The notes: generated from the sequence alone by a model not told the origin. A DNA stretch of 64,000 nucleotides from Nitrospirota bacterium (GCA_027623995.1 JAQBUF010000010.1:1-64000), one strand, 5' to 3'; counted from the stretch's first letter, positions 1 to 64,000 are shown. Program-made: numbers and translations.

Positions 1-89
1 GAGTTGCTCCTTCAGGGAACACCATATCTGTCACCTCCCCACTCTCAGCTTATCTTTACTGGGTGATTGGGCGGCATGAACGGTAATAT

Positions 90-165
90 TGGTGCGCCCG
101 ACTGGAGTCGAACCAGTAACCTCTTGATCCGTAGTCAAGTGCTCTATCCATTGAGCTACGGGCGC
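90..165 (-). tRNA. tRNA-Arg (anticodon ACG)
   Basis: Read on the minus strand this folds as a standard cloverleaf: a 7-bp acceptor stem (GCGCCCG with CGGGCGC), a D arm starting TAGCTCA, an anticodon stem CTTGA/TCAAG enclosing the loop CTACGGA (anticodon ACG, arginine CGN codons), and a T arm with GGTTCGACTCC. The CCA end is encoded in the genome. A34 is normally edited to inosine by TadA in bacteria. Confidence 0.96.
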
Positions 166-361
166 GAAAAGCTTTGAAAGCAATTTGGCAGGAAAAACTC
201 GATCAGGGAAAAACTGAACGAAATCGTTATACCGGTCTTCTCGTTCCATCGTCAACTGACTCACCTCTATGGGACGGGAAACATCGGGTCGTTTCCCTAG
301 TTTAGCTCACGCCCAATTTGACCGATACTGCTACAGGAAACATAAACTTGGAGGTGTCAGA

Positions 362-700
362 ATGCCGGTATCAGCTCGAAATATTGAGAATGCTGTCGTG
401 TTAGATTTATCGGGCCGGTTTGATGCAACGGCAAAGCAGGATGTTCAACTTGCCATCGATCACGCGATGGATTCAGGCACTTCGCACCTTATCCTTAATT
501 TGGCAGGAGTCCCAATCGTCGATAGTGCCGCCTTGGGGCTTCTCGCGGTCAACCACAACAAGTTTAAGGCAAAAGGCGGTAAGCTGAGCCTGGTAAACCC
601 CCAACCAGAGGTCCGAATGATTCTGGACATGGTGGCGATGCCTAAACTCATTCCAAGTTTCAATTCCATTGAAGAAGCCATGGCCCCGGTCCCACAATAA
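362..700 (+). CDS. STAS-domain protein (anti-sigma factor antagonist type)
   Basis: A 112-residue single STAS domain of the SpoIIAA/RsbV type. These proteins bind anti-sigma kinases in partner-switching circuits and are controlled by phosphorylation of a serine in a D-S motif. Here the motif is VDSAALG near residue 57, so the Asp-Ser pair is kept although the usual second Ser-Gly is Ala-Ala. The start at 362 is preferred because a GGAGG ribosome site lies a few bases upstream; an in-frame ATG at 269 would add residues unlike the family. No anti-sigma kinase or phosphatase gene is adjacent, so the partner is unknown. A role in a non-sigma STAS complex is also possible. Confidence 0.85.
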   Translation: MPVSARNIENAVVLDLSGRFDATAKQDVQLAIDHAMDSGTSHLILNLAGVPIVDSAALGLLAVNHNKFKAKGGKLSLVNPQPEVRMILDMVAMPKLIPSFNSIEEAMAPVPQ

Positions 701-774
701 TTTTTGCCTGCGCTCTTCCTCACCTCTCAAGGCCCATAGCGAATTCGCCACCTGCCTGTCCTTATACTCCGGCT

Positions 775-930
775 ATGTTGTCCAAGGCCAGCTCCGTTGA
801 TGCCAGACGAGCTCAGATCATATGGGAGAAAGAAGTCCACTCTCTTTTCGACTCTACTCTTTTCATGCGAAAGAAGATTGGAACACTGAACTCCGCATCT
901 CTCTATCAAGACTGCCATACCACAAATTGA
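775..930 (+). CDS. possible short ORF, 51 residues, unknown
   Basis: The stretch 701-1034 has no clear gene. Within it lies this ATG-to-TGA reading frame with a charged, fairly natural composition (it contains ARRAQIIWEKEV and FMRKKIG). No convincing ribosome-binding site precedes it and I recognise no family. It may be chance or a gene remnant. The rest of the interval shows nothing I can name. Confidence 0.2.
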   Translation: MLSKASSVDARRAQIIWEKEVHSLFDSTLFMRKKIGTLNSASLYQDCHTTN

Positions 931-1034
931 TTATTGATAGGAGTTGAGGAAGACCTCAGAAAAAACAGGTAGGAAGGTGACAATTGCCTCACCCAAGTCA
1001 TCTTGTGGGGGAACCCCAAAGGGGGATGGGACGC

Positions 1035-1988
1035 TTAGGAGACCGCAGCTGTTTGCGGAGCCCCTGCGGAAAGCGTTCGAAGCGTCTTCTTGGCAGTTTC
1101 TAGTATTTCACCAATTTCCTGGGGATTTCCTAAATCGATTTGGAAGATCCCTGACATTTCCAAAAACCCGTTGGCGATACTATCCAGACATGCCTCTAAT
1201 TCTTGATATTCCATGCCGAGCATGGATTGCGCGGCAATGGCCGCCGCCTCGGTCGCCTGTTCGGTTTGGGGATCACACCAAATATCCGCTAAGCGTCCTG
1301 AAAAGGCCACGGTTTTCACGACCGGCATGAATTCTTCTGGAACATCCATTTCTAATGGGTCATGACTGCACCGGACGGCGGCCTGAAGCAACTCGGGCAA
1401 CTGCCAATTTTCCGCCAACCAGGCCCCGACTTCGCTATGATCTGCCCCAATTTTTTCTCTTTCCAGTTCCTGTAAGCGGGTATGATTCTTCTCGGCTTGA
1501 GTCATGATCGACCCATACACATCAGTATGCGTTTCACTTAACACCAAAGAACCAATATCTTGCAGTAAGGCTGCCAGAAAAATCTCTTCACAATCGATGA
1601 TCTTCGCCCATGTTCCAATGACTCGACCGGACACACTGGACAACAATGACCGACGCCAATACTGATTATGATCAAACCCTGAAGCCCCATGTCGCCGCAG
1701 ATCACGATATAACGAAAAGCAAAAGGCTAAAGTCGCAACAGAATTCATACCTAATAACGTAATCGCTTGAGTGACCGTCGTGACTTTATGTCGCGATCCT
1801 CCATAAAAACTGGAGTTGGCCACGTTTAACACCTTGGCCACAAAGGTCGGATCGTTACTGATTAAATCCCCCATCTTTTTAATGTCCGCATCTTCACTGC
1901 GGCACATCTGGAGTACTTGAAGGGGTAAGGCCGGTATCGCTGGGAGTGTTTTGCAATTTTTGATTCGTTGAATCAGTTCAGGAGTCAT
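1035..1988 (-). CDS. HDOD domain signalling protein
   Basis: A 317-residue protein made almost entirely of one HDOD domain, a degenerate HD-hydrolase fold. The N-terminal pattern fits: LPAIPALPLQVLQ, then a region with SNDPTFVAKVLNVANSSFYG (residues about 44-63), and HSEVGAWLAENWQLP near residue 185. HDOD proteins usually act as output or scaffold modules in signalling, stress or chemotaxis-like pathways rather than as phosphodiesterases, since the catalytic HD residues are lost. A ribosome site (AAAGGTGG) precedes the ATG. It stands alone, with no receiver or GGDEF domain, so the input is unknown. Confidence 0.9.
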   Translation of the reverse strand: MTPELIQRIKNCKTLPAIPALPLQVLQMCRSEDADIKKMGDLISNDPTFVAKVLNVANSSFYGGSRHKVTTVTQAITLLGMNSVATLAFCFSLYRDLRRHGASGFDHNQYWRRSLLSSVSGRVIGTWAKIIDCEEIFLAALLQDIGSLVLSETHTDVYGSIMTQAEKNHTRLQELEREKIGADHSEVGAWLAENWQLPELLQAAVRCSHDPLEMDVPEEFMPVVKTVAFSGRLADIWCDPQTEQATEAAAIAAQSMLGMEYQELEACLDSIANGFLEMSGIFQIDLGNPQEIGEILETAKKTLRTLSAGAPQTAAVS

Positions 1989-2158
1989 CCCGCATCCACC
2001 TTTCTTTGGCCATCAATCAGACTGTCTTCCGTTCCCGGAGCACCCATCGTGATATGTCCGTGCGTCATGGGTTTCTCTACAGTTATCGGCGGAATCGAAC
2101 ACGACTTAAGCATAATGAACACGGACGGCTAGTCGGCAGAATCCAAACTGAAGGGGAA

Positions 2159-2337
2159 TGTTGAAAAAAGCCGCCAGCGGCGTTCTCGCCCTTTTGCCGT
2201 GCTCACGTACTGGGAGTACGCTCCGCGCGTCAAAACGGCTGCGGCCTTGCTGGACGAACTTTTTTGAACAGTCCCTCTCACTGATGTCGGTTGCCGTCCT
2301 GAAGCCTCTATGGCCAATGAACAGGAAATATTCAACA
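2159..2337. repeat. Dispersed structured repeat, copy 1 (long hairpin, TGTTGAA ends)
   Basis: About 179 bp, matched by a second copy at 5271-5450. The outer ends are inverted (TGTTGAA at 2159, TTCAACA ending at 2337). The first 112 bp (2159-2270) form a long imperfect hairpin: TGTTGAAAAAAG at one end pairs with CTTTTTTGAACA at the other, with a perfect CGTACT-GGG-AGTACG tip. It lies in the intergenic space between miaB and the HDOD gene. A short reading frame through it (starting MLKKAASGVLALL) appears in both copies and is a by-product of the repeat. There is no transposase inside, so it resembles a MITE or another non-autonomous repeat. Confidence 0.85.
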
Positions 2338-2483
2338 GGCCCTGAAGGGTATTCGACTGATGAATCCACCTTTGATGATAAACAATAGTCTTTCAGGTTT
2401 TGCCATATTCGGAAGAACACTGAATCCTTCAGGGAGGGCACAAACCCAAGGAGGAATCTGAGGGAATAGGGGACGTATGGTCT

Positions 2484-3821
2484 TCAGTCTGGACAGACGA
2501 GAGACAATGGGGATGCGACACGCAGGCCAAAGAGCGTGGATGCTGATGCCTCGGCAACCGCCACAGGGACAAGATTGCCAGGCTGAGTGAACGAATCGGC
2601 CTTATTCCATACCACAGTCACATTACTTTCGGTATGCCCCATCCATTGATCCCGTGACTTTTTGGCATGGCCTTCGATGAGCACATCAACACTCTGCCCA
2701 ATCAGGCGGTGATTGAGTTTTGATGAAATGTCCTTTTGCAGATCGATGAGCCGTGCGACTCGCTCTGTCTTCACTTGGGCCGGAACATCATCCGCATACT
2801 TTCGACTGGCAATGGTATGCTTTCGCTCTGAATATTTAAAAATATAGGCGGCCTGAAACTCTAGCGCCTTCAGCAACTCATAAGTTTCGAGATACTCCGC
2901 ATCAGTTTCTGAACAAAACCCACAAATCACATCCGTACTCAGCGCGATATCACCCCGACGTCGAATGTCCTCCACTAAAGAGAGGAAGTCTTTCCGAGTA
3001 TAGGATCGGCCCATCAAATCAAGGATTCGATCGTTTCCAGCTTGCAGAGGCAAATGAATCTGGCGGCAAATGCGCGGGTGCTGAGCCACAGCCTCCAATA
3101 ATGAAGGCGGAAAATCTTTAGGGTGCGGCGAAGTAAATCGAACCCGTTCAATGCCAGGGATATCGGCAACGGCCGTTAGCAATCGTGCAAAATCCCAGTT
3201 CTCAGAGGAATAGGAATTCACATTCTGGCCAAGGAGTGTGATTTGTTTATACCCTCGAGACGCCAACGATTGGGCTTCTTCGAGAATGCCTTCGGGAGTT
3301 CGAGAGCGCTCCCGTCCACGCGTGTACGGCACCACACAAAAGGAACAAAAATTATCGCAGCCTCGCATGACCGCGATCCACGCATTCACTCCAGGGCCAC
3401 GATCCGGGAGAATATATTCATAGGTTTCATATTCCGAAAGATCAACGGCCAAACTTTTTTCCTGATGCTCAAGAGCGCGAGTCAGCAGCTCCGGCAATTG
3501 TCGATAGCCATCGGGACCCACCAGGACATCAATCACCGGATCAGATTCCATCAATTCTTTTTTGAGATTCTGCGCCATACACCCCAACACTCCCACCACC
3601 ACCTTGCGCTCTCGTTTCAGGACTCGGCATTCACCCAGGTGCCCATACACCTTGTTGTGCGCATTTTCTCTAATGGCGCACGTATTCATGAGCACCACAT
3701 CAGCTTGGGATTGATCTCCAGTAAACACGAATCCATTTTTCGTCAACAACGAACGCACGAGCTCAGTGTCATACTCATTCATTTGGCAACCAAACGTCTC
3801 AATAAAAACCTGGTAGGGCAT
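2484..3821 (-). CDS. miaB: tRNA-2-methylthio-N6-isopentenyladenosine synthase MiaB
   Basis: Radical-SAM methylthiotransferase (445 residues, normal family length) that adds the 2-methylthio group to N6-isopentenyl-A37 of tRNAs reading UNN codons. It has the MTTase N-terminal domain with cysteines in FGCQMN, NTCAIRENA and GCMAQ for the auxiliary [4Fe-4S] cluster. The radical-SAM motif CDNFCSFC lies near residue 155, and a TRAM RNA-binding domain occupies the last ~70 residues. It lies 26 bp downstream of mtaB on the same strand, so the two related enzymes are probably co-transcribed. The N-terminus starting MPYQVFIETFGCQMN separates it from MtaB. Confidence 0.96.
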   Translation of the reverse strand: MPYQVFIETFGCQMNEYDTELVRSLLTKNGFVFTGDQSQADVVLMNTCAIRENAHNKVYGHLGECRVLKRERKVVVGVLGCMAQNLKKELMESDPVIDVLVGPDGYRQLPELLTRALEHQEKSLAVDLSEYETYEYILPDRGPGVNAWIAVMRGCDNFCSFCVVPYTRGRERSRTPEGILEEAQSLASRGYKQITLLGQNVNSYSSENWDFARLLTAVADIPGIERVRFTSPHPKDFPPSLLEAVAQHPRICRQIHLPLQAGNDRILDLMGRSYTRKDFLSLVEDIRRRGDIALSTDVICGFCSETDAEYLETYELLKALEFQAAYIFKYSERKHTIASRKYADDVPAQVKTERVARLIDLQKDISSKLNHRLIGQSVDVLIEGHAKKSRDQWMGHTESNVTVVWNKADSFTQPGNLVPVAVAEASASTLFGLRVASPLSLVCPD

Positions 3822-3847
3822 GGGCTAGGAATCCTTAAAAAGTAAGC

Positions 3848-5230
3848 TTAACAAAGCAAAGGTAAGACATGCGCATCCATGTGTTGTTCATGAACCATTG
3901 GAAGAATCTTCTTCCTGCCACTACAGTCTTCGGCGGAAACAATTTGCCCAAGCGCGGCTTCTCCAATGGTACCAATGAGTTGAACCGGTTGAATCTCATT
4001 GGCCGCGATGGTCGGGCCGGGGACCCGTACGCGAATGAAATTATCAGTCAGCCCACTCCACCACCCAGCAGGCTCGGTAGATTCGAAGAGCACAGACACA
4101 CGTTGATCTATAAAACGTCGATAAAACTCTGCTCGCTTAAGCCGTGAAAGTTCCGAAAGATTTTTGCTGCGTGCTTTAATCGACTTGCCTGGCACCCGAT
4201 CTTCCATGTGAATGGCGGCAGTTCTAAGACGAGCTGAATAACTAAACACATGAAAGTAGGCCAAGGGCAAAGCACTCACCACCGCTCGGGTATTAGCAAA
4301 TTGTTGTTCACTCTCTCCCGGAAACCCGACCATGAGATCGGTCCCAATACACACATCTGGAACTGTTCGTGCCGCATGTTCGACCCAATCACAGTATTCT
4401 TTCACGGTGTATCGTCGATTCATCGACTTGAGAATATCATCGTCGCCACTTTGCAATGGCACATGTAAAAATCTGCACAATTTGGATGAGGATGCCATAT
4501 AGTCCAGCAAGGCTTCAGGAATCGTCGTAGGCTCGATCGAAGAAATTCGAATTCGAGCCAAACCCGAGATCGCTTCCAGCCGTTGAATTAACTCAATGAG
4601 TCCCAGCCCCTCAGTCGCAAACTGCCCAATATTGACTCCCGTCAACACAATTTCTTTGTGGCCTCGTTCCACAAGTTGTTCAGCTTCTCGAACCGCATCG
4701 TCTAGGTGCCGACTTCTCTCCCTCCCTCGTGCAAAAGGGATAAGGCAAAATGAACACATGAAGTTACAGCCATCCTGAATTTTGAGATTCGCTCGAGTCG
4801 TTTCAAAGTCTCCCACACCCTCCTGCCCGAAATCAGCTCGGTCAATCGTTCCGGTATGCCACACCGTAGGACTTGAATGCTTTCCAGACAAATCTTCAGG
4901 ACGGACATAGTCCGCCAAATCCATTTTAAACTGATTGCCTAACACCAAATCCACCCCAGGTATCGTCTGTATCGCGTGCAATCCAGTCTGGGCATAACAC
5001 CCAGTCACCGCCACAAAAGCTTGAGGAGATTGACGCAAGGTACGCCGAATGGCCCGCCGACAATCCACCTCAGCACCCTCAGTCACCGAACAGGTGTTCA
5101 GCACCAGCAAGTCCGTCGGCTCCCCGAACTCCACACGCTGATACCCAATGGTTTTCAAGCGATCAACCAATACCGCGGTCTCCGATTGATTCAGGCGACA
5201 CCCAATTGTATGAAACGCAACTTTTTTCAT
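3848..5230 (-). CDS. mtaB: tRNA t6A37 methylthiotransferase MtaB
   Basis: Radical-SAM methylthiotransferase (460 residues) that converts t6A37 to ms2t6A37 in tRNAs reading ANN codons. Auxiliary-cluster cysteines lie in IGCRLNQ, NTCSVTEGA and GCYAQ. The SAM-cluster motif is CNFMCSFC near residue 155, and a C-terminal TRAM-like region follows. The N-terminus (KKVAFHTIGCRLNQSE) and the RGRERSRHLDD stretch are typical of MtaB rather than MiaB or RimO. It is the first gene of a probable mtaB-miaB pair. A copy of the structured repeat ends only about 40 bp upstream of its start codon and must therefore overlap or adjoin its promoter region. Confidence 0.95.
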   Translation of the reverse strand: MKKVAFHTIGCRLNQSETAVLVDRLKTIGYQRVEFGEPTDLLVLNTCSVTEGAEVDCRRAIRRTLRQSPQAFVAVTGCYAQTGLHAIQTIPGVDLVLGNQFKMDLADYVRPEDLSGKHSSPTVWHTGTIDRADFGQEGVGDFETTRANLKIQDGCNFMCSFCLIPFARGRERSRHLDDAVREAEQLVERGHKEIVLTGVNIGQFATEGLGLIELIQRLEAISGLARIRISSIEPTTIPEALLDYMASSSKLCRFLHVPLQSGDDDILKSMNRRYTVKEYCDWVEHAARTVPDVCIGTDLMVGFPGESEQQFANTRAVVSALPLAYFHVFSYSARLRTAAIHMEDRVPGKSIKARSKNLSELSRLKRAEFYRRFIDQRVSVLFESTEPAGWWSGLTDNFIRVRVPGPTIAANEIQPVQLIGTIGEAALGQIVSAEDCSGRKKILPMVHEQHMDAHVLPLLC

Positions 5231-5270
5231 GCCCTATCCACAAGAAAGAGTAAGGGAGTCATTATGGAAA

Positions 5271-5450
5271 TGTTGAAAAAAGCCGCCAGCGGTGTTCTCG
5301 CCCTTCTCCCGTGCTCACGTACTGATAGTACGCTCCGCGCGTGAGAAGAGCTGCGGCCTTGCTGGACGAACTTTTTTGAACATTCCCTCGCACTGATGTG
5401 GGGCGTCGTCTCTGACGCTTCTATGGGTTCCGAACCTGAATTACTCAACA
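5271..5450. repeat. Dispersed structured repeat, copy 2
   Basis: Second copy of the repeat at 2159-2337, in the same orientation. The hairpin core is 5271-5382, with ends TGTTGAAAAAAG and CTTTTTTGAACA and tip CGTACT-GAT-AGTACG. The right end reads CTCAACA, one mismatch from the inverted left end. Where the copies differ, both arms change together: copy 1 has CTTTTG facing CAAAAC, copy 2 has CTTCTC facing GAGAAG. The fold therefore seems to be conserved. It sits just upstream of mtaB. Confidence 0.85.
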
Positions 5451-5603
5451 GGCCCATTATAGGAGAGCCATACAGAAGAGGACAACCGTGAAGCACTGAG
5501 GAGTCAGCCACAAATTGCCGAGAAGAACCCTATAAGGTAAAATAAGGCCAACGATCTAACAGACGACTGACTCGTAACTTCACCTTTGGAAGAGGAAACA
5601 GTT

Positions 5604-6008
5604 ATGAAGATGGCCAAGAACGTTCCCATCGTGTTACTAGCGGGTTTATTCATGAGCGCATCCCTCGCTTGGGCCCAACCCAATCTTCCCATTGAACCTG
5701 ACGAAGAGACACGGCTCGAGGAAATTTACGACCACGAAGCCCATATGGTCATTTTTTTGTACTCCCTCAAGGGAACCGACTCCGTTGATTATGTGGTTGG
5801 GCGAAAGGTCTGGGATCATCAGCGTAGTGTCTATGGGAATCCCGTATATTTCCTCGAATCCTATCCATTATTTTATTGGTGGAATCACACGATGTATAAC
5901 GATCCCGAACAGGATGGGGTCAATGGCAATGAATTAGTCTATCTGGAAGAAGTGGATTTTGATTCGAGCCGATACAAACCTTGCCTGTTCAATGGGCAAC
6001 CCTGCTAA
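5604..6008 (+). CDS. Small exported protein of unknown function
   Basis: 134 residues from the ATG at 5604, which follows a GAGGAA ribosome site; an in-frame ATG further upstream (5586) is less likely. A signal peptide is clear: a basic start (MKMAKN), a hydrophobic core (VLLAGLFMSASLAWA) and probable cleavage after AWA. The mature part is acidic and rich in Tyr and Trp (YFLESYPLFYWW, NDPEQDGVNGNELVYLEEVDF) and ends with two cysteines (PCLFNGQPC) that could form a disulfide. I do not recognise the family. It stands alone between the repeat and the potassium channel gene. Confidence 0.75.
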   Translation: MKMAKNVPIVLLAGLFMSASLAWAQPNLPIEPDEETRLEEIYDHEAHMVIFLYSLKGTDSVDYVVGRKVWDHQRSVYGNPVYFLESYPLFYWWNHTMYNDPEQDGVNGNELVYLEEVDFDSSRYKPCLFNGQPC

Positions 6009-6222
6009 GGACCCCTAAGGTCCCACCTTTAATTTGAGCCGTTCAAGAGGCCCCACCTCTCTCTCCTTCAAAAACCATTCCACAAAAGTCCTGCCTTAGA
6101 TTTCTGAAAGATTGCTGCTCGGAAAAGTAAGGTGACATTAGGCACCAATCTGTGTTTAATTACAGAAAAATCCATGGATGCCATCATTTCCATCGACTGC
6201 TTCTTGCTCTCAACTCACCATT

Positions 6223-7617
6223 ATGTCCGTCATTAATCAACAGAAAAATCTAAATCCCACCAAGTTCGCTTACCTACGATCCTTCAGGTTGCTACCTGGT
6301 CAAATCGTGACATTGGCTGCCGCGTTACTCATACTCGTTGGAACATTTTTTTTGATGCTGCCCTTTTCCACGCCTTCGAACGTGGAGCTTCGATTCATTG
6401 ATGCACTCTTTACGGCCACATCTGCGGTCTGCGTAACCGGACTCATTGTCATGGACACGCCCACTGAATTTACGCTGTTTGGGCAATGGGTCATTCTACT
6501 GCTGATTCAAATTGGTGGATTAGGGTACGCCCTGATGGCCACATTCATTTTACTCGCCCTTGGTCATCGAATCGGATTGCGAGACCGCATGATGCTCGCT
6601 GAATCCTTAAATGTGACAGACATTGGTGAGTCTGTCCGCTATGTGAAGATCGTTGCGGTGGTCACTATGGCACTAGAAGGTTTGGGGGCCATTCTTCTGA
6701 CTCTTCGCTTTTCTCAGGATATGGATTGGAGCCAGGCATTATATTCCGGTATCTTTCACTCGATTTCAGCATTTAACAATGCCGGATTTGCCTTGTTTTC
6801 TGATAGCCTCATCTCATACCAATCAGACATTTCGATCAATCTCATTGTCACCATATTAGTTGTCTTTGGCAGTATAGGATTTTTAGTCTTTCAAGACGCT
6901 TGGGACAATGTCACAGGAAAACGTTTTCGCTTTCAGACTCACACGAAATTAGTCGTCGTTGTCACGCTCGTGTTACTGGTTACCGGAACCTTGGGAATTA
7001 CCATTCTTGAGTGGAATAATCCTCGAACATTGGGGCCCTTGAGTCTGGGAGAACGCCTGGCCGTCGCTCATTTCCATACCGTCTCTCGCACCGCAGGTTT
7101 TAATACCATAGAAATTGGGGAAATGCAGGATGCTACCCTGTATTTTCTCTTGCTACTCATGACTATTGGCGGCTCACCAGGAGGCATGTCAGGTGGGATA
7201 AAAACCACGACCTTTGCCATCATTTGGCTCGCAATTTGGGCCGTGCTCTGGAGAAAGGCTGATGTGGAAGTGTTTCATCGACGCATTCCCAAAGACCTGG
7301 TTGTCAGAGCCTTTGTGTTGTGCATTCTTGCATTTACCACCATTACCCTCTTTACCTTGGCCCTCGCGTTTACCGAAGAACGGCCATTTTTAGGCCTCAT
7401 GTTTGAAGTCACCTCAGCCATGGGCATTGTCGGAATGTCCTTGGGAGATGGCGCAAATCACAGTCTTTCCGCCCTACTTTCTGATTTTGGAAAACTGGTG
7501 ATTATTCTCTCAATGCTCTTAGGTCGATTCGGCCCGTTGCTGATTGGATTATTTGCTGTGCAAACCACGACACATTCCCGATACCGCTACCCCGAAGCCC
7601 GAGTGCTCATTGGCTAA
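6223..7617 (+). CDS. KtrB/TrkH-family potassium uptake protein
   Basis: Membrane subunit of a K+ (or Na+-coupled K+) uptake system, about 464 residues. It contains the four M1-P-M2 repeats with recognisable selectivity-filter loops: TSAVCVTGL, SAFNNAGFA, TVSRTAGFNT and SAMGIVGMSLG. The first loop (VCVTGL) and the overall length fit the KtrB/NtpJ branch better than TrkH. The start is uncertain: ATGs at 6174, 6178 and 6223 all lack a good ribosome site, and 6223 gives the most family-like N-terminus. A KtrA/TrkA regulatory RCK gene, often next door, is absent here and must lie elsewhere if it exists. Confidence 0.9.
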   Translation: MSVINQQKNLNPTKFAYLRSFRLLPGQIVTLAAALLILVGTFFLMLPFSTPSNVELRFIDALFTATSAVCVTGLIVMDTPTEFTLFGQWVILLLIQIGGLGYALMATFILLALGHRIGLRDRMMLAESLNVTDIGESVRYVKIVAVVTMALEGLGAILLTLRFSQDMDWSQALYSGIFHSISAFNNAGFALFSDSLISYQSDISINLIVTILVVFGSIGFLVFQDAWDNVTGKRFRFQTHTKLVVVVTLVLLVTGTLGITILEWNNPRTLGPLSLGERLAVAHFHTVSRTAGFNTIEIGEMQDATLYFLLLLMTIGGSPGGMSGGIKTTTFAIIWLAIWAVLWRKADVEVFHRRIPKDLVVRAFVLCILAFTTITLFTLALAFTEERPFLGLMFEVTSAMGIVGMSLGDGANHSLSALLSDFGKLVIILSMLLGRFGPLLIGLFAVQTTTHSRYRYPEARVLIG

Positions 7618-7694
7618 CAGCCATTGTTCGTCGCTCGGGTCTCATCGCTCTAAATAAGAATTTTCATCAGCATCCAGCAACGAAATCCTGATGT

Positions 7695-7985
7695 CTATTT
7701 AGGTCGCCTTTGCAGAATTAACACGAAAGCCATCAATGTCGGTAAGGGGGCAATGAAAAAGGGAAGTCCCCACACCCAGATATTTTTTCCCCGCACTCGA
7801 GCCTGGTCATACATCCAGACAAAGACCCACACCAACAACAAAAAATAGTTCAACGCCAGCCAGTGAGTCGTACGGGTTTCTAATAAACTGGCCTCATCCC
7901 CCGTAGAAGTCACCCAAAAGAGTAGTTCAAAAACCCCAAAGAGGACCAATAAGGTAATTACGATCCGTTTGCTCCACACATACAT
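7695..7985 (-). CDS. Small integral membrane protein, unknown function
   Basis: 96 residues with three predicted membrane segments: residues about 7-27 (IVITLLVLFGVFELLFWV), about 43-60 (WLALNYFLLLVWVFVWM) and about 70-91 (IWVWGLPFFIAPLPTLMAFVL). A good ribosome site (GAGGTGG) lies ahead of the ATG at 7985. It is convergent with the potassium channel gene. No motif points to a function, and it is not obviously linked to K+ transport. Confidence 0.7.
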   Translation of the reverse strand: MYVWSKRIVITLLVLFGVFELLFWVTSTGDEASLLETRTTHWLALNYFLLLVWVFVWMYDQARVRGKNIWVWGLPFFIAPLPTLMAFVLILQRRPK

Positions 7986-8326
7986 AATGTCGCCACCTCA
8001 CGAATGTTGAAGGAAAATCTTTTGAGCCAAGTGAAGAGCACATTAGCTCAAGGCCATCAAATATTTAGGCTAGCATAGCCTCACCTCCCTTTAAAAAGCG
8101 AGGCAGGAACGACAAGCGGGGAACATCGAACTCATAGCCTCACTCCACCAAAATGCCGATTTTTTTTGAGCCTTCCGAAATGGATTCTTAAATGCCCCAT
8201 CCCTAATCTTATGAGAAACTAGAATTCTGAAGAAATCTGGTAGAAGGAAAAATTAAATTTTCCGGCAAATTATCCCTTAGGGAAAATCCAGGCCAAAAAG
8301 TTTTTGGGACTTCGAGAGGACAAGGT

Positions 8327-8366
8327 TGTGGATAGACTGACAAACCACAACTCTCGCTGTGGATAA
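8327..8366. promoter_or_regulatory. Two DnaA-box-like sites upstream of nrdJ
   Basis: The sequence TGTGGATAA at 8358-8366 is the exact reverse complement of the consensus DnaA box TTATCCACA. TGTGGATAG at 8327-8335 is a one-mismatch copy in the same orientation. They lie about 100-150 bp upstream of the putative nrdJ promoter. In E. coli, DnaA binds boxes upstream of the nrdAB promoter. That they regulate nrdJ here is inference; the interval is too poor in boxes to be an origin. Confidence 0.45.
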
Positions 8367-8458
8367 CTCAATATTTTTTGTCACAACACATTGAGATTTT
8401 ATGGTTTTTTTTGTTCACAGGCTATTCACGTCTATCCCCACCATAAAACCAAAAAGCA

Positions 8459-8503
8459 CAATATTTAGTATTGACAATTTACTTTAGCCGCTATAGATTG
8501 TGC
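8459..8503 (+). promoter_or_regulatory. Putative nrdJ promoter with paired NrdR-like boxes
   Basis: A perfect -35 hexamer TTGACA (8471-8476) is followed 17 bp later by TAGATT (8494-8499) as a possible -10. Two AT-rich palindromic boxes overlap it: CAATATTTAGTATTG (8459-8473) and CCGCTATAGATTGTGC (8488-8503). Their centres are about 30 bp apart, close to three helical turns. NrdR boxes upstream of ribonucleotide reductase genes typically occur as such pairs. The remainder of 7986-8624 holds no gene I can see. Confidence 0.5.
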
Positions 8504-8624
8504 CTCCTCATCTTTACTTTCCTTCCGAATTCAATCAATAAGGTATGCTTATGATGTTGAAATATTCTCGAATCTTTCCATTAAGGCCTGAGCTCTCTTT
8601 CGACCAGGAAAAAGGAGAATTGGC

Positions 8625-11600
8625 TTGAAAATCCAGCGCCGTTTTACTCAATCGGGTCACAGTCCCTATGAAAAAATCCCCTTTTCGACCCGATCATCAG
8701 AAATTCGAAATCCTGATGGATCCTCAGTCTTTCATTTAGACGACATCCAGGCTCCTGAACAATGGTCCCAATTGGCTGTGGATATTTTGGCACAAAAGTA
8801 TTTTCGGAAGGCTGGGATTCCTCAATTCGATGAACAAGGATTCCCCATAAAGGGTGAAGATGGAAAACCCGTCACTGGTGGTGAACGTGATGCCCGTCAG
8901 GTCTTTCATCGACTTGCCGGCTGTTGGACACAATGGGGCCAAACCCATGGGTATTTTGATTCTGAGGAAGACGGACAAACCTTCTACGATGAGCTGTGCT
9001 TTATGTTGGCCAAACAAATGGCGGCCCCGAACTCACCCCAATGGTTTAATACCGGCCTTCATTTTGCGTACAACCTTGCAGGGCCATCCCAGGGACATTA
9101 TTACGTTGATCCCAAGACCAAACGCCTGAATCGGTCAAAAAACGCCTATGAACGCCCACAAGTTCATGCCTGCTTTATCCAATCCGTTTCCGACGACCTC
9201 GTGAACGAAGGCGGCATCATGGACCTATGGGTTCGTGAAGCCAGGCTCTTTAAATACGGATCGGGAACCGGAACGAACTTTTCCAGGCTCCGAGGTGACG
9301 CAGAGCCATTATCCGGAGGCGGAAAATCCTCTGGTCTCATGTCATTTCTTCGCATTGGTGATCGCGCAGCCGGGGCCATTAAATCCGGAGGAACCACACG
9401 CCGGGCCGCAAAAATGGTGTGTCTGGACCTCGACCATCCTGACATTGAAGAATTTATCGACTGGAAGGTCATTGAAGAACAAAAAGTTGCGGCCATGGTG
9501 ACGGGCTCCAAAGTCTGTGCCCAACGCCTCAATGCCGTGCTTCAGGCTTGCCATATTCAATCCAGCGAGAAGACTTCGTCTGTGGAAATCGATCCTCAGC
9601 AGAACCCTGCACTCAAACTGGCCCTGAAAGCCGCTCGCGAGTCAGCCGTTCCCGAAGCTTACGTTCAACGCATGTATGCCTATGCACAAGAAGGCTTCAC
9701 TCATTTCGTCTTCCATGAATACAACACCAATTGGGACAGCAAAGCCTACCAAACCGTTTCTGGTCAAAACTCCAATAATAGCATTCGTGTACCGAATACA
9801 TTTTTCAAAGCGTTGGAGCAGGATACCGATTGGACGTTAACGCAGCGCACGGACGGGAAAGTTTCCAAAACCATCAAAGCCAAGGAATTATGGGACCGAA
9901 TCTCTTGGGCAGCCTGGATATGTGCGGACCCCGGTATTCAATATGACACGACCATCAACGAATGGCACACCTGCCCAGAGGATGGACGTATCAATGCCTC
10001 GAATCCTTGCAGCGAGTATATGTTCTTAGATGACACAGCATGCAACTTAGCGTCGTTAAATCTTGGAACGTTTATGACGCCAGAAGGGGAATTTGATATT
10101 CCCGCCTACCAACATGCGATTCGAATTTGGACAATCGTCTTGGAAATTAGCGTGCTCATGGCCGGATTTCCCAGCAAACCTATTGCAGAGAAAAGCTTTA
10201 TTTTCAGGACATTAGGACTGGGATACGCCAATCTGGGATCCATGCTCATGCGTCAAGGAATTCCGTATGGCTCTCCAAAAGCCTTAGCCATCACAGGAGC
10301 TCTCACGGCCATTCTCACCGGAGAATCCTATGCGGCTTCCGCAGAAATGGCTGGAGAACTTGGACCATTTCCAGGGTATGAAAAAAACCGAACAGCTATG
10401 TTGCGGGTCATGAGAAATCACCGGAAAGCTGCGTATGGCGTACCTGATGAGGAATACGAGGAATTGACCATTACACCTCTGAGTATCAACGAAGCCGAGG
10501 CCCCAAGCGATCTTCTTGCCGCTGCACGAGAGACCTGGGATCGAGCGGTTCAATTAGGCGAAGTCCACGGTTACCGCAATGCCCAATCCACCGTGATCGC
10601 GCCAACTGGCACCATTGGCTTAGTTATGGATTGTGATACCACTGGCATTGAACCAGACTTTGCGTTGGTCAAATTCAAAAAATTGGCTGGGGGAGGATAT
10701 TTTAAAATCATCAACCAAAGCCTACCGCCAGCCTTAAAAAAACTTGGGTATTCAAAAGAACATATCCACGACATCATCACCTATGCCACCGGGACCAGAA
10801 CCCTTCGCAATGCTCCATTCATTAACCATGAGTCCCTGATGGCCAAAGGGTTTAACCCTGAGGCTTTGGAACGAATCGAGGCCACACTTGATGGGGCATT
10901 CGAAATTCAATTTGCCTTTAATAAATGGACACTCGGAGAAGATTTCTGCAAAGACCGGTTAGGCTTCAGTGACCAGCAACTTAATGACCCCAAATTTAAC
11001 ATGGTCAAGGAGTTGGGATTTGCTCAAGAAGAGATTCTCGCTGCCAATGATTTCTGTTGCGGGACCATGACGGTCGAGGGTGCGCCACATCTTCAAGACG
11101 AACATTTGCCTGTCTTTGATTGCGCCAATCGCTGTGGACGGATTGGAAGACGATTTATTGCCACCGATGCTCATATTCACACCATGGCCGCAGCTCAACC
11201 GTTTATCAGCGGTGCCATTAGCAAAACCATCAATATGCCAGCGGAATCATCGGTTAGTGACGTCAAGGGTGCCTACCATTTAGGATGGAAAAGCATGCTC
11301 AAAGCCGTGGCGCTCTACCGTGATGGCTCAAAACTTAGCCAACCACTGAACTCCTCAAGTGACGCCAGTGAGACGGAAGAAATTTCTGACCCCATCATGG
11401 CTAAAGCCCAGCAGATGACGGAACGCATCATGGTTCGATATTTAGCCAAACGTCGCCCTCTCCCCACCCGGCGATGCGGCTATACGCAAAAGGCAGTTAT
11501 TGGCGGGCATAAAATCTATCTTCGAACTGGAGAATATGAAGACGGCACCTTGGGAGAAATTTTTCTCGATATGCATAAAGAGGGCGCCGCGTTCCGAAGT

Positions 11601-12155
11601 TTGATGAACTGCTTCGCCATCTCGATTTCATTGGGACTTCAATATGGCGTACCGCTCGAAGAATTTGTGGAAGCCTTTCTCTTCACCCGGTTCGAGCCCA
11701 ATGGCCCCGTTAAAGGTAATGACCATATCAAAATGTCGACCTCAATCATCGACTACATTTTCCGTGAACTGGCCATTACCTATCTTGACAAGAAAGAATT
11801 AGCACAGGTGAATCCTGATGACCTTCGTGCAGATTCGGTCAAGCAAGATCCTGAATGCACAGACGAGGAACCAACTGATCCACGAACCATTACCTCTGCC
11901 ACCATCAGTCCCAAGCTTTTCCCTTCCAGACATGGCACTAAAAATGGGGGAAATGGGAACGGCGGGGGAAATGGAAAAATATCTCACAAGGTCGAATTGA
12001 AAAGAGAATCCGTCACCTTTACTGCAGAAATGGAAACAGCCCATCAAACCGGATATGAAGGGGACCCCTGCCTAGAGTGCAAACAATTTAAATTAGTGCG
12101 AAACGGTATGTGTTTGGTCTGCAGAAATTGTGGCGCGACTACCGGGTGCTCATAA
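8625..12155 (+). CDS. nrdJ: Class II (adenosylcobalamin-dependent) ribonucleoside reductase
   Basis: 1176-residue B12-dependent ribonucleotide reductase, which makes deoxyribonucleotides with or without oxygen. The catalytic signature NPCSE lies near residue 460, a cysteine that may form the redox pair is in HACFIQSVS near residue 183, and PTGTIG is near residue 660. A long tail ends in a zinc-ribbon-like CLECKQF...[14 protein letters not shown] (about 1146-1176), which probably carries the thiols for re-reduction. Translation begins at a TTG at 8625, preceded by AAAGGAG. It appears to be monocistronic or leads into the cupin gene. No cobalamin riboswitch was found in its leader; an NrdR-like promoter was. 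Confidence 0.96.
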
Positions 12156-12192
12156 CACATTTGATTCAGTAAGGAATTGGAAGGACTTTCGC

Positions 12193-12483
12193 GTGAAAAC
12201 AGCACGAGTCGAAAAATCATACATTGAAAAACTGTGGCATGCTCGCGGTTTTACCTGTGGGATATGGATCGACCATGCCGGTCGAGTGTGGCAAGACGAT
12301 CGGCATGACTCAGATGAGCTGTTCATGGCGATTGCAGGGGAGCTCGTCATCGAGATGGAAGGGCAATGTATTCGCCCGGAAATTGGAGAGGAAGTACTAA
12401 TCCCAGCACAAGTCCCTCATACCGTTAAAAACGTGGGAAAGAAAACTGCGCGCTGGCTCTACGGACTTAAATCCGCAGTCTGA
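12193..12483 (+). CDS. Cupin-fold protein
   Basis: About 96 residues from a GTG at 12193 behind GGAAGGA; a longer in-frame start at 12130 would overlap the end of nrdJ. The protein is a single small cupin barrel: DSDELFMAIAGELVIEMEG (motif 1 region) and GEEVLIPAQVPHTVKN (motif 2, with the P-x-x-x-x-H pattern). The first motif lacks the usual pair of histidines, so metal binding is doubtful. It starts 38 bp after nrdJ on the same strand and may be co-transcribed. The substrate is unknown. Confidence 0.8.
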   Translation: MKTARVEKSYIEKLWHARGFTCGIWIDHAGRVWQDDRHDSDELFMAIAGELVIEMEGQCIRPEIGEEVLIPAQVPHTVKNVGKKTARWLYGLKSAV

Positions 12484-12485
12484 AC

Positions 12486-13445
12486 TTACTTTGATCCTCC
12501 CTCTTTTGTCTTTGGCAATATTTTGGTTTCCGCTCCTTCTCCCTGTTTTTCATTCTGCACACAACGAAATCCAATCGTTAAATCATTTGCCTCAATGGGA
12601 AACTCAGGTTCCGCACTGGTGCGTGAGGTCACACGAAGACGTTTGGGAGGATCTTCCCAAGAACCACCACGATACACTTTTCGCTCTCCTTCAGTCGGGC
12701 CAGTAGGATTTTTTGCAGGACTCTCTTCGTAATAGCTTCGATCGTACCAATCAGCCACCCATTCTGAAGCATTCCCTGCCATATGATAGAGACCGTATGG
12801 ACTTTTGGTCCCTTGTTTTAACCCATGGCGAATACTCATCCCGGTGGTTCCACTCGTCACCGACGCCAGTGTAGTGGGATAACTCACCCACCCCGTCGTG
12901 CCAAGATTATACCGAGCAATATCAACAAAAGGCTGCATATGTCCCCAAGGATACCGACGCCCATCGGTTCCCCTGGCGGCTTTTTCCCACTCAGCTTCAG
13001 TAGGTAATCGTTTACCAGCCCACTCACAATACGCTTTGGCACTGCCCCAGGCCATTCCTACAGCAGGCCGATCTTTGGCTTCCTCTAACGCTGCCCCATC
13101 ATCCCAGAGCGGAGGCAAATCATGGTACGTTTCATCTAGAAAAGCTTGGTACCGTTCCATCGTCACTTCAAATTGATCAATATAATAACTATCAAGAAAC
13201 ACCGTATGTTCAGGACGTTCATTTCGTGGGCCATCGTTGGCACCCATCAAAAATTCCCCTTCGGGGATTTTGATCATGGGAACACCATCTTTCCCCTTGA
13301 TCATTTCAAATTGTGATTCAATCGGAGGTTCGGAAGTATCATACTTCCACTCGGCCATTGCTGGGAGCCACAATGACATCACGCCAAACACTCCAAGAAC
13401 AAAGGGCAAGTAGGCCCTTCTCTTTGTCGCCTTCACAAAAAACAT
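12486..13445 (-). CDS. Exported FGE/SUMF1-fold protein
   Basis: 319 residues from the ATG at 13445, which has a strong AAGGAGG site. An N-terminal hydrophobic segment (LPFVLGVFGVMSLWLPAMA) serves as a signal peptide. The rest is a formylglycine-generating-enzyme fold: IPEGEFLMGAND, LDSYYIDQFEVT, RLPTEAEWEKAARG, YPWG, YHMAGNASEWVADWY, RGGSW and a final IGFRCV. True FGEs carry two active-site cysteines just after RGGS; here that stretch is RGGSWEDPPKRLRV with no cysteine. It is therefore probably not a sulfatase activator but another member of this broad fold, of unknown substrate, in the periplasm. It converges with the cupin gene. Confidence 0.88.
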   Translation of the reverse strand: MFFVKATKRRAYLPFVLGVFGVMSLWLPAMAEWKYDTSEPPIESQFEMIKGKDGVPMIKIPEGEFLMGANDGPRNERPEHTVFLDSYYIDQFEVTMERYQAFLDETYHDLPPLWDDGAALEEAKDRPAVGMAWGSAKAYCEWAGKRLPTEAEWEKAARGTDGRRYPWGHMQPFVDIARYNLGTTGWVSYPTTLASVTSGTTGMSIRHGLKQGTKSPYGLYHMAGNASEWVADWYDRSYYEESPAKNPTGPTEGERKVYRGGSWEDPPKRLRVTSRTSAEPEFPIEANDLTIGFRCVQNEKQGEGAETKILPKTKEGGSK

Positions 13446-13639
13446 GACCATCCTCCTTACCGAACCCAACTCAATCTCGTGAAAACTTTCAATTCTGTTA
13501 TCAATACTTTTTCTGGGATTTCAATGCCTGCCCCTGAATGGAGAGACAAACCCATTGTACAAAGTGAGATTGGGGATCACAACCAAGCCTCCCAACCATC
13601 ATACTTCGTCCTTTACATGACAAAATCACTCACAGGGCA

Positions 13640-13671
13640 AAAAAAAAGCCGCTGAACAAAGTCCAGCGGCT
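13640..13671 (-). terminator. Rho-independent terminator after tRNA-Glu
   Basis: On the minus strand AGCCGCTGG and CAGCGGCT form a GC-rich stem followed by a run of about nine T. It ends transcription of tRNA-Glu and perhaps of rnpB. Confidence 0.85.
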
Positions 13672-13681
13672 GTCTATTAAA

Positions 13682-13759
13682 TGGCGTCCCCAGCGGGATT
13701 TGAACCCGCGTTGCCGCCTTGAAAGGGCGGCGTCCTAGGCCAGACTAGACGATGGGGAC
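13682..13759 (-). tRNA. tRNA-Glu (anticodon TTC)
   Basis: Minus-strand cloverleaf: acceptor GTCCCCA/TGGGGAC, discriminator G and an encoded CCA. The anticodon stem CCGCC/GGCGG closes the loop CTTTCAA, giving anticodon TTC for GAA/GAG. The T arm contains GGTTCAAATCC. It is followed by a strong terminator and preceded by rnpB. Confidence 0.96.
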
Positions 13760-13899
13760 AGCAACGATATCTGGGCAAAAGGAGGCCCATGGTAACAAAG
13801 GTGATTTCCCTCGTCAAACAAATCACAAGGAAAGCCAGGTAAAAACATTCACTCTGACAACATTATTTTCACAGAACCAATTTATCGAAAAAAATACAT

Positions 13900-14358
13900 G
13901 GAGTGGGTCGATAAGCCGGATTCTGTCCCACGCTCACAAGGAACCTGGGGGTGATCATGTCTCTGGAACCCATGTTACCATGGGCTTCTAGCAACCTACC
14001 CGAGAACTTCGGTCGGGCCGACCTCTCCCGAATCATCACGATTTCAATCTTCAACTCGATAGGCCTCATCATTGAGTTGAAAAGAAACCCGTTCGGTTCG
14101 TTCCCCTATTTGGTCTTGCTCCGGGTGATGCTTGCCCTGCCATCCATGTTGCCATGAATGCGGTGGGCTCTTACCCCACCATTTCACCCTTACCTGGCAA
14201 AGGCTCTCGAAAGATCTCTGCCATCGGCGGTATGTTTTCTGTGGCGCTCATGTCGGATTGCTCCGCCTGGGCGTTACCCAGCACCCTGCCCTTTGGAGTC
14301 CGGACTTTCCTCTCATCCCCAGGCCCAAACGGGAACAAGCGATCACCTAACCCACTCC
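13900..14358 (-). ncRNA. rnpB: RNase P RNA (rnpB), bacterial type A
   Basis: Catalytic RNA of RNase P, about 459 nt, on the minus strand. The 5' and 3' ends pair perfectly as helix P1 (GGAGTGGGT with ACCCACTCC). Near the 5' end is the conserved GAGGAAAGTCCGGACTCC region, and near the 3' end ACAGAATCCGGCTTAT, both hallmarks of the P4 core. P1 may extend a few bases beyond these limits. It lies upstream of tRNA-Glu on the same strand, so the ribozyme and one of its substrates may share a transcript. Confidence 0.97.
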
Positions 14359-14448
14359 ATGATTTATAGGGAAATGATAATAGGCTCACTTGAAGGAATC
14401 AAGCAAATTTACGTGGCGTGAAGGCCGCTTCTCGCCAAGAACTAGACA

Positions 14449-15198
14449 TCAACGCTTTTTCGGAGCAGTAGAATATTCTGGAACGGCCACAGGGGAATCT
14501 TCCGCATAGAGGATGCGAAAACAATACGGACAAGTGAGTAATTGGTCTGCTCGTTTGACCTCCGCAATTAACTGGGGAGGAACTTGCAATTGACACCCTC
14601 CACAAGTGCCTTCTCGAACTGGGGCAACGACCATAACTTTGAGTGTGGCCTTGAGGGTCGTATATCGTGTATGCACGGGTTTGTCGAGTAAAGGCAACAC
14701 GTCTTGTTTCTTGGCGTTTAACACCTCAAGTTCCTGGTCAAGCTCAATAATCTGAGCTTCTAATTGAGTTTTCTCTTGCGTAAAAGACTGCGTTATTTCA
14801 TCCACAAGCTTTTGAACTTCTTCAAGTTCCTTTTGCTTCTCTTCCCCACGCTCCATGGCTAACAGAATTCGTTCTTCCATGGAATCTTTCTTTTTATTCG
14901 CTAAGTCAATTTCAAATAAATGAGCCTGATATTCTTTATTGGTTTTGAGTTCCATGAGCCGCGTCCGAAGTTTTTTAACATGGCTTTCATGGTCCTCCAA
15001 ATCTTGCTCACCACTGCGCCTCTCAGCAGTGACTTTCTCAATGAGCGCCTTCAGTTCCTCAAGACGGGTTTGCGCTTGATCTAGGGGAAGCCGGGCTTCA
15101 CTGATGCGTTTTGGTATCTTTTGTCGCTGCACATCCAATTGATGAATTTTCAGATCGACATGTTGGAGCTGGACAAGGTGGGAAAGTTGCGCGTTCAA
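14449..15198 (-). CDS. Coiled-coil protein with C4 zinc ribbon (COG1579 type)
   Basis: About 249 residues. Residues about 10-170 form a long charged coiled coil (for example LEELKALIEKVTAE and KKDSMEERILLAME). The C-terminus carries a four-cysteine zinc ribbon, CGGC then CPYC about 22 residues later, near residues 205-232. Proteins of this family are predicted to bind nucleic acid, and some have been linked to ribosome or RNA metabolism. The start is a TTG at 15198 preceded by AGAGG; a GTG two codons upstream is possible. It sits between rnpB and a tRNA gene on the same strand. Confidence 0.88.
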   Translation of the reverse strand: MNAQLSHLVQLQHVDLKIHQLDVQRQKIPKRISEARLPLDQAQTRLEELKALIEKVTAERRSGEQDLEDHESHVKKLRTRLMELKTNKEYQAHLFEIDLANKKKDSMEERILLAMERGEEKQKELEEVQKLVDEITQSFTQEKTQLEAQIIELDQELEVLNAKKQDVLPLLDKPVHTRYTTLKATLKVMVVAPVREGTCGGCQLQVPPQLIAEVKRADQLLTCPYCFRILYAEDSPVAVPEYSTAPKKR

Positions 15199-15353
15199 GA
15201 ACACCTCTATTTTATATTGGCAAGGTCAAATTTGATAAGAGGACATCTTACTGAATCCCACCACAAAAGATCAAAGAGAATAGAATTGTCTGAGGGAAAG
15301 TTCACACCACCAGCCTTCTCCCCAGGCTTGCCAGCCGAAGCCTCGGCGAAGGA

Positions 15354-15430
15354 TGGTGGGCCCACCAGGACTTGAACCTGGGACCAGCGGATTATGAGTC
15401 CGCCGCTCTAACCAACTGAGCTATGGGCCC
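15354..15430 (-). tRNA. tRNA with anticodon CAT (elongator Met or Ile2)
   Basis: Minus-strand cloverleaf: acceptor GGGCCCA/TGGGCCC, discriminator A and encoded CCA; anticodon loop CTCATAA gives CAT; T arm AGGTTCAAGTCC. The pairing of the first acceptor base rules out an initiator tRNA. Whether C34 is modified to lysidine, making it isoleucine-specific, cannot be settled by eye; the acceptor resembles several Ile2 tRNAs. Confidence 0.93.
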
Positions 15431-15555
15431 CGGAGAAAAAATCGTGAAGCGTAATCCAAAAGGAGTCAAGAATTATGAGGCAGAAGGTAGGTTGCGACCC
15501 TTTCCTCAGCACTCTCGACCCTTACCTTTTTACACCACACCTTACCTATCACGAA

Positions 15556-17376
15556 CTAAAAGCCTTCTGCAAAACTTCGCAATTTCTTACTACGCGTGGG
15601 ATGCCGAAGCTTTCGAAGTGCCTTAGCTTCGATCTGACGAATGCGCTCACGCGTCACAGAAAAATCCTGTCCCACTTCTTCTAAAGTATGATCAGACGCC
15701 TCGCCAATCCCAAACCGCTTCCGAAGAACCTTTTCCTCTCTTGGGGTCAATGTCGTCAAGGAAATTGAAATCTGCCGTTGCAAATCATAGCGCGTGGCTG
15801 CCTCTAACGGGGACACCGCCTTCTTGTCTTCAATAAAGTCGCCTAAATGGCTATCCTCTTCTTCCCCGATCGGCGTCTCTAACGAAATCGGTTCCTTCGC
15901 AATCTTTAAAATCTTCTGCACCTTCTCCAGCGGCATCTCCATCCGCTCCCCAATCTCCTCAGGCGTCGGCTCTCGCCCCAACTGCTGCACCAGATGCCGC
16001 GACGTCCGCACCAATTTATTGATGGTTTCAATCATATGAACAGGCACGCGGATGGTGCGCGCTTGATCGGCAATCGCCCGAGTAATGGCCTGGCGAATCC
16101 ACCACGTGGCATACGTACTGAACTTATACCCACGCTGATACTCAAACTTATCCACCGCCTTCATGAGCCCAATATTGCCCTCTTGAATGAGATCTAAGAA
16201 CTGTAAGCCACGATTCGTATATTTCTTCGCAATACTCACCACCAAGCGCAGATTCGCTTCGATCAATTCCGCTTTCCCCCGCTTCATCTTTTCTTCGGCT
16301 CGCTCTAAGACCACCAGGGCATGTTTAAATTCCTCCGACGGTAGCAACACCTCTTCTTGTTCAATCCGCAGCACCGACACTTGGCCTTCGTGAAAGGCCT
16401 TCATCAACTTTTCTAACGCCTCATCACTATATCCGGTCTTGCGACGAATCGCCGTATACACGGTTCTGGCTTGTGCCATCTGCCGAATGACTTTGCCGGC
16501 TTCGGCTCGGGGTTTCCCAATGCGACGACAACAATCCTCCACCACGCGCTCCGCCCCACGTAACGCCAGCCCTTTGTCTTTGATCCGACGCAAGAGCTCA
16601 TCCCGCACTTCTGGTTGCATATTCATCGCATCCATCAGCTCAACAATCTGGTGTTGCACCGCCTGGATTTGTTTGTCAATCCGTGCCCGTTGGGCTTCCA
16701 GGGCCTTCCGTCGCTTCTCATAAAAGGCCAGTAAACTTTTGCCAAACCGCCGCATTTTCTCAAGTTCCGCCAAGGTGCGAAGTTTCAGTTCTTCTTCGTC
16801 TGGCTCCTCTTCGACCTCTTCCTCTTCAAGTTCTTCTTCAGTCGGCTCTTGAATAAGCACCAAATCTTTGACACGTAGCTCACCTTTTTTAATCGCCAAC
16901 CGTAAGGCATCGAGATACATGAGAGTCATCGGCATTCCAGCGATAGCGAGCGCTAACTCATACTTCCCGTCCTCGATGCGCTTGGCTAATTCAATCTCCC
17001 CTTCCCTAGTCAACAAGGAGACGCTGGCCATCTCATTAAGATACAGCCGAACAGGATCATCAATCCGACTAAGAGCACCAGGGGTAAGATCGATCTCTTT
17101 TTCATTGTCTTCAGAAGACTCATCAACCTCTTCCACAACACCGATGTCTGCTGAATCGTCAGTATTCTTCTCATCGATAGGGTCAACTTCATTGCTCATA
17201 TCTGCCGACCCTTCAATAGTCTCTTCGTCAAAACCTGAAAATAAGGTAGACAGCTGATCGGACGAATCGGAATCAACCACCAATGGGCCATTCGAATCAT
17301 CGTAATTTAGTTGATCCGGGTCTTTTTCAATTCCCGAGAGCGGTTTGACACTCCCTAAAAAGCTGTGCTTAGGCAT
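15556..17376 (-). CDS. rpoD: RNA polymerase primary sigma factor RpoD
   Basis: 606-residue group 1 sigma-70 factor that directs core polymerase to housekeeping promoters. An acidic N-terminal stretch replaces a typical region 1.1. Region 1.2 is seen in [17 protein letters not shown] near residue 105. A non-conserved insertion with a Glu-rich segment follows. Region 2 has [20 protein letters not shown] and [14 protein letters not shown]. Region 4.2 has [19 protein letters not shown], the -35-recognition helix. The ATG follows GGGGAGA. No dnaG lies upstream, unlike in many bacteria. Downstream on the same strand are the CAT tRNA and the zinc-ribbon gene. Confidence 0.97.
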
Positions 17377-18230
17377 TGTCTCTCCCCAAAAGTTAACTCA
17401 ATGAATAGAAGGTAATGTTTTTGTACAAGTTTCAAAGAAAAATACATTATTGAAACATCATTTCATGGCCAAATGCCAAATAGGGTTCTCTGTCAAAATG
17501 CACAATTATATGATTCTGCCAGTTTAAATCTGGCACGACAATACGTATTATGCCGTAGCTAGAATGTTGAACGAGAAATCAATTGACGAGAAATACGAGA
17601 CAAAGGACTTGGAGACAGCTATTTACAATCATGGCTTTAATATTAAGGATACATCGTCCATAGCCGTATTCTGAAAATAGAAACGCCTTCCAAAGCCGGA
17701 AGGCAATCCATTAAAAAATTGTATAGGGAAAATTTTCAGCAATCCAAATTCAGATCCAGAAACCTAACTCGATCACCTTAAACAATGGTCATGGCGACAA
17801 ACCGTTATTCTATAACAGATTATTGATTCCCATTTCAAGAATAATCGGTTACTTTAGCGAAGAGCATAACTGCCACTACGACGTAACCGATAACGGAAAA
17901 CACAAAGGGCCATCATGAAAAGGAATATTCCAAGAAATTCACGAAAGTGAGATACGCTCCTATGCCCCTATCTTCCAGATATTTGATCCCAGCCTAATCA
18001 AAAAAAACACTGCAATTCTCCATTAAGGAAATCCAGAGCTATATTTGGTGGTTTACCTCGGAAATTTTATCGATCGTTGAAAATATTCAGGACACAATTT
18101 GCTAGATTCATAAAAGAAAGATCATAAGACTGATGCGACAAGGCCTCATTAAAAAAAAATCTTCTCGCCTGTCACAGGCACGCGGCTTATTCGCCATAGA
18201 AATTTCATGCAACATCATCAACGGAACTCC
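17377..18230. other. Long AT-rich intergenic region upstream of rpoD
   Basis: About 850 bp between the divergent rpoD and transporter genes, with no convincing gene. It should hold promoters for both. Two small hairpins stand out: TGCCAG/CTGGCA at 17517-17535 and GCCTTCC/GGAAGGC at 17685-17704; the latter is followed on the minus strand by a T-rich tract and could be a weak terminator. A degenerate direct repeat of the ACGAGAAATACGAG kind lies at about 17571-17601. Confidence 0.5.
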
Positions 18231-19529
18231 ATGAACAACCCAAGTACGCTCATTCTCAAAACTTGGTTACCCCTAGCAGCCAGTTGGATTTTTATGGGGT
18301 TAGAACGCCCACTCGTGAGCGCTTTTATGGCAAGACTGCAAGACCCAGAAATTAGCCTTGCCGCATATGCCAGTGCCGTATTTCCGCTTTCCTTGATTAT
18401 TGAGTCCCCCATTATCATGCTCTTGGCCGCCTCAACAGCATTGTCAAAAGACTGGGCTTGGTATCGTTTTCTGAGAAATTTCATGGCGGGGTTAGCCACC
18501 GTGCTCACTCTCATTCATATGTTAGTCGCCTTCACTCCGCTTTTTGATTTCCTCGTGTCGGATGTCCTCAATATTCCAGAACCCATAATCGAGCCCGCAC
18601 GAATCGGCATGATGCTCATGACTCCGTGGACGGCCTCCATCGCAGTTCGGCGATTTCATCAAGGGATTTTGATCCGCTATGGCCAATCTCGTTGGGTCGG
18701 TATTGGAACCGCTATCCGACTCGTCGCCTTATCCGTGGGACTCATTCTTGGATTAGAAATAGATACTCCCTCAGGCATTGTCGTTGGCACCTTTGCCATT
18801 TCACTTGGAGTTCTCGTCGAGGCAATTTTTATCCGCATCTGCACACAACCCATCCTCAATAACTTACAACGAATGCCTCCTCACGATGGGGACCCACCAA
18901 ATATCCGCAAATTCCTTCGATTCTATATTCCCCTCGCCTCCACTCCGCTTCTGACACTTCTGGCCCTACCGATTGCCAGTGCGGCTTTAAGCCGCATGCC
19001 GTCACCCATCGATAGTTTTGCTATTTGGCCGATTCTTGGTGGACTCGTATTTTTATTTCAGGGCATTGGACTGGCGTATCAAGAAGTAGTGGTCGCCTTA
19101 ATCGAAAAGCCAAATTTCTTTTTGCCGCTACGCCGGTTCGCATTTCAATTGGCCATGGGAAACAGCACAGTCCTCGCCCTCATTGCCATCACCCCCCTCG
19201 CAGAATTTTGGTTCGTGACATTATCTGGACTCCCCCTCAAGTTGGCCCTGATAGGAAAAACCACCTTGTGGTTCGCCCTCTTATTGCCCGCATTAACAGT
19301 CATTGAAAGTTGGCTTCAAGGAATACTCCTTCATGCTCAGGAGACAAGGGGAATCATCGAAGCAGTCGCGCTCTATTTACTCACCACCGCAACCATTCTG
19401 GGATTCGGAATATACTTAGGAACGATTATGGGCATTTACATGGGATACATGGCATCGGTCTGTGGGCTCACCATGCAAACCCTTTGGCTTGGTTTCCGCT
19501 GTCAACAATTCGTGAGACGTGAAGCATAA
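18231..19529 (+). CDS. MATE-like / ANK-like multi-spanning transporter
   Basis: About 432 residues with roughly twelve hydrophobic segments. The opening LKTWLPLAASWIFMGLERP, the IESPIIMLLAASTALS segment and RRFHQGILIRYGQS resemble bacterial relatives of the ANKH/MATE branch of the MOP flippase superfamily. The substrate cannot be deduced. The start is uncertain: ATGs at 18207 and 18231 have no strong ribosome site. It stands alone, and a degenerate tandem repeat directly follows it. Confidence 0.72.
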   Translation: MNNPSTLILKTWLPLAASWIFMGLERPLVSAFMARLQDPEISLAAYASAVFPLSLIIESPIIMLLAASTALSKDWAWYRFLRNFMAGLATVLTLIHMLVAFTPLFDFLVSDVLNIPEPIIEPARIGMMLMTPWTASIAVRRFHQGILIRYGQSRWVGIGTAIRLVALSVGLILGLEIDTPSGIVVGTFAISLGVLVEAIFIRICTQPILNNLQRMPPHDGDPPNIRKFLRFYIPLASTPLLTLLALPIASAALSRMPSPIDSFAIWPILGGLVFLFQGIGLAYQEVVVALIEKPNFFLPLRRFAFQLAMGNSTVLALIAITPLAEFWFVTLSGLPLKLALIGKTTLWFALLLPALTVIESWLQGILLHAQETRGIIEAVALYLLTTATILGFGIYLGTIMGIYMGYMASVCGLTMQTLWLGFRCQQFVRREA

Positions 19530-19545
19530 AACGAAGTTGTTTGAA

Positions 19546-19570
19546 GGACGAAATACGAGGGACGAAATAC
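19546..19570. repeat. Short degenerate tandem repeat (GGACGAAATAC)
   Basis: The 11-mer GGACGAAATAC occurs twice with a 3-bp spacer just after the transporter stop codon. Similar ACGA/ATACGA-rich tracts lie at about 17571-17601 and, inverted, at 29585-29617, suggesting a family of low-complexity spacer repeats near gene ends. Confidence 0.5.
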
Positions 19571-19577
19571 CGGGAGG

Positions 19578-20045
19578 TTAATCGTTGGGCGGTTCAAAAT
19601 GTCCGGAAGGACGAGTCTGCCAGGGAACAGTGGCAGTTCTGGCTTGCTTGAGAAGACTTTTGAGATTCACTTCAGCAGCTCGGAGGAGTTTCGGTTCCCC
19701 ATGGCGAAGCAACGAGGTCAGGAGCACATACATGTCCCGCTCCATTTGATTGCCTCGAAGGATGCGTTCGGTCACAGGATCAGGGGAATCAAGATTTGGA
19801 TAGACGGATTCCTCACCATCTGGATCGCCAAGTAACAATTCAATGGCTTTCGGAGTGCTATAGAGCCAAGCCGGTGAAACCGCAAGACCTTTGGCTAGAG
19901 CCTCAACCATAGATACTGATGGATCAAGAGCACCGGTCTCCACGGCTTCAATCGTAGAAGAATCCACTCCAGATTCAGTAGCGAGTTTCGAGACAGAGTA
20001 TTGTCGGGCTTTCCGCCAAGCTTGCATGGTTTCGTTGATCGGCAT
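19578..20045 (-). CDS. XRE-family helix-turn-helix protein
   Basis: About 155 residues. An N-terminal Cro/C1-type HTH occupies residues about 6-60: MQAWRKARQYSVSKLATESG (scaffold and first helix), VDSSTIEAVETG (recognition helix region) and SVSMVEALAKGLAVSPAWL. The C-terminal half (residues 75-155) is unlike a known sensor domain and contains MERDMYVLLTSLLRHGEP. It probably regulates transcription of unknown targets, perhaps itself. The ATG at 20045 is chosen over an in-frame TTG at 20054. It lies 35 bp downstream of the FG-GAP gene on the same strand and may be co-transcribed. Confidence 0.85.
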   Translation of the reverse strand: MPINETMQAWRKARQYSVSKLATESGVDSSTIEAVETGALDPSVSMVEALAKGLAVSPAWLYSTPKAIELLLGDPDGEESVYPNLDSPDPVTERILRGNQMERDMYVLLTSLLRHGEPKLLRAAEVNLKSLLKQARTATVPWQTRPSGHFEPPND

Positions 20046-20080
20046 TGGTGGCAATCATAGCGAAGGAAGATGGTGTTCGT

Positions 20081-21373
20081 CTACCTCTGTCTATCAGCCG
20101 CTGACTCTAGCGCGTTTGGCTTCTCGGCAATAGAAATTTCAAACTGATGCACTAACCCTGCATCTGGCATGCTCGGTAAATCACCATAGGGCGATCCCAC
20201 CATGACTGAATCACCCGTGCCACTTAAAGAAAACCCGAACAAATCAGCGACGCCTGTCATTGAAGAAGGATTAGAAATTTTCATGTGCAAGTTTTTGGTT
20301 GTTCGGTCAAAAACAAACACCGATCCAGCATCGACTCCCGCTGAATCGTCTCCCGGTGCCGCGACGACAATAGACTCATCCAGAAGCGCCACAGCCTCAC
20401 CAAAGTGATCGCCCTTCTGCGGATCCGGAGCTTCGAGTTTTTTCACAAATTGCCCCGCGCTGGTATAAAGATACACGGCACCAGCCTCCGGGTGAATGGT
20501 CCCTCTTCCCAACGCACCGACCACCAAGAGTTCTTGATCCCCGGCCAATGCCCATCCAAAATATTCATCAGTCTGAGGATCAGGCGATTGAAGGGTAGCT
20601 TTCAATTCTCCATTAGTGTGATCAAACAAAAACACCTGTCCGTGATCTAGGGGATGGGTACCACTCATAGGAGCTCCAATGGCCAGAGTCTTCCCTAGAA
20701 ACATTAATGAATGTCCAAAACCATCGGGCTTGCTCTGCTTGGCCTGTGGCGAAGCAAAGGTCTGAAGAATTTTTCCATCGCTCAAATCCACGAGATAGGC
20801 TTCACCTACATCAAAGTTTGCCGAAGTACTCGCTCCAGGATCACCTATGGCTAACCATGGGCCCTGTGTCGCCAGCGCATGACCAAAGGCGGCCACTGTG
20901 GGATTTGGGCTATTCACCACCCGTTGAATTTTTCCTGTATCACGATCAAACACAGAAACTGACCCCACGGAACGCCGCCCCCCACCTTGTCCTCTCGGAG
21001 CACCAACAATCACATGCTGCGCGGTAAGGCCCAGCGACAGACCGAATAAATCATCGCCCATGGGCGCTTGTGGGACAAATTCCCGCATAAACTTTCCAGA
21101 CTCCCGTTGAAATAAAAATACTTTCCCCGTTTGTCCTCGCATTCCTGCCGAATGAGGTGCCCCCACAAGCACCTGAATCCCATCAGTTGCCACCGCGAAT
21201 CCAAACCCATCTAACAACGTCGGTTTGGAAGATTGCAGACGAGGCCCCTGTTCATAGACTTGTTGCCCCCACACCGTTTCACCAAGTCCTAATAAGAGAC
21301 AAAGGGAGGCCATCGCCTGAATGGCAAGAAAGGTGCGAACATTGGATGGATCTTTCAAATGATGTTGTTTCAC
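20081..21373 (-). CDS. Exported FG-GAP (integrin-like) beta-propeller protein
   Basis: 430 residues from a GTG at 21373 with GGAG five bases ahead. The signal peptide is FLAIQAMASLCLLLGLGETVWG. About seven repeats follow, each with a blade like FGFAVATDGIQVLVGAPHS, FGHALATQGPWLAIGDPGAS, FGHSLMFLGKTLAIGAP and FGEAVALLDESIVVAAPGDD, typical of FG-GAP propellers as in integrin alpha heads. They would fold into a secreted or outer-surface propeller, likely Ca2+-binding through Asp/Asn-rich loops. The role is unknown; adhesion or ligand binding is possible. Confidence 0.88.
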   Translation of the reverse strand: MKQHHLKDPSNVRTFLAIQAMASLCLLLGLGETVWGQQVYEQGPRLQSSKPTLLDGFGFAVATDGIQVLVGAPHSAGMRGQTGKVFLFQRESGKFMREFVPQAPMGDDLFGLSLGLTAQHVIVGAPRGQGGGRRSVGSVSVFDRDTGKIQRVVNSPNPTVAAFGHALATQGPWLAIGDPGASTSANFDVGEAYLVDLSDGKILQTFASPQAKQSKPDGFGHSLMFLGKTLAIGAPMSGTHPLDHGQVFLFDHTNGELKATLQSPDPQTDEYFGWALAGDQELLVVGALGRGTIHPEAGAVYLYTSAGQFVKKLEAPDPQKGDHFGEAVALLDESIVVAAPGDDSAGVDAGSVFVFDRTTKNLHMKISNPSSMTGVADLFGFSLSGTGDSVMVGSPYGDLPSMPDAGLVHQFEISIAEKPNALESAADRQR

Positions 21374-21511
21374 AACAACTCCGCGTTTGCCATGTTGGAA
21401 AGAGAGGTTCAATATAAGCCCGCACGACATCCTAGCATGAGCACCGAATTCGTTCACCCATCCCCAGCTTCATTCGGAGCAAGACGAATCCTGACACCAA
21501 AGAGGTAACTG

Positions 21512-22291
21512 ATGTCCTCCTGGCCTCTCCCTAAACGCGACCCCTGGTCTACACCCTTTGCCGAGATATTACTTTCCCAACTTGACATCACCCCCGGCCT
21601 ATCAATTCTGGATGTCGCCTGTGGGCATGGGATTCCAGCGTTTTATTTAGCGGATCAAACTGGGCCACTAGGAAAGGTACTGGGAATTGACGTCCACCCC
21701 ACCCAATTGGCAAGAGCGAGGTCAATTCAAGGTCAGCAATTACCATGGCTGGAGTTCGCAATACATGATGTTCGCCATTTGCCTGCCACCTTACCAGAGT
21801 TCGACCGCATCACCGGCAATCTATCTTTCATGTTCTTTCGGCCTGATCGCTTCACCGCGTTAAAAGGGTTAATCCAACACCTTCGTCCAGGCGGCCAAAT
21901 TGTGCTGACGTTTCCATCATTAGGAACCTTTAATTCGCTATGGCAGCAAGTGGAACAAGAAATGGACGCTCAGAATCTAGAAAAGGAACGGGAGAAGCTT
22001 TGGGAATATATTACAGAACGCCCCTCCGCCAAGGACGCTCAAACCTGGCTCGAACAATTAAAAATGGAAAATATTGTAGTTGAAGACCACCCACTCGAAG
22101 TCCAAACCGGACCCGGCCAAGAATTTCTCTGGCACCCGTTACTCCGCGGAGGATTTCTCGATGATGTGTTTGAATGCTTTGAAGACCAAGGGCAGGCGAA
22201 TACATTCATGGCAACGATATCGAATAATACCGAGAGCATTGTTCCGCTCTTCGCGCAACGATGCGTCATGGCTGGATGGAAGCCGAACTAA
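21512..22291 (+). CDS. Class I SAM-dependent methyltransferase
   Basis: 259 residues with a class I Rossmann methyltransferase core: motif I ILDVACGHGIPAFYLA (residues about 35-50), motif II LGIDVHP near residue 62, and motif IV-like FDRITGNLSFMFF near residue 105. The fold and order resemble the UbiE/Methyltransf_11 group, which methylates small molecules. A ribosome site AGAGGT precedes the ATG. The gene is single and divergent from the propeller gene, so context gives no substrate. Confidence 0.86.
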   Translation: MSSWPLPKRDPWSTPFAEILLSQLDITPGLSILDVACGHGIPAFYLADQTGPLGKVLGIDVHPTQLARARSIQGQQLPWLEFAIHDVRHLPATLPEFDRITGNLSFMFFRPDRFTALKGLIQHLRPGGQIVLTFPSLGTFNSLWQQVEQEMDAQNLEKEREKLWEYITERPSAKDAQTWLEQLKMENIVVEDHPLEVQTGPGQEFLWHPLLRGGFLDDVFECFEDQGQANTFMATISNNTESIVPLFAQRCVMAGWKPN

Positions 22292-22344
22292 ATTACACCC
22301 AATCGTCATTCCCGACCTTCAAAAATTCAATCTGCAGAAAAAAC

Positions 22345-22388
22345 AAAAGTGGAGTGGTCGATTAAACCAATTGGCCACTCCACTTTTT
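22345..22388. terminator. Bidirectional rho-independent terminator
   Basis: A 13-bp stem AAAAGTGGAGTGG / CCACTCCACTTTT with flanking A and T runs lies between the convergent methyltransferase and RRM genes. It can terminate transcripts from both sides. Confidence 0.88.
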
Positions 22389-22453
22389 AGAAAAACCAAT
22401 AGTTCCAATTCACACTGACTCCGACACTCTCAATGATTATTGAGGTTGCCTCA

Positions 22454-22729
22454 TCAAGATCCTCGTTCCATCGTGCGTGGGGGCATTGGTTTCGCTTCAT
22501 TCACGGTTAACTTCTGACCATCCATTTCCGATGAATGCAGTGCCGCCATAGCCGCTTCCGCTTCACTGGGTAAAGACATTTCGACAAAACCAAAACCGCG
22601 GGACTCTCCGGTCACCTTATCAGTAATCACTCGTGCAGACTGAACGCTACCATATTCACCAAACAAGCTTTCCACTTGAGCCGTTGTCACCGAAAATGGC
22701 AAGCCACCAACATACAATTTGGAACCCAT
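22454..22729 (-). CDS. RNA-binding protein with one RRM domain
   Basis: 91 residues forming one RNA recognition motif. RNP2 is KLYVGGLPF at residues 4-12 and RNP1 is RGFGFVEM near residue 45, with helix AQVESLFGEYG and a C-terminal basic tail. Such small glycine-rich RRM proteins bind single-stranded RNA and are often cold-induced in cyanobacteria and other bacteria. The ATG is preceded by AGGAGAACACAC. The gene ends at a bidirectional terminator. No partner gene is nearby. Confidence 0.93.
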   Translation of the reverse strand: MGSKLYVGGLPFSVTTAQVESLFGEYGSVQSARVITDKVTGESRGFGFVEMSLPSEAEAAMAALHSSEMDGQKLTVNEAKPMPPRTMERGS

Positions 22730-23014
22730 GTGTGTTCTCCTCTAAAAATATGACACTGCCTTGCTTGGAGAGAATAAGGATTGGAATGCGCGGGCCATAG
22801 AGGCGAAATTGGGACGACCTGTGGCTGACTTCCGACGTAACTCCCGGACAAGACAATATCGGTTGTGGACCTTGTTCGACCTTACTTCATCATCAGGCCC
22901 TACCCGATAAAGCAACCAGACTCTATCAAGACCCCAGGATGAATAGATAGGCCACAGTTTGCAGGACCTCCACCTACGGTGCCATGGCCTTTGTGTAACA
23001 AGGAAAGAAACAGA

Positions 23015-23137
23015 ATGGTAAATCTTCTCTTAGAGATAGAAGCGGGATTGATCGTCGCCAGCGTAGTTTCCCTGCTGAGTATGCCCGCATGGTTATTTCC
23101 CGGCATGAGCCATATGAAGGAAATTCGCTGTTTTTAA
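23015..23137 (+). CDS. Possible 40-residue membrane microprotein
   Basis: The interval 22730-23344 has no long gene. This short frame starts with ATG behind AAGGAAAG and encodes an acidic start (MVNLLLEIEAG), a hydrophobic segment (LIVASVVSLLSMPAWLF) and a short basic tail ending CF. The ribosome site and single transmembrane segment make it plausible, but conservation is unknown and it could be chance. Confidence 0.3.
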   Translation: MVNLLLEIEAGLIVASVVSLLSMPAWLFPGMSHMKEIRCF

Positions 23138-23344
23138 AAATGATCGACCCCCTTGATGATGATATTGAACCGCACACGTCACTCCCACCCTTATGCCCAT
23201 CATTAAAAGAAGGGTCTTCAACAGAAGATTCTCCCAAAACCAAAAGGGAAATGAGTCGAAAGTACTTCCTAGTCTCTTTACTCCCCTCACAGGCAGATCA
23301 TTCAATATGGAGGCTTGGTGCTAATATTTTTAGTGTTTTTCTAC

Positions 23345-23671
23345 TCATTCAGGACCATTTGCAGGCAAATCAATCACGTGACGTAGGTTGCCTTCAGATT
23401 CTGAATCTCGCTTATGGAGTTCAAATGGAGGGATATCGACCTGCAGGCGCCTTAACAATCGGCGCATAAATCTTTCGCTGGGGGCTTCGCAAATCCACAG
23501 GTACATCCCGGTTTCTAATTCCGCTCGATGCCGTTTCATGCGAAAGCGAGGGTCTTCCATGAAATAGGCAGACAAGAAACCCGTCACTGCATGCACCACC
23601 CAGTCATGTTCCTGGGTATATCGATAACTCATTCCGATTTCATGGACTTCGACTACATCGTCACCAGGCAT
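23345..23671 (-). CDS. Hypothetical protein, 108 residues
   Basis: A basic and acidic mixed protein with a ribosome site (AAAGAAAGGG) ahead of its ATG. It contains YTQEHDWVVHAVTGFLSAYF and a run of arginines (RFMRRLLRRLQ) in the second half. No membrane segment, signal peptide or motif was recognised. It diverges from the HugZ-like gene, which begins 172 bp away. Coding is likely but not certain. Confidence 0.55.
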   Translation of the reverse strand: MPGDDVVEVHEIGMSYRYTQEHDWVVHAVTGFLSAYFMEDPRFRMKRHRAELETGMYLWICEAPSERFMRRLLRRLQVDIPPFELHKRDSESEGNLRHVIDLPANGPE

Positions 23672-23843
23672 CGTTGCCCTTTCTTTAACACATGTTAAAA
23701 CTCATGGCGTATTGGACTCATTGATTGGCACAAGTTTCTCATGCCGAGAAAAATCGTTCAAGAGAGGCGTGATTGTGCTCGTCGTCAACCTTTGCTAAAT
23801 TCACTCGCCTATTTTATATCTGCCATCTGAACAAGGACACCAT

Positions 23844-24632
23844 ATGTCACAACATGCGACTCCCATGACGAATGATACCGATCCGCCTGAGCCACCTGAA
23901 CCGACGTATGCCGAACGGGCTCGAACCCTCATGCATATTGCGCCTGTCGCCACATTCTGCACAACGTCCCAGAAACATGCCGATTGGCCATTTGGATCAA
24001 TCGTCACCTACGGCCTGGATAATCAAGGAAACCCCACGTTTCTGATCAGTACCATGGCCATGCACACCAAAAATATTTCAGCCGATCCACGAGCCAGCGT
24101 TTTTGTCATGCAACCCGGTGGCGAAAACGACCCCTTGGGTGCCGCGCGCCTTACGGTGATGGGAAAAATCTCTAAAGTGCCAAAAGGTCAAGACGCTGAA
24201 ATTCGCGCACAATATTTAGCACGACACCCAAAAGCTGCTTATTGGGCCGACTTTGGGGATTTTTCTTTTTATCTCATGGACACCATTGATGTATATTATG
24301 TCGGTGGTTTTGGGTCGATGGGGTGGGTGACGGCGGAAGAATATGCTTTGGCCACAGTCGATCCACTTGCAGATGCTGGGACAGGAATCATTGAGCACCT
24401 GAATGCCGACCACAAGGACGCACTGCTGATTCTTGCTCGTGCCTCAGGCCAGCCTGACACCGATGAAGCCACCTTGACAGCTATTGATCGATTGGGATTT
24501 CATCTTCGACTGAAGATCAAAGACCGTTATACGGGGATGCGCTTAGGCTTTCCACAAGAACTCAAGAGCCCTGAGGATGCGCGACCAGTTTTCGTCAATA
24601 TGGTAAAACAGGCGCGCGAAGCATCCTCATAA
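23844..24632 (+). CDS. HugZ-like pyridoxamine-oxidase-fold protein with DUF2470
   Basis: 262 residues in two parts. Residues about 20-160 form a split-barrel FMN/heme-binding domain of the pyridoxamine 5'-phosphate oxidase type (VATFCTTSQ, WPFGSIVTYGLD, MHTKNISADPRASVFV). Residues about 175-255 form a DUF2470 domain containing EHLNADHKDALLILAR and MRLGFPQEL. This pairing is that of HugZ-type heme oxygenases and related proteins, so heme degradation or heme handling is the best guess, though flavin-linked activity is not excluded. It lies 48 bp upstream of ettA on the same strand. Confidence 0.87.
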   Translation: MSQHATPMTNDTDPPEPPEPTYAERARTLMHIAPVATFCTTSQKHADWPFGSIVTYGLDNQGNPTFLISTMAMHTKNISADPRASVFVMQPGGENDPLGAARLTVMGKISKVPKGQDAEIRAQYLARHPKAAYWADFGDFSFYLMDTIDVYYVGGFGSMGWVTAEEYALATVDPLADAGTGIIEHLNADHKDALLILARASGQPDTDEATLTAIDRLGFHLRLKIKDRYTGMRLGFPQELKSPEDARPVFVNMVKQAREASS

Positions 24633-24680
24633 TAATAACGACCTCAAGACCACACGTAGGCAGTAATATGAAGGAGTGAT

Positions 24681-26366
24681 ATGGCCACCAACGACAAACA
24701 AATCATTTTCTCCTTAATCGGCGTTGGACGAGTCCATCCGCCGAAGAAGCAAGTACTCAAAGACATTTACTTGTCATTTTACTACGGCGCAAAGATTGGG
24801 GTCTTGGGACTAAACGGATCAGGGAAAAGCTCACTCCTTCGCATCATTGCCGGAATCGACAAAGACTATCTTGGCGAAATCACCATGTCCAAAGGCTATA
24901 CCGTTGGCATCTTGGAGCAGGAACCGAATCTCGATCCAGAGAAAACCGTCAAAGAAGTCGTGGAAGAAGCGCGAAAAGAACTCATCGATATGCTGACGGA
25001 ATACGAGGCCGTGAGTAACCGGCTTGGCAAACCGATGGAGCCTGATGAAATGGAAAAGCTCTTGGAAAAGCAAAGCACGCTTCAAGAAAAAATTGAGGCG
25101 GTCGATGGTTGGGAGTTAGAAAATCAACTCGACATTGCCATGGATGCACTCCGCTGTCCCCCACCCGACACCAAAATCGGGATCCTCTCTGGAGGAGAGA
25201 AACGGCGTGTGGCGTTGTGCCGCCTGATGATCCAAGAACCTGACATCTTATTACTAGACGAGCCCACCAACCATTTGGATGCCGAATCAGTCCAATGGCT
25301 CGAAGACCACTTGCAACAATACAAAGGCACGGTCATTGCCGTTACCCATGATCGCTATTTCCTCGATAACGTCGCCGGATGGATTCTTGAACTCGATCGT
25401 GGGCAAGGTATTCCCTACGAAGGGAATTACTCATCATGGCTTGAGCAAAAACAAGCCCGCCTTGAAAAGGAAGAAAAAACCGAATCCAAACGACGAAAAA
25501 CTTTGGAACACGAATTGGAGTGGATTCGGATGTCGCCCAAAGGCCGACAGGCGAAGGGAAAAGCCCGCGTGACCCGCTACGAAGAACTCGTCAGCGAAGA
25601 ACACGAAAAGATGGCGAATGATTTGGAAATTTATATTCCTGCTGGTCCACGCCTAGGCGAAGTCGTCATCGAAGCCAAAGACCTCACGAAAGCCTTTGGC
25701 GACAAACTCCTCTTCGAAAATCTCTCGTTCAATTTACCTCGGGGTGGAATCGTTGGGGTCATCGGTCCAAACGGAGCAGGAAAGACCACGTTGTTCCGCA
25801 TGATCACCGGAGAAGAAAAGCCCGACACAGGCTCCTTCCATGTTGGGGATACCGTCAAGCTTGGGTACGTGGATCAAAACCGGACATTGGATGGAACCAA
25901 GAACGTGTGGGAAGTTATTTCTGGTGGACAAGACACCATCATGCTTGGGAAAAAAGAGATTAACTCACGGGCCTATGTCAGCCGTTTTAATTTTGGCGGC
26001 AACGATCAACAAAAGAAAGTCAATGATCTCTCAGGGGGAGAACGGAATCGCGTTCACCTCGCGAGCATGCTCAAAGAAGGCGCGAATGTCTTGATCTTGG
26101 ACGAACCCACCAACGATTTGGATGTCAATACCTTACGCGCGCTTGAAGAAGGCCTAGAACAATTCGGTGGCTGCGCTGTGGTCAGTAGCCATGACCGGTG
26201 GTTCTTAGACCGAATCGCCACACACATCTTGGCCTTCGAAGGCAACAGCCAAATCATCTGGTTTGAAGGTAACTACTCCGAATACGAAGCCAACCGCAAA
26301 AAACGCCTCGGCAAAGACGCCGACCAACCACATCGGATTCGGTACCGGAAGTTGGCGAGGAAGTAG
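24681..26366 (+). CDS. ettA: Energy-dependent translational throttle protein EttA
   Basis: 561-residue ABC-F ATPase that binds the ribosomal E site and gates entry into elongation according to ATP/ADP levels. Two ABC cassettes are present: Walker A GLNGSGKSS (near residue 42) and GPNGAGKTT (near 363), signatures LSGGEKRR and LSGGERNR, and Walker B ILLLDEPTNHLD and VLILDEPTNDLD. The linker between cassettes holds the arm and P-site tRNA-interaction region (RRKTLEHELEWIRMSPKGRQ). The start ATATGG is preceded by GAAGGAG. The length and the motif pattern fit EttA rather than Uup or YheS. Confidence 0.96.
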   Translation: MATNDKQIIFSLIGVGRVHPPKKQVLKDIYLSFYYGAKIGVLGLNGSGKSSLLRIIAGIDKDYLGEITMSKGYTVGILEQEPNLDPEKTVKEVVEEARKELIDMLTEYEAVSNRLGKPMEPDEMEKLLEKQSTLQEKIEAVDGWELENQLDIAMDALRCPPPDTKIGILSGGEKRRVALCRLMIQEPDILLLDEPTNHLDAESVQWLEDHLQQYKGTVIAVTHDRYFLDNVAGWILELDRGQGIPYEGNYSSWLEQKQARLEKEEKTESKRRKTLEHELEWIRMSPKGRQAKGKARVTRYEELVSEEHEKMANDLEIYIPAGPRLGEVVIEAKDLTKAFGDKLLFENLSFNLPRGGIVGVIGPNGAGKTTLFRMITGEEKPDTGSFHVGDTVKLGYVDQNRTLDGTKNVWEVISGGQDTIMLGKKEINSRAYVSRFNFGGNDQQKKVNDLSGGERNRVHLASMLKEGANVLILDEPTNDLDVNTLRALEEGLEQFGGCAVVSSHDRWFLDRIATHILAFEGNSQIIWFEGNYSEYEANRKKRLGKDADQPHRIRYRKLARK

Positions 26367-26395
26367 GAGGACTAACCTTAAGGAGAAAAAAATCG

Positions 26396-27175
26396 CTAGG
26401 TTGCAGCCTGAAATTTCAGACAAGACTTTTGGCAAGCCAGGATTACCCAGGTTGTGGCGAGGGCCGCTATGATGTGTTTCAGAGAATGACCACTCAGACA
26501 TCCGGTGTTTGCATACAATTCAGCATCGAAAAACTCCACAACTTTTGCCAACACATACGTTCCTAAGGTTGCCCAGAGAAAGAGGCTTCGCAACGATCGG
26601 GGACCGAATAGGCTGAGCATCACAGGAATGAGCACCATCGGGAGAAATTGCACCACGCCATAGGGCCGCAGATCACCCAACTCCCACAATTCCGTCCCAT
26701 ACCAATATCCTATCGAGACAACTCCAATTCCAATCAACGGCCATAGCAAGGCCTTCCCCAATTTTTGAGACACGCAATCCGCAATGATCATAGCCAGCAG
26801 CGCCATGAACGATACGGTCATGGGCAACCGATCCCAGACGAGTGTGGCATTGGTTGGATTCAGATGATAATAGGCAGACCCCACACCAACCAGAATCACA
26901 CCGATACAAAAGATGTAATAGGCTCGTCGCCTGTCCGTGGAGTCCAACACAAACCCTTGTGAACGGGATGCGAACAACCCGAGGATGCCCACGATCATAA
27001 ATGGCAGATTTGATGTGACATTAAAAAAATTGGGAATTCCCAGGAAGGTTCTCGTGTCGGCAAACGCATGATCGTGAGGATTTTGGGGAATGGGATCGAT
27101 GAACAACGGAACGGCTATTCCTGTGACAAGGAGAGCCATGAGAATACCCTGGTTCCAACTCAATCGAGAAATCAT
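26396..27175 (-). CDS. CREST-superfamily membrane hydrolase (alkaline ceramidase-like)
   Basis: 259 residues with about seven membrane segments. Metal-site residues of the CREST hydrolase family are visible: a Ser-x-x-x-His-like element in GSAYYHLNPTN (near residue 100), WDRLPMT (near 113), and the C-terminal histidine pair in SGHSLKH (near 230). Relatives include alkaline ceramidases, PAQR receptors and bacterial ceramidase-like enzymes. A zinc-dependent amide or ester hydrolase acting on a membrane lipid is likely; the substrate is unknown. It converges with ettA, 29 bp apart. Confidence 0.8.
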   Translation of the reverse strand: MISRLSWNQGILMALLVTGIAVPLFIDPIPQNPHDHAFADTRTFLGIPNFFNVTSNLPFMIVGILGLFASRSQGFVLDSTDRRRAYYIFCIGVILVGVGSAYYHLNPTNATLVWDRLPMTVSFMALLAMIIADCVSQKLGKALLWPLIGIGVVSIGYWYGTELWELGDLRPYGVVQFLPMVLIPVMLSLFGPRSLRSLFLWATLGTYVLAKVVEFFDAELYANTGCLSGHSLKHIIAALATTWVILACQKSCLKFQAAT

Positions 27176-27367
27176 CGTCCTCCGCTCCAGAATTCAGGAA
27201 ACAACCGTTGAAATACTTGCCATTGCCCCACCTAGAATTCCTTAACCCCAATACCGTACAATCTCCAAGTAAAGGAAGTGGACTAACCCGAGACCCAATC
27301 TTTTTCACCGACTATTGGCCAGACCTCAATTCCCCTTACCAACAGTCCAAGAAACAGGAATGCCCTT

Positions 27368-27589
27368 TTGAATATTCAAACACACCCAGACATTTGGATT
27401 GCACGCGTCATTGGCATCCTCGCCATTGCCTTGGGCTTTGTGTTAGGCATTGAGGGCTTGGAGCAGCCGGAGTCTCTGTGGCTCCCCACGGCATTGGGCT
27501 TAATCTTGACAGGACTTTGCGCACAAGGCTATGCCTTCTATCGCACCATTATCGAGAAGATTCAACCGGAGGATACAAAGGACTCATGA
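27368..27589 (+). CDS. Small two-segment membrane protein
   Basis: 73 residues from a TTG at 27368 behind a modest ACAGGA site. Two hydrophobic segments, IARVIGILAIALGFVLGI and LWLPTALGLILTGLCAQGYAF, are followed by a charged tail. Its stop overlaps the start of the next gene (ATGA at 27586), indicating translational coupling in a three-gene unit with the BamE-like and RlmL-like genes. The function is unknown. Confidence 0.65.
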   Translation: MNIQTHPDIWIARVIGILAIALGFVLGIEGLEQPESLWLPTALGLILTGLCAQGYAFYRTIIEKIQPEDTKDS

Positions 27590-28035
27590 TCGTGCATCGC
27601 GTTCTCTTGACCAGTACAACACGCCACCTGAGAACCCTGTTATTCTGGGCGACCTTGACCATTGTCATTCTTTCCCTAGATGCCTGTAGCCATTGGCGCG
27701 ACTCCTATCTCAAGGGCGCCGTGGAGGAAGCGACACAAGACGATATTGTAGCCAAACTCGGAGAGCCGTGGCGCAAAAAAGAATCCCTCCTCAATGGTGA
27801 TTCCACCTGGATTTATCGTTACACCTTAACCAAAGACGAACTCGATCCCATGGGAGTCAACACCTTAGGCAAAGGCGTGACCCAAGTGGCCAACTCCGCA
27901 GCCTCCCTGGTGGGTGCAGGAGATCCCAATCTCACGGTCAATAAGCCCAAATGCTTTCATTATGTGCTCACCTTTGATCAATCCAAAATCCTTCAGCGTT
28001 GGATTCGAGAATCCTGCGCTAGTACATCCCAATGA
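27586..28035 (+). CDS. BamE/SmpA-like exported protein
   Basis: 149 residues. The N-terminal hydrophobic stretch LLFWATLTIVILSLDAC ends in a cysteine; the LDAC context is a poor lipobox, so a lipoprotein is possible but not certain. The mature part resembles the SmpA/OmlA/BamE fold: VEEATQDDIVAKLGEPWRK and STWIYRYTL. That fold occurs in outer-membrane assembly lipoproteins and in other periplasmic proteins. Start 27586 overlaps the preceding gene by four bases, and the stop overlaps the RlmL-like start at 28032. An upstream in-frame ATG at 27478 is less likely. Confidence 0.7.
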   Translation: MIVHRVLLTSTTRHLRTLLFWATLTIVILSLDACSHWRDSYLKGAVEEATQDDIVAKLGEPWRKKESLLNGDSTWIYRYTLTKDELDPMGVNTLGKGVTQVANSAASLVGAGDPNLTVNKPKCFHYVLTFDQSKILQRWIRESCASTSQ

Positions 28036-29213
28036 CGGGGACACACCAATCCACGTTTTTTGCCCCCTGTCCTCGTGGACTTGAGACTGTCCTTCGGGAC
28101 GAGTTAATTCAACTCTCTGCAGAAGATATTGTTCCCCTCCAGGGAGGCGTTCAATTTCGCGGACCCTTTGACCTCTGCTATCACGTCAATCTGCACAGTC
28201 GAATTGCCAGTCGCGTGTTATGGGCCATCTCCGAATGTTCGTATCTAAACGAGCATGATGTCTATCACAAAGCCGTATCGCTGAATTGGCCTTCCTGGTT
28301 TGCCGTCAACCATCGCATTAAAGTCCATGTCAGCGCCCACCATTGTCCCCTTCCCAGCCTTGAATTCGTGACGTTGCGAATTAAAGATGCGATCTGCGAC
28401 CACTTTCGCAAGGCCCAGGGGAGCAGACCTAACGTGGACACTCGCAATCCCGACATTGGGATTTATGCCTTTCTGGATGACCAAAACTGCACCTTTTATC
28501 TTGATACCACGGGCGAGCCTCTCTTTAAACGAGGGTACCGCAGAGCCCAAGGGCCATCGCCTTTACGGGAAAATCTCGCCGCTGGCATTTTGAGTCTCGC
28601 CGGATGGACCCCTGGACAAGTATTGCTCGACCCCATGTGTGGAAGTGGCACCTTCTTATTGGAGGCCGCCCAAATTGCTTGCAATATTGCTCCAGGATGT
28701 AATCGGGCTTTTGCTTTTGAAAATTTCCTAGGTTTCGATCAAGATGCCTGGACGCAACTGCTGGCCAAAAGCCAGGCCGAGGAACGAACCATGGATGCTG
28801 GCACTCTTTTTGGTTTCGATCACGATCCTCAAGCTGTAAGCGCAGCAAAGATGAATGTAGAAGCTGCTGGCTTTGCGAACATTATTGCCATTGACCAGGC
28901 CGATGTCCTGGAGATCCAACCAACACATTCTCAGGGGCTGCTCATCACCAATCCACCTTATGGAGTCCGCAGTGGACAGGACACACAACTTGACGGGTGG
29001 TACCCTCAACTGGGCGATGCACTCAAACGCCACTTCATGGGATGGCGGGCATTCCTCTTTACAGCAGACTTACGTTTACCCAAACGCATTCGGCTCGCGG
29101 CCACACGGCGCACTCCCCTCTTTAACGGAGCGCTGGAATGTCGGTTGTTTGAATATCCCATTGTCCAAGGCAGCAACCGTTCAAAGCCAACCCCCTTACC
29201 ACTATCGACCTAG
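28032..29213 (+). CDS. THUMP-domain RNA N2-guanine methyltransferase (RlmL/YcbY-like)
   Basis: 393 residues. An N-terminal ferredoxin-like/THUMP region (residues about 8-160; begins FFAPCPRGLETVLRDEL) binds RNA. The C-terminal Rossmann methyltransferase has motif I LLDPMCGSGTFLLEAA near residue 200 and the catalytic NPPYG (ITNPPYGVRS) near 305. It corresponds to the RlmL half of E. coli RlmKL, or to the TrmG10-like group, so it methylates N2 of a guanosine in 23S rRNA or tRNA. It overlaps the preceding gene's stop by four bases. Confidence 0.92.
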   Translation: MTGTHQSTFFAPCPRGLETVLRDELIQLSAEDIVPLQGGVQFRGPFDLCYHVNLHSRIASRVLWAISECSYLNEHDVYHKAVSLNWPSWFAVNHRIKVHVSAHHCPLPSLEFVTLRIKDAICDHFRKAQGSRPNVDTRNPDIGIYAFLDDQNCTFYLDTTGEPLFKRGYRRAQGPSPLRENLAAGILSLAGWTPGQVLLDPMCGSGTFLLEAAQIACNIAPGCNRAFAFENFLGFDQDAWTQLLAKSQAEERTMDAGTLFGFDHDPQAVSAAKMNVEAAGFANIIAIDQADVLEIQPTHSQGLLITNPPYGVRSGQDTQLDGWYPQLGDALKRHFMGWRAFLFTADLRLPKRIRLAATRRTPLFNGALECRLFEYPIVQGSNRSKPTPLPLST

Positions 29214-29303
29214 CGCGAGACCACAACGATGCCAACTATTTACAAAAGTGGTGCCTTCTTGCAGCAATGTTTCTCGGTACATCCCCGATCGCTGAGTTTT
29301 AAG

Positions 29304-29576
29304 ATGCTCACGCTTCCGGATAAGATTGGCATTGCCTGCGTCAATTGCAATTTTCGTCATCGACTCACCGTCACAAGCATTTCACGCATTATTGGGGATG
29401 CTGAAGCGTTTGAAGAGGGGGATGCCGAGAGCCTAAAATCTTGCGTCACTCAACATAAGGAAGATTTGCATGTCACCGAGGTCAGTGTGGAACAAGATTT
29501 TGTGCAGTTTCGATGTCGACTCTGCAAAACAGGGTTTCAAGTAAACATTGTCATGTACGAGACCTACCAACCATAA
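29304..29576 (+). CDS. Small protein with two CxxC pairs (zinc-ribbon-like)
   Basis: About 90 residues from ATG 29304; an ATG at 29229 in the same frame is an alternative, and neither has a good ribosome site. CVNC near residue 11 and CRLC near residue 72 could hold a zinc ion across a ~60-residue insert that contains an acidic loop (FEEGDAESLK). I do not recognise the family. It follows the methyltransferase on the same strand and precedes a bidirectional terminator. Confidence 0.6.
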   Translation: MLTLPDKIGIACVNCNFRHRLTVTSISRIIGDAEAFEEGDAESLKSCVTQHKEDLHVTEVSVEQDFVQFRCRLCKTGFQVNIVMYETYQP

Positions 29577-29667
29577 GAAACACACGTCGCTCGTTGCTTG
29601 TATCTCGTCGTTCGTAAAGTCACACCAAGAAAACCCCGACTAGATTTTTTCCCACATCACAAAGACA

Positions 29668-29702
29668 AAAAAAGAGCCGCTCCAGGGGGAGCGGCTCTTT
29701 TC
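29668..29702. terminator. Bidirectional rho-independent terminator
   Basis: Stem AAAGAGCCGCTC / GAGCGGCTCTTT with A run before and T run after, between the convergent small zinc-ribbon gene and the peroxiredoxin gene. Confidence 0.88.
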
Positions 29703-29728
29703 GAAAGAACGAGGTCTGCGAGAAGGTG

Positions 29729-30364
29729 TTACTTGTTGGGCTGTGGCGTGAACCGAAGGTATGGCTTCACGGCCCGGTGGCCCTTGGGAAATTTGGCGGG
29801 AATTTCGTCGTCCTTCACCGCAGGGACAATGATACAATCTTCCCCGTCCTTCCAATTGGCTGGGGTGGCCACTTGATGTTTGGCCGTTAATTGCAAGGAG
29901 TCCACAACACGAATAATTTCATCAAAGTTCCTTCCAGTCGACGCTGGATAGGTCAAGGTGAGCTTGACCTTCTTATCTGGCCCAATCACGAACACAGAAC
30001 GCACGGTCATATTATCTAAGGCATTCGGGTGAATCATGTCATAGAGATTCGCCACAGTACGATCAGGATCCGCGATGATCGGATAGTTCACCGTGCAATT
30101 TTGCGTTTCATTAATATCCTTGACCCAACCTTTGTGAGAATCCAAAGCATCCACACTCACGGCCAACACCTTCACATTGCGCTTCTTAAAGTCTTCAGTG
30201 ATCTTCGCCACAGCACCTAACTCTGTCGTACAGACTGGGGTGAAATCTTTGGGATGGGAAAACAACACGCCCCACCCGTCGCCAAGCCATTCATGAAAAT
30301 TGACAGTGCCTTCTGTGGTCTCTGCCGTAAAATTTGGAGCCTCATCACCTAAACGAATTGCCAT
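29729..30364 (-). CDS. 1-Cys peroxiredoxin (Prx6 type)
   Basis: 211 residues of the AhpC/TSA thioredoxin fold, Prx6 subfamily. It reduces hydrogen peroxide and organic hydroperoxides in the cytoplasm. The peroxidatic cysteine lies in HPKDFTPVCTTELG near residue 47, with the conserved Pro-Thr-Cys neighbourhood. The long C-terminal extension (PAVKDDEIPAKFPKG and VKPYLRFTPQP) is that of Prx6. Other cysteines (NETQNC, DGEDC) are not at the usual resolving position. The start has a strong GAGGAGGAATAAATC site. It is a single gene. Confidence 0.94.
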   Translation of the reverse strand: MAIRLGDEAPNFTAETTEGTVNFHEWLGDGWGVLFSHPKDFTPVCTTELGAVAKITEDFKKRNVKVLAVSVDALDSHKGWVKDINETQNCTVNYPIIADPDRTVANLYDMIHPNALDNMTVRSVFVIGPDKKVKLTLTYPASTGRNFDEIIRVVDSLQLTAKHQVATPANWKDGEDCIIVPAVKDDEIPAKFPKGHRAVKPYLRFTPQPNK

Positions 30365-30563
30365 GATTTATTCCTCCTCTACATTATGAATTCTGATATT
30401 TGAGTCGTCACATTCACAGAAGTGAGAACGGTCGCAACTCCTTACTGTTTCGAGTAACAGCTGGTCCTATAGAGACCGTCCAAAAGTATACGCTTCAGAC
30501 AAAAATCTCGTCAACACAGGTCTAAGAGTTAGAGGAAAACCAAAATGGTTCGCCCTCTCCCAA

Positions 30564-31550
30564 TTACCCATAGAGGCCCCCAACCCAAGAGGTGTATCCA
30601 TTGAACAGCTGGGTGGGAAACCGCTGATCGGTTCCCAACATTCGTTCTGTCGCTTGCGACCACCTTGGATGCGGAATACCCGGGTTCACATTGGCCACCT
30701 GATCATATTCACTCGGAGCCATGGTATTCCAAAATGTCGCTGGTTCCTCAGCTAAAAATTCAATCGACACAATGGACTTGATGCTTTTGAAGCCGTATTT
30801 CCATGGCATGACCAAACGAATTGGCGCTCCATGCTGTTTTGGCAGCGGATGCCCGTAGATCCCGGTCGCGAGCAAAGCCAAGTCGTTCATGGCCTCTGCT
30901 AAAGTTAGGCTTTCGGTATACGGCCAAGGACCATATCCACGTTGCCCCATCGCAATATTGGGTGTGTGAAACGAGGTAAAGCGAAGATAACGGGCAGTAC
31001 TGAGGGGTTCCACTTTCTTGACCAACACTTTCAAAGGAAATCCCGTCCACGGGACGGCCATCGCCCAAGCTTCAACACATCGGTGCCGATACAGCCTTTC
31101 TTCCAAAGGCATGGTCTTGAGTAGATCATCCACATCAATAACCTGTGGGTTCTTGACCAATCCTTTGATTTTAACCGTCCAGGGTCGAGGCTTAAATCCT
31201 CCGACCCGTTTCCAAATATCATCTTTTGCTTCGCTAAATTCATAAAAGTTGTTGTACTGCGCGGCGATATGTTCTTCCGTCATCGCCCGATCCAACTGAA
31301 ACTCCGGATTCGGTGAAGAAGGATATACCTGTCGATCAACATCCGAAAACTCAAAATTCTTGGGACTTTTGGAAAATTCCTCTTCACTCACCGGCATGGA
31401 ACACCCCGACACCCCACCCGTTGACAACAACGCCACGGCACCAAGTAATTTCAAATATGATCGACGAGACACTGCTTGTAGATACACCGACTCCGGCGTC
31501 GCGAGTCGATCAAAAATTCGCCATGAAGGGGGAAGGATGATGTGAGGCAT
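30564..31550 (-). CDS. msrP: Methionine sulfoxide reductase catalytic subunit MsrP (YedY), apparent Tat lipoprotein
   Basis: 328 residues from the ATG at 31550 (GGGAAG site); a longer frame to 31598 is less likely. It is a periplasmic molybdenum enzyme that repairs oxidised methionines. It has a twin-arginine signal, SRRSYLKLLG, followed by a hydrophobic core ending GGVSGC, which fits a lipobox, so the mature protein may be lipid-anchored. The sulfite-oxidase-type fold carries the Mo-binding cysteine in HRCVEAWAMAVPW, with ATGIYGHPLPKQHGAPIRL later. Its heme membrane partner MsrQ is not adjacent. It lies downstream of the csp gene, separated by a terminator. Confidence 0.93.
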   Translation of the reverse strand: MPHIILPPSWRIFDRLATPESVYLQAVSRRSYLKLLGAVALLSTGGVSGCSMPVSEEEFSKSPKNFEFSDVDRQVYPSSPNPEFQLDRAMTEEHIAAQYNNFYEFSEAKDDIWKRVGGFKPRPWTVKIKGLVKNPQVIDVDDLLKTMPLEERLYRHRCVEAWAMAVPWTGFPLKVLVKKVEPLSTARYLRFTSFHTPNIAMGQRGYGPWPYTESLTLAEAMNDLALLATGIYGHPLPKQHGAPIRLVMPWKYGFKSIKSIVSIEFLAEEPATFWNTMAPSEYDQVANVNPGIPHPRWSQATERMLGTDQRFPTQLFNGYTSWVGGLYG

Positions 31551-31668
31551 AGTGCACTTCCCAAATACCGAAACAAAGGCATTGGCCCAAAGATTCAATG
31601 AACATTTATGGGGACGATAAGGCTTTTACTTTATGATGCTGAGTTTGAAAATGAGCCAATATCCAAAT

Positions 31669-31704
31669 AAAAAAGGAGAGGCATTCGCCTCTCCTTTTTT
31701 ATAT
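31669..31704. terminator. Terminator after the cold-shock gene
   Basis: Perfect hairpin AAAAGGAGAGGC-ATTC-GCCTCTCCTTTT with flanking A and T runs; on the minus strand it lies 67 bp after the csp stop codon. It could work in both directions. Confidence 0.9.
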
Positions 31705-31770
31705 CACCATCTTTAAGAGAACAAAATTTCACAACAAAAGATTACACAGTTTCTCACTTCAGCCAGTCGA

Positions 31771-31992
31771 TTATGGAGCCACAGCAGTTTTTTCCACATT
31801 CGCGGCTTGCGGACCTTTCGCTCCGTCCACTAAATCAAACTCAACGGTCTCGCCTTCTTTCAAGGTTTTAAACCCTTCACCCCCTAAGGCAGAATAATGA
31901 ACAAACACATCCTGTTCGTCATCCATCCGAATAAATCCGAATCCCTTTCGGTCGTTAAACCACTTTACCGTCCCAGTCTTTCGATCACTCAT
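31771..31992 (-). CDS. Cold-shock domain protein (CspA family)
   Basis: 73-residue cold-shock protein, a single OB fold. RNP1 is KGFGFIRM and RNP2 is DVFVHYSAL, with the typical start [12 protein letters not shown] and an alanine-rich C-terminus. It binds single-stranded RNA/DNA and melts RNA structure. The ATG at 31992 follows AAAAAGGAGGAG; an upstream in-frame ATG (32040) lies in the leader and is unlikely. A terminator-like hairpin with a U run lies 57 bp upstream of the start, within the likely leader. Confidence 0.95.
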
Positions 31993-32048
31993 AGGCTCCT
32001 CCTTTTTCCCGGCCCCCTGCAAACACGTCCTCTCACACAAGAGGCCCT

Positions 32049-32090
32049 AAAAAAAACAAGCCGCAAGAGGACAATTCGCCCTCTGCGGCA
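32049..32090 (-). terminator. Terminator-like hairpin in the csp leader (possible attenuator)
   Basis: On the minus strand GCCGCAGAGGG and CCTCTTGCGGC form a strong stem followed within three bases by eight T. It sits directly upstream of the csp gene and downstream of a TATAAT at about 32110-32115. There is no gene upstream on this strand for it to terminate, so attenuation of csp is an attractive explanation. Confidence 0.7.
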
Positions 32091-32770
32091 GCTTTAGAAT
32101 AATAAGTATCATTATAAAGACCTAAAATGAAAAGCAGGATCTACCATAATACTAAAATTATGTCAACAACAAAAAGTTTTGTTTCACGATTCGGATATTT
32201 CTCAACCTCCCAGTTCATTCAACTCTACAAATATGATGAAGGAAAAATTTCCCAATAAGAAATCAGAAATAATACCGAAGGAATTTTTCGTCATCACACC
32301 ACAAATTCACACATTGAATACCATGATTAATTTTTCAAACTAGACTGTTTGGGGAAAAATTTTCCTACCGTGTCCTCCTCCCCACAAGGTTCATGAGGGT
32401 TCAAAAATCAAAACATTTTCCATCATTACGTAGATCTACAGAACATCATTCACTACACCAAAAATAAGTCCTCCTAGCGATCTTTCACAAAAAAAACATC
32501 CCAACTTATTGTTTTCATTTGCCTTTTAAGAAATAAAAATAAAAGGCACCGTTATTGCTTTTCAGGTCTTAATTTCTGGTCATTAATGCCCGATAGACAA
32601 ATCAATGTGGGCCTTATTTGCCTACAGGAAATTTTCACCTCCGCAACTAGGTAATTTATTCACCTTATAGAAATTCATCACAGTTAAACCCTGTAAGAGA
32701 AAATACCTGTCGACTCATGAATATGACCGAACACTCACTTTTCACGAAAAAGATAGCAACGGAGCCTCCT
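32091..32770. other. AT-rich divergent intergenic region
   Basis: About 680 bp with no gene seen. On the minus strand TTTATAATGAT (about 32108-32118) is a good -10 candidate for the csp transcript, with only a weak -35. TTGACA on the minus strand lies near 32160. On the plus strand it should hold the promoter of the Ig-like protein gene. Base composition is more AT-rich than in the neighbouring genes. Confidence 0.45.
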
Positions 32771-34858
32771 ATGCCAAATTCGCAACCATCATCCCGAGTT
32801 AGAATCCTAATAACTATCCTGGCCTCTTTATTTCTTCCCTTGTCATTTGCCAGCCACATACCAACGGTATTTGCAGCAGCCCCTGGTACCGGGACTTTAA
32901 GTTGGACCGCAAATACGGAACCTGATTTAGCCGGATATGATATTTTTCTTGGAGACCAACCCGGTGTCTACAATCACCCGAATTCACCGATATCCGTAGG
33001 AAATGTCTCAAGCATTGATTTTCCACCTGGGATGCTTACCCCAGGCGTGACCTATTCTTTCGCATTAAAAGCCAAGGACATTTCAAATAACAAAAGCGGT
33101 CTCTCTGGAGAAGTGGCTGGAGGGATTCCACTGGACACCACTCCACCCACCGTTAATATATCTAACCCGTCACAAAATGACGTGGTATCTGGATTAATCC
33201 CCATAACGGCAACCGCTTCAGATAATGTCGGAATTGAAGGTGTACGGTTTTTTGTAAACAATGTTCAGGTCGGAAGCGAAGATACGACTGCCCCCTACTC
33301 CAAAAACTGGGATACTACTTCCTTGTTGCCAGATTCCTACAATCTGAAAGCGATCGCACGAGATGTGGCAGGCAATGAAACCACCTCCGCGACAGTTACC
33401 GTCTCAGTGGCTGCACCTCCCGTGGACAATAGCTTCCCCACCGTGAACATCACAGCTCCAGCATCAAATGCTGAAGTATCAGGCATCATATCCATTAATG
33501 CCACAGCTTCGGATAACGTCGGGGTAGTCGGGGTGAGATTTTTAGTCGATAACGTACTGATCGGTGCAGAAGATATGGTGGCCCCCTATTCCATCCAATG
33601 GAACACCACGGCCTTGCCCTTAGGACCATATCAATTAACGGCTATTGCTAGAGATGCGGGAGGAAATGAAACCACGTCGGTCATGCTTCCCGTAACCGTC
33701 ATCGACCTGCCTGCAGGCTCCTTAAACATTACTAATCTCTCAGTCGCTAGCGGAAAAGCCTATCTCATTAAAGTTGATGGGTTACAAAATACAGAAAAGG
33801 TGTATATCGACCGCTCGTATACATTTTCCAATGTTCCAAGCACGATCGAAGGTGCAACATATATCCAAACCGCCAACACCGACAAAAATTCAACAGGAAA
33901 CTCTTTCCTCACCTTTACGGTTGATCAACCCGTGACCGTGTATATTGGGCACGACATCCGCATTGGGACTAAACCGTCTTGGTTGAATAGCTTTACAGAC
34001 ACCGGAATGAGTTTAGTGACCACCGACGCCACGCTGAAATTATACAGTCTTTCCTTTCCGGCGGGACCAATCAGTTTGGGAGGTAATCAGGGCGCAGGGA
34101 AGAGCATGTATTCAGTGGCGGTCATCAGCGATGGCGCGCCGGTATCAGACACGACTCCTCCAACGGTCAGTCTCATCGCTCCAAGCGAAGGAGAAGAGGT
34201 CTTTGGAGTGGTCACACTCCAAGCGACAGCAGCAGATAACATCGGAGTCACCGGCGTCCGTTTCTTCGTTGATGATATACAAATTGGGATTGAGGACTTG
34301 AGTGGTCCTTATTCCACCCTATGGGACACTACCCCACTCATTCCTGGAACGTTTACAATAAAAGCCATTGCAAGGGATGATGCGGGAAATCAAACCACAT
34401 CAGAGCCAATCACAGTCACATTGATTGAACCTCCGACAAACCCATTGAACATCACGAATCTATCCGCACAAAGTGGAAAAACATATGAAGTACAAATCGA
34501 TAACCTTCAAACGGGAGAAAGGGTCTACACTGACCGTTCGTATACCTTTACCAATATTCCCGCACCCCTAGCGGGCTCGACCTATATCAAAACAGCGAAT
34601 AATGATAAGGGGTCCTCAGGAAATTCCTTCCTCAGCTTTAGCGTCAATCAGCCCGTGACGGTCTATGTTGGACATGATAATCGAGTGAACCACAAGCCGA
34701 GCTGGTTAAACAGCTTTACGGCCACAGGAACGTCATTAGTGACCACAGACACCACACTAATTCTATATAGTAAATCATTCCCGGCTGGGACAATTACTTT
34801 GGGAGGTAATCAAGGGGCTGGAAAAAGTATGTACTCGGTCGTCGTGACCAGTCCGTAA
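32771..34858 (+). CDS. Secreted multidomain protein with Ig-like repeats
   Basis: 695 residues from ATG 32771 (GGAG upstream); ATG 32717 is an alternative. The signal peptide is ITILASLFLPLSFASH with cleavage near VFAAA. A fibronectin-III-like domain (LSWTANTEPDLAGYDIF) comes first. Three bacterial Ig-like repeats of ~90 residues follow, each with a PTV-N/S-I/L-P start, ATASDNVG, GVRFFVDN and AIARDxAGNxTTS. Two ~130-residue modules lie one after the second and one after the third Ig repeat; they start LNITNLS and end VTVYIGHD...KPSWLNSF...LGGNQGAGKSMYSV. The second Ig-plus-module block looks like a duplication of the first. There is no sortase, PEP-CTERM or T9SS tail. A surface or adhesive role is likely; no catalytic domain was found. 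Confidence 0.9.
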   Translation: MPNSQPSSRVRILITILASLFLPLSFASHIPTVFAAAPGTGTLSWTANTEPDLAGYDIFLGDQPGVYNHPNSPISVGNVSSIDFPPGMLTPGVTYSFALKAKDISNNKSGLSGEVAGGIPLDTTPPTVNISNPSQNDVVSGLIPITATASDNVGIEGVRFFVNNVQVGSEDTTAPYSKNWDTTSLLPDSYNLKAIARDVAGNETTSATVTVSVAAPPVDNSFPTVNITAPASNAEVSGIISINATASDNVGVVGVRFLVDNVLIGAEDMVAPYSIQWNTTALPLGPYQLTAIARDAGGNETTSVMLPVTVIDLPAGSLNITNLSVASGKAYLIKVDGLQNTEKVYIDRSYTFSNVPSTIEGATYIQTANTDKNSTGNSFLTFTVDQPVTVYIGHDIRIGTKPSWLNSFTDTGMSLVTTDATLKLYSLSFPAGPISLGGNQGAGKSMYSVAVISDGAPVSDTTPPTVSLIAPSEGEEVFGVVTLQATAADNIGVTGVRFFVDDIQIGIEDLSGPYSTLWDTTPLIPGTFTIKAIARDDAGNQTTSEPITVTLIEPPTNPLNITNLSAQSGKTYEVQIDNLQTGERVYTDRSYTFTNIPAPLAGSTYIKTANNDKGSSGNSFLSFSVNQPVTVYVGHDNRVNHKPSWLNSFTATGTSLVTTDTTLILYSKSFPAGTITLGGNQGAGKSMYSVVVTSP

Positions 34859-34910
34859 GAAAAATTTCACTGCCACGCATCATCAGGTATTGGCAGTAGC
34901 CAATAGTGCC

Positions 34911-34949
34911 AAGGCCGGCCCACGATTCAAACGTGGGTCGGCCTTTTTT
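34911..34949. terminator. Rho-independent terminator
   Basis: Stem AAGGCCGGCCCACG / CGTGGGTCGGCCTT with one mismatch, followed on the plus strand by six T. It ends the Ig-like protein gene and may serve the convergent ABC transporter gene as well. Confidence 0.88.
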
Positions 34950-34989
34950 CTTGATAGATCGGGGCACCCAGCCGAGACTCTTCTAATCA

Positions 34990-36714
34990 CTAGCCCATAA
35001 ACTGCGCGTCATAGAGGGTTCGATACACCCCATCCTGAGAGATGAGGTCGGCATGGGTGCCTTGCTGTATCAGTCTTCCGTGATCTAAGACGATGATCCG
35101 ATCTACCTGCTGAAGAGTGGAAAGCCGGTGAGCAATGACGATAGTCGTTCGGCCTTGAGTTAAGACATCTAAGGCTTCGCGAATTTTGACTTCGGTTTCG
35201 GTATCGATATTGGAGGTAGCTTCGTCAAGGATGACTATAGGAGGATCTTTCAGAAGCACTCGAGCAATTGCCACACGCTGTTTTTGCCCTACCGAAAGTT
35301 TTACTCCTCGTTCACCAATCCACGTGTCATACTTTTCCGGCAACTCCGAAATGAACTCATGAGCGCGTGCGGCCACCGCCACGCCTTCAATTTCTGATTG
35401 ACTGGCCTCGGGGTTGCTATACGCAATATTGTCCCGAACGGTTCCATTAAAGAGAAACGGTTCCTGCTGTACCAACCCAATTTGATTTCGTACATACGCC
35501 AAGGGTAAATCCCTGACATCGATACCATCCAAGGAGACGATTCCTCCCCGAACATCATAAAATCGCATGATCAATTTAATCAGCGTGCTCTTCCCCGCGC
35601 CACTCGGGCCCACCAACGCCACGCGTTCACCAGCGAGAATGGACACATTAATTCCATTCAACACCGGCACATCAGACCGATAGGTGAACATGACATCCTT
35701 CAGGATCACCAGTCCTTCTAGCTTTCCTTCAGGGACCATGACACTGGGATGATCGACAACATCAGGCTCTGTATCAAGGACCTCAAAGATTCGTTCACTG
35801 GCGGCGAGCGCATGTTGCAACATGTGATTCACGGAATGGATTTGGTTGATTGGCACATAAAACAAGGCCAGATACGACACAAACATAAACAGTTCGCCAA
35901 TCGACAACTTGCCCGCCGACACTTCGCTTGGCCCGACCCAAAGGACTAAGACAGTGCCTAAGCTTCCGATGAACACCATGCCAGGCGAATACACCGACCA
36001 AAGAAACATGGCCTTTAACGTGCTCTTATTGACCGCCTGACTCTTTTGGTCAAACCGACCCATTTCATAGTGGTGTCGATTAAAGCCCATGGTTTCTCGA
36101 ATGCCGGACAAGGCATCTTGAAGATACGCACTCAAATCTGCCGTATTTTTTCTGATCTCGTGGTAGTACCCATGGACTCGCCGCGAAAACAACACAGCGG
36201 ACATTGCCAAAATTGGAATAGGCACCAGGGCGAGCAAGGCCAATTTCCAATTTAGCGCAAAGAGAAGAACCGTAATGCCCACCAATGTCAGTAACGCCGT
36301 TAACAGACTTTCCAAGCCATCGATAAAAATCCGTTCGACATGCTCGGTATCGCTCATCACCCGTGACATGATTTCACCAGTCGACCGGTTTTCATAAAAA
36401 CTGATCGACATCCGCTGGAGCGCATGAAACACCTGCTGTCTCAGTTGAAAAATCACCCGTTGTTCAAGAATATTATTAAATCGGATCCGAAGTGAGTTGA
36501 GCGTATTCTTGAATCCATACGCCAACACCACTCCCCCCAACACCCAAGGGAGCAAGTCTGTTCGCTCCGCCTGAATGACATCATCAATAATCACTTTAAT
36601 GAGCCATGGTGGAAGAAGATCAAAAATGGTCGTGAGCAGAGCAAAGGACAGCGTGGTCAAGACCAAACCACGGTGAGGACGGAGATAGCCAAGAATTCGA
36701 ATGAGAGAATTCAC
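34990..36714 (-). CDS. MsbA-like ABC exporter (fused permease and ATPase)
   Basis: 574 residues. An N-terminal six-helix type IV exporter domain (residues about 1-310) is followed by an ATPase domain: Walker A LVGPSGAGKST near residue 370, Q loop QQEPFLFNG, signature LSVGQKQR and Walker B IVILDEATSNIDTE. Half-transporters of this layout act as homodimers exporting lipids, lipid A or drugs; MsbA is the nearest well-known relative. The signature has Val where Gly is usual (LSVGQ instead of LSGGQ). It lies 62 bp downstream of def on the same strand and converges with the Ig-like protein gene. The substrate is not evident. Confidence 0.9.
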   Translation of the reverse strand: MNSLIRILGYLRPHRGLVLTTLSFALLTTIFDLLPPWLIKVIIDDVIQAERTDLLPWVLGGVVLAYGFKNTLNSLRIRFNNILEQRVIFQLRQQVFHALQRMSISFYENRSTGEIMSRVMSDTEHVERIFIDGLESLLTALLTLVGITVLLFALNWKLALLALVPIPILAMSAVLFSRRVHGYYHEIRKNTADLSAYLQDALSGIRETMGFNRHHYEMGRFDQKSQAVNKSTLKAMFLWSVYSPGMVFIGSLGTVLVLWVGPSEVSAGKLSIGELFMFVSYLALFYVPINQIHSVNHMLQHALAASERIFEVLDTEPDVVDHPSVMVPEGKLEGLVILKDVMFTYRSDVPVLNGINVSILAGERVALVGPSGAGKSTLIKLIMRFYDVRGGIVSLDGIDVRDLPLAYVRNQIGLVQQEPFLFNGTVRDNIAYSNPEASQSEIEGVAVAARAHEFISELPEKYDTWIGERGVKLSVGQKQRVAIARVLLKDPPIVILDEATSNIDTETEVKIREALDVLTQGRTTIVIAHRLSTLQQVDRIIVLDHGRLIQQGTHADLISQDGVYRTLYDAQFMG

Positions 36715-36776
36715 AAGGGGTTACACTGCTTAATTAGAGGAACAACAATTAGAGGAGAAGGTGATCAACAACAGAA

Positions 36777-37307
36777 TTAAATGACGGTTGCTGACTCTTC
36801 CTTCCAATATGATTCAAATTCTTGCAATTGGGTCAGGGTCGACATGCCGTCCATCCGATCAAGAAACACCTTGCCAAGCAAATGATCCATTTCATGCTGA
36901 ATACACACGCCATACAAACCAGTAACTTCAAAGTCCAGGGCCTTGCCATCTCGATCCAGGGTCTGGACGCGAACGGAGGATGGTCGAGTGACCTTTCCCC
37001 GCAGGCCATCAACACTTAAACACCCTTCCCACATTTCCACTTGATCTGGACCATAAAAAACAATTTTGGGGTTAATCAACACTGTTTCAGGAAAACCAGA
37101 ATCCCCATCACAGCCCATTACTACTAACTGTTCTGAGCGTGAGACTTGTGGCGCAGCTAATCCAATACCATCGTTTTCATACATCGTCTCGAACATATCA
37201 TCAATAAATTGTTGAAACGCTGGCGTATTGATCACTTCTAGGGGAACAGGATTCGCAATCTTTCTCAGAACTGGATTGCCAATCTTGGCTATGGGTAAGA
37301 TCGCCAT
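36777..37307 (-). CDS. def: Peptide deformylase
   Basis: 176 residues from the ATG at 37307, with AAAGGAG ahead; a longer frame to 37385 is unlikely. It removes the N-formyl group from nascent proteins and binds Fe2+ through one Cys and two His. All three motifs are present: GIGLAAPQ near residue 45, EGCLS near 95, and QHEMDHLLG near 137 (the HExxH-type site). No fmt gene is adjacent. It may be co-transcribed with the downstream ABC exporter gene. Confidence 0.95.
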   Translation of the reverse strand: MAILPIAKIGNPVLRKIANPVPLEVINTPAFQQFIDDMFETMYENDGIGLAAPQVSRSEQLVVMGCDGDSGFPETVLINPKIVFYGPDQVEMWEGCLSVDGLRGKVTRPSSVRVQTLDRDGKALDFEVTGLYGVCIQHEMDHLLGKVFLDRMDGMSTLTQLQEFESYWKEESATVI

Positions 37308-37415
37308 CGTGATCTCCTTTTTGAACGTGGTCTCGACAATAGATCTTAAGCAGAAACTATCATTCAGGTTATTTTTAGATGCCAAATATGGGTGGACTCG
37401 GAGCTCCGCCCTACA

Positions 37416-38282
37416 TTATGAAAAATACTTTTGCGGGGTGCTTTCTAATCTTGGTTGAGGCGGGGGCTCCGGGAATGCCTCAGACGGTGTCCCTGTGGAT
37501 GGTGCAGTCTCAGTCGAATCTTGTTGTTCCTTCAACCTAGCCTCCCACCATTTCGTCCACTCCTGAGACCATTGCTTTCGTTCCTCTTGAGTTGACCCTT
37601 GCCAATTATGCGGCTCCCCCCCATATCGCGTGAGGCGCCAGAATGATTCCAGTGCCGTCGCGGCCACATACCGTTCGGGGTCGCCTAATAATTGAATCAA
37701 GAGTGGAGGCACTTCCACATCCCGCGAATAGCGAGATAAAAACGCCACAGCTCGACGCATGGTGTCATTCTCATCGTTCACGATAGATTTTAACGCGGGA
37801 ATGGATTGAATCGGATCTAACTTCACGGCGACACGAAGCGCCCGTTCACGAACCCTGGTCATTTCCTGAAGATCTAGAGCTGTTTCAAGGAGATTCGGCA
37901 CCGCTCTCTCATCCTTAATCATCGATAACGTTTCAATCGCGTTATATCGGAGACGCGTGCCTGGCAGTTTAAGCGCTTTCACCAACACCGGCACCACAGG
38001 TTTCCCCAAATGCACAAATTCCCCCATGATGTACAGTTCCTGACGCCCTTCCAGTAAGGGCAACAAGCCCTCTGCACGTTTCAATTCCTCTTCGGATAAC
38101 ACCTCAGGGGCAGGCGTCGCCTCTGGGATAATCGGAAATTCTGGCTCTGGTGGCGCATTGTAGGGGATTTGAACGGGAATGATTCGGCCAGTGCCGAAAT
38201 CTTGCCACGCCATACTCCCCTGAGAGGCACCTAAAAAAGCCCCAAAAACACAACTCGCAAGTAACCATGCTGGCATTTTCAT
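37416..38282 (-). CDS. Exported HEAT-repeat protein
   Basis: 288 residues from the ATG at 38282 with GAGGAGA upstream. A signal peptide (WLLASCVFGAFLGASQGSMA) precedes about four HEAT/PBS-like repeats, for example GKPVVPVLVKALKLPG, ERAVPNLLETALD, IQSIPALKSIVNDE and VPPLLIQLLGDPERYVA. The repeats form an alpha-solenoid for protein binding, here in the periplasm. The tail is rich in Pro, Glu and Gln. The partner is unknown. It follows potD on the same strand after an inverted repeat. Confidence 0.85.
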   Translation of the reverse strand: MKMPAWLLASCVFGAFLGASQGSMAWQDFGTGRIIPVQIPYNAPPEPEFPIIPEATPAPEVLSEEELKRAEGLLPLLEGRQELYIMGEFVHLGKPVVPVLVKALKLPGTRLRYNAIETLSMIKDERAVPNLLETALDLQEMTRVRERALRVAVKLDPIQSIPALKSIVNDENDTMRRAVAFLSRYSRDVEVPPLLIQLLGDPERYVAATALESFWRLTRYGGEPHNWQGSTQEERKQWSQEWTKWWEARLKEQQDSTETAPSTGTPSEAFPEPPPQPRLESTPQKYFS

Positions 38283-38360
38283 CAAACGTCTCCTCACACG
38301 AATAATGTTTCCAATTACTTCTTTAGTCTAGTGGGTACCCCTTAGACTGGTCAAGAGACA

Positions 38361-38462
38361 GGACGTGAGGCGTAATGCGTGATGGATGAGGCGTAGTGGA
38401 AGCACGAGAGAACCTTTTCCAACTCCTCACTTCTCCCGCTTCACGGATGACGCTTCACGTCT
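38361..38462. repeat. Imperfect inverted repeat (GACGTGAGGCGT family) after potD
   Basis: Left arm 38361-38386 begins GGACGTGAGGCGT and the right arm, ending at 38462, reads as its imperfect inverse (CGCTTCACGTC), with internal direct echoes such as GTGATGGATGAGGCGTAG. It lies just downstream of potD. It may act as a transcript end but has no U run. Confidence 0.5.
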
Positions 38463-38471
38463 TACATTCCC

Positions 38472-39569
38472 CTAGTGGACCTTCAACTCAGTCCACGCCC
38501 GATCATAATATCGCATGGCCTCACCCGCATCGACCATCCATTCCATTCGAGCAATAACCTCTTCTGTTGGATACACGGCAGGATTGTTTCGTACAGCCGC
38601 TGCCACGCGATCCTTGACCAAGCGATTGGCCGACGCAAACAACAGACGCTCCGAAGTCATCTGCGCCACTTTCGTATCAATTAAATAATTCATGAATTGG
38701 AAGGCCATGGCTTTTCGTGGAGAAGTCGCCAGCACGACCAAACAATCCGTCCAAATCGTTCCCCCTTCTTGGGGAACCACATATTTGATGGAGGCACGCT
38801 CTTGCATCGCTCGGGCAATAGGCCCACCCCAGGCATGCGCCAAGACAATGTCTCCAGTGACGAGTAGATGATCAAAAGAATCACTCGTGTAGCTCTTCAC
38901 CAATGACTTCTGCGCCATGAGTTTTTGTTTGGCCTGCTCAATGAGCAACGGGTCTTGACTATTCAGCGAATGGCCCAACGACCGCAACGCCATCCCAAAG
39001 ACCTCACGTTGGTCATTGAGCATACTAATACGCCCCTTGTAACGAGCATCCCAGAGAATGTTCCAACTGGTCGGCGGCGTTTCGATGACCGATGACTCAT
39101 AACCAATCCCTACCGTTCCCCATAAATAGGGAAGGGCGTATTCCTGCTGTGGATCAAAGGGAAGGTCCCTCAGGAATGGTTCAATGAATTGTTCATTAGG
39201 AACACGGGCATGATCCAACTTGGCCAAGAGTCCCTGTTTCGCCATGATCGAGACCATAAAATCTGACGGCACCACCACATCATACCCAGTAGCCCCACTT
39301 TGCACTTTGGCCAAGAGTTCCTCATTGCTACTAAACGTATCCACGATGACCTTAATTCCTGTTTGAGTTTCGAATCCGTCAAGCAGTTCCTGATCTACAT
39401 AGTCTGACCAAGTGAAGTAAAACAACTCCTTTGCCCCCACATCTTGAGAGATATCACCGGGCAAAGAGGGCTCTCCAGAAGGTCCACAGCCAACCAACAT
39501 TCCCACCAGAAACAATAGGTGAACCGTCAACCAGTATCTTAGAAATTTGGATTGATTAAAATTATGCAT
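38472..39569 (-). CDS. potD: Polyamine ABC transporter substrate-binding protein PotD
   Basis: 365 residues. The N-terminal signal LLFLVGMLVGCGPSG contains a lipobox (LVGC), so this is a lipoprotein facing the periplasm. The body is a cluster-D type bilobal binding protein with ELFYFTWSDYVDQELLDGFE at the start of lobe 1 and GYDVVVPSDFMVSIM. The final motif TVAQMTSERLL is absent; instead KVAQMTSERLLFASANR lies near residue 310. Spermidine or putrescine is the likely ligand. It is the last gene of potB-potC-potD, 17 bp after potC. Confidence 0.92.
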   Translation of the reverse strand: MHNFNQSKFLRYWLTVHLLFLVGMLVGCGPSGEPSLPGDISQDVGAKELFYFTWSDYVDQELLDGFETQTGIKVIVDTFSSNEELLAKVQSGATGYDVVVPSDFMVSIMAKQGLLAKLDHARVPNEQFIEPFLRDLPFDPQQEYALPYLWGTVGIGYESSVIETPPTSWNILWDARYKGRISMLNDQREVFGMALRSLGHSLNSQDPLLIEQAKQKLMAQKSLVKSYTSDSFDHLLVTGDIVLAHAWGGPIARAMQERASIKYVVPQEGGTIWTDCLVVLATSPRKAMAFQFMNYLIDTKVAQMTSERLLFASANRLVKDRVAAAVRNNPAVYPTEEVIARMEWMVDAGEAMRYYDRAWTELKVH

Positions 39570-39586
39570 TTAGCTCTTGACGTCTT

Positions 39587-40366
39587 TCATTTTCGCTGAA
39601 AGGCCAGGGAGACCCCAATCAGCAGCATGGACACCGTCACCAATATGGCTGAGAGCGCATTAATTTCTGGCGTAATCCCCGTGCGCATCATGGAGAACAC
39701 TTTGAGGGGCAAAGTCGTTGCTCCGGGACCGGTCGTAAAAAATGTGACCACGAAATCATCCAAGGACAAGGTGAACGCCATCAAGCCGGCTCCCAATATC
39801 GCCGGACGAAGTAAAGGAAACGTGACATGCACAAATGCCTGCCATGGGGTCGCGCCTAAATCACGCGCCGCTTCTTCCCAGACGGGATCAATCTTACGAA
39901 GTCTTGCCCGCAGCACCATGATGACCAGCGGCAGATTAACTACACAATGCCCAATCGTCACAGTCGCTAATCCCAAAGGCCACTCCAGCATCACAAAGAA
40001 CAACAACAGGGCGACCCCTAACATGACTTCGGGGATTACGAGGGGAAGCAACAAGACCCCTTCGATGAGCGGCTGTCCCAACATTCGTCCTCGCTCTAAA
40101 AACACGGCCGCCCCAAGCCCCAACCCCAGAGCCACGAATGTTGACACGGCTCCAACCAACAGAGAATTGCTGGTCGCTGCCCACAACGAGTGATCCCCGG
40201 CTAATTGCTGATACCAATACAGCGTACCACCCTCCCACATTGCCGAGATTTTTGAGGCATTGAAGGAAAAGAGAAGAATGACCAGAATCGGTCCATACAA
40301 AAATACCAACGTACCCATGCTGATTCCCGTGAGCCACTGAAAGCTTCGATTCTTCATGATCCCCAC
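39587..40366 (-). CDS. potC: Polyamine ABC transporter permease PotC
   Basis: 259 residues with six membrane segments. The EAA loop that contacts PotA is EEAARDLGATPWQAFVHV near residue 160. The first segments (LVFLYGPILVILLFSFNASK) are typical of PotC. Its start overlaps the end of potB by 13 bases, so translation is coupled. Together with PotB it forms the membrane channel. Confidence 0.93.
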   Translation of the reverse strand: MGIMKNRSFQWLTGISMGTLVFLYGPILVILLFSFNASKISAMWEGGTLYWYQQLAGDHSLWAATSNSLLVGAVSTFVALGLGLGAAVFLERGRMLGQPLIEGVLLLPLVIPEVMLGVALLLFFVMLEWPLGLATVTIGHCVVNLPLVIMVLRARLRKIDPVWEEAARDLGATPWQAFVHVTFPLLRPAILGAGLMAFTLSLDDFVVTFFTTGPGATTLPLKVFSMMRTGITPEINALSAILVTVSMLLIGVSLAFQRK

Positions 40367-41199
40367 AGCTTTCGTCCCTTAAGCAGCGGGACACCGACGA
40401 CTAAGACCAGCAGCATTAAGAGAAATGATATGGCCGACCCGAATGGCCAATCTCGTACCACGAGAAACTCATGCTGAATGAGCGTACCCAGCATCATGCT
40501 CTGCCCACCTCCTAATAGATGTGGCGTGATAAAAGCGCCCAATGAAGGAATAAACACCAAGATACAACCCGCCACAATGCCTGGCTTCGCCAAAGGAATT
40601 ACCACATGACGAAAGACAGAGAAGCTGCTGGCGTAAAGGTCATAGGCCGCCTCTTCAAGAGAAGGACGAATACGCTCAATCGCCACATACAACGGAAGAA
40701 TCATGAAGGGCAGGTATCCATAGACCAAACCAATAAAGACCGCACCATTCGTGTACAAGAGCTCAAGAGGTGTATCCAAAATTCCCAGCCGCATGAACAG
40801 GCTATTGAACAATCCTTCGGTCCTGAGCAGAAACATCCAGGCATAGGTGCGTACAAGAAAATTTGTCCAAAAGGGAATCATCACCAACACCAACAGAGCG
40901 GTCTGCATGCGAGCCGATGATCGTGCCATGACATAGGCGAGAGGAAATCCGATTGCCAGACATACGATAGTCGTCGTCCCTGCTAAGAAGAGGGAACGAC
41001 CATAAATAGTCCAATACAATGGATCTGCGAGACGTTGGTAATTCTCAAACGTGAACGTCCACTCAATACCACCATAGAGCCCACGCGAGGCGAAGCTCAC
41101 CCCAAACATGAGCAGTACGGGAATACAGAAAAATAACCCAAGCACCAAGAGCGTGGGGAGGAGCAGGACTGAAGACTGACGAAGAGAAGAATTATTCAT
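40354..41199 (-). CDS. potB: Polyamine ABC transporter permease PotB
   Basis: 281 residues with six membrane segments. The EAA loop is EEAAYDLYASSFSVFRHV near residue 192. The N-terminal segment LLLPTLLVLGLFFCIPVLLM and the long first periplasmic loop fit PotB. It opens the potBCD unit. The distance to potA (about 490 bp) is unusual for pot operons and is filled by a palindromic repeat, so potBCD may have its own promoter. Confidence 0.93.
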   Translation of the reverse strand: MNNSSLRQSSVLLLPTLLVLGLFFCIPVLLMFGVSFASRGLYGGIEWTFTFENYQRLADPLYWTIYGRSLFLAGTTTIVCLAIGFPLAYVMARSSARMQTALLVLVMIPFWTNFLVRTYAWMFLLRTEGLFNSLFMRLGILDTPLELLYTNGAVFIGLVYGYLPFMILPLYVAIERIRPSLEEAAYDLYASSFSVFRHVVIPLAKPGIVAGCILVFIPSLGAFITPHLLGGGQSMMLGTLIQHEFLVVRDWPFGSAISFLLMLLVLVVGVPLLKGRKLWGS

Positions 41200-41478
41200 C
41201 GTAAAGATTGGTCTTGCCCCGGTTTCGTGGAGATGTATAAAGCACGCACAAAGAATTCTCCCTGGTGGCGTGGATGGGCTGGAGCGGTTTATACCGGATT
41301 CCTCCTGAACGGTCTACACGTCGGTGGGCTCTTGGGAAAAAAGATCCCCGAATCCATCACGCCTTATGGTGAACCTAGGAGAAGGTGGCCCGGCCAGACG
41401 ACCCCTTGTTATTTCGGATCATACTGAAAACATGGTGTTACCTCTACCGCCATCCAATCCTGGATTCATGAAATGTCT

Positions 41479-41624
41479 GGTACCTGCCTCCCCTTCCTGC
41501 AAGCGTTCTTTCTTGTGTAGCTGCACGATCTCATCGTGCCTTCTTCCCACGCACCATGAACACAGGACGTCTGGAAGAGGCAGCATGAGATGCTGCAGCT
41601 ACACAAGAAAAATGGGACGGTACC
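41479..41624. repeat. REPIN-like palindromic element (two inverted GTAG hairpins)
   Basis: Two inverted arms of 33 bp, 41509-41541 and 41578-41610, match at 29 positions and start TTTCTTGTGTAGCTGCA. Each arm carries its own small hairpin: CACGAT-CTC-ATCGTG on the left and CAGCAT-GAG-ATGCTG on the right. Differences between arms are compensatory within these hairpins. GTAG directly ahead of the hairpin matches the tetranucleotide seen in REP sequences. Outer GGTACC sequences at 41479-41484 and 41619-41624 may mark the full unit. The rest of 41200-41692 shows no gene. Confidence 0.75.
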
Positions 41625-41692
41625 CTTTCCACAATTTCGGGAATAGCTCAGATACCCGCTTGGGCTAGAAGAAACCTGAAAGTCTTATTGGA

Positions 41693-42790
41693 TTATTGGG
41701 GGAAGATCATTCCGTGTTCCGGCTTCCAATGCACGAAAGCCTTTTCACCGGGAGAAAAACGGGTGGCGCGATCATGCTGAGGATCCCCTCGTACGGTCCA
41801 AGATATTTGCGGGCCAACATTGATGGCATACTGCATTTCCTCCCCCAAATAGAAAACCTGTTCAATCAACACCTCAAGACAGTTTTCAATGTCGTCGCAC
41901 TGAGACTCCCGAGACAAGGCTGTGTGCTCCGGTCTGAGAATCATCATGGCTCGGGCTCCAACCATTTCTTGAGACATGCGAGAAATGTGAAGGGGTTTGA
42001 TGCCAGGAGATTGGAAGACAGAAAAACGATCATCACCTGCGACCACTTCACCCTCCAAGACATTTGACTGCCCAACAAATTTGGCCACAAACACCGACTG
42101 TGGTTGGGCGTACAGTTCTTCTGGTGTTCCAATCTGCATAACTCGCCCCTCATTCATCACGGCAATGCGATCAGAAAGGAGCAGAGCTTCCGACTGGTGA
42201 TGCGTCACACAAATGAAGGTGACGCCAACTTGCGCCTGGATCACTTTCAATTCTCGCTGCATGGCCTGACGCAATTGTTGATCAAGTGCCCCCAAGGGTT
42301 CATCGAGGAGAATCACCGCAGGACGATTGACCAAGGCGCGAGCCAATGCCACTCGCTGTTGTTCACCACCAGACAATTCGGATGGTAGCCGATCTGCTTT
42401 CCCTGGCAATTTGACCATATCCAACACATCCCCCACTCGCGTTGCGATATCAATGGAAGCCACACCTTGCATGCGCAGGCCAAAGGCGATGTTGTTCCAC
42501 ACCGTCAGGTGAGGAAATAATGCATAATCTTGGAATACCGTATTCACGGGGCGCTGATTGGGAGGCAGCCCAGACATTGATTGTCCATTGACCAAAATGT
42601 CGCCGTGATCGGGTTGAAGCAGGCCAGCAATCAATCGTAAGGTCGTCGTTTTCCCAGAACCACTCGGCCCTAAAATTGAAAAAAATTCGTTCTCCTTGAC
42701 CTCCAATGAGAGACGATCCACCGCCAAGGTATCCCCGTGACGTTTCGTCAATTCCAGAATTTGCACACAAAGATTTTCTTCAGGATTCAT
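41693..42790 (-). CDS. potA: Polyamine ABC transporter ATPase PotA
   Basis: 365 residues. ATPase domain: Walker A LGPSGSGKTT near residue 39, Q loop FQDYALFPHL, signature LSGGEQQR, Walker B AVILLDEPLGALD and H loop CVTHHQSEA. A C-terminal TOBE/OB regulatory domain follows (residues about 240-350). It powers uptake through PotBC. It is transcribed in the same direction as potBCD but is separated from it by about 490 bp that hold a REPIN-like element. Upstream (42791-42947) no gene is seen before the insertion-sequence remnant. Confidence 0.94.
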   Translation of the reverse strand: MNPEENLCVQILELTKRHGDTLAVDRLSLEVKENEFFSILGPSGSGKTTTLRLIAGLLQPDHGDILVNGQSMSGLPPNQRPVNTVFQDYALFPHLTVWNNIAFGLRMQGVASIDIATRVGDVLDMVKLPGKADRLPSELSGGEQQRVALARALVNRPAVILLDEPLGALDQQLRQAMQRELKVIQAQVGVTFICVTHHQSEALLLSDRIAVMNEGRVMQIGTPEELYAQPQSVFVAKFVGQSNVLEGEVVAGDDRFSVFQSPGIKPLHISRMSQEMVGARAMMILRPEHTALSRESQCDDIENCLEVLIEQVFYLGEEMQYAINVGPQISWTVRGDPQHDRATRFSPGEKAFVHWKPEHGMIFPQ

Positions 42791-43019
42791 GCGGTCGGTC
42801 TCTCATCAGGGCTTGGTCATCACTAGGAGGCCGATTCTAGGTTTCGTAGAAAATTTATGTCAAATCAATTAGTTCGGGTTGCCCTTGTTTGATCAATCAA
42901 TGCAATTTTCTGTTCAAAAAAAAGGGAATTGACCCACCCACCCTGTGTGTTAACCTGAGCCCAGACACTCGCTGTTTGGGATAATATAGATATCAGGGTG
43001 ACAGATACAGGACCAAGAC

Positions 43020-43424
43020 ATGCCAAACTCAGGTTCAGGACGACTCGACACGCAGGTGACACCAAACCCCGTGCTGGAAAAACGCACACGCCGCACATTT
43101 CACGCGGAATACAAGCTGCGCCTTCTCGCCGAAGCCGAAGCCTGCAAACACGGCGAACTCGGAGCCCTTCTGCGTCGTGAAAAGCTGTATAGCCATCAAC
43201 TCGCCGATTGACGACGAGCATTCACAGAAAATGGCGTGGCCGGATTGAGTAAGAGCGCCCCCGGGCCAGCGGCGTCCAGGACACCGGACCAGCGACGTAT
43301 TGAACAGCTTGAAAAAGAAAAGCGTCGCTTGACCCGACACTTGGAGCTGGCCAATGCCTGCCTGGATTTGCAAAAAAAAGCCTTGTCGATGCTCGATCGC
43401 CTGAGCAATGGGAGCGAGGCATGA
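43020..43424 (+). pseudogene. IS3-family orfA, interrupted by a TGA
   Basis: The reading frame encodes a helix-turn-helix/leucine-zipper orfA: RTRRTFHAEYKLRLLAEAEA and, after the break, RRAFTENGVAGLSKSAPG and QLEKEKRRLTRHLELANACL. A TGA at 43209-43211 interrupts it where relatives have Trp (a D-W-R-R context), so TGG to TGA is the likely change. Downstream sequence stays in frame to 43424, where it overlaps orfB (ATGA). Confidence 0.88.
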
Positions 43425-44505
43425 CCGCCGTACTCGCACAGTGCCCTGCAACGTTACCTTTGGCTCGCGCATGCCAGGCCCTGGGCCTCAACCGACGCAC
43501 GATATACGTCCGCCAAAAGCGTGCTGACCATGACGCCGCCCCACGGTGCTCGCGGAAACAGTCGGTGCAACCGCGCGCGTTGAGTGCGCAGGAGCAGGCC
43601 ACAGTGCTTGGGACGCTGCATCGTGCCCCCTATCGTGATCAGCCGCCGACAGAAGTCTATCAGCGTCTGCTTGAGCAAGAGCAGTATCTGTGTGCGGTCA
43701 GCACGAGGCCTCGTCTTCTTCGCGGGGTAGGCGAGAATGGGGATCGGCGTCATCAGCGGCCAGCCCAGCACCACGCGGTGCCCAGACTGTTCGCTAAAGC
43801 CCCGCACGATGTCTGGACGTGGGATATGACAAAATTACCGTTGTCCGTCGGGGGATGTATCTGTCCCTCTCTGTGGTCCTTGATCTGTTCAGCCGGTTCA
43901 TTGTCGCATGGATGGTCTCGCTCAAAGAGAACAGCGCGTTAGCAATGCAACTGCTGGACGACGCCACGGCTCGTTACGGGATTGACCCGGGCCAGCTCAC
44001 GTTGCCCCAGGATCGTGGATCACCGATGATTGCGCATGGGTTTTTGGACCTTATGCGTGAGCTGGAGGTGCCGTGCCGTCATAGCCGTCCTCGGGTCAGC
44101 AATGACAATCCATTCCGCGAAAGCCAGTTCAAAACGCAAAAGTATCAACCTGATTATCCCGGCCGTTTTCATGATGTCTCGCACGCCAGACACTGGGGTG
44201 ACGGGTACTTCGATTGGTATAACGTCGAGCACCATCACAGCGGGCTGGCAGGGTTTACCCCCGAACAGGTTTTCACGGGGTGTTACCACGAGGTGGCTAG
44301 ACAGAAACAGCGAGCACTTGATCACCGGTACGAGCCTAACCCGGAACGCTTTGTCCGTGGGCGACCGACGGTGTCAATGCCGCCGGAAGCCGTGGCCATC
44401 AACCCAGTCCTAGCAGCTGGCGGGGATTCAATTATTGATGATCGCGTAAATTTCCCGACGTTGAGGGCCGCTGGCTACGTGAAAGAGATGTTATCTGTGA
44501 AATGA
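43421..44505 (+). pseudogene. IS3-family orfB transposase, frameshifted
   Basis: A DDE integrase-type transposase split into two frames. The first part runs to about 43840 with LARACQALGLNRRTIYVRQ, LCAVSTRPRLLRGVGENG and the first catalytic Asp in VWTWDMTKLPL. The second resumes in another frame with RRGMYLSLSVVLDLFSRFIV, the second Asp in PQDRGSPM and Glu in NPFRESQFKT, then YFDWYNVEHHHSGLAGFTPEQVF. A single-base indel near 43840-43850 explains the break. Programmed frameshifting in IS3 elements occurs between orfA and orfB, not here. Confidence 0.88.
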
Positions 44506-45174
44506 CTGTCCACAACAGGTTGACATGTTCCGGACGTGCTTCTCGCCCGTGAGCGTGATCCCCACTGCCACCACCATCGTCATGTCGGCAAAAGTCTTGC
44601 CATCAAGAAAGACGGCCAGAAGATCCAGTTTGCTCAAATCGCGCTCCTGCAGGCCCTTGAGCTGTTTCGCGCTGGCCTGCGTAAAGCTCCGCGACACCGT
44701 GGAACTCGATAAACCAATGGCCCCAGGGACTGCAGTGGCGGCAGCCTCATAGTTTCGACAGGAAATCCCATACAGCACCCGCTTGAGGAGGACCTCATCC
44801 AATTTGCCCGTCCCACGAAGGTGCGCCAGGCTTTCTAAGGGGATCTCCCCGCCGCCCTTTGCGGATTGGACACGAGGAATCTTGAAGGGATGTCGTTGCC
44901 CCGCCAGCTGGACACTCCCGGGATTACTCCCGTGACGGTACCCAGGCAGGCCTGATGCCGCCTTCCGTGTATACTTGATCCCAGCTAACGCCCGGACCTC
45001 GTCCTCTAAGAGTTCGTGAATACGCATCAGGCCCAAGGGGATGAGGGCCTGAATGCATTCGACCTTCGTCTCCACATCGAAGTCGGCATACGCGTCGGGG
45101 CGGAGGATCTTCACGGGGCCTAACCGTTTCGTCTTCTTGCTTCTCGTGGTCGTTTTCGCAATACTGCTCATCAT
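44491..45174 (-). pseudogene. IS256-family (Mutator) transposase, 3' truncated
   Basis: The N-terminal ~215 residues of an IS256-type transposase remain, with ATG 45174 behind AAAGGAG. Visible are LMRIHELLEDEVRALAG, YRHGSNPGSV, SSSTVSRSFTQAS and the first catalytic Asp in LDLLAVFLDGKTFADM. Coding similarity ends after GITLTGEK, where the right end of the IS3 element begins at about 44525. Full-length relatives run to about 400 residues, so the two later catalytic residues are gone. The lost part is not found on the far side of the IS3 element. Confidence 0.88.
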
Positions 45175-45316
45175 GTGGCTCCTTTGTTTGGTGGATGACG
45201 ATGTCGCTTCTTGGTCGAACGCCATCTCACCACAGGTGGGGGAGCCGCTTCAAATTTCCACTAACTTTAGCACTCATTCGGAAAAAAGTTAACTCACAAT
45301 GACAGGAAACGAAGAC

Positions 45317-46600
45317 ATGCCCCTATTAGATAAAATAAAAAATCATTCAGCAGTCATTGGAGTCGTGGGGCTTGGATACGTAGGACTCCCTCTCGCCGTT
45401 CTTCAAACACAAACCGGCTATCGGGTCATTGGCATTGATGAGGACTCTGAAAAAGTCGATCTGGCCAATAAAGGAAAAAGTTACATCGGCGATGTGCCAG
45501 ATAAGGACTTGGCGCAAGCCGTAGGAACCAAGCGATTTTCTGCATCGACCAACCTAGAGCTTATCGATCAATGTGATGTTATTCTGATCTGTGTTCCGAC
45601 TCCCCTGACCGTGAATAAAGAGCCTGACATCAGCGCAATTATTAAAGTCACTCAAGCGATCGCCAAATATGCCCATCCTGGCATGCTCGTTGTCTTGGAA
45701 AGCACGTCATATCCAGGCACGACAGAAGAAGTGATCGTTCCTGAACTTGTGAAACGAAATTTTGAAATTGGAAAAGATCTCTTTGTCGCGTTTTCCCCAG
45801 AGCGCGTTGATCCAGGCAACCCATCTTTCAAAACACATAATACGTACAAACTCGTGGGAGGCATCACTCCTGCTTGTTGCGCAATGGCTCAAACCTTTTA
45901 CGAACAATCCATTGCCAAAATCTTTCCTACCTCCTCCACCAAAGTTGCTGAAATGACCAAGGTCTTCGAAAACGTATTTCGATCGGTGAATATTGCCCTG
46001 GTGAATGAATTAGCGATGCTGTGCGATCGGATGGATATCAATGTCTTTGAAGTCATTGATGCGGCCGCCACCAAAAACTTTGGGTTTATGCCCTTCTATC
46101 CTGGTCCAGGTGTTGGCGGTCACTGCATCCCTTTAGATCCGTACTATTTGTCGTGGAAGTCCAAAGAATACGATCTGCATACTCGCTTTATTGAATTGGC
46201 CGGTGAAATTAATGAAGGAATGCCCTACTTCGTTTTGGCAAAACTACAACGAATCCTAAACCAACGAGGCCAATGCCTGAATGGATCTGTCATCCTTGTC
46301 TTGGGCGTAACATATAAGGCAGATAACGGAGATCCACGCCAATCGCCAGCCACCAAAGTCATGGAATTGTTACAAAAAGAAGGCGCACAGCTCACCTATG
46401 TTGACCCGTACGCCGAAAAGTTCAAAATTGGCAATATCGAATATAGTGCTAAAAAGTTATCTCCCGCTCTCCTCAGTGAGTGTCAATGCACGCTGATACT
46501 TACAGCCCATTCGAGTTTTGACTATGAAATGATTGTTGAACATGCCCCAGTCGTCCTTGATACGCGCAACGGTACGCAGCATGTTCCAGGAAAAAAATAA
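45317..46600 (+). CDS. wbpA: UDP-N-acetylglucosamine 6-dehydrogenase (WbpA-type)
   Basis: About 427 residues; ATG 45317 follows AGGAAACGAAG, while ATG 45299 is an alternative. It oxidises C6 of a UDP-HexNAc to the uronic acid using two NAD+. The N-terminal Rossmann motif is GVVGLGYVGLPLAV, followed by ICVPTPL and ESTSYPGTTEE. The catalytic Cys is in GVGGHCIPLDPYYL near residue 264. The sequence is nearer to WbpA/TviB than to WecC, so UDP-GlcNAc is the likely substrate; UDP-ManNAc is not excluded, as wecB lies nearby. The IS remnant lies directly upstream and may affect its promoter. Confidence 0.92.
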   Translation: MPLLDKIKNHSAVIGVVGLGYVGLPLAVLQTQTGYRVIGIDEDSEKVDLANKGKSYIGDVPDKDLAQAVGTKRFSASTNLELIDQCDVILICVPTPLTVNKEPDISAIIKVTQAIAKYAHPGMLVVLESTSYPGTTEEVIVPELVKRNFEIGKDLFVAFSPERVDPGNPSFKTHNTYKLVGGITPACCAMAQTFYEQSIAKIFPTSSTKVAEMTKVFENVFRSVNIALVNELAMLCDRMDINVFEVIDAAATKNFGFMPFYPGPGVGGHCIPLDPYYLSWKSKEYDLHTRFIELAGEINEGMPYFVLAKLQRILNQRGQCLNGSVILVLGVTYKADNGDPRQSPATKVMELLQKEGAQLTYVDPYAEKFKIGNIEYSAKKLSPALLSECQCTLILTAHSSFDYEMIVEHAPVVLDTRNGTQHVPGKK

Positions 46601-46726
46601 AACGTATTTTCACTATAGACATTGGCCTTACCTATTCACGGGGATTACCCTAAGTAAAGTTATCCCAAAATGTGCACTAATTTTTCCCAGTCCAAAATTA
46701 CCGCCAAAAATAAATTTTAATGTTTA

Positions 46727-48679
46727 TCATTCTTTGTTCTCCTCTTCCAGTTCTACGGGTAACGAAGCCAGCTGAAAGGGTTTCGCGCGATACCCCTCCA
46801 ATGTCTGCACACTACTCATCTGAATCTTGGTGATATGAACTTGAGCCTGGAGAACCGGAATTCCGCATTTCCGACAAACCTCCGCAATCGCAAAAAGGCG
46901 TCCATTCGCAAGCCTTGCTGAAGCTACTACCACAGTGGTGACCTGATGAGTGGCTAGGATTGACGGAAGATCAGCACTCGTACCCAACACGGGCATTTGG
47001 TTCACAGTCCGACCCTTTAGGCTAGAATCGTCGTCTAGAAAACCAAGCGGCTGTAGTCCAAACTCTCCATTCTCACGCAACTCTTGCAAAACAAGTTGTC
47101 CGCTTTTTCCGGCTCCATAGATTAAGGCTCCTTCCCCCTCAGAGCAAACATTTCCTTGACTGTAGTCTAAGACCTGGTAGGCCGTTCTTGCACCCACTAC
47201 GATAATCCCTAAAGTTAGTAAATCTATTACGAAAAATGCTGTTACTCCAGAAGGGGGCATGGCAAGTTGCCCTACCGCATAGGATAAGGATGCGGCCGAA
47301 CCCACTGCCAATCCAATCTTAATCAGATCCCCAATACCAGTTGACCGCCAGACTCCCTGATATAGCCCCCATACTAGAAACATCCCTAGCTGAATCAAAA
47401 GCACGACAGGAAAAAAAATCAGATACCATTGTTTGTGCTCGGATGACCAATCAAAGTCATACTTCAATGCAAAACTCACCCAATAGGCGAACGTAATGAA
47501 GACAAGATCCAAAAAACCCATAAAAAATAATCGATTAAAAGTCACACGCTCATACCATCGTATCAAAGTTTCAGCACGAAAAAATACGATTTCGGGGTAC
47601 CCTAACTTCCGTATTCCAATAACAGTAGCCAAACCCACTGCCACTAAAATAATTCCAGCATTTCGGTACTGAGCCATCACCGAGAGCAATGCGAGCCCCG
47701 AAAGTCCCAAAGACACTCCGTACAAAAAAATGACTGCGTTGCGGTGGGAAAATCCTAGAGCGATTAACCGATGATGGATATGGCCTTGGTCTGCTCCAAA
47801 CATTTGTTTAGCCATAAGAATCTTTTGGTGAAATGTCCTCTTATAGGGTTGGACAACTTTTAATTCTCCCACAAACCGGCGAATCATCGACAGGATCATA
47901 TCAAGGATTGGTATGCCAAATACAAGGAGTGGAACGACCACGGCAAGAGCGGTGGCTTTTTTTTGGGAACCTGCAATCGCCGAGATAGCCAAGGTATAAC
48001 CAATAACCAGACTCCCAGAATCTCCTAGGAATATTTGTGCCGGATTAAAGTTGTACCGAAGGAACCCTAGAAGAGCACCCAAAAGAATCACGAGCAGTAG
48101 GGCATCTTGAGCATCCCCTCGTAGGAGAAAAATCGTGGCACAGGTACCTGCGGCAATGCTAGCAAGCCCTGCTGCAAGCCCATCCAAGCCATCCACTAGA
48201 TTAAAGGCATTGGTAATACCCACTATCCAGAGAAAAGTAACTGGAATTGTGAATAGTCCAAGTATCCAGACTTCGTTTCCAAAAAATGAAATCTCCTCAA
48301 CCCGTACTCCAAGGGTTATAGCCACCATAGCCGCAGCAGCCTGAAAAAGAAACTTTTTTCCTGCGGGAAGAGACCGGATATCATCCCATATACCAGCAAT
48401 AAAAATGATTGAACCACCAACCAGCACGGGCAGCCAGACCTTGAGATTCACCGCAAGAAACGGCTCCCCACCTTCACCCAACCAGATTGCCGCAACCAAG
48501 GTAATTAAGACCGATGCCACAACCGCGACACCACCAAGCCTGGGTATAGGTTCGCCATGAATTTTGCGTTCTCCTGGCTGGTCTAAAGCCCCCAACCGCA
48601 ATGCTGCTAGACGTACCAAAGGTGTCAGCGCCAAAGAGGCACCAAAAGCAATTAGAAAAATAACAAAGTACTTAACCAT
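46727..48679 (-). CDS. Fusion of WecA-type phosphosugar transferase with CapD/FlaA1 N-terminal half
   Basis: 650 residues in two parts. Residues about 1-330 are a WecA/TagO/MraY-family membrane transferase: ERKIHGEPIPRLGGVAV, NAFNLVDGLDGLAAGL, FLGDSGSLVIGY and the histidine motif GHIHHRL. This attaches a sugar-phosphate to undecaprenyl phosphate. Residues about 360-650 resemble the N-terminal half of CapD/WbpM-type dehydratases: four membrane segments and a CoA_binding_3-like Rossmann fold with ALIYGAGKSGQLVLQELREN and FLDDDSSLKG. The SDR catalytic domain of CapD is absent. The second half may be regulatory. It is the 3'-most gene of the minus-strand polysaccharide series. Confidence 0.88.
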   Translation of the reverse strand: MVKYFVIFLIAFGASLALTPLVRLAALRLGALDQPGERKIHGEPIPRLGGVAVVASVLITLVAAIWLGEGGEPFLAVNLKVWLPVLVGGSIIFIAGIWDDIRSLPAGKKFLFQAAAAMVAITLGVRVEEISFFGNEVWILGLFTIPVTFLWIVGITNAFNLVDGLDGLAAGLASIAAGTCATIFLLRGDAQDALLLVILLGALLGFLRYNFNPAQIFLGDSGSLVIGYTLAISAIAGSQKKATALAVVVPLLVFGIPILDMILSMIRRFVGELKVVQPYKRTFHQKILMAKQMFGADQGHIHHRLIALGFSHRNAVIFLYGVSLGLSGLALLSVMAQYRNAGIILVAVGLATVIGIRKLGYPEIVFFRAETLIRWYERVTFNRLFFMGFLDLVFITFAYWVSFALKYDFDWSSEHKQWYLIFFPVVLLIQLGMFLVWGLYQGVWRSTGIGDLIKIGLAVGSAASLSYAVGQLAMPPSGVTAFFVIDLLTLGIIVVGARTAYQVLDYSQGNVCSEGEGALIYGAGKSGQLVLQELRENGEFGLQPLGFLDDDSSLKGRTVNQMPVLGTSADLPSILATHQVTTVVVASARLANGRLFAIAEVCRKCGIPVLQAQVHITKIQMSSVQTLEGYRAKPFQLASLPVELEEENKE

Positions 48680-48717
48680 TTTAAAAATTAAAGATTTCGG
48701 ATTGTAAGGAATCCATC

Positions 48718-49818
48718 CTATAATAATTCAACCAGGAGATTGGAAATTTTCTCAGCCGCTGTTCCATCTCCATAGCAACTAACTGCTTTTGCCATCTGCT
48801 GATAGGTTTCAAAATTTCTTAAAAGTTTTTCCGTCTCAGCCAAAATGGTCTCTGACTGCGTGCCTATAAGTTTCGAAGCTCCGGCTTCAATCCCCTCAAA
48901 CCTCTCGGTTTCTTCACGCATGACAAGCACAGGTTTACCTAGGGCAGGACCTTCCTCCTGAATACCTCCAGAATCTGTAAGAATGAAATAACATGCATTC
49001 ATTAACTTAACAAAAAAATGGTACTCTAAGGGGTCTAAAAGAGAAATGTTATCTTTACCTAATAAATTCCGTCTAACTGGATCTTGTACACTCGGATTCG
49101 GATGAACGGAGTAGACGATATGGACATCAGGGTTCCTACTCGCAATTAATCGTAACGCTTCACATATATTTTGCAAGGGCTCCCCAAAACTCTCTCGACG
49201 ATGGGCCGTGACCAAAATTATTTTTCGCTCATCAACCTTAACTTTGAGGTCTTGATTTTCTGATCGCTGCAAAATGAGCTGAAGAGCATCAATAACCGTA
49301 TTCCCAGTGAGGTAAACTCTTTCTTTAGGAACGCCTTCAGAAACCAAAGCGTTCACAGCTCTAACCGTCGGAGCAAAATGGAATTGCCCAAGGACACTAA
49401 TAACTCGACGATTCATTTCCTCGGGGAAAGGATTTAAAATATTTTTTGTACGCAAACCAGCCTCAATATGAGCCACGGGAATCCGTTGGTAAAAAGCTGC
49501 CATTGCAGCAACCATAGCAGTAGTAGTATCCCCTTGAACCATAACCAAATCTGGCGCCACAGACCTGATTGCCTGAGTAAGTGAAACCATAGCCCGAGCC
49601 GTTAAATCCGAAATAGATTGATTGTTTTGCATTAAATTAAGGTCAATATCTGGAGATATTTGGAAAAGATTGAGGACAGGATCCAGAATATGACGATGTT
49701 GGGCGGTGCTACAAACTTTAACTTTAAAATGACTTGACTTTTTTTGAATAGCTAAAATGACTGGAGCCAGCTTAATAGCTTCAGGTCTCGTCCCAACTAC
49801 CACTAAAATTGTTTTCAT
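48718..49818 (-). CDS. wecB: UDP-N-acetylglucosamine 2-epimerase (non-hydrolysing)
   Basis: 366 residues of the WecB GT-B-fold family, which interconverts UDP-GlcNAc and UDP-ManNAc. The N-terminus KTILVVVGTRPEAIKLAPV is diagnostic. Further motifs are VQGDTTTAMVAAMAAF, HIEAGLRTKN, PFPEEMNRRVIS, TAHRRESFGEPL and ILTDSGGIQEEGPALGKPV. With the dehydrogenase nearby it would supply UDP-ManNAcA. It lies 13 bp downstream of the epimerase gene. Confidence 0.96.
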   Translation of the reverse strand: MKTILVVVGTRPEAIKLAPVILAIQKKSSHFKVKVCSTAQHRHILDPVLNLFQISPDIDLNLMQNNQSISDLTARAMVSLTQAIRSVAPDLVMVQGDTTTAMVAAMAAFYQRIPVAHIEAGLRTKNILNPFPEEMNRRVISVLGQFHFAPTVRAVNALVSEGVPKERVYLTGNTVIDALQLILQRSENQDLKVKVDERKIILVTAHRRESFGEPLQNICEALRLIASRNPDVHIVYSVHPNPSVQDPVRRNLLGKDNISLLDPLEYHFFVKLMNACYFILTDSGGIQEEGPALGKPVLVMREETERFEGIEAGASKLIGTQSETILAETEKLLRNFETYQQMAKAVSCYGDGTAAEKISNLLVELL

Positions 49819-49831
49819 ACTATTAGCCTTT

Positions 49832-50872
49832 TTATTTTCCTAAAAATGTGTTTACAGCAGGAGACATTCCCGGACCAAATTTTGCTGTCGAGTGAATTAG
49901 GTCCCAATTTTGGCGAAACCAATCTAGAGTAAGTTGAAGGCCAGCGTCGAACTCGGTATTTGGTTCATATTGCATCAATTGTTTAGCACGATCCACGGAT
50001 GCTCGCAGGCGACTCTTAGTATCCCACTTCCTTCGATCCGAAAAAAGAATACCGGCAGGATTTCCTGTCAAATCGTTTATCTTCTTTGCAAGATCAATTA
50101 TTTTTGTCTCAACCCCAGAAGCCAGATTCATTTCCTGGCCAACAGCTTCGGGGAAATACCCGGCTCTCAGCAACCCATCCACGATATCCCCAACAAAAGT
50201 AAAATCACGTGTCTCCTCCCCAGTACCCGTAATGGGCAACGGCTTCCCTTGAAGCCCCCAATATAAAAAATTTGGTATGACATTTCGATAGGCACCTGGA
50301 ATTTCCCCAGGACCATAAGAATTAAAAAATCTCGTCCGCACAATTGGCATCCCATAATGATGAGTAAAGAAATTACAATACAGCTCCCCAAGCATTTTAG
50401 TGATTTGGTAAGGAGAGCTTAGATGTATCGACATAAAATCTTCTCGTAAAGGTAATGGAGCATTACTCCCATAGATGGAACACCCGGAAGATGCATAAAT
50501 AAAGCGCTCAATCTCAGCCATCTTGGCATATTGAAGGAGCCTCAATGTTCCCAAGCCATTCACGTTTAAATCCAACTCAGGATGATCAACAGAATTTTGA
50601 TTAGCAAAGAAAGCAGCAAGGTGAAAAACAAACGCAGGCTTTTCAAAAAAAACTCGCTTTAACAACACTTCATCTAATATACTTCCCTCGATAAATAAGA
50701 CATTCGGGTGGGAGGGAACATTCCACCTTTCAGCAGAGGACAAATCATCCAAGACCAAAACTTTTCGAGCACCAAATTCAGCAAGCTGGCTAGTCAAATT
50801 GCTGCCGATAGCCCCAGCTCCTCCAGTTACAAGAACAACCTGACCTTGATATGCCTTCCCATACTCATTCAT
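49832..50872 (-). CDS. NAD-dependent epimerase/dehydratase (extended SDR)
   Basis: 346 residues from the ATG at 50872 (AGAGG upstream); the open frame reaches 51085 but that part overlaps the next gene. Extended SDR: VVLVTGGAGAIGSNL (cofactor loop GGxGxxG), FHLAAFF, a YASSGCSIYG segment, and the catalytic YQITK near residue 155. It resembles UDP-glucose 4-epimerase and UDP-glucuronate decarboxylase-type enzymes (FNSYGPGE, TRDFTFVGDIVDGL). The exact sugar is uncertain. It lies 14 bp after the glycosyltransferase gene. Confidence 0.9.
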   Translation of the reverse strand: MNEYGKAYQGQVVLVTGGAGAIGSNLTSQLAEFGARKVLVLDDLSSAERWNVPSHPNVLFIEGSILDEVLLKRVFFEKPAFVFHLAAFFANQNSVDHPELDLNVNGLGTLRLLQYAKMAEIERFIYASSGCSIYGSNAPLPLREDFMSIHLSSPYQITKMLGELYCNFFTHHYGMPIVRTRFFNSYGPGEIPGAYRNVIPNFLYWGLQGKPLPITGTGEETRDFTFVGDIVDGLLRAGYFPEAVGQEMNLASGVETKIIDLAKKINDLTGNPAGILFSDRRKWDTKSRLRASVDRAKQLMQYEPNTEFDAGLQLTLDWFRQNWDLIHSTAKFGPGMSPAVNTFLGK

Positions 50873-50885
50873 ATTTTTTCGCCTC

Positions 50886-52115
50886 TTAAGTTTTTTGGAT
50901 AAAACAATTTGATAAAAGTTGTTCGTACCGATCAAGGGCAGCACACTTAGAAAAATGCTCCTCGGCATAATGGCGGCCACGATCTCCCATCTCACGGGCC
51001 ACCTTTTGAGATTGAAAGAGCCATTTGACAGCGTCTGCCAGAGCCTTAGGATCTTCGGCAGGAACAACGATACCACATCCTGCATTCTTCACAATTGAAA
51101 TAGCATCGCTCTCAGGATTCAAACTAGCAACACAGGGCTTCCCAGCTGCCATATAACCAAGGATTTTTGAAGGCACGACGGGAGTTTTCATACTTTTTCT
51201 TAATGTCACAAGCCCTACATCAGAAGCCGCAACGAGTTCAGGATATCTATCTTTTGAAACGAACGGAAGGAATTGAACATTTTTCAGATTCATTTTCTTC
51301 ACTTTACTCTGGAGTCTTTGCTTTTCGATTCCATCCCCAACCAAAAGAAACACAATCGGTTTTTCCGTTTGTAGAATCCGTGCGGCATCAATAACGATAT
51401 CTAGATCTTGGGCATACCCCATGACACCGGCAAAAAGAACCACAAAGGCTCCTTCTAACCCAAGACTATTTCGTAATGCGCTATCCGTGTTTTTTGGAAA
51501 TTCGTCAAGATCAACCCAATTCGACACTATCTCAATTTTTTCCGTACCATGAGTCTTTGCCAGAACGTGCTGGGCATTGCCACGAGAGTGTAATGTAATC
51601 AGGGTCGAATGTTTATAAACCCACAATTCCATTGTCTCAAAAAACTTGATAGGGACTTGTCCCTTTAGCACTCCAAGATCAATGGCATTTTGAGGGAACA
51701 AATCTTGGACATTTAACACATAGGGTGCACTTTTCGCTCGCCCTAACAAAAGACCAGCCACCCCAATGGTCAAAGGTGGCGAATAAATAAAAATAACATC
51801 AATCGGCCCTGCTAGAAGCCCACCCACAAACATTGAGACAATCAAACCAAGCTGGCCGATCCCTTTCGCAAAAAGACCAACTTTGTGAATGGGCAGGGTC
51901 CAGACACGAATGACTTTTACCCCTGACTCTATAGAAGTACTGACAAAACGTGTCCTCGGCACGGCAACGCCCTCAGCCAGGTTATAACCCGGAGAAGCAG
52001 TGACAACCGTGACCTCATGCTTGCGTTCAGTTAAACCGCTCGCAAGCTCAAACATTAAATGTGAAGCTGACCTAACTTCTGGGGGATAGGAGTCAGTTAA
52101 AAGAAGAATTCGCAT
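50886..52115 (-). CDS. Family 4 glycosyltransferase (WbuB-like)
   Basis: About 409 residues of GT-B fold; ATG 52115 is preferred, since it gives the usual beginning MRILLLTDSYPPEVRSASHL. The UDP-sugar site motif appears as VPSKILGYMAAGKPCVAS near residue 315, the position of the E-x7-E region. HEVTVVTASPGY and VAGLLLGRAKSAPYVLNVQDLFPQ are typical of the WbuB/colanic-acid type. It probably adds an N-acetylated amino sugar to the lipid-linked chain. Its 5' end overlaps the end of the bi-domain oxidoreductase gene by 23 bases. Confidence 0.9.
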   Translation of the reverse strand: MRILLLTDSYPPEVRSASHLMFELASGLTERKHEVTVVTASPGYNLAEGVAVPRTRFVSTSIESGVKVIRVWTLPIHKVGLFAKGIGQLGLIVSMFVGGLLAGPIDVIFIYSPPLTIGVAGLLLGRAKSAPYVLNVQDLFPQNAIDLGVLKGQVPIKFFETMELWVYKHSTLITLHSRGNAQHVLAKTHGTEKIEIVSNWVDLDEFPKNTDSALRNSLGLEGAFVVLFAGVMGYAQDLDIVIDAARILQTEKPIVFLLVGDGIEKQRLQSKVKKMNLKNVQFLPFVSKDRYPELVAASDVGLVTLRKSMKTPVVPSKILGYMAAGKPCVASLNPESDAISIVKNAGCGIVVPAEDPKALADAVKWLFQSQKVAREMGDRGRHYAEEHFSKCAALDRYEQLLSNCFIQKT

Positions 52116-54315
52116 TAGCCGAAGATATGATAGGACTCTGAGCTCTAAAACCTGGCTCACCCATGATCAGAGATTGGCCTGTTGTAAGAGATTCAAGAAT
52201 CCTGAAAGTCGCCAAAGAAGAAGAGATGGAATGTTCAATAGGAATGTGAGGTCCCTGGCCATTTCGTACCGCTAAAAAAAATGCGTCTAATTCTGCAAGA
52301 TACCCAAGATCTTGATTCCGCCATCGTTCGACTTTCGTTTTGCCATTGGTAACAAAACTCATAGTCCGAAAATCTTCAAGAACACCAACTGATCCTTGAG
52401 AGAAAATTTCCATGCGTTCCCTGGAAAATGCTCGATCACCTGACGCAGTATATACAATAGCAGCAATAGACCCGTCATCAAATTTTATGTGAACACTGAT
52501 ATCGTCTCTGGACGAACGTGTTTGGTTCGCAGAAGAGACCGAGTGTGCAAATACCTCAGACGGCAAGGAACCAGCAAAGTATTGAGCTAAATCAACAAAA
52601 TGACACAACTCACCAACGATACGCCCACCACCTTCAGTAGAATGGTTGACCCAATGTTCATTTGGCAAAGTGCCCACGTTGACTCTAAAACTCATTACGA
52701 GCGGTTCTTGATGATTTGAAAAACACGATTGCAAGCGAATGGCAGAAGGAGAAAATCTCCGGTTATATCCAACACATAACACCAAAGAGTTTTCGATTCG
52801 CTTATAGGTCTCAACAATTTGAACCAACTCTGATTCATCCACACAGAGAGGCTTTTCAACAAATACGTGTTTCCCAGCATCAAGGGCTTCTTGAACAATT
52901 TTTGCATGAAGGCTATGACGGGTTAAAACCATCACCGCATCAATATTTTTATCCTCAAGAAGTGTACGATAATCAGTCGCGTTGTATTCAAATCCATATT
53001 TTTTGGAGGCATGATTAGCTGTGACTCCATTAGCCGTTGCAATGCCCTTTAAATGGATCCCTGAAGTTTTTACAAGGGCTGGCAGCAGGAGAGCTTTGGC
53101 AAAAAGGCCTGCCCCTATTACTCCAACTTGAATTTCCCCATTCTTGGGTGAAGATGTTTTCCTTTTAGTTGCTATAACCACACGATTTTGGTTGGAACTA
53201 AGAGTCTCTTGGTATGTCAATAAAACACCGATCGCGCCACCGGATCCAGGCTTCATCAACATTTCATAAGCACTTATCGCATCGGCAATCTGAAAACGTT
53301 GGGTGATCAAATGGTCAATAACCACATGTCCATGGGAAATGAGATCTAGAAAAGCTTCCAGATTTCTCTGCTCGGTCCATCGGACATAAGGGTAGGGATA
53401 ATCTACGCCATCAAGTTCGTAGGATGGATCAAGAGATCCTGGCCCACCAGCTTTTGAAACCTGAAATTCAATTTCCTTCTCCCAAAATATTTGCCTTGGA
53501 ATTTCAATTTTCGCGACCCCCACAAGAATTACTTTTCCTCGAACCCGACACAGGTCCGCAGCTAGTTCCATGGGTTTGCTGTCTTGAGCAGAGGCCGTAA
53601 TGATGACCGCATCAAATCCTTCGCCTTGGCTAACTCCGCCCGAAGGCATTGCTCCCGTTATCACTGCATCGGCCCCCAGTAATTTGGCCGAGTCTTCCTT
53701 GGCAGGGTCCACATCATAGGCAAAAACATTACAACCTGAGGCCTTAAGAAGTTGCACCGTTAAAAGGCCTAAAAGTCCTAGACCAATGACAGCCACCCGA
53801 CTCCCAAGATTAACTTCAGCCAAACGAACACCGTGAAGAGCGATGATTCCAAGCATACCAAAGGCGGCCTCTTCAAAACTTACCTTTTCCGGCACCTTGA
53901 CACATAAGCTTTTAGGTATATTGATGAATTCAGCATGCGACGCAAACCCTGCACCTATGCATGCAACTCTTTCCCCGACTCGAAATCCGTCAACCCCGCC
54001 TCCGACACCAATCACGGTTCCTGCGGCGCTATATCCCAACGCAGTCGGGACATCCAAACGACCAAGCGCTTCTTGAAATGTCTTCCAATACCCCTCGTTA
54101 CGCGCCTTTGCGAGTGCTCTCTTGACAAGATCCGGACGACTGACAGCCTTTCCCAGTAAACTTTTTCGTCCTAATTGAATAATAGAGCGTTCAGTACCAA
54201 TGCTGACCAATGAACAGGCTGTTTGGATAAGGAGCCCACCTGGCTGACAAAGAGGAACAGGTACTTCCTCGAGAGAAATTTTTCCAGTGCGATAGCTTTG
54301 GACGACTTGCTTCAT
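52093..54315 (-). CDS. Bi-domain oxidoreductase: zinc-type alcohol dehydrogenase fused to Gfo/Idh/MocA
   Basis: 740 residues. Residues about 1-370 are a medium-chain dehydrogenase (GYSAAGTVIGVGGGVDGFRVGERVACIG, VAVIGLGLLGLLTVQLLKASG). The cysteine/histidine set for the catalytic zinc is incomplete in the usual place. Residues about 395-735 are a Gfo/Idh/MocA NAD(P)-dependent oxidoreductase (VGVIGAGLFAKALLLPAL, ALDAGKHVFVEKPLC, with the E-K-P signature). This fused form recurs in polysaccharide and lipopolysaccharide clusters; the reaction is not established to my knowledge. It is the third of the minus-strand genes from the left with overlapping neighbours. Confidence 0.88.
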   Translation of the reverse strand: MKQVVQSYRTGKISLEEVPVPLCQPGGLLIQTACSLVSIGTERSIIQLGRKSLLGKAVSRPDLVKRALAKARNEGYWKTFQEALGRLDVPTALGYSAAGTVIGVGGGVDGFRVGERVACIGAGFASHAEFINIPKSLCVKVPEKVSFEEAAFGMLGIIALHGVRLAEVNLGSRVAVIGLGLLGLLTVQLLKASGCNVFAYDVDPAKEDSAKLLGADAVITGAMPSGGVSQGEGFDAVIITASAQDSKPMELAADLCRVRGKVILVGVAKIEIPRQIFWEKEIEFQVSKAGGPGSLDPSYELDGVDYPYPYVRWTEQRNLEAFLDLISHGHVVIDHLITQRFQIADAISAYEMLMKPGSGGAIGVLLTYQETLSSNQNRVVIATKRKTSSPKNGEIQVGVIGAGLFAKALLLPALVKTSGIHLKGIATANGVTANHASKKYGFEYNATDYRTLLEDKNIDAVMVLTRHSLHAKIVQEALDAGKHVFVEKPLCVDESELVQIVETYKRIENSLVLCVGYNRRFSPSAIRLQSCFSNHQEPLVMSFRVNVGTLPNEHWVNHSTEGGGRIVGELCHFVDLAQYFAGSLPSEVFAHSVSSANQTRSSRDDISVHIKFDDGSIAAIVYTASGDRAFSRERMEIFSQGSVGVLEDFRTMSFVTNGKTKVERWRNQDLGYLAELDAFFLAVRNGQGPHIPIEHSISSSLATFRILESLTTGQSLIMGEPGFRAQSPIISSANANSSFN

Positions 54316-54379
54316 TCGGATGTCTATTAAATTAATGAATTAATGGAAAAAATGGCGATGCCCGATACAGACTTACTTA

Positions 54380-55384
54380 TTACTCTTTTCCCCATCGCGG
54401 AGCAAAGTCCTTGGGGCGCCCTCTAAAAAAATACAAAATATCATGGAGAGGTTTGGCAAAAACTGAGTCATATGCAACTGTCGTTGCCAGCCGACTATTA
54501 AACACACCAAGGGTGAGCCAATGCATAAGGCTACGCTGAATATAGAATTTTTGCCCTATGAAGGGTTTCAGCGGAACATTCAGACTGATCTGCTCTGAAG
54601 AGGTCGGCATCATTCCTTCCTTCATGGCCAGAAGCAAATGAGGAACAGTTTTTGGATTTATCTGCATTAACTCACTGCAAACAAGACTCCCAGCCCCAGC
54701 ATCATCGGAAGCAATTAAAAGATCCATTTTGATAGGATCTCCCTCCATTGGACCCGTTCTATTCAAAAAATAAGTTCCATCAAAGATTACGAGTTGTGGG
54801 TTTAAAAGTTTATTTATCGCAAGCACCTTATAGGCAAAATCATGATGATTCCGTAAGCGTTTGACATCAGGTAAACATCCCCATTGATTTTTGAATCCCA
54901 AACTTACATGTGTCATGACATGGACTTTAGGAACTGGCATGGTGATAAAAACATCAGTCTCATGTAGGAGGGGTGAAGACATCTCAAGCCTAATCCGCCG
55001 GCCAAGAATTTCTGTTTCTACCCATTCACGAGGAGCCTCGGTAAGATTGACCGCTCTAGCCCCATATTGAGCACAAATCTTGTCAATTTGATGCCCTTTA
55101 AAAGCCTGCTGGGCAGGCCAAGCATATGAACCACCATCCGACTCAACGATCGTAATACGATCAGTCCTGGTTCGAATAATTTTGACTGTAGCTTCCAGTA
55201 AAATGGGACTAGTGGTCACACCAGGCTTGTAAAACGGATAGGTCAAATTTGGTTTAATAGAAACCCGGGCGTTTAAGGGAATAATTTCAGTCCATTTGAG
55301 CCATTCCAAGGCCTTGGTGAGATCCCCTTCGACTGATTCACTAGTCCGATCAACCCAGACTTTCGATTTCACTTCTCGTCTCAT
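54380..55384 (-). CDS. DUF362 domain protein
   Basis: 334 residues, nearly all one DUF362 domain: VSIKPNLTYPFYKPGVTTSP, ITIVESDGG, FITMPVPKVHVMTHVSLGFKNQWG and VIFDGTYFLNRTGPMEGDP. These proteins have an FMN/SAM-like or unknown chemistry; some carry a 4Fe-4S ferredoxin tail, which is missing here. In polysaccharide clusters they may act in cofactor or sugar chemistry. A role in glycan modification is inferred from context only. Confidence 0.85.
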   Translation of the reverse strand: MRREVKSKVWVDRTSESVEGDLTKALEWLKWTEIIPLNARVSIKPNLTYPFYKPGVTTSPILLEATVKIIRTRTDRITIVESDGGSYAWPAQQAFKGHQIDKICAQYGARAVNLTEAPREWVETEILGRRIRLEMSSPLLHETDVFITMPVPKVHVMTHVSLGFKNQWGCLPDVKRLRNHHDFAYKVLAINKLLNPQLVIFDGTYFLNRTGPMEGDPIKMDLLIASDDAGAGSLVCSELMQINPKTVPHLLLAMKEGMMPTSSEQISLNVPLKPFIGQKFYIQRSLMHWLTLGVFNSRLATTVAYDSVFAKPLHDILYFFRGRPKDFAPRWGKE

Positions 55385-55421
55385 ACAATTTCCCTTAACC
55401 TATCAACACTCATAGTCCTCA

Positions 55422-56588
55422 TTAATATTTTTTGGCCTCTAGCAACTCTCGATACACCCTCTCATGTGCCTCAGCATTTCGACGAGCATTAAAACAACTC
55501 TGCACTCTTTTTTTCCCTTCTTCACCCATACATTTTCTCATCGAAGACGAAGAAATTAATTGGCCGATGGCCTCCGCTAGTGCTGTCGAATCCATTGCCG
55601 GAACTAGTAACCCCGATTGACCGTGTTCTATCACTTCACAACTTCCGCCGATATCAGTTGCAACCACAGATTTACCCAAAGCCATGGCTTCTAAGATAGA
55701 CCGAGGAAGCCCCTCAAACAAGGAAGGCAGCACATAAATATCTAACGCATCAAGGATGGCCAATCCATCTGAACGGTAGCCAAGTAGACGGAAACGCTGC
55801 TCAAGGCCAGCCTTCTTCACTTGCTGCGAAAGCCCTTGGTGTTCTGGTCCCTCCCCTGCAAGCAAAAAGTAGGTCTGGGGGTACCTGGCGATTACTTCCT
55901 GTGCCGCAGCTACCAAATATGAAAGCCCTTTACGAGGTTTGAGTACGGCTAAAGTCCCCACCAACAGCGCATCAGATGGCACCCCCAGTTCCCGACGCAC
56001 CACAAAAGGACATAGCCTGGGCTGAGTCAACCGCTCTAAGTCCACCCCATTCGGGATCACGCGAACCTTCGTAGGGGAAACATGTTGAACATCGATCAAA
56101 TGCGTTCTCACTCCTTCTGAGACGGCTATTAAGGTATCAGCCAACGAAGTGGACACCTTACTTAAAGTCATAGCAGCCTGCGCAGCGGGGAACGAATGTT
56201 CCGTGCGAAAACATTCCCATTCATTGTTTCGGATGCTTGTCACAAAAAGAGGTATCCGTGCAAGTTTGACAGCAAGACCAGCCCAAAGATCCGCTCGAAA
56301 GGCATGGGTGTGAACCACATCTGGGCGATATTTTCTCAATAGACTTACAAGTCTTGGCAAAACACGACCATCGAAAAAATCCCTCATCCCAAGGGAGACA
56401 TGCTCAATTGCTGAGTGTTTCAACTCGGACACTGTTGTAGAATCACACTCCTGCTGATGGCGTAGGCTGACTGCCGTAACCTGGAATTCTTTTGGATTCA
56501 GATATCGAGCAAGCGCAGCAGCACCCTGGGCTGGCGCATCATTATTGAAAGCAGAATTTATTTGAAAAACGCGCAACAGTTTATTCAC
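55422..56588 (-). CDS. Family 4 glycosyltransferase
   Basis: 388 residues of GT-B fold. The N-terminal domain contains VVHTHAFRADLWAGLAVKLA. The C-terminal nucleotide-sugar domain has VGTLAVLKPRKGLSYLVAAA, FRLLGYRSDG, LPSLFEGLPRSILEAMALGK (EGLP...E region near residue 290) and VIEHGQSGLLVPAMD. It adds one sugar to the growing glycan; donor and acceptor are unknown. It lies 9 bp after the AsnB-type gene. Confidence 0.93.
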   Translation of the reverse strand: MNKLLRVFQINSAFNNDAPAQGAAALARYLNPKEFQVTAVSLRHQQECDSTTVSELKHSAIEHVSLGMRDFFDGRVLPRLVSLLRKYRPDVVHTHAFRADLWAGLAVKLARIPLFVTSIRNNEWECFRTEHSFPAAQAAMTLSKVSTSLADTLIAVSEGVRTHLIDVQHVSPTKVRVIPNGVDLERLTQPRLCPFVVRRELGVPSDALLVGTLAVLKPRKGLSYLVAAAQEVIARYPQTYFLLAGEGPEHQGLSQQVKKAGLEQRFRLLGYRSDGLAILDALDIYVLPSLFEGLPRSILEAMALGKSVVATDIGGSCEVIEHGQSGLLVPAMDSTALAEAIGQLISSSSMRKCMGEEGKKRVQSCFNARRNAEAHERVYRELLEAKKY

Positions 56589-56597
56589 AGATACTCC

Positions 56598-58586
56598 TTA
56601 TGTAGTCTGAAGTATAGGTGAAGGCCCCTGAGGGAAGTCCACAAAGGTCTGATGCCAGAGTTCCAAATTAACTAACGACCATAACTTGTAGGCATGGTCA
56701 GCTTCACCACGCACGTGGGCCCGAAGCAATGCCTCAATACAGTCTCGTTTAAAGTACCCACGGCCAACACTTTTGCTCGACAGCAATAAATCTTCAGCCA
56801 TTTCACGAAGCTCTCCGCGAAACCAAGCGCTTATCGGAACCCCAAAACCTTGTTTGCGACGATGAAGGATCTTGCTTGGGAGTAGGTTTCTCAACGACTC
56901 TTTTAAGATATATTTGGTGTTCCATCCACGTATTTTCAAACTTGACGGCATGCTTGCGCTCCATTCGATTAGTTGGTGGTCAAGAAACGGTGAGCGCGCT
57001 TCCAAACCATTCGCCATTGTCGCTCGATCAGTTTTGACCATGAGATCATCTGGAAGGTACACATGAAAATCCCATAATTGTAGGCGGACCACCCAATCAA
57101 AGACCTGAGCCGCTTCAAACGCTCGCACTCGCAGTTCTAATGAATCTCGCCCCTCAACCGAATTCTTCAGATGATCACTATAGAGGGCTTGTTTAGCCGC
57201 ATGTGAGAATATCAACCTCCACTCTCGGTATTCTTGAGGAAGAGTTGCCTTCTCTATAAAACGCTTCGTCCGCCGTAATATTGCATTTCGCTTGCTTGAT
57301 TCAGGTGCCCTTGAAAGAATTGACTCAAAAATATTTCGCAAAGACCAAGGCACCTTTCCATAAAGGTTGCTATACTGCTCGCCAAGATATGATTCATAGC
57401 CAGCAAAAGACTCGTCACCACCATCCCCGGTCAAGACCACCTTGACATGTTCCCGAGCAAGTTTTGCCAAAAGGTAAGTCGGAAGGACAGATGCATCAGC
57501 AAAAGGTTCGTCCAAATACCAAACGAGATCTCTAAGCATATCAGTCGCTCTAGGCTCAACAATAAATTCATGATGCTCTGTGTCGAAATGATCAGCAATC
57601 TTACGCGCATAACGTAATTCGTTAAAAGAGCTTTCACGGAACCCAATGGAAAAGGTCTTGACGCCCTTTCCAAGAACCTGGGACATAAAACCTACGATGG
57701 CACTAGAATCAATGCCTCCACTCAAAAAGGCCCCAACAGGCACATCACTCACTAAACGACTCTGGACACAATCAGCCAACCGACTTTTGGTCTCTTGGCA
57801 CCAATCCTTTATAGACATAACACTATTGCCAGAGCCTTCAAAGAAATGGTTCAAATCCCAATACTGCTCAAGGGATATTTTCCCGTTCTGCCAGATGAGC
57901 AGATGTCCAGGAGGAACTTTCTTAATCTCATTGAAGATCGTCTGTTGTCCAGGCACATAACCAAAGGTCAAATAGTCATGCAATGCATCTAGATTTATCT
58001 GTTTTTTAATCCGCGGCACAGCAAGCAAGGCCTTGAGCTCCGAAGCGAATGCAAAGCCCTGTGCATCATGGTAGTAAAAAAGAGGTTTCTTTCCAATCCG
58101 GTCTCGCCCCAGTACTAGCTTCCCATCCGCGTGATCCCAGAGAGCAAAGGCAAACATTCCCCGGAGCCTGCTGACAGCATCTTTCCCCCATACGCGATAG
58201 GCCAGCAGAAGCGATTCAGAGTCGGTCTTACTCTGAAAAGAGAGACCACGAGTCTCAAGGTCATCCCGAATTTCCTTAAAGTTATATATCTCTCCGTTAA
58301 ATGTGAGCCAGTTTCCAGATTGTCGATCAGCCATGGGCTGCCTACCGGACTCGGTCAAGTCGATTATACTAAGACGGCGATGGCCCAAAACAACCGAATA
58401 GTTTTGACCACTCGATTGCATATGAACCCGTTTATCAACTTGACCCTGAGTTTTTAGTAACTCCACAGGCAACAACGCCACCACCCCCCAATCGTCTGGA
58501 CCTCGATGTTGAAGTAGGTGGGTTGCTCTGATCAATGGATCCAAATCAGGCAACAGGGAATCAATTACACCAAATATGCCACACAA
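56598..58586 (-). CDS. asnB: Glutamine-dependent amidotransferase, asparagine synthase type
   Basis: 662 residues. The N-terminal class II glutaminase begins MCGIFGV with the nucleophile Cys2, and HRGPDDWG and GHRRLSIIDL follow. The C-terminal synthetase domain has the PP-loop VGAFLSGGIDSSAIVG near residue 288, with VVLTGDGGDESFAGY and KTDRATMANGLEARSPFLD. It can form asparagine or amidate another carboxylate. In this locus it may convert a uronic acid residue to its amide, as AsnB-like enzymes do in some O-antigen clusters. It starts 17 bp after the methyltransferase gene ends. Confidence 0.93.
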   Translation of the reverse strand: MCGIFGVIDSLLPDLDPLIRATHLLQHRGPDDWGVVALLPVELLKTQGQVDKRVHMQSSGQNYSVVLGHRRLSIIDLTESGRQPMADRQSGNWLTFNGEIYNFKEIRDDLETRGLSFQSKTDSESLLLAYRVWGKDAVSRLRGMFAFALWDHADGKLVLGRDRIGKKPLFYYHDAQGFAFASELKALLAVPRIKKQINLDALHDYLTFGYVPGQQTIFNEIKKVPPGHLLIWQNGKISLEQYWDLNHFFEGSGNSVMSIKDWCQETKSRLADCVQSRLVSDVPVGAFLSGGIDSSAIVGFMSQVLGKGVKTFSIGFRESSFNELRYARKIADHFDTEHHEFIVEPRATDMLRDLVWYLDEPFADASVLPTYLLAKLAREHVKVVLTGDGGDESFAGYESYLGEQYSNLYGKVPWSLRNIFESILSRAPESSKRNAILRRTKRFIEKATLPQEYREWRLIFSHAAKQALYSDHLKNSVEGRDSLELRVRAFEAAQVFDWVVRLQLWDFHVYLPDDLMVKTDRATMANGLEARSPFLDHQLIEWSASMPSSLKIRGWNTKYILKESLRNLLPSKILHRRKQGFGVPISAWFRGELREMAEDLLLSSKSVGRGYFKRDCIEALLRAHVRGEADHAYKLWSLVNLELWHQTFVDFPQGPSPILQTT

Positions 58587-58603
58587 AATTGTCCCTTTCG
58601 ATG

Positions 58604-59665
58604 CTAACGTTTGCCACGAACGGCGATTTGATTCGGCAATAGCACGATTTCCTTTAATCCACCCTTCTCAAACCAGCATCGTACCTCTTCATAAGTATGG
58701 CGAGATTGATACCGTGGTGAAAGATTATCGAAAGTATCCAAGACTCTCCACTCAGGGTCGGGGTGCATGGATATCTTAAAAATGAGACGCAGTGGGGTGA
58801 AAGGACGAAGCTTCAGCACATGATATAGCGGAATAGCTACATGACAAAAACCATACAAGATCTTGACCGGAAACCGCCTACCAACAGCACGCAGGGTGCC
58901 ATTCCAAAGATTATTCAGCCGATCCATCCAAATCGCTGATCGAGCAACTATTGGCATCCAGCGAGATGAAACTTGAAATGGGGATTGCAAGACGTAAGGA
59001 AGTTCACCTGGCTTTGCTGCAAATCTATCAGGACTATAACGGCACATCGTATCGAGCTTATACTTTGGATAAACCCATACAGCAAGGTGGCCACCCTCCT
59101 TGAGAAAAGGGATTAGGCCGAGCACGGCTTCTTGACAATCGGCCGTATGATGCAGCACACCAATACTAAAAATGTAGTCAAATGTCTTTTTGGAAAATGG
59201 CAGTTGAAATAGATTAGCTTGGGCGAAATGAATATTGCTGCGTGACCCAATATTCGCTTGAGCTGATTCAATCGCATAACTAAGGTCCACACCCACCACC
59301 TCAGCACCCAATCGATTGGCCACATCGGCGAACCGCCCCATTCCACACCCGACATCCAGAACACGCTTGCCCGCCAACGCCTCACGGGTAAAGCCCGTCG
59401 ACAGAAGAAATGTCTCCTCGCTTTCGCGGCGAGAATTGGAATCTAACTGAGTCTGCCAATGTTTTCGCCATTGAAAGCTGAAGCTACGAACATAGTCGTC
59501 CGTTGGAACAAACCTAGGGATACCTCCTTCGATCAGAAAGGTCTTGCCACAGGTACATTTCAAAATTCCTTCGAAAATTTCAGTTTCATCGCGTGACCCC
59601 ACGCTAAGTTCTAATCGTACACCACACTTCGGACAAGCCAAGATTTCAAGGAAAGATAATTTCAT
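58604..59665 (-). CDS. SAM-dependent methyltransferase with N-terminal zinc ribbon
   Basis: 353 residues. The first ~50 residues carry a Trm112-like zinc-binding pattern (LACPKCGVRLEL, then LKCTCGKTF). A class I methyltransferase core follows: motif I VLDVGCGMGRFADVANRLG near residue 100, GVDLSYAI and FDYIFSIGVLHHTADC. It probably methylates a sugar or a lipid-linked glycan. It lies in series with another methyltransferase gene. Confidence 0.9.
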   Translation of the reverse strand: MKLSFLEILACPKCGVRLELSVGSRDETEIFEGILKCTCGKTFLIEGGIPRFVPTDDYVRSFSFQWRKHWQTQLDSNSRRESEETFLLSTGFTREALAGKRVLDVGCGMGRFADVANRLGAEVVGVDLSYAIESAQANIGSRSNIHFAQANLFQLPFSKKTFDYIFSIGVLHHTADCQEAVLGLIPFLKEGGHLAVWVYPKYKLDTMCRYSPDRFAAKPGELPYVLQSPFQVSSRWMPIVARSAIWMDRLNNLWNGTLRAVGRRFPVKILYGFCHVAIPLYHVLKLRPFTPLRLIFKISMHPDPEWRVLDTFDNLSPRYQSRHTYEEVRCWFEKGGLKEIVLLPNQIAVRGKR

Positions 59666-59705
59666 GTTAGGTTTTCTTTGAAAAAAAGTTTACGCTCTAG
59701 TTGCA

Positions 59706-60464
59706 TCAAGCAGAAGGCTTTTCAAGAGTGACTATGATATTCACTCGCCATTGCGCGAAAAAATTCCAACGGTTGACGAGGCGCTCGTAGGCTATTCCCA
59801 AACGGTATAATAATCTAGAAAACTCAAGATAATTTGGGCTAGTCTCAATCATTTGTAACTTCACAACATGAAGACCTGCCTGCTCTGCGAGATTCAAAAT
59901 CCGGCGTCGGGAATTGCAGCGATAGAACGTAGGGAATGTCTCTTCTTCAGCCACACCATATGAAGAATTGAACCAACGATGAAACCAAAAGGGACTGAAG
60001 CGCGAGATCAGACTCACATAGTGCCATTGATTTGGTGTGAGCAACACCACCCTCCCTCCCTTGCGCAATACTCGCGCAAACTCCAAGAAGACAGCGAGAG
60101 GCTGGGAAAGATGCTCGGCCACATAACGGCAGACGATAAGGTCAATAGAGCTGTTTTGTAAAGGTAAGGAGGAGAGCGTTCCCCATATAGGGTGGTGAAG
60201 AGAATTATTTTCCCGCAACTCATCATCAATATCAACGCCTATGACTGTCTTACTCCTGCCCTTAAGATCAAGGTTAGACATTCGCCCACTCCCACATCCA
60301 GCATCAAGAACCACATGGGTGGGCAAGAGACAAGAAAACACTTCACTGTTAAAAAAATCACTTTCTCCCTTATAGTTCGGATAGAATCGCCTAAATAAAT
60401 CGACAACAGGCTGGCGTACCGACAAGAGCCCAGGCGTTCCTTCTACTGAAGATTTTGCGTCCAT
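59706..60464 (-). CDS. SAM-dependent methyltransferase
   Basis: 252 residues, class I fold of the Methyltransf_11 kind: motif I VVLDAGCGSGRMSNLDLKG near residue 55, GVDIDDEL, IDLIVCRYVAEHL and GGRVVLLTPNQWHYV. It starts 6 bp downstream of the glycosyltransferase gene, so co-transcription is clear. A sugar O-methyltransferase is likely; the substrate is unknown. Confidence 0.9.
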   Translation of the reverse strand: MDAKSSVEGTPGLLSVRQPVVDLFRRFYPNYKGESDFFNSEVFSCLLPTHVVLDAGCGSGRMSNLDLKGRSKTVIGVDIDDELRENNSLHHPIWGTLSSLPLQNSSIDLIVCRYVAEHLSQPLAVFLEFARVLRKGGRVVLLTPNQWHYVSLISRFSPFWFHRWFNSSYGVAEEETFPTFYRCNSRRRILNLAEQAGLHVVKLQMIETSPNYLEFSRLLYRLGIAYERLVNRWNFFAQWRVNIIVTLEKPSA

Positions 60465-60469
60465 AATGA

Positions 60470-62128
60470 TTACGAGACTGGTATAACCCTATACGCATGC
60501 ATGGTGGTGTTGCCACGCTTTGGACTGAATGTTGGTACACTCCCAACAGTTTCGAGACGCACGTCAAGTTCGCGAAGCGAGTGTTTTAATAAATCCACCT
60601 GCTCTGGCTGTACAGCCAAGTTGTTGTCTTCCACCAAGAACACTGGGCGTTTAGTTGCAAGGACTTTCCACTGCTCAGGCTTCACCTCATCCACCACAAT
60701 GACATCACGCTTGCCGTAATAAAAGAAATGGTGTGGCCGGGACTGCGTGATAATCACCGCATCAGCAGGAGTTTGCTCACGTACCCATCGGACCATGGCA
60801 TTCGTATGATCTGGATAGTTCCGATAAGATCTCATGACATAAGCCGGTGAATAGTATGCGAGATACCCAAATCGTGGCCATGCACTAAATAACTCCGACG
60901 GGGGATAAGTCATCACAATCTGCCACATGATGACGGTGCCGATAAAGGCGACCGAAAACAATCTACGTGTTTTTCTCCACACCAACGGGATAACGCAGGA
61001 GGATAGAATCGCCGTAAAAGGAATGAGCGGTAATACGTACCGTGGCGCGGCCCCGGTAGCGGCAACCGGAAAAGCTCCAGCAATCAACACTACCGGAATC
61101 ATTACCAACAGTCCCATGACACAGATTGGGGCAATCGAAACCCAATAAGACCGGGCAACCAACAGCATAGCAAAAAATGGAAAATGGTATACCAGGAATG
61201 CCAAAAACATCACAACAATCCCCGGCATCCCCATAAGAGCTTCTCCTCCGCGAAACATATAATCCATACTCAATCGTATCCCTGTCTGGTAGTGCGTCGA
61301 AACCAGAGGTGATCCAAAATTGATCATATTGAAATAGAGGCTTGGGCTCCACCCAATGGCCAAGGCACAAACAGCAAACAACAAGAGGGTTCCCCAAGGT
61401 TTCCAGGAGACGGTCTGAAAATTCAACAGCGGATCGAAAAATTTAGCTTTCCAGCCCAGGTAAAAAACAGGAAGAGCCAACATAACATCAGTATCCCTAA
61501 CCGTCAGCATAAGACCAAAGGCCAAAAATGCTATACTAAACTGACTGAGGCGACGAGGCTCACGTCTTACATCTGGGTACGCGACAATTGGCTCACCAGC
61601 TTTCTTGACTAGGCTGCTCATCAAAAAAAACAGGCCGATAAAAAAGAGGGTGACGGAGAGATTATTGGTAAAAACTTGTCCTCCAAAAGCCACGGCAAGT
61701 GGATGAATGGATGCCAACAGTCCCGCCCCAATTGCAACTGACGTATTACCTTGTGCCAGATAAGCGATTCCGGCACTGAGAGGTGCGAGCAAACTTGAAG
61801 AGGCAATGGTAAATAATCTAGCAATACCCTCTTCAGCGCCGAAGACACTGAAGACTCCAGCCAGCGCTAATGGGAACCCAACTGGCCATGAAGGTATCCG
61901 GTGTCGTAAGACCATATCCGAGGCACCAACACCTGGCACTCGGTACTCCCCTGTTAGCAAGAGATGCTTGCCTGCCTCGATTAACTCAAATGGATCTTCC
62001 GCCAAGTTGTGGTCGGGCGTAATCACCCACCGAAACAACGCGGCTCCGGAGAACAAAGCTAAAAGATGCCAGGGTTTTAGTCGGGCGTTTATATCAGGAA
62101 AACTGTTAGAATGTCTTGAAGAATTCAT
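60470..62128 (-). CDS. Membrane glycosyltransferase of the ArnT/PMT (GT39-like) type
   Basis: 552 residues with about eleven membrane segments and a soluble C-terminal part. The first periplasmic loop has the acidic pair typical of GT-C enzymes (PDHNLAEDPFELIEAGKHLL near residue 40). IASIHPLAVAFGGQVFTNN and RYVLPLIPFTAIL are typical of PMT_2 domains. It would transfer a sugar from a lipid-phosphate donor to an acceptor on the outer face of the membrane. It overlaps the end of rfbH by 23 bases. Confidence 0.87.
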   Translation of the reverse strand: MNSSRHSNSFPDINARLKPWHLLALFSGAALFRWVITPDHNLAEDPFELIEAGKHLLLTGEYRVPGVGASDMVLRHRIPSWPVGFPLALAGVFSVFGAEEGIARLFTIASSSLLAPLSAGIAYLAQGNTSVAIGAGLLASIHPLAVAFGGQVFTNNLSVTLFFIGLFFLMSSLVKKAGEPIVAYPDVRREPRRLSQFSIAFLAFGLMLTVRDTDVMLALPVFYLGWKAKFFDPLLNFQTVSWKPWGTLLLFAVCALAIGWSPSLYFNMINFGSPLVSTHYQTGIRLSMDYMFRGGEALMGMPGIVVMFLAFLVYHFPFFAMLLVARSYWVSIAPICVMGLLVMIPVVLIAGAFPVAATGAAPRYVLPLIPFTAILSSCVIPLVWRKTRRLFSVAFIGTVIMWQIVMTYPPSELFSAWPRFGYLAYYSPAYVMRSYRNYPDHTNAMVRWVREQTPADAVIITQSRPHHFFYYGKRDVIVVDEVKPEQWKVLATKRPVFLVEDNNLAVQPEQVDLLKHSLRELDVRLETVGSVPTFSPKRGNTTMHAYRVIPVS

Positions 62129-63461
62129 GGAAGCAGTGGATCACGTAATCAATCATCTCATCAGTAAGACCAGGGTAAAGGCCAATAAAGAAACTGTTGC
62201 GCATGATATGGTCAGTTTGGTCAAGATTTCCATAGATCTGGCACGGGATACCTTGAAAGGCAGGCTGCCGCAGAATATTCCCAGCGAAAATAAACCGTGT
62301 CTCAATTTTGGAGTCTTCAAGCCATCGCGTCAGGCGGCTTCGTTCCAAAGGAGGCTTTACGGTAAGAGGAAAGCTAAACCACGAAGGATTGGATCGGGGA
62401 TCAGAATGTGGCAATATCAAGAAGTCTTCGTACTGCTTTAGTGCCTCATGATACCGAATGAAGTTTCGTCGCCGCTTCTCGGTAAATAGCTTGAGCTTGT
62501 CATACTGAACAAGACCGATAGCTGCCTGTAGATCCGTTGGCTTTAAGTTATATCCAATCGTGGAATAAGTATATTTGTGGTCGTAGCCTTGGGGTAACCC
62601 ACCGAGGCTCCAATCGAACCGTTTTCCACAGGTATCGCTCACGCCGGGGTCACACCAGCAATCCCGACCCCAATCGCGGATTGATCGCACAGTCTTGGTA
62701 AGCTTTTTATTATTCACTACCACGCCTCCACCTTCCCCCATTGTCATATGGTGGGCAGGGTAGAAGCTCAGCGTGGCAAGGTCACCGAACGTTCCAACTT
62801 TTCTGTCCCGAAAGACACTGTCCAGGGCATCACAGCAATCTTCGATGAGAAACAAACGATACTTGTGAACCACACGCATCACCTCATCCATATCACATGG
62901 GTTCCCGAGTGTGTGCGGAATTACCATGGCACGTGTACGCGGAGAAACTGCCTTTTCAAGAAGCTCGGCCCTAATATTGTAGGTTCCCACATCACAATCA
63001 ATGAAGACCGGGATGAGGCCGTTTTGGATAATAGGCGTAAGCGTGGTTGGGAAGGTTAAAGCAGGAGTAATCACCTCATCCCCAGCCCGAAGATGATTTT
63101 CAACTGTGGGGGATACCAGGGTTGTGACAGCAACCAGGTTGGCCGATGACCCTGAATTTACCAGAGCGAAGTCCCGAGCTTGAAAGAATTCCTGCATTAC
63201 CTTTTCAAATTTTGTTCCATACGGCCCCAACGTCAGCCAAAAATCAAGGGCCGCCCGTACAACCTCCTGCATCTCTCGCTCGTCATACACACGCCCGGCA
63301 TAATGTACTCTGGATATGCCAGGCTCAAACTTATTCTGACTACTTCGTAGACGATAGAGAGCTGCAACTTGGTCCAAAATGGTTGCATAAATCGCCTCTT
63401 CAGCCTCGGAGCCATTGACAACCCAATCAGGCACACAAGCCCTTCCCTTTCTGATTTTCAA
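62106..63461 (-). CDS. rfbH: CDP-4-keto-6-deoxy-D-glucose-3-dehydratase (RfbH/E1)
   Basis: 451 residues of the DegT/aspartate-aminotransferase fold. RfbH removes the C3 hydroxyl of CDP-4-keto-6-deoxyglucose using PMP and a [2Fe-2S] cluster, the first step to 3,6-dideoxyhexoses. The PLP lysine is replaced by His in SFYPAHHMTMGEGGG, as in E1. The iron-sulfur ligands are visible in DCWCDPGVSDTCGKRF. Start is a TTG at 63461, behind AAAAGGAGGGG, overlapping the upstream gene's stop (TTGA). The reductase partner (E3) is not in the window. Confidence 0.94.
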   Translation of the reverse strand: MKIRKGRACVPDWVVNGSEAEEAIYATILDQVAALYRLRSSQNKFEPGISRVHYAGRVYDEREMQEVVRAALDFWLTLGPYGTKFEKVMQEFFQARDFALVNSGSSANLVAVTTLVSPTVENHLRAGDEVITPALTFPTTLTPIIQNGLIPVFIDCDVGTYNIRAELLEKAVSPRTRAMVIPHTLGNPCDMDEVMRVVHKYRLFLIEDCCDALDSVFRDRKVGTFGDLATLSFYPAHHMTMGEGGGVVVNNKKLTKTVRSIRDWGRDCWCDPGVSDTCGKRFDWSLGGLPQGYDHKYTYSTIGYNLKPTDLQAAIGLVQYDKLKLFTEKRRRNFIRYHEALKQYEDFLILPHSDPRSNPSWFSFPLTVKPPLERSRLTRWLEDSKIETRFIFAGNILRQPAFQGIPCQIYGNLDQTDHIMRNSFFIGLYPGLTDEMIDYVIHCFHEFFKTF

Positions 63462-64000
63462 ATGCCCCTCCTTTTGACAGACTCTTTCACCAACATCTCT
63501 TCTTTCATGGCTTGAAGGCCGGCAAGAGCTCCCCTTAGGGGCGTCTTAAGCTCGGCCTGAGCCTTCTCGATCCGAAGTCCAGAATGAAGCGGTCGTGACG
63601 CCAACTGCAAAAGCTGGGAGGTCGGTAGTGGGTCGAGGAAAGCCGGGGAATAGCCGAAGACCTCACAAACAAGTTGTCCAAAGTTGAAGCGGTCAAGACT
63701 AACCGCTCCGGCAACGTGGTATAAACCTATTTTGTTTTGCTCCGCTAGTTCCACACTTGAAGAGGCGAGGTCCTCACTGTAAATCGGATTGGAAATCTGG
63801 TCAATCGTGACAGGCATCCGTGTTCCACTCTGAGCCGCGCGTAAAACTTGGCACACAAAATTCTTGCTTTGTGCCTCAAGACCATAGACAACAATTGTTC
63901 TTAAGATCAACCATCGATCTAACTGAGCCTGGATGGCTAGTTCTGCCGCCAACTTACACTGCCCGTATACATTCAAAGGTTTCGGCTGGTCCTCTTCACA
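63458..64000 (-). CDS. Partial RmlD-like SDR reductase/epimerase (runs off the window)
   Basis: The C-terminal ~180 residues of an extended SDR; the frame is open at the edge of the window, so the true start is beyond 64000. It carries a YxxxK-type segment (PLNVYGQCKLAAE) and LILRTIVVYG, NPIYSEDLASSSVELAE and GLYHVAGAVSLDRFNFG, close to the RmlD family. In an rfbH neighbourhood it could reduce the CDP-4-keto-3,6-dideoxyhexose product, as RfbJ-type enzymes do. It is translationally coupled to rfbH. Confidence 0.85.
   Translation of the reverse strand, partial: CEEDQPKPLNVYGQCKLAAELAIQAQLDRWLILRTIVVYGLEAQSKNFVCQVLRAAQSGTRMPVTIDQISNPIYSEDLASSSVELAEQNKIGLYHVAGAVSLDRFNFGQLVCEVFGYSPAFLDPLPTSQLLQLASRPLHSGLRIEKAQAELKTPLRGALAGLQAMKEEMLVKESVKRRGI

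Follow-up and report, generated by a model that had tools for sequence, protein, structure and literature searches.

The window analyzed here, 64,000 nucleotides of a Nitrospirota bacterium genome (GCA_027623995.1, JAQBUF010000010.1:1-64000), contains two hairpin-forming direct repeats that flank the miaB-mtaB pair, raising the question of whether the repeats serve these genes or lie beside them for reasons of their own. An earlier note on this DNA had read them as elements selected for their fold and tied to miaB-mtaB, a reading that proved half right. The copies do lie in the same orientation at the places described and are 85% identical, but each extends about 5 bp further on either side than had been noted, and the hairpin, taken to be 112 bp, is 122 nt long. 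The parts of the two copies are as follows (window coordinates):

2149-2153, no strand: target-site duplication TGAAG to the left of copy 1, an exact 5-bp repeat
2154-2342, plus strand: element copy 1, GGGAATGTTGAA...TTCAACAGGCCC, 189 bp, both ends set by the family alignment
2154-2275, plus strand: hairpin of copy 1, 122 nt, based on covariation and on model R1 (140 bits, E 5.5e-31, the copy being within the training set)
2198-2229, plus strand: conserved tip of copy 1, CGTGCTCACGTACT-GGG-AGTACGCTCCGCGCG, near invariant over 51 hairpins and found again in other phyla
2276-2342, plus strand: variable tail of copy 1 with a third inverted-end copy at its end, based on alignment and end match
2343-2347, no strand: target-site duplication TGAAG to the right of copy 1, an exact 5-bp repeat
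5261-5265, no strand: target-site duplication ATTAT to the left of copy 2, present as a single ATTAT at the empty site of the congeneric genome G002
5266-5455, plus strand: element copy 2, 190 bp, with the mtaB start codon 35 bp downstream; set by alignment, absent in G002 and G001
5266-5387, plus strand: hairpin of copy 2, 122 nt, model R1 133.9 bits, E 1.6e-29 (copy within the training set)
5310-5341, plus strand: conserved tip of copy 2, loop GAT, based on the 51-hairpin alignment and covariation
5388-5455, plus strand: tail of copy 2 with the right inverted end, based on alignment
5456-5460, no strand: target-site duplication ATTAT to the right of copy 2, which with the next A forms the TATAAT of a minus-strand promoter-like site

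The MFE z-scores were -2.3 for copy 1 plus flanks and -4.8 for copy 2.

Anatomy, family size and insertion of the element

The element has the ends GGGnnTGTTGAA...TTCAACAnnCCC, which an alignment of 40 copies set as GGGAATGTTGAAAAAA and AATATTCAACAGGCCC. It consists of the 122-nt hairpin on the left, whose foot, GGGnn...nnCCC, is made up of two inverted ends, and a variable tail of 67 nt ending in a third copy of the end. In 55 of 61 copies the first 12 bp agree with the last 12 at 9-10 positions. The length is 189-190 bp in the window and ~180-350 bp elsewhere, with many copies brought to 220-350 bp by extra palindromic modules of ~30-40 bp at fixed sites in the arms.

The earlier note had proposed a search of this genome and its relatives for the hairpin core, with a scarcity of copies to count against its reading; the copies are many. 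By blastn there are 59 matches to the repeat in the whole genome, and the family is present in 35 of 41 relatives and 14 of 16 genera of the order Nitrospirales. The end motif GGGnnTGTTGAAWAW occurs at 289 sites (149 + 140) with at most one mismatch, as against eight (2 + 6) for the reversed pattern, and these ~290 motifs would imply up to ~140 elements in the genome. A covariance model, R1, identified 100 hairpins here, 105 in the complete relative G020, 11 in the congener G001 and none in eight control genomes.

Several loci depart from the typical form. In three of them (L109, G000:C36:29500-30800; L244, G000:C38:7000-7708; L238, G000:C82:1-1500) the element ends are kept around a different interior (...GGTATTCTTTGTGGACATGAAGCG...), indicating that the ends can carry other sequence. 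The copies at L244 and L238 are seemingly interrupted by a putative group II intron; one has a candidate 5' start, GTGCGCCTGTGAAGGCG, immediately behind a small hairpin, the other a 3'-end-like sequence. At L225 (G000:C89:900-5900) the element starts at locus position 127 and passes after ~60 bp into a HigBA-like pair on the other strand (an HTH frame of 101 aa and a RelE-like one of 125 aa); within 4.8 kb no right end was found, and this may be a cargo-bearing or a broken copy. The genome is a draft of 110 contigs, several of which stop within the element. At two contig ends (G000:C5:63157-63346 and G000:C12:57301-57447) the same element occurs with an identical left flank, so this copy is either part of a larger duplication or the product of overlapping assembly.

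Evidence that the element inserts comes from its flanks. Among the 61 copies with both ends, 35 are bordered by an exact 5-bp target duplication, where shuffled partners give 1.0, and no comparable excess was found for duplications of other lengths (2-10 bp). At the same place upstream of mtaB, the congeneric genome G002 reads GAGAAAGCTATTATAGAAAACC, with a single ATTAT and no element, and in G001, also congeneric, the interval at the copy 2 site is ~197 bp shorter. The G002 site is the natural empty site of copy 2, from which it follows that copy 2 arrived, or failed to become fixed, within the genus. The two copies in the window are independent insertions, each with its own target duplication, and their placement around miaB-mtaB is incidental.

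Fold, covariation and a proposed transcript role

The earlier note had pointed out that the hairpin arms change together between the two copies, and this was borne out in an alignment (A1) of 51 distinct Nitrospirales hairpins from several genera, onto which a 46-pair structure from the consensus fold was placed. Standard pairs fill 94.4% of pair cells (39-48% in slid registers), a percentage that is favored by drawing the structure from the same sequences. Changes on both sides of a pair are largely independent of that advantage; they occur at 16 of the 46 pairs, in 98 cells, as compared with 28.6 cells in shuffled alignments and 1-27 in slid registers, and none of 500 shuffles reached the observed count. 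The foot illustrates this, columns 4/121 being A-T, T-A or G-C and columns 5/120 A-T, C-G or G-C. Arm changes without compensation had been named as the outcome that would speak against the fold, and compensation is what the 51 hairpins display. The pairing together with the 16 double-changed pairs leads us to conclude that the fold is maintained.

Coordinated arm changes could also arise through template-switch repair of quasi-palindromes. Were the covariation mutational in this way, the element would be an ordinary MITE and its hairpin a by-product of inverted ends; many bacterial MITEs are hairpin formers, the arms do vary far more than the tip, and palindrome correction would keep arms paired without any function. 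Such correction would, however, erase mismatches, and a G.G pair at alignment columns 10/115 and a TCA/CTCC loop beside the tip are near fixed in the 51 hairpins. These conserved stem mismatches argue against template switching alone, as does the retention of the tip sequence in other phyla, and we think it unlikely that mutation of this kind explains the covariation.

Selection on the fold is likely, and of the earlier proposal that selection acts on the fold rather than on a protein, this part stands. The short shared frame, MLKKAASGV, is 13-107 aa long depending on the copy and is broken by indels; we rejected a protein reading because neither its length nor its frame is conserved. The selection may or may not act on RNA. 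G.T mismatches occur at 17 pairs and A.C mismatches at 18, and this near equality gives no clear sign that a one-strand RNA is the selected form, with the caveat that neutral decay after insertion blurs the count.

The same evidence bears on whether the repeats are domesticated regulatory RNA hairpins (terminators, mRNA stabilizers or small RNAs) kept for their effects on neighboring transcripts. The covarying stem is consistent with this, as is the position of copy 2 between a conserved promoter-like site and mtaB. Copy 2 was inserted in ATTATA, the reverse complement of TATAAT, at a minus-strand promoter-like site, TTGTCC-18-TATAAT (window 5456-5485), that is also readable in G002; if the site is used, the mtaB leader would now contain the element. 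On the other side, in addition to the similar mismatch counts, no Rfam family scored above the gathering threshold for the element, no terminator-like site overlaps either window copy, and copy 2 is missing in the two congeners. The copies are also without orientation or position bias: all 30 resolved contexts are intergenic, with 11 copies against the flanking genes, nine with them, seven between divergent and three between convergent genes (approximate figures, since genes were called with a custom program that the window had served to train). An intrinsic terminator, with a G+C-rich stem followed by a U run downstream of genes, was considered and rejected, there being neither a terminator-like site nor an orientation bias. 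We accordingly find it rather improbable that the copies are kept as regulatory RNA hairpins. The suggestion that the repeats have a role bound up with miaB-mtaB, or provide transcript ends, is not supported, given the independent insertions, the two congeners lacking copy 2, and the absence of terminator-like scores and of bias.

The hairpin tip in other bacteria

Outside the order, too, the tip, GCTCACGTAC-n-GTACGCTC, tops long hairpins: it recurs in rhizobia, Sphingobium, symbionts of the genus Rickettsia, a myxobacterium and some Bacillota. When genome contigs were scanned for CGTGCTCACGTACTN{1,8}GTACGCTC, most matches lay in Nitrospirales. Further matches came from Rickettsia endosymbionts of ants, a Mesorhizobium and three MAGs (Polyangiaceae, Clostridiales family XIII and alphaproteobacterial), and in each of these the tip caps a different long imperfect hairpin. 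Matches labelled 'Nitrospinota' and 'Bacteroidia' may be misbinned Nitrospirales; two contigs, BQIZ01000247 (L165, NPIRA06) and BQJD01000084 (L185, Marine bacterium B5-7), which agree in length (5058) and in the position of the motif but carry different organism names, are probably one contig binned twice. With up to two mismatches there are 55 and 65 tip sites in two Rickettsia symbionts (G041 and G042) and seven each in Mesorhizobium and the Clostridiales MAG, and none for the reversed pattern. The tip occurs in only 23 of 2.9 million viral contigs, on which ground we rejected a viral feature, and a plasmid collection searched with the window element gave no match.

It is conceivable that the shared tip reflects convergence or chance, short GTAC-rich palindromes being common and the repeats of other phyla unrelated. 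Only ~18 bases of the tip are specified, and at E 0.001 model R1 had no matches in three tip-bearing Bacillota genomes. The frequency of the tip argues otherwise. The pattern GCTCACGTACN{2,7}GTACGCTC was found in 11 of 299 Pseudomonadota genomes, with up to 46 sites in one, and in seven of 299 Bacillota genomes, with up to 14 sites (each count includes the genome chosen as centre); the reversed-pattern control gave two single hits in the Pseudomonadota and none in the Bacillota, that is, two in 598 genomes, and the sites of the positive genomes lie in long imperfect hairpins. Model R1, made from Nitrospirales only, had 12 whole-genome matches in the Rickettsia symbiont G041 and, in Pseudomonadota, 17 in G101, 20 in G127, four in G097 and three in G217. 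It also aligns over its full length with several hairpins of other bacteria, at E 7e-9 to 1e-5, in a partly circular comparison since the loci were preselected by the tip; the whole-length alignment with the G127 hairpin (E 7e-9, likewise tip-preselected) has the internal-loop motifs GCGGCGTT/GCCTTGC in common. Homology of the hairpins is supported for Pseudomonadota and may or may not extend to Bacillota, and chance resemblance of the tips seems improbable to us.

In Sphingobium, a homologous megaplasmid site carries the hairpin in TomMM7A and TomMM15 and is empty in TomTYG72, 73, 74 and 46. Comparison of the junctions, CCCCTTA[GGGCCGATC...GATCGGCCC]TAGTTT, with the empty site, CCCCTTAGCTT, reveals duplication of TA and not of 5 bp. 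The tip therefore cannot be explained simply as the site that a single transposase, cutting in a single geometry, recognizes, and it is conserved among elements whose modes of integration differ. That the hairpin rides on elements with a 5-bp or a TA duplication would make the hairpin itself the functional unit. We accordingly entertain, tentatively and as a reading that could well fail, a multi-phylum superfamily of mobile hairpins recognized in folded form by a putative factor. Its scope would take in the Nitrospirales MITEs, the palindromic repeats of Rickettsia, and the rhizobial, Sphingobium, myxobacterial and Bacillota repeats, and its possible hallmark would be an invariant tip GCTCACGTAC-n-GTACGCTCCGC with fixed internal loops and free, covarying arms.

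Proposed mobilization and relation to known repeats

For the Nitrospirales family itself, what is observed is insertion that duplicates 5 bp, one empty site, amplification, spread through the order, and a hairpin whose arms covary around a fixed tip. The explanation that we favor, and consider likely, is that this is a small, parasitic, non-autonomous element of the MITE class that is mobilized in trans via its ends and whose hairpin tip is recognized by a factor acting in trans. A putative transposase would read the ends GGGnnTGTTGAA and cut the target with a 5-bp stagger. The hairpin, whether extruded in single-stranded DNA or formed in the RNA of read-through transcripts, would be a cis-acting structure, and the factor recognizing its tip might be the mobilizing enzyme or a host protein. 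Recognition of the tip would explain why the arms drift yet stay paired while the tip and internal loops are fixed, even in relatives with another duplication length. The TA duplication in Sphingobium makes a single mobilizing enzyme for all of these elements unlikely, and tip recognition is something that we infer.

What counts against this explanation is that a transposase gene bearing the same ends did not turn up, whether at the element loci or by way of PF01609, Tn3 or Y1 genes. A scan of the element loci for ORFs enclosed by two ends at a spacing of 0.55-4 kb yielded no true case (one spurious case was without a true duplication), DDE_Tnp_1 (PF01609) genes had no matching ends, and the Tn3 transposase (PF01526) is absent from this genome and present in one of 14 genomes. 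Since several contigs of this draft break off within the element, an autonomous copy, being repeated, may have dropped out of the assembly.

The genome does have four Y1_Tnp genes, and the repeats, being palindromic, intergenic and of high copy number, recall REP-like elements moved by a RAYT tyrosine transposase; we consider that origin highly improbable, because the element is 189 bp long and makes 5-bp target duplications, none of the four Y1 genes is flanked by it, and Y1 matches are lacking in the hairpin-bearing genomes G001, G017, G127, G101 and G041. Membership of the REP/RAYT class, with its GTAG/CGTC foot, Y1 link and lack of target duplication, was rejected on the same grounds. REPs are also only 20-40 bp long with an unpaired foot tag, whereas the hairpin here is 122 nt with a conserved tip and internal loops.

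The element is closer to bacterial MITEs of the ERIC, RUP and Correia/NEMIS class, which are likewise short and non-coding, with inverted ends, a target duplication, many intergenic copies and no transposase of their own, some of them folding as hairpins in RNA. It differs from these in its ends GGGnnTGTTGAA with a 5-bp duplication, in having three end copies, the first two of which close the 122-nt hairpin, and in its insertable modules. ERIC resembles it in outline. TIMEs have GGG-starting ends and a 5-bp duplication, as this element does, but they have the 38-bp Tn3 inverted repeat, whereas the ends here share only ~12 bp; a Tn3-derived TIME was rejected for want of a long Tn3-type inverted repeat and of a Tn3 transposase in the genome.

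Rickettsia palindromic elements are also long imperfect palindromes, and the tip is common to repeats of Rickettsia symbionts that we liken to them by description. They insert in-frame in genes (PMC10969869), whereas the copies here are intergenic, and the arms differ. The palindromic REPs tagged with CGTC or GTAG span several phyla, Nitrospira being unmentioned; RPE-4 and RPE-6 of R. conorii belong to the CGTC-REPs, which have no known transposase (PMC3733652). Of the groups described so far, the CGTC-REPs and the Rickettsia palindromic elements come nearest. MITEs and palindromic repeats as such are already known; the shared tip is the part that could surprise, and a search of the open literature found neither a palindromic MITE family of Nitrospirales nor a report naming this tip.

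Much of the repeated DNA of this Nitrospirales lineage is explained by the MITE family, whose copies provide markers of recent mobility. The palindromic repeats of Rickettsia and of other bacteria have so far been described lineage by lineage, several groups (e.g., the CGTC-REPs, PMC3733652) being without a known transposase. The occurrence of one tip in several phyla, on elements whose target duplications differ, suggests a relationship among these repeats and a recognition step, acting on folded DNA or RNA, that is still to be discovered. The Sphingobium plasmids, with sites at which the hairpin is present or absent, offer culturable material, and the recurrence of a nearly unchanged tip in unrelated bacteria suggests recognition by a putative factor.
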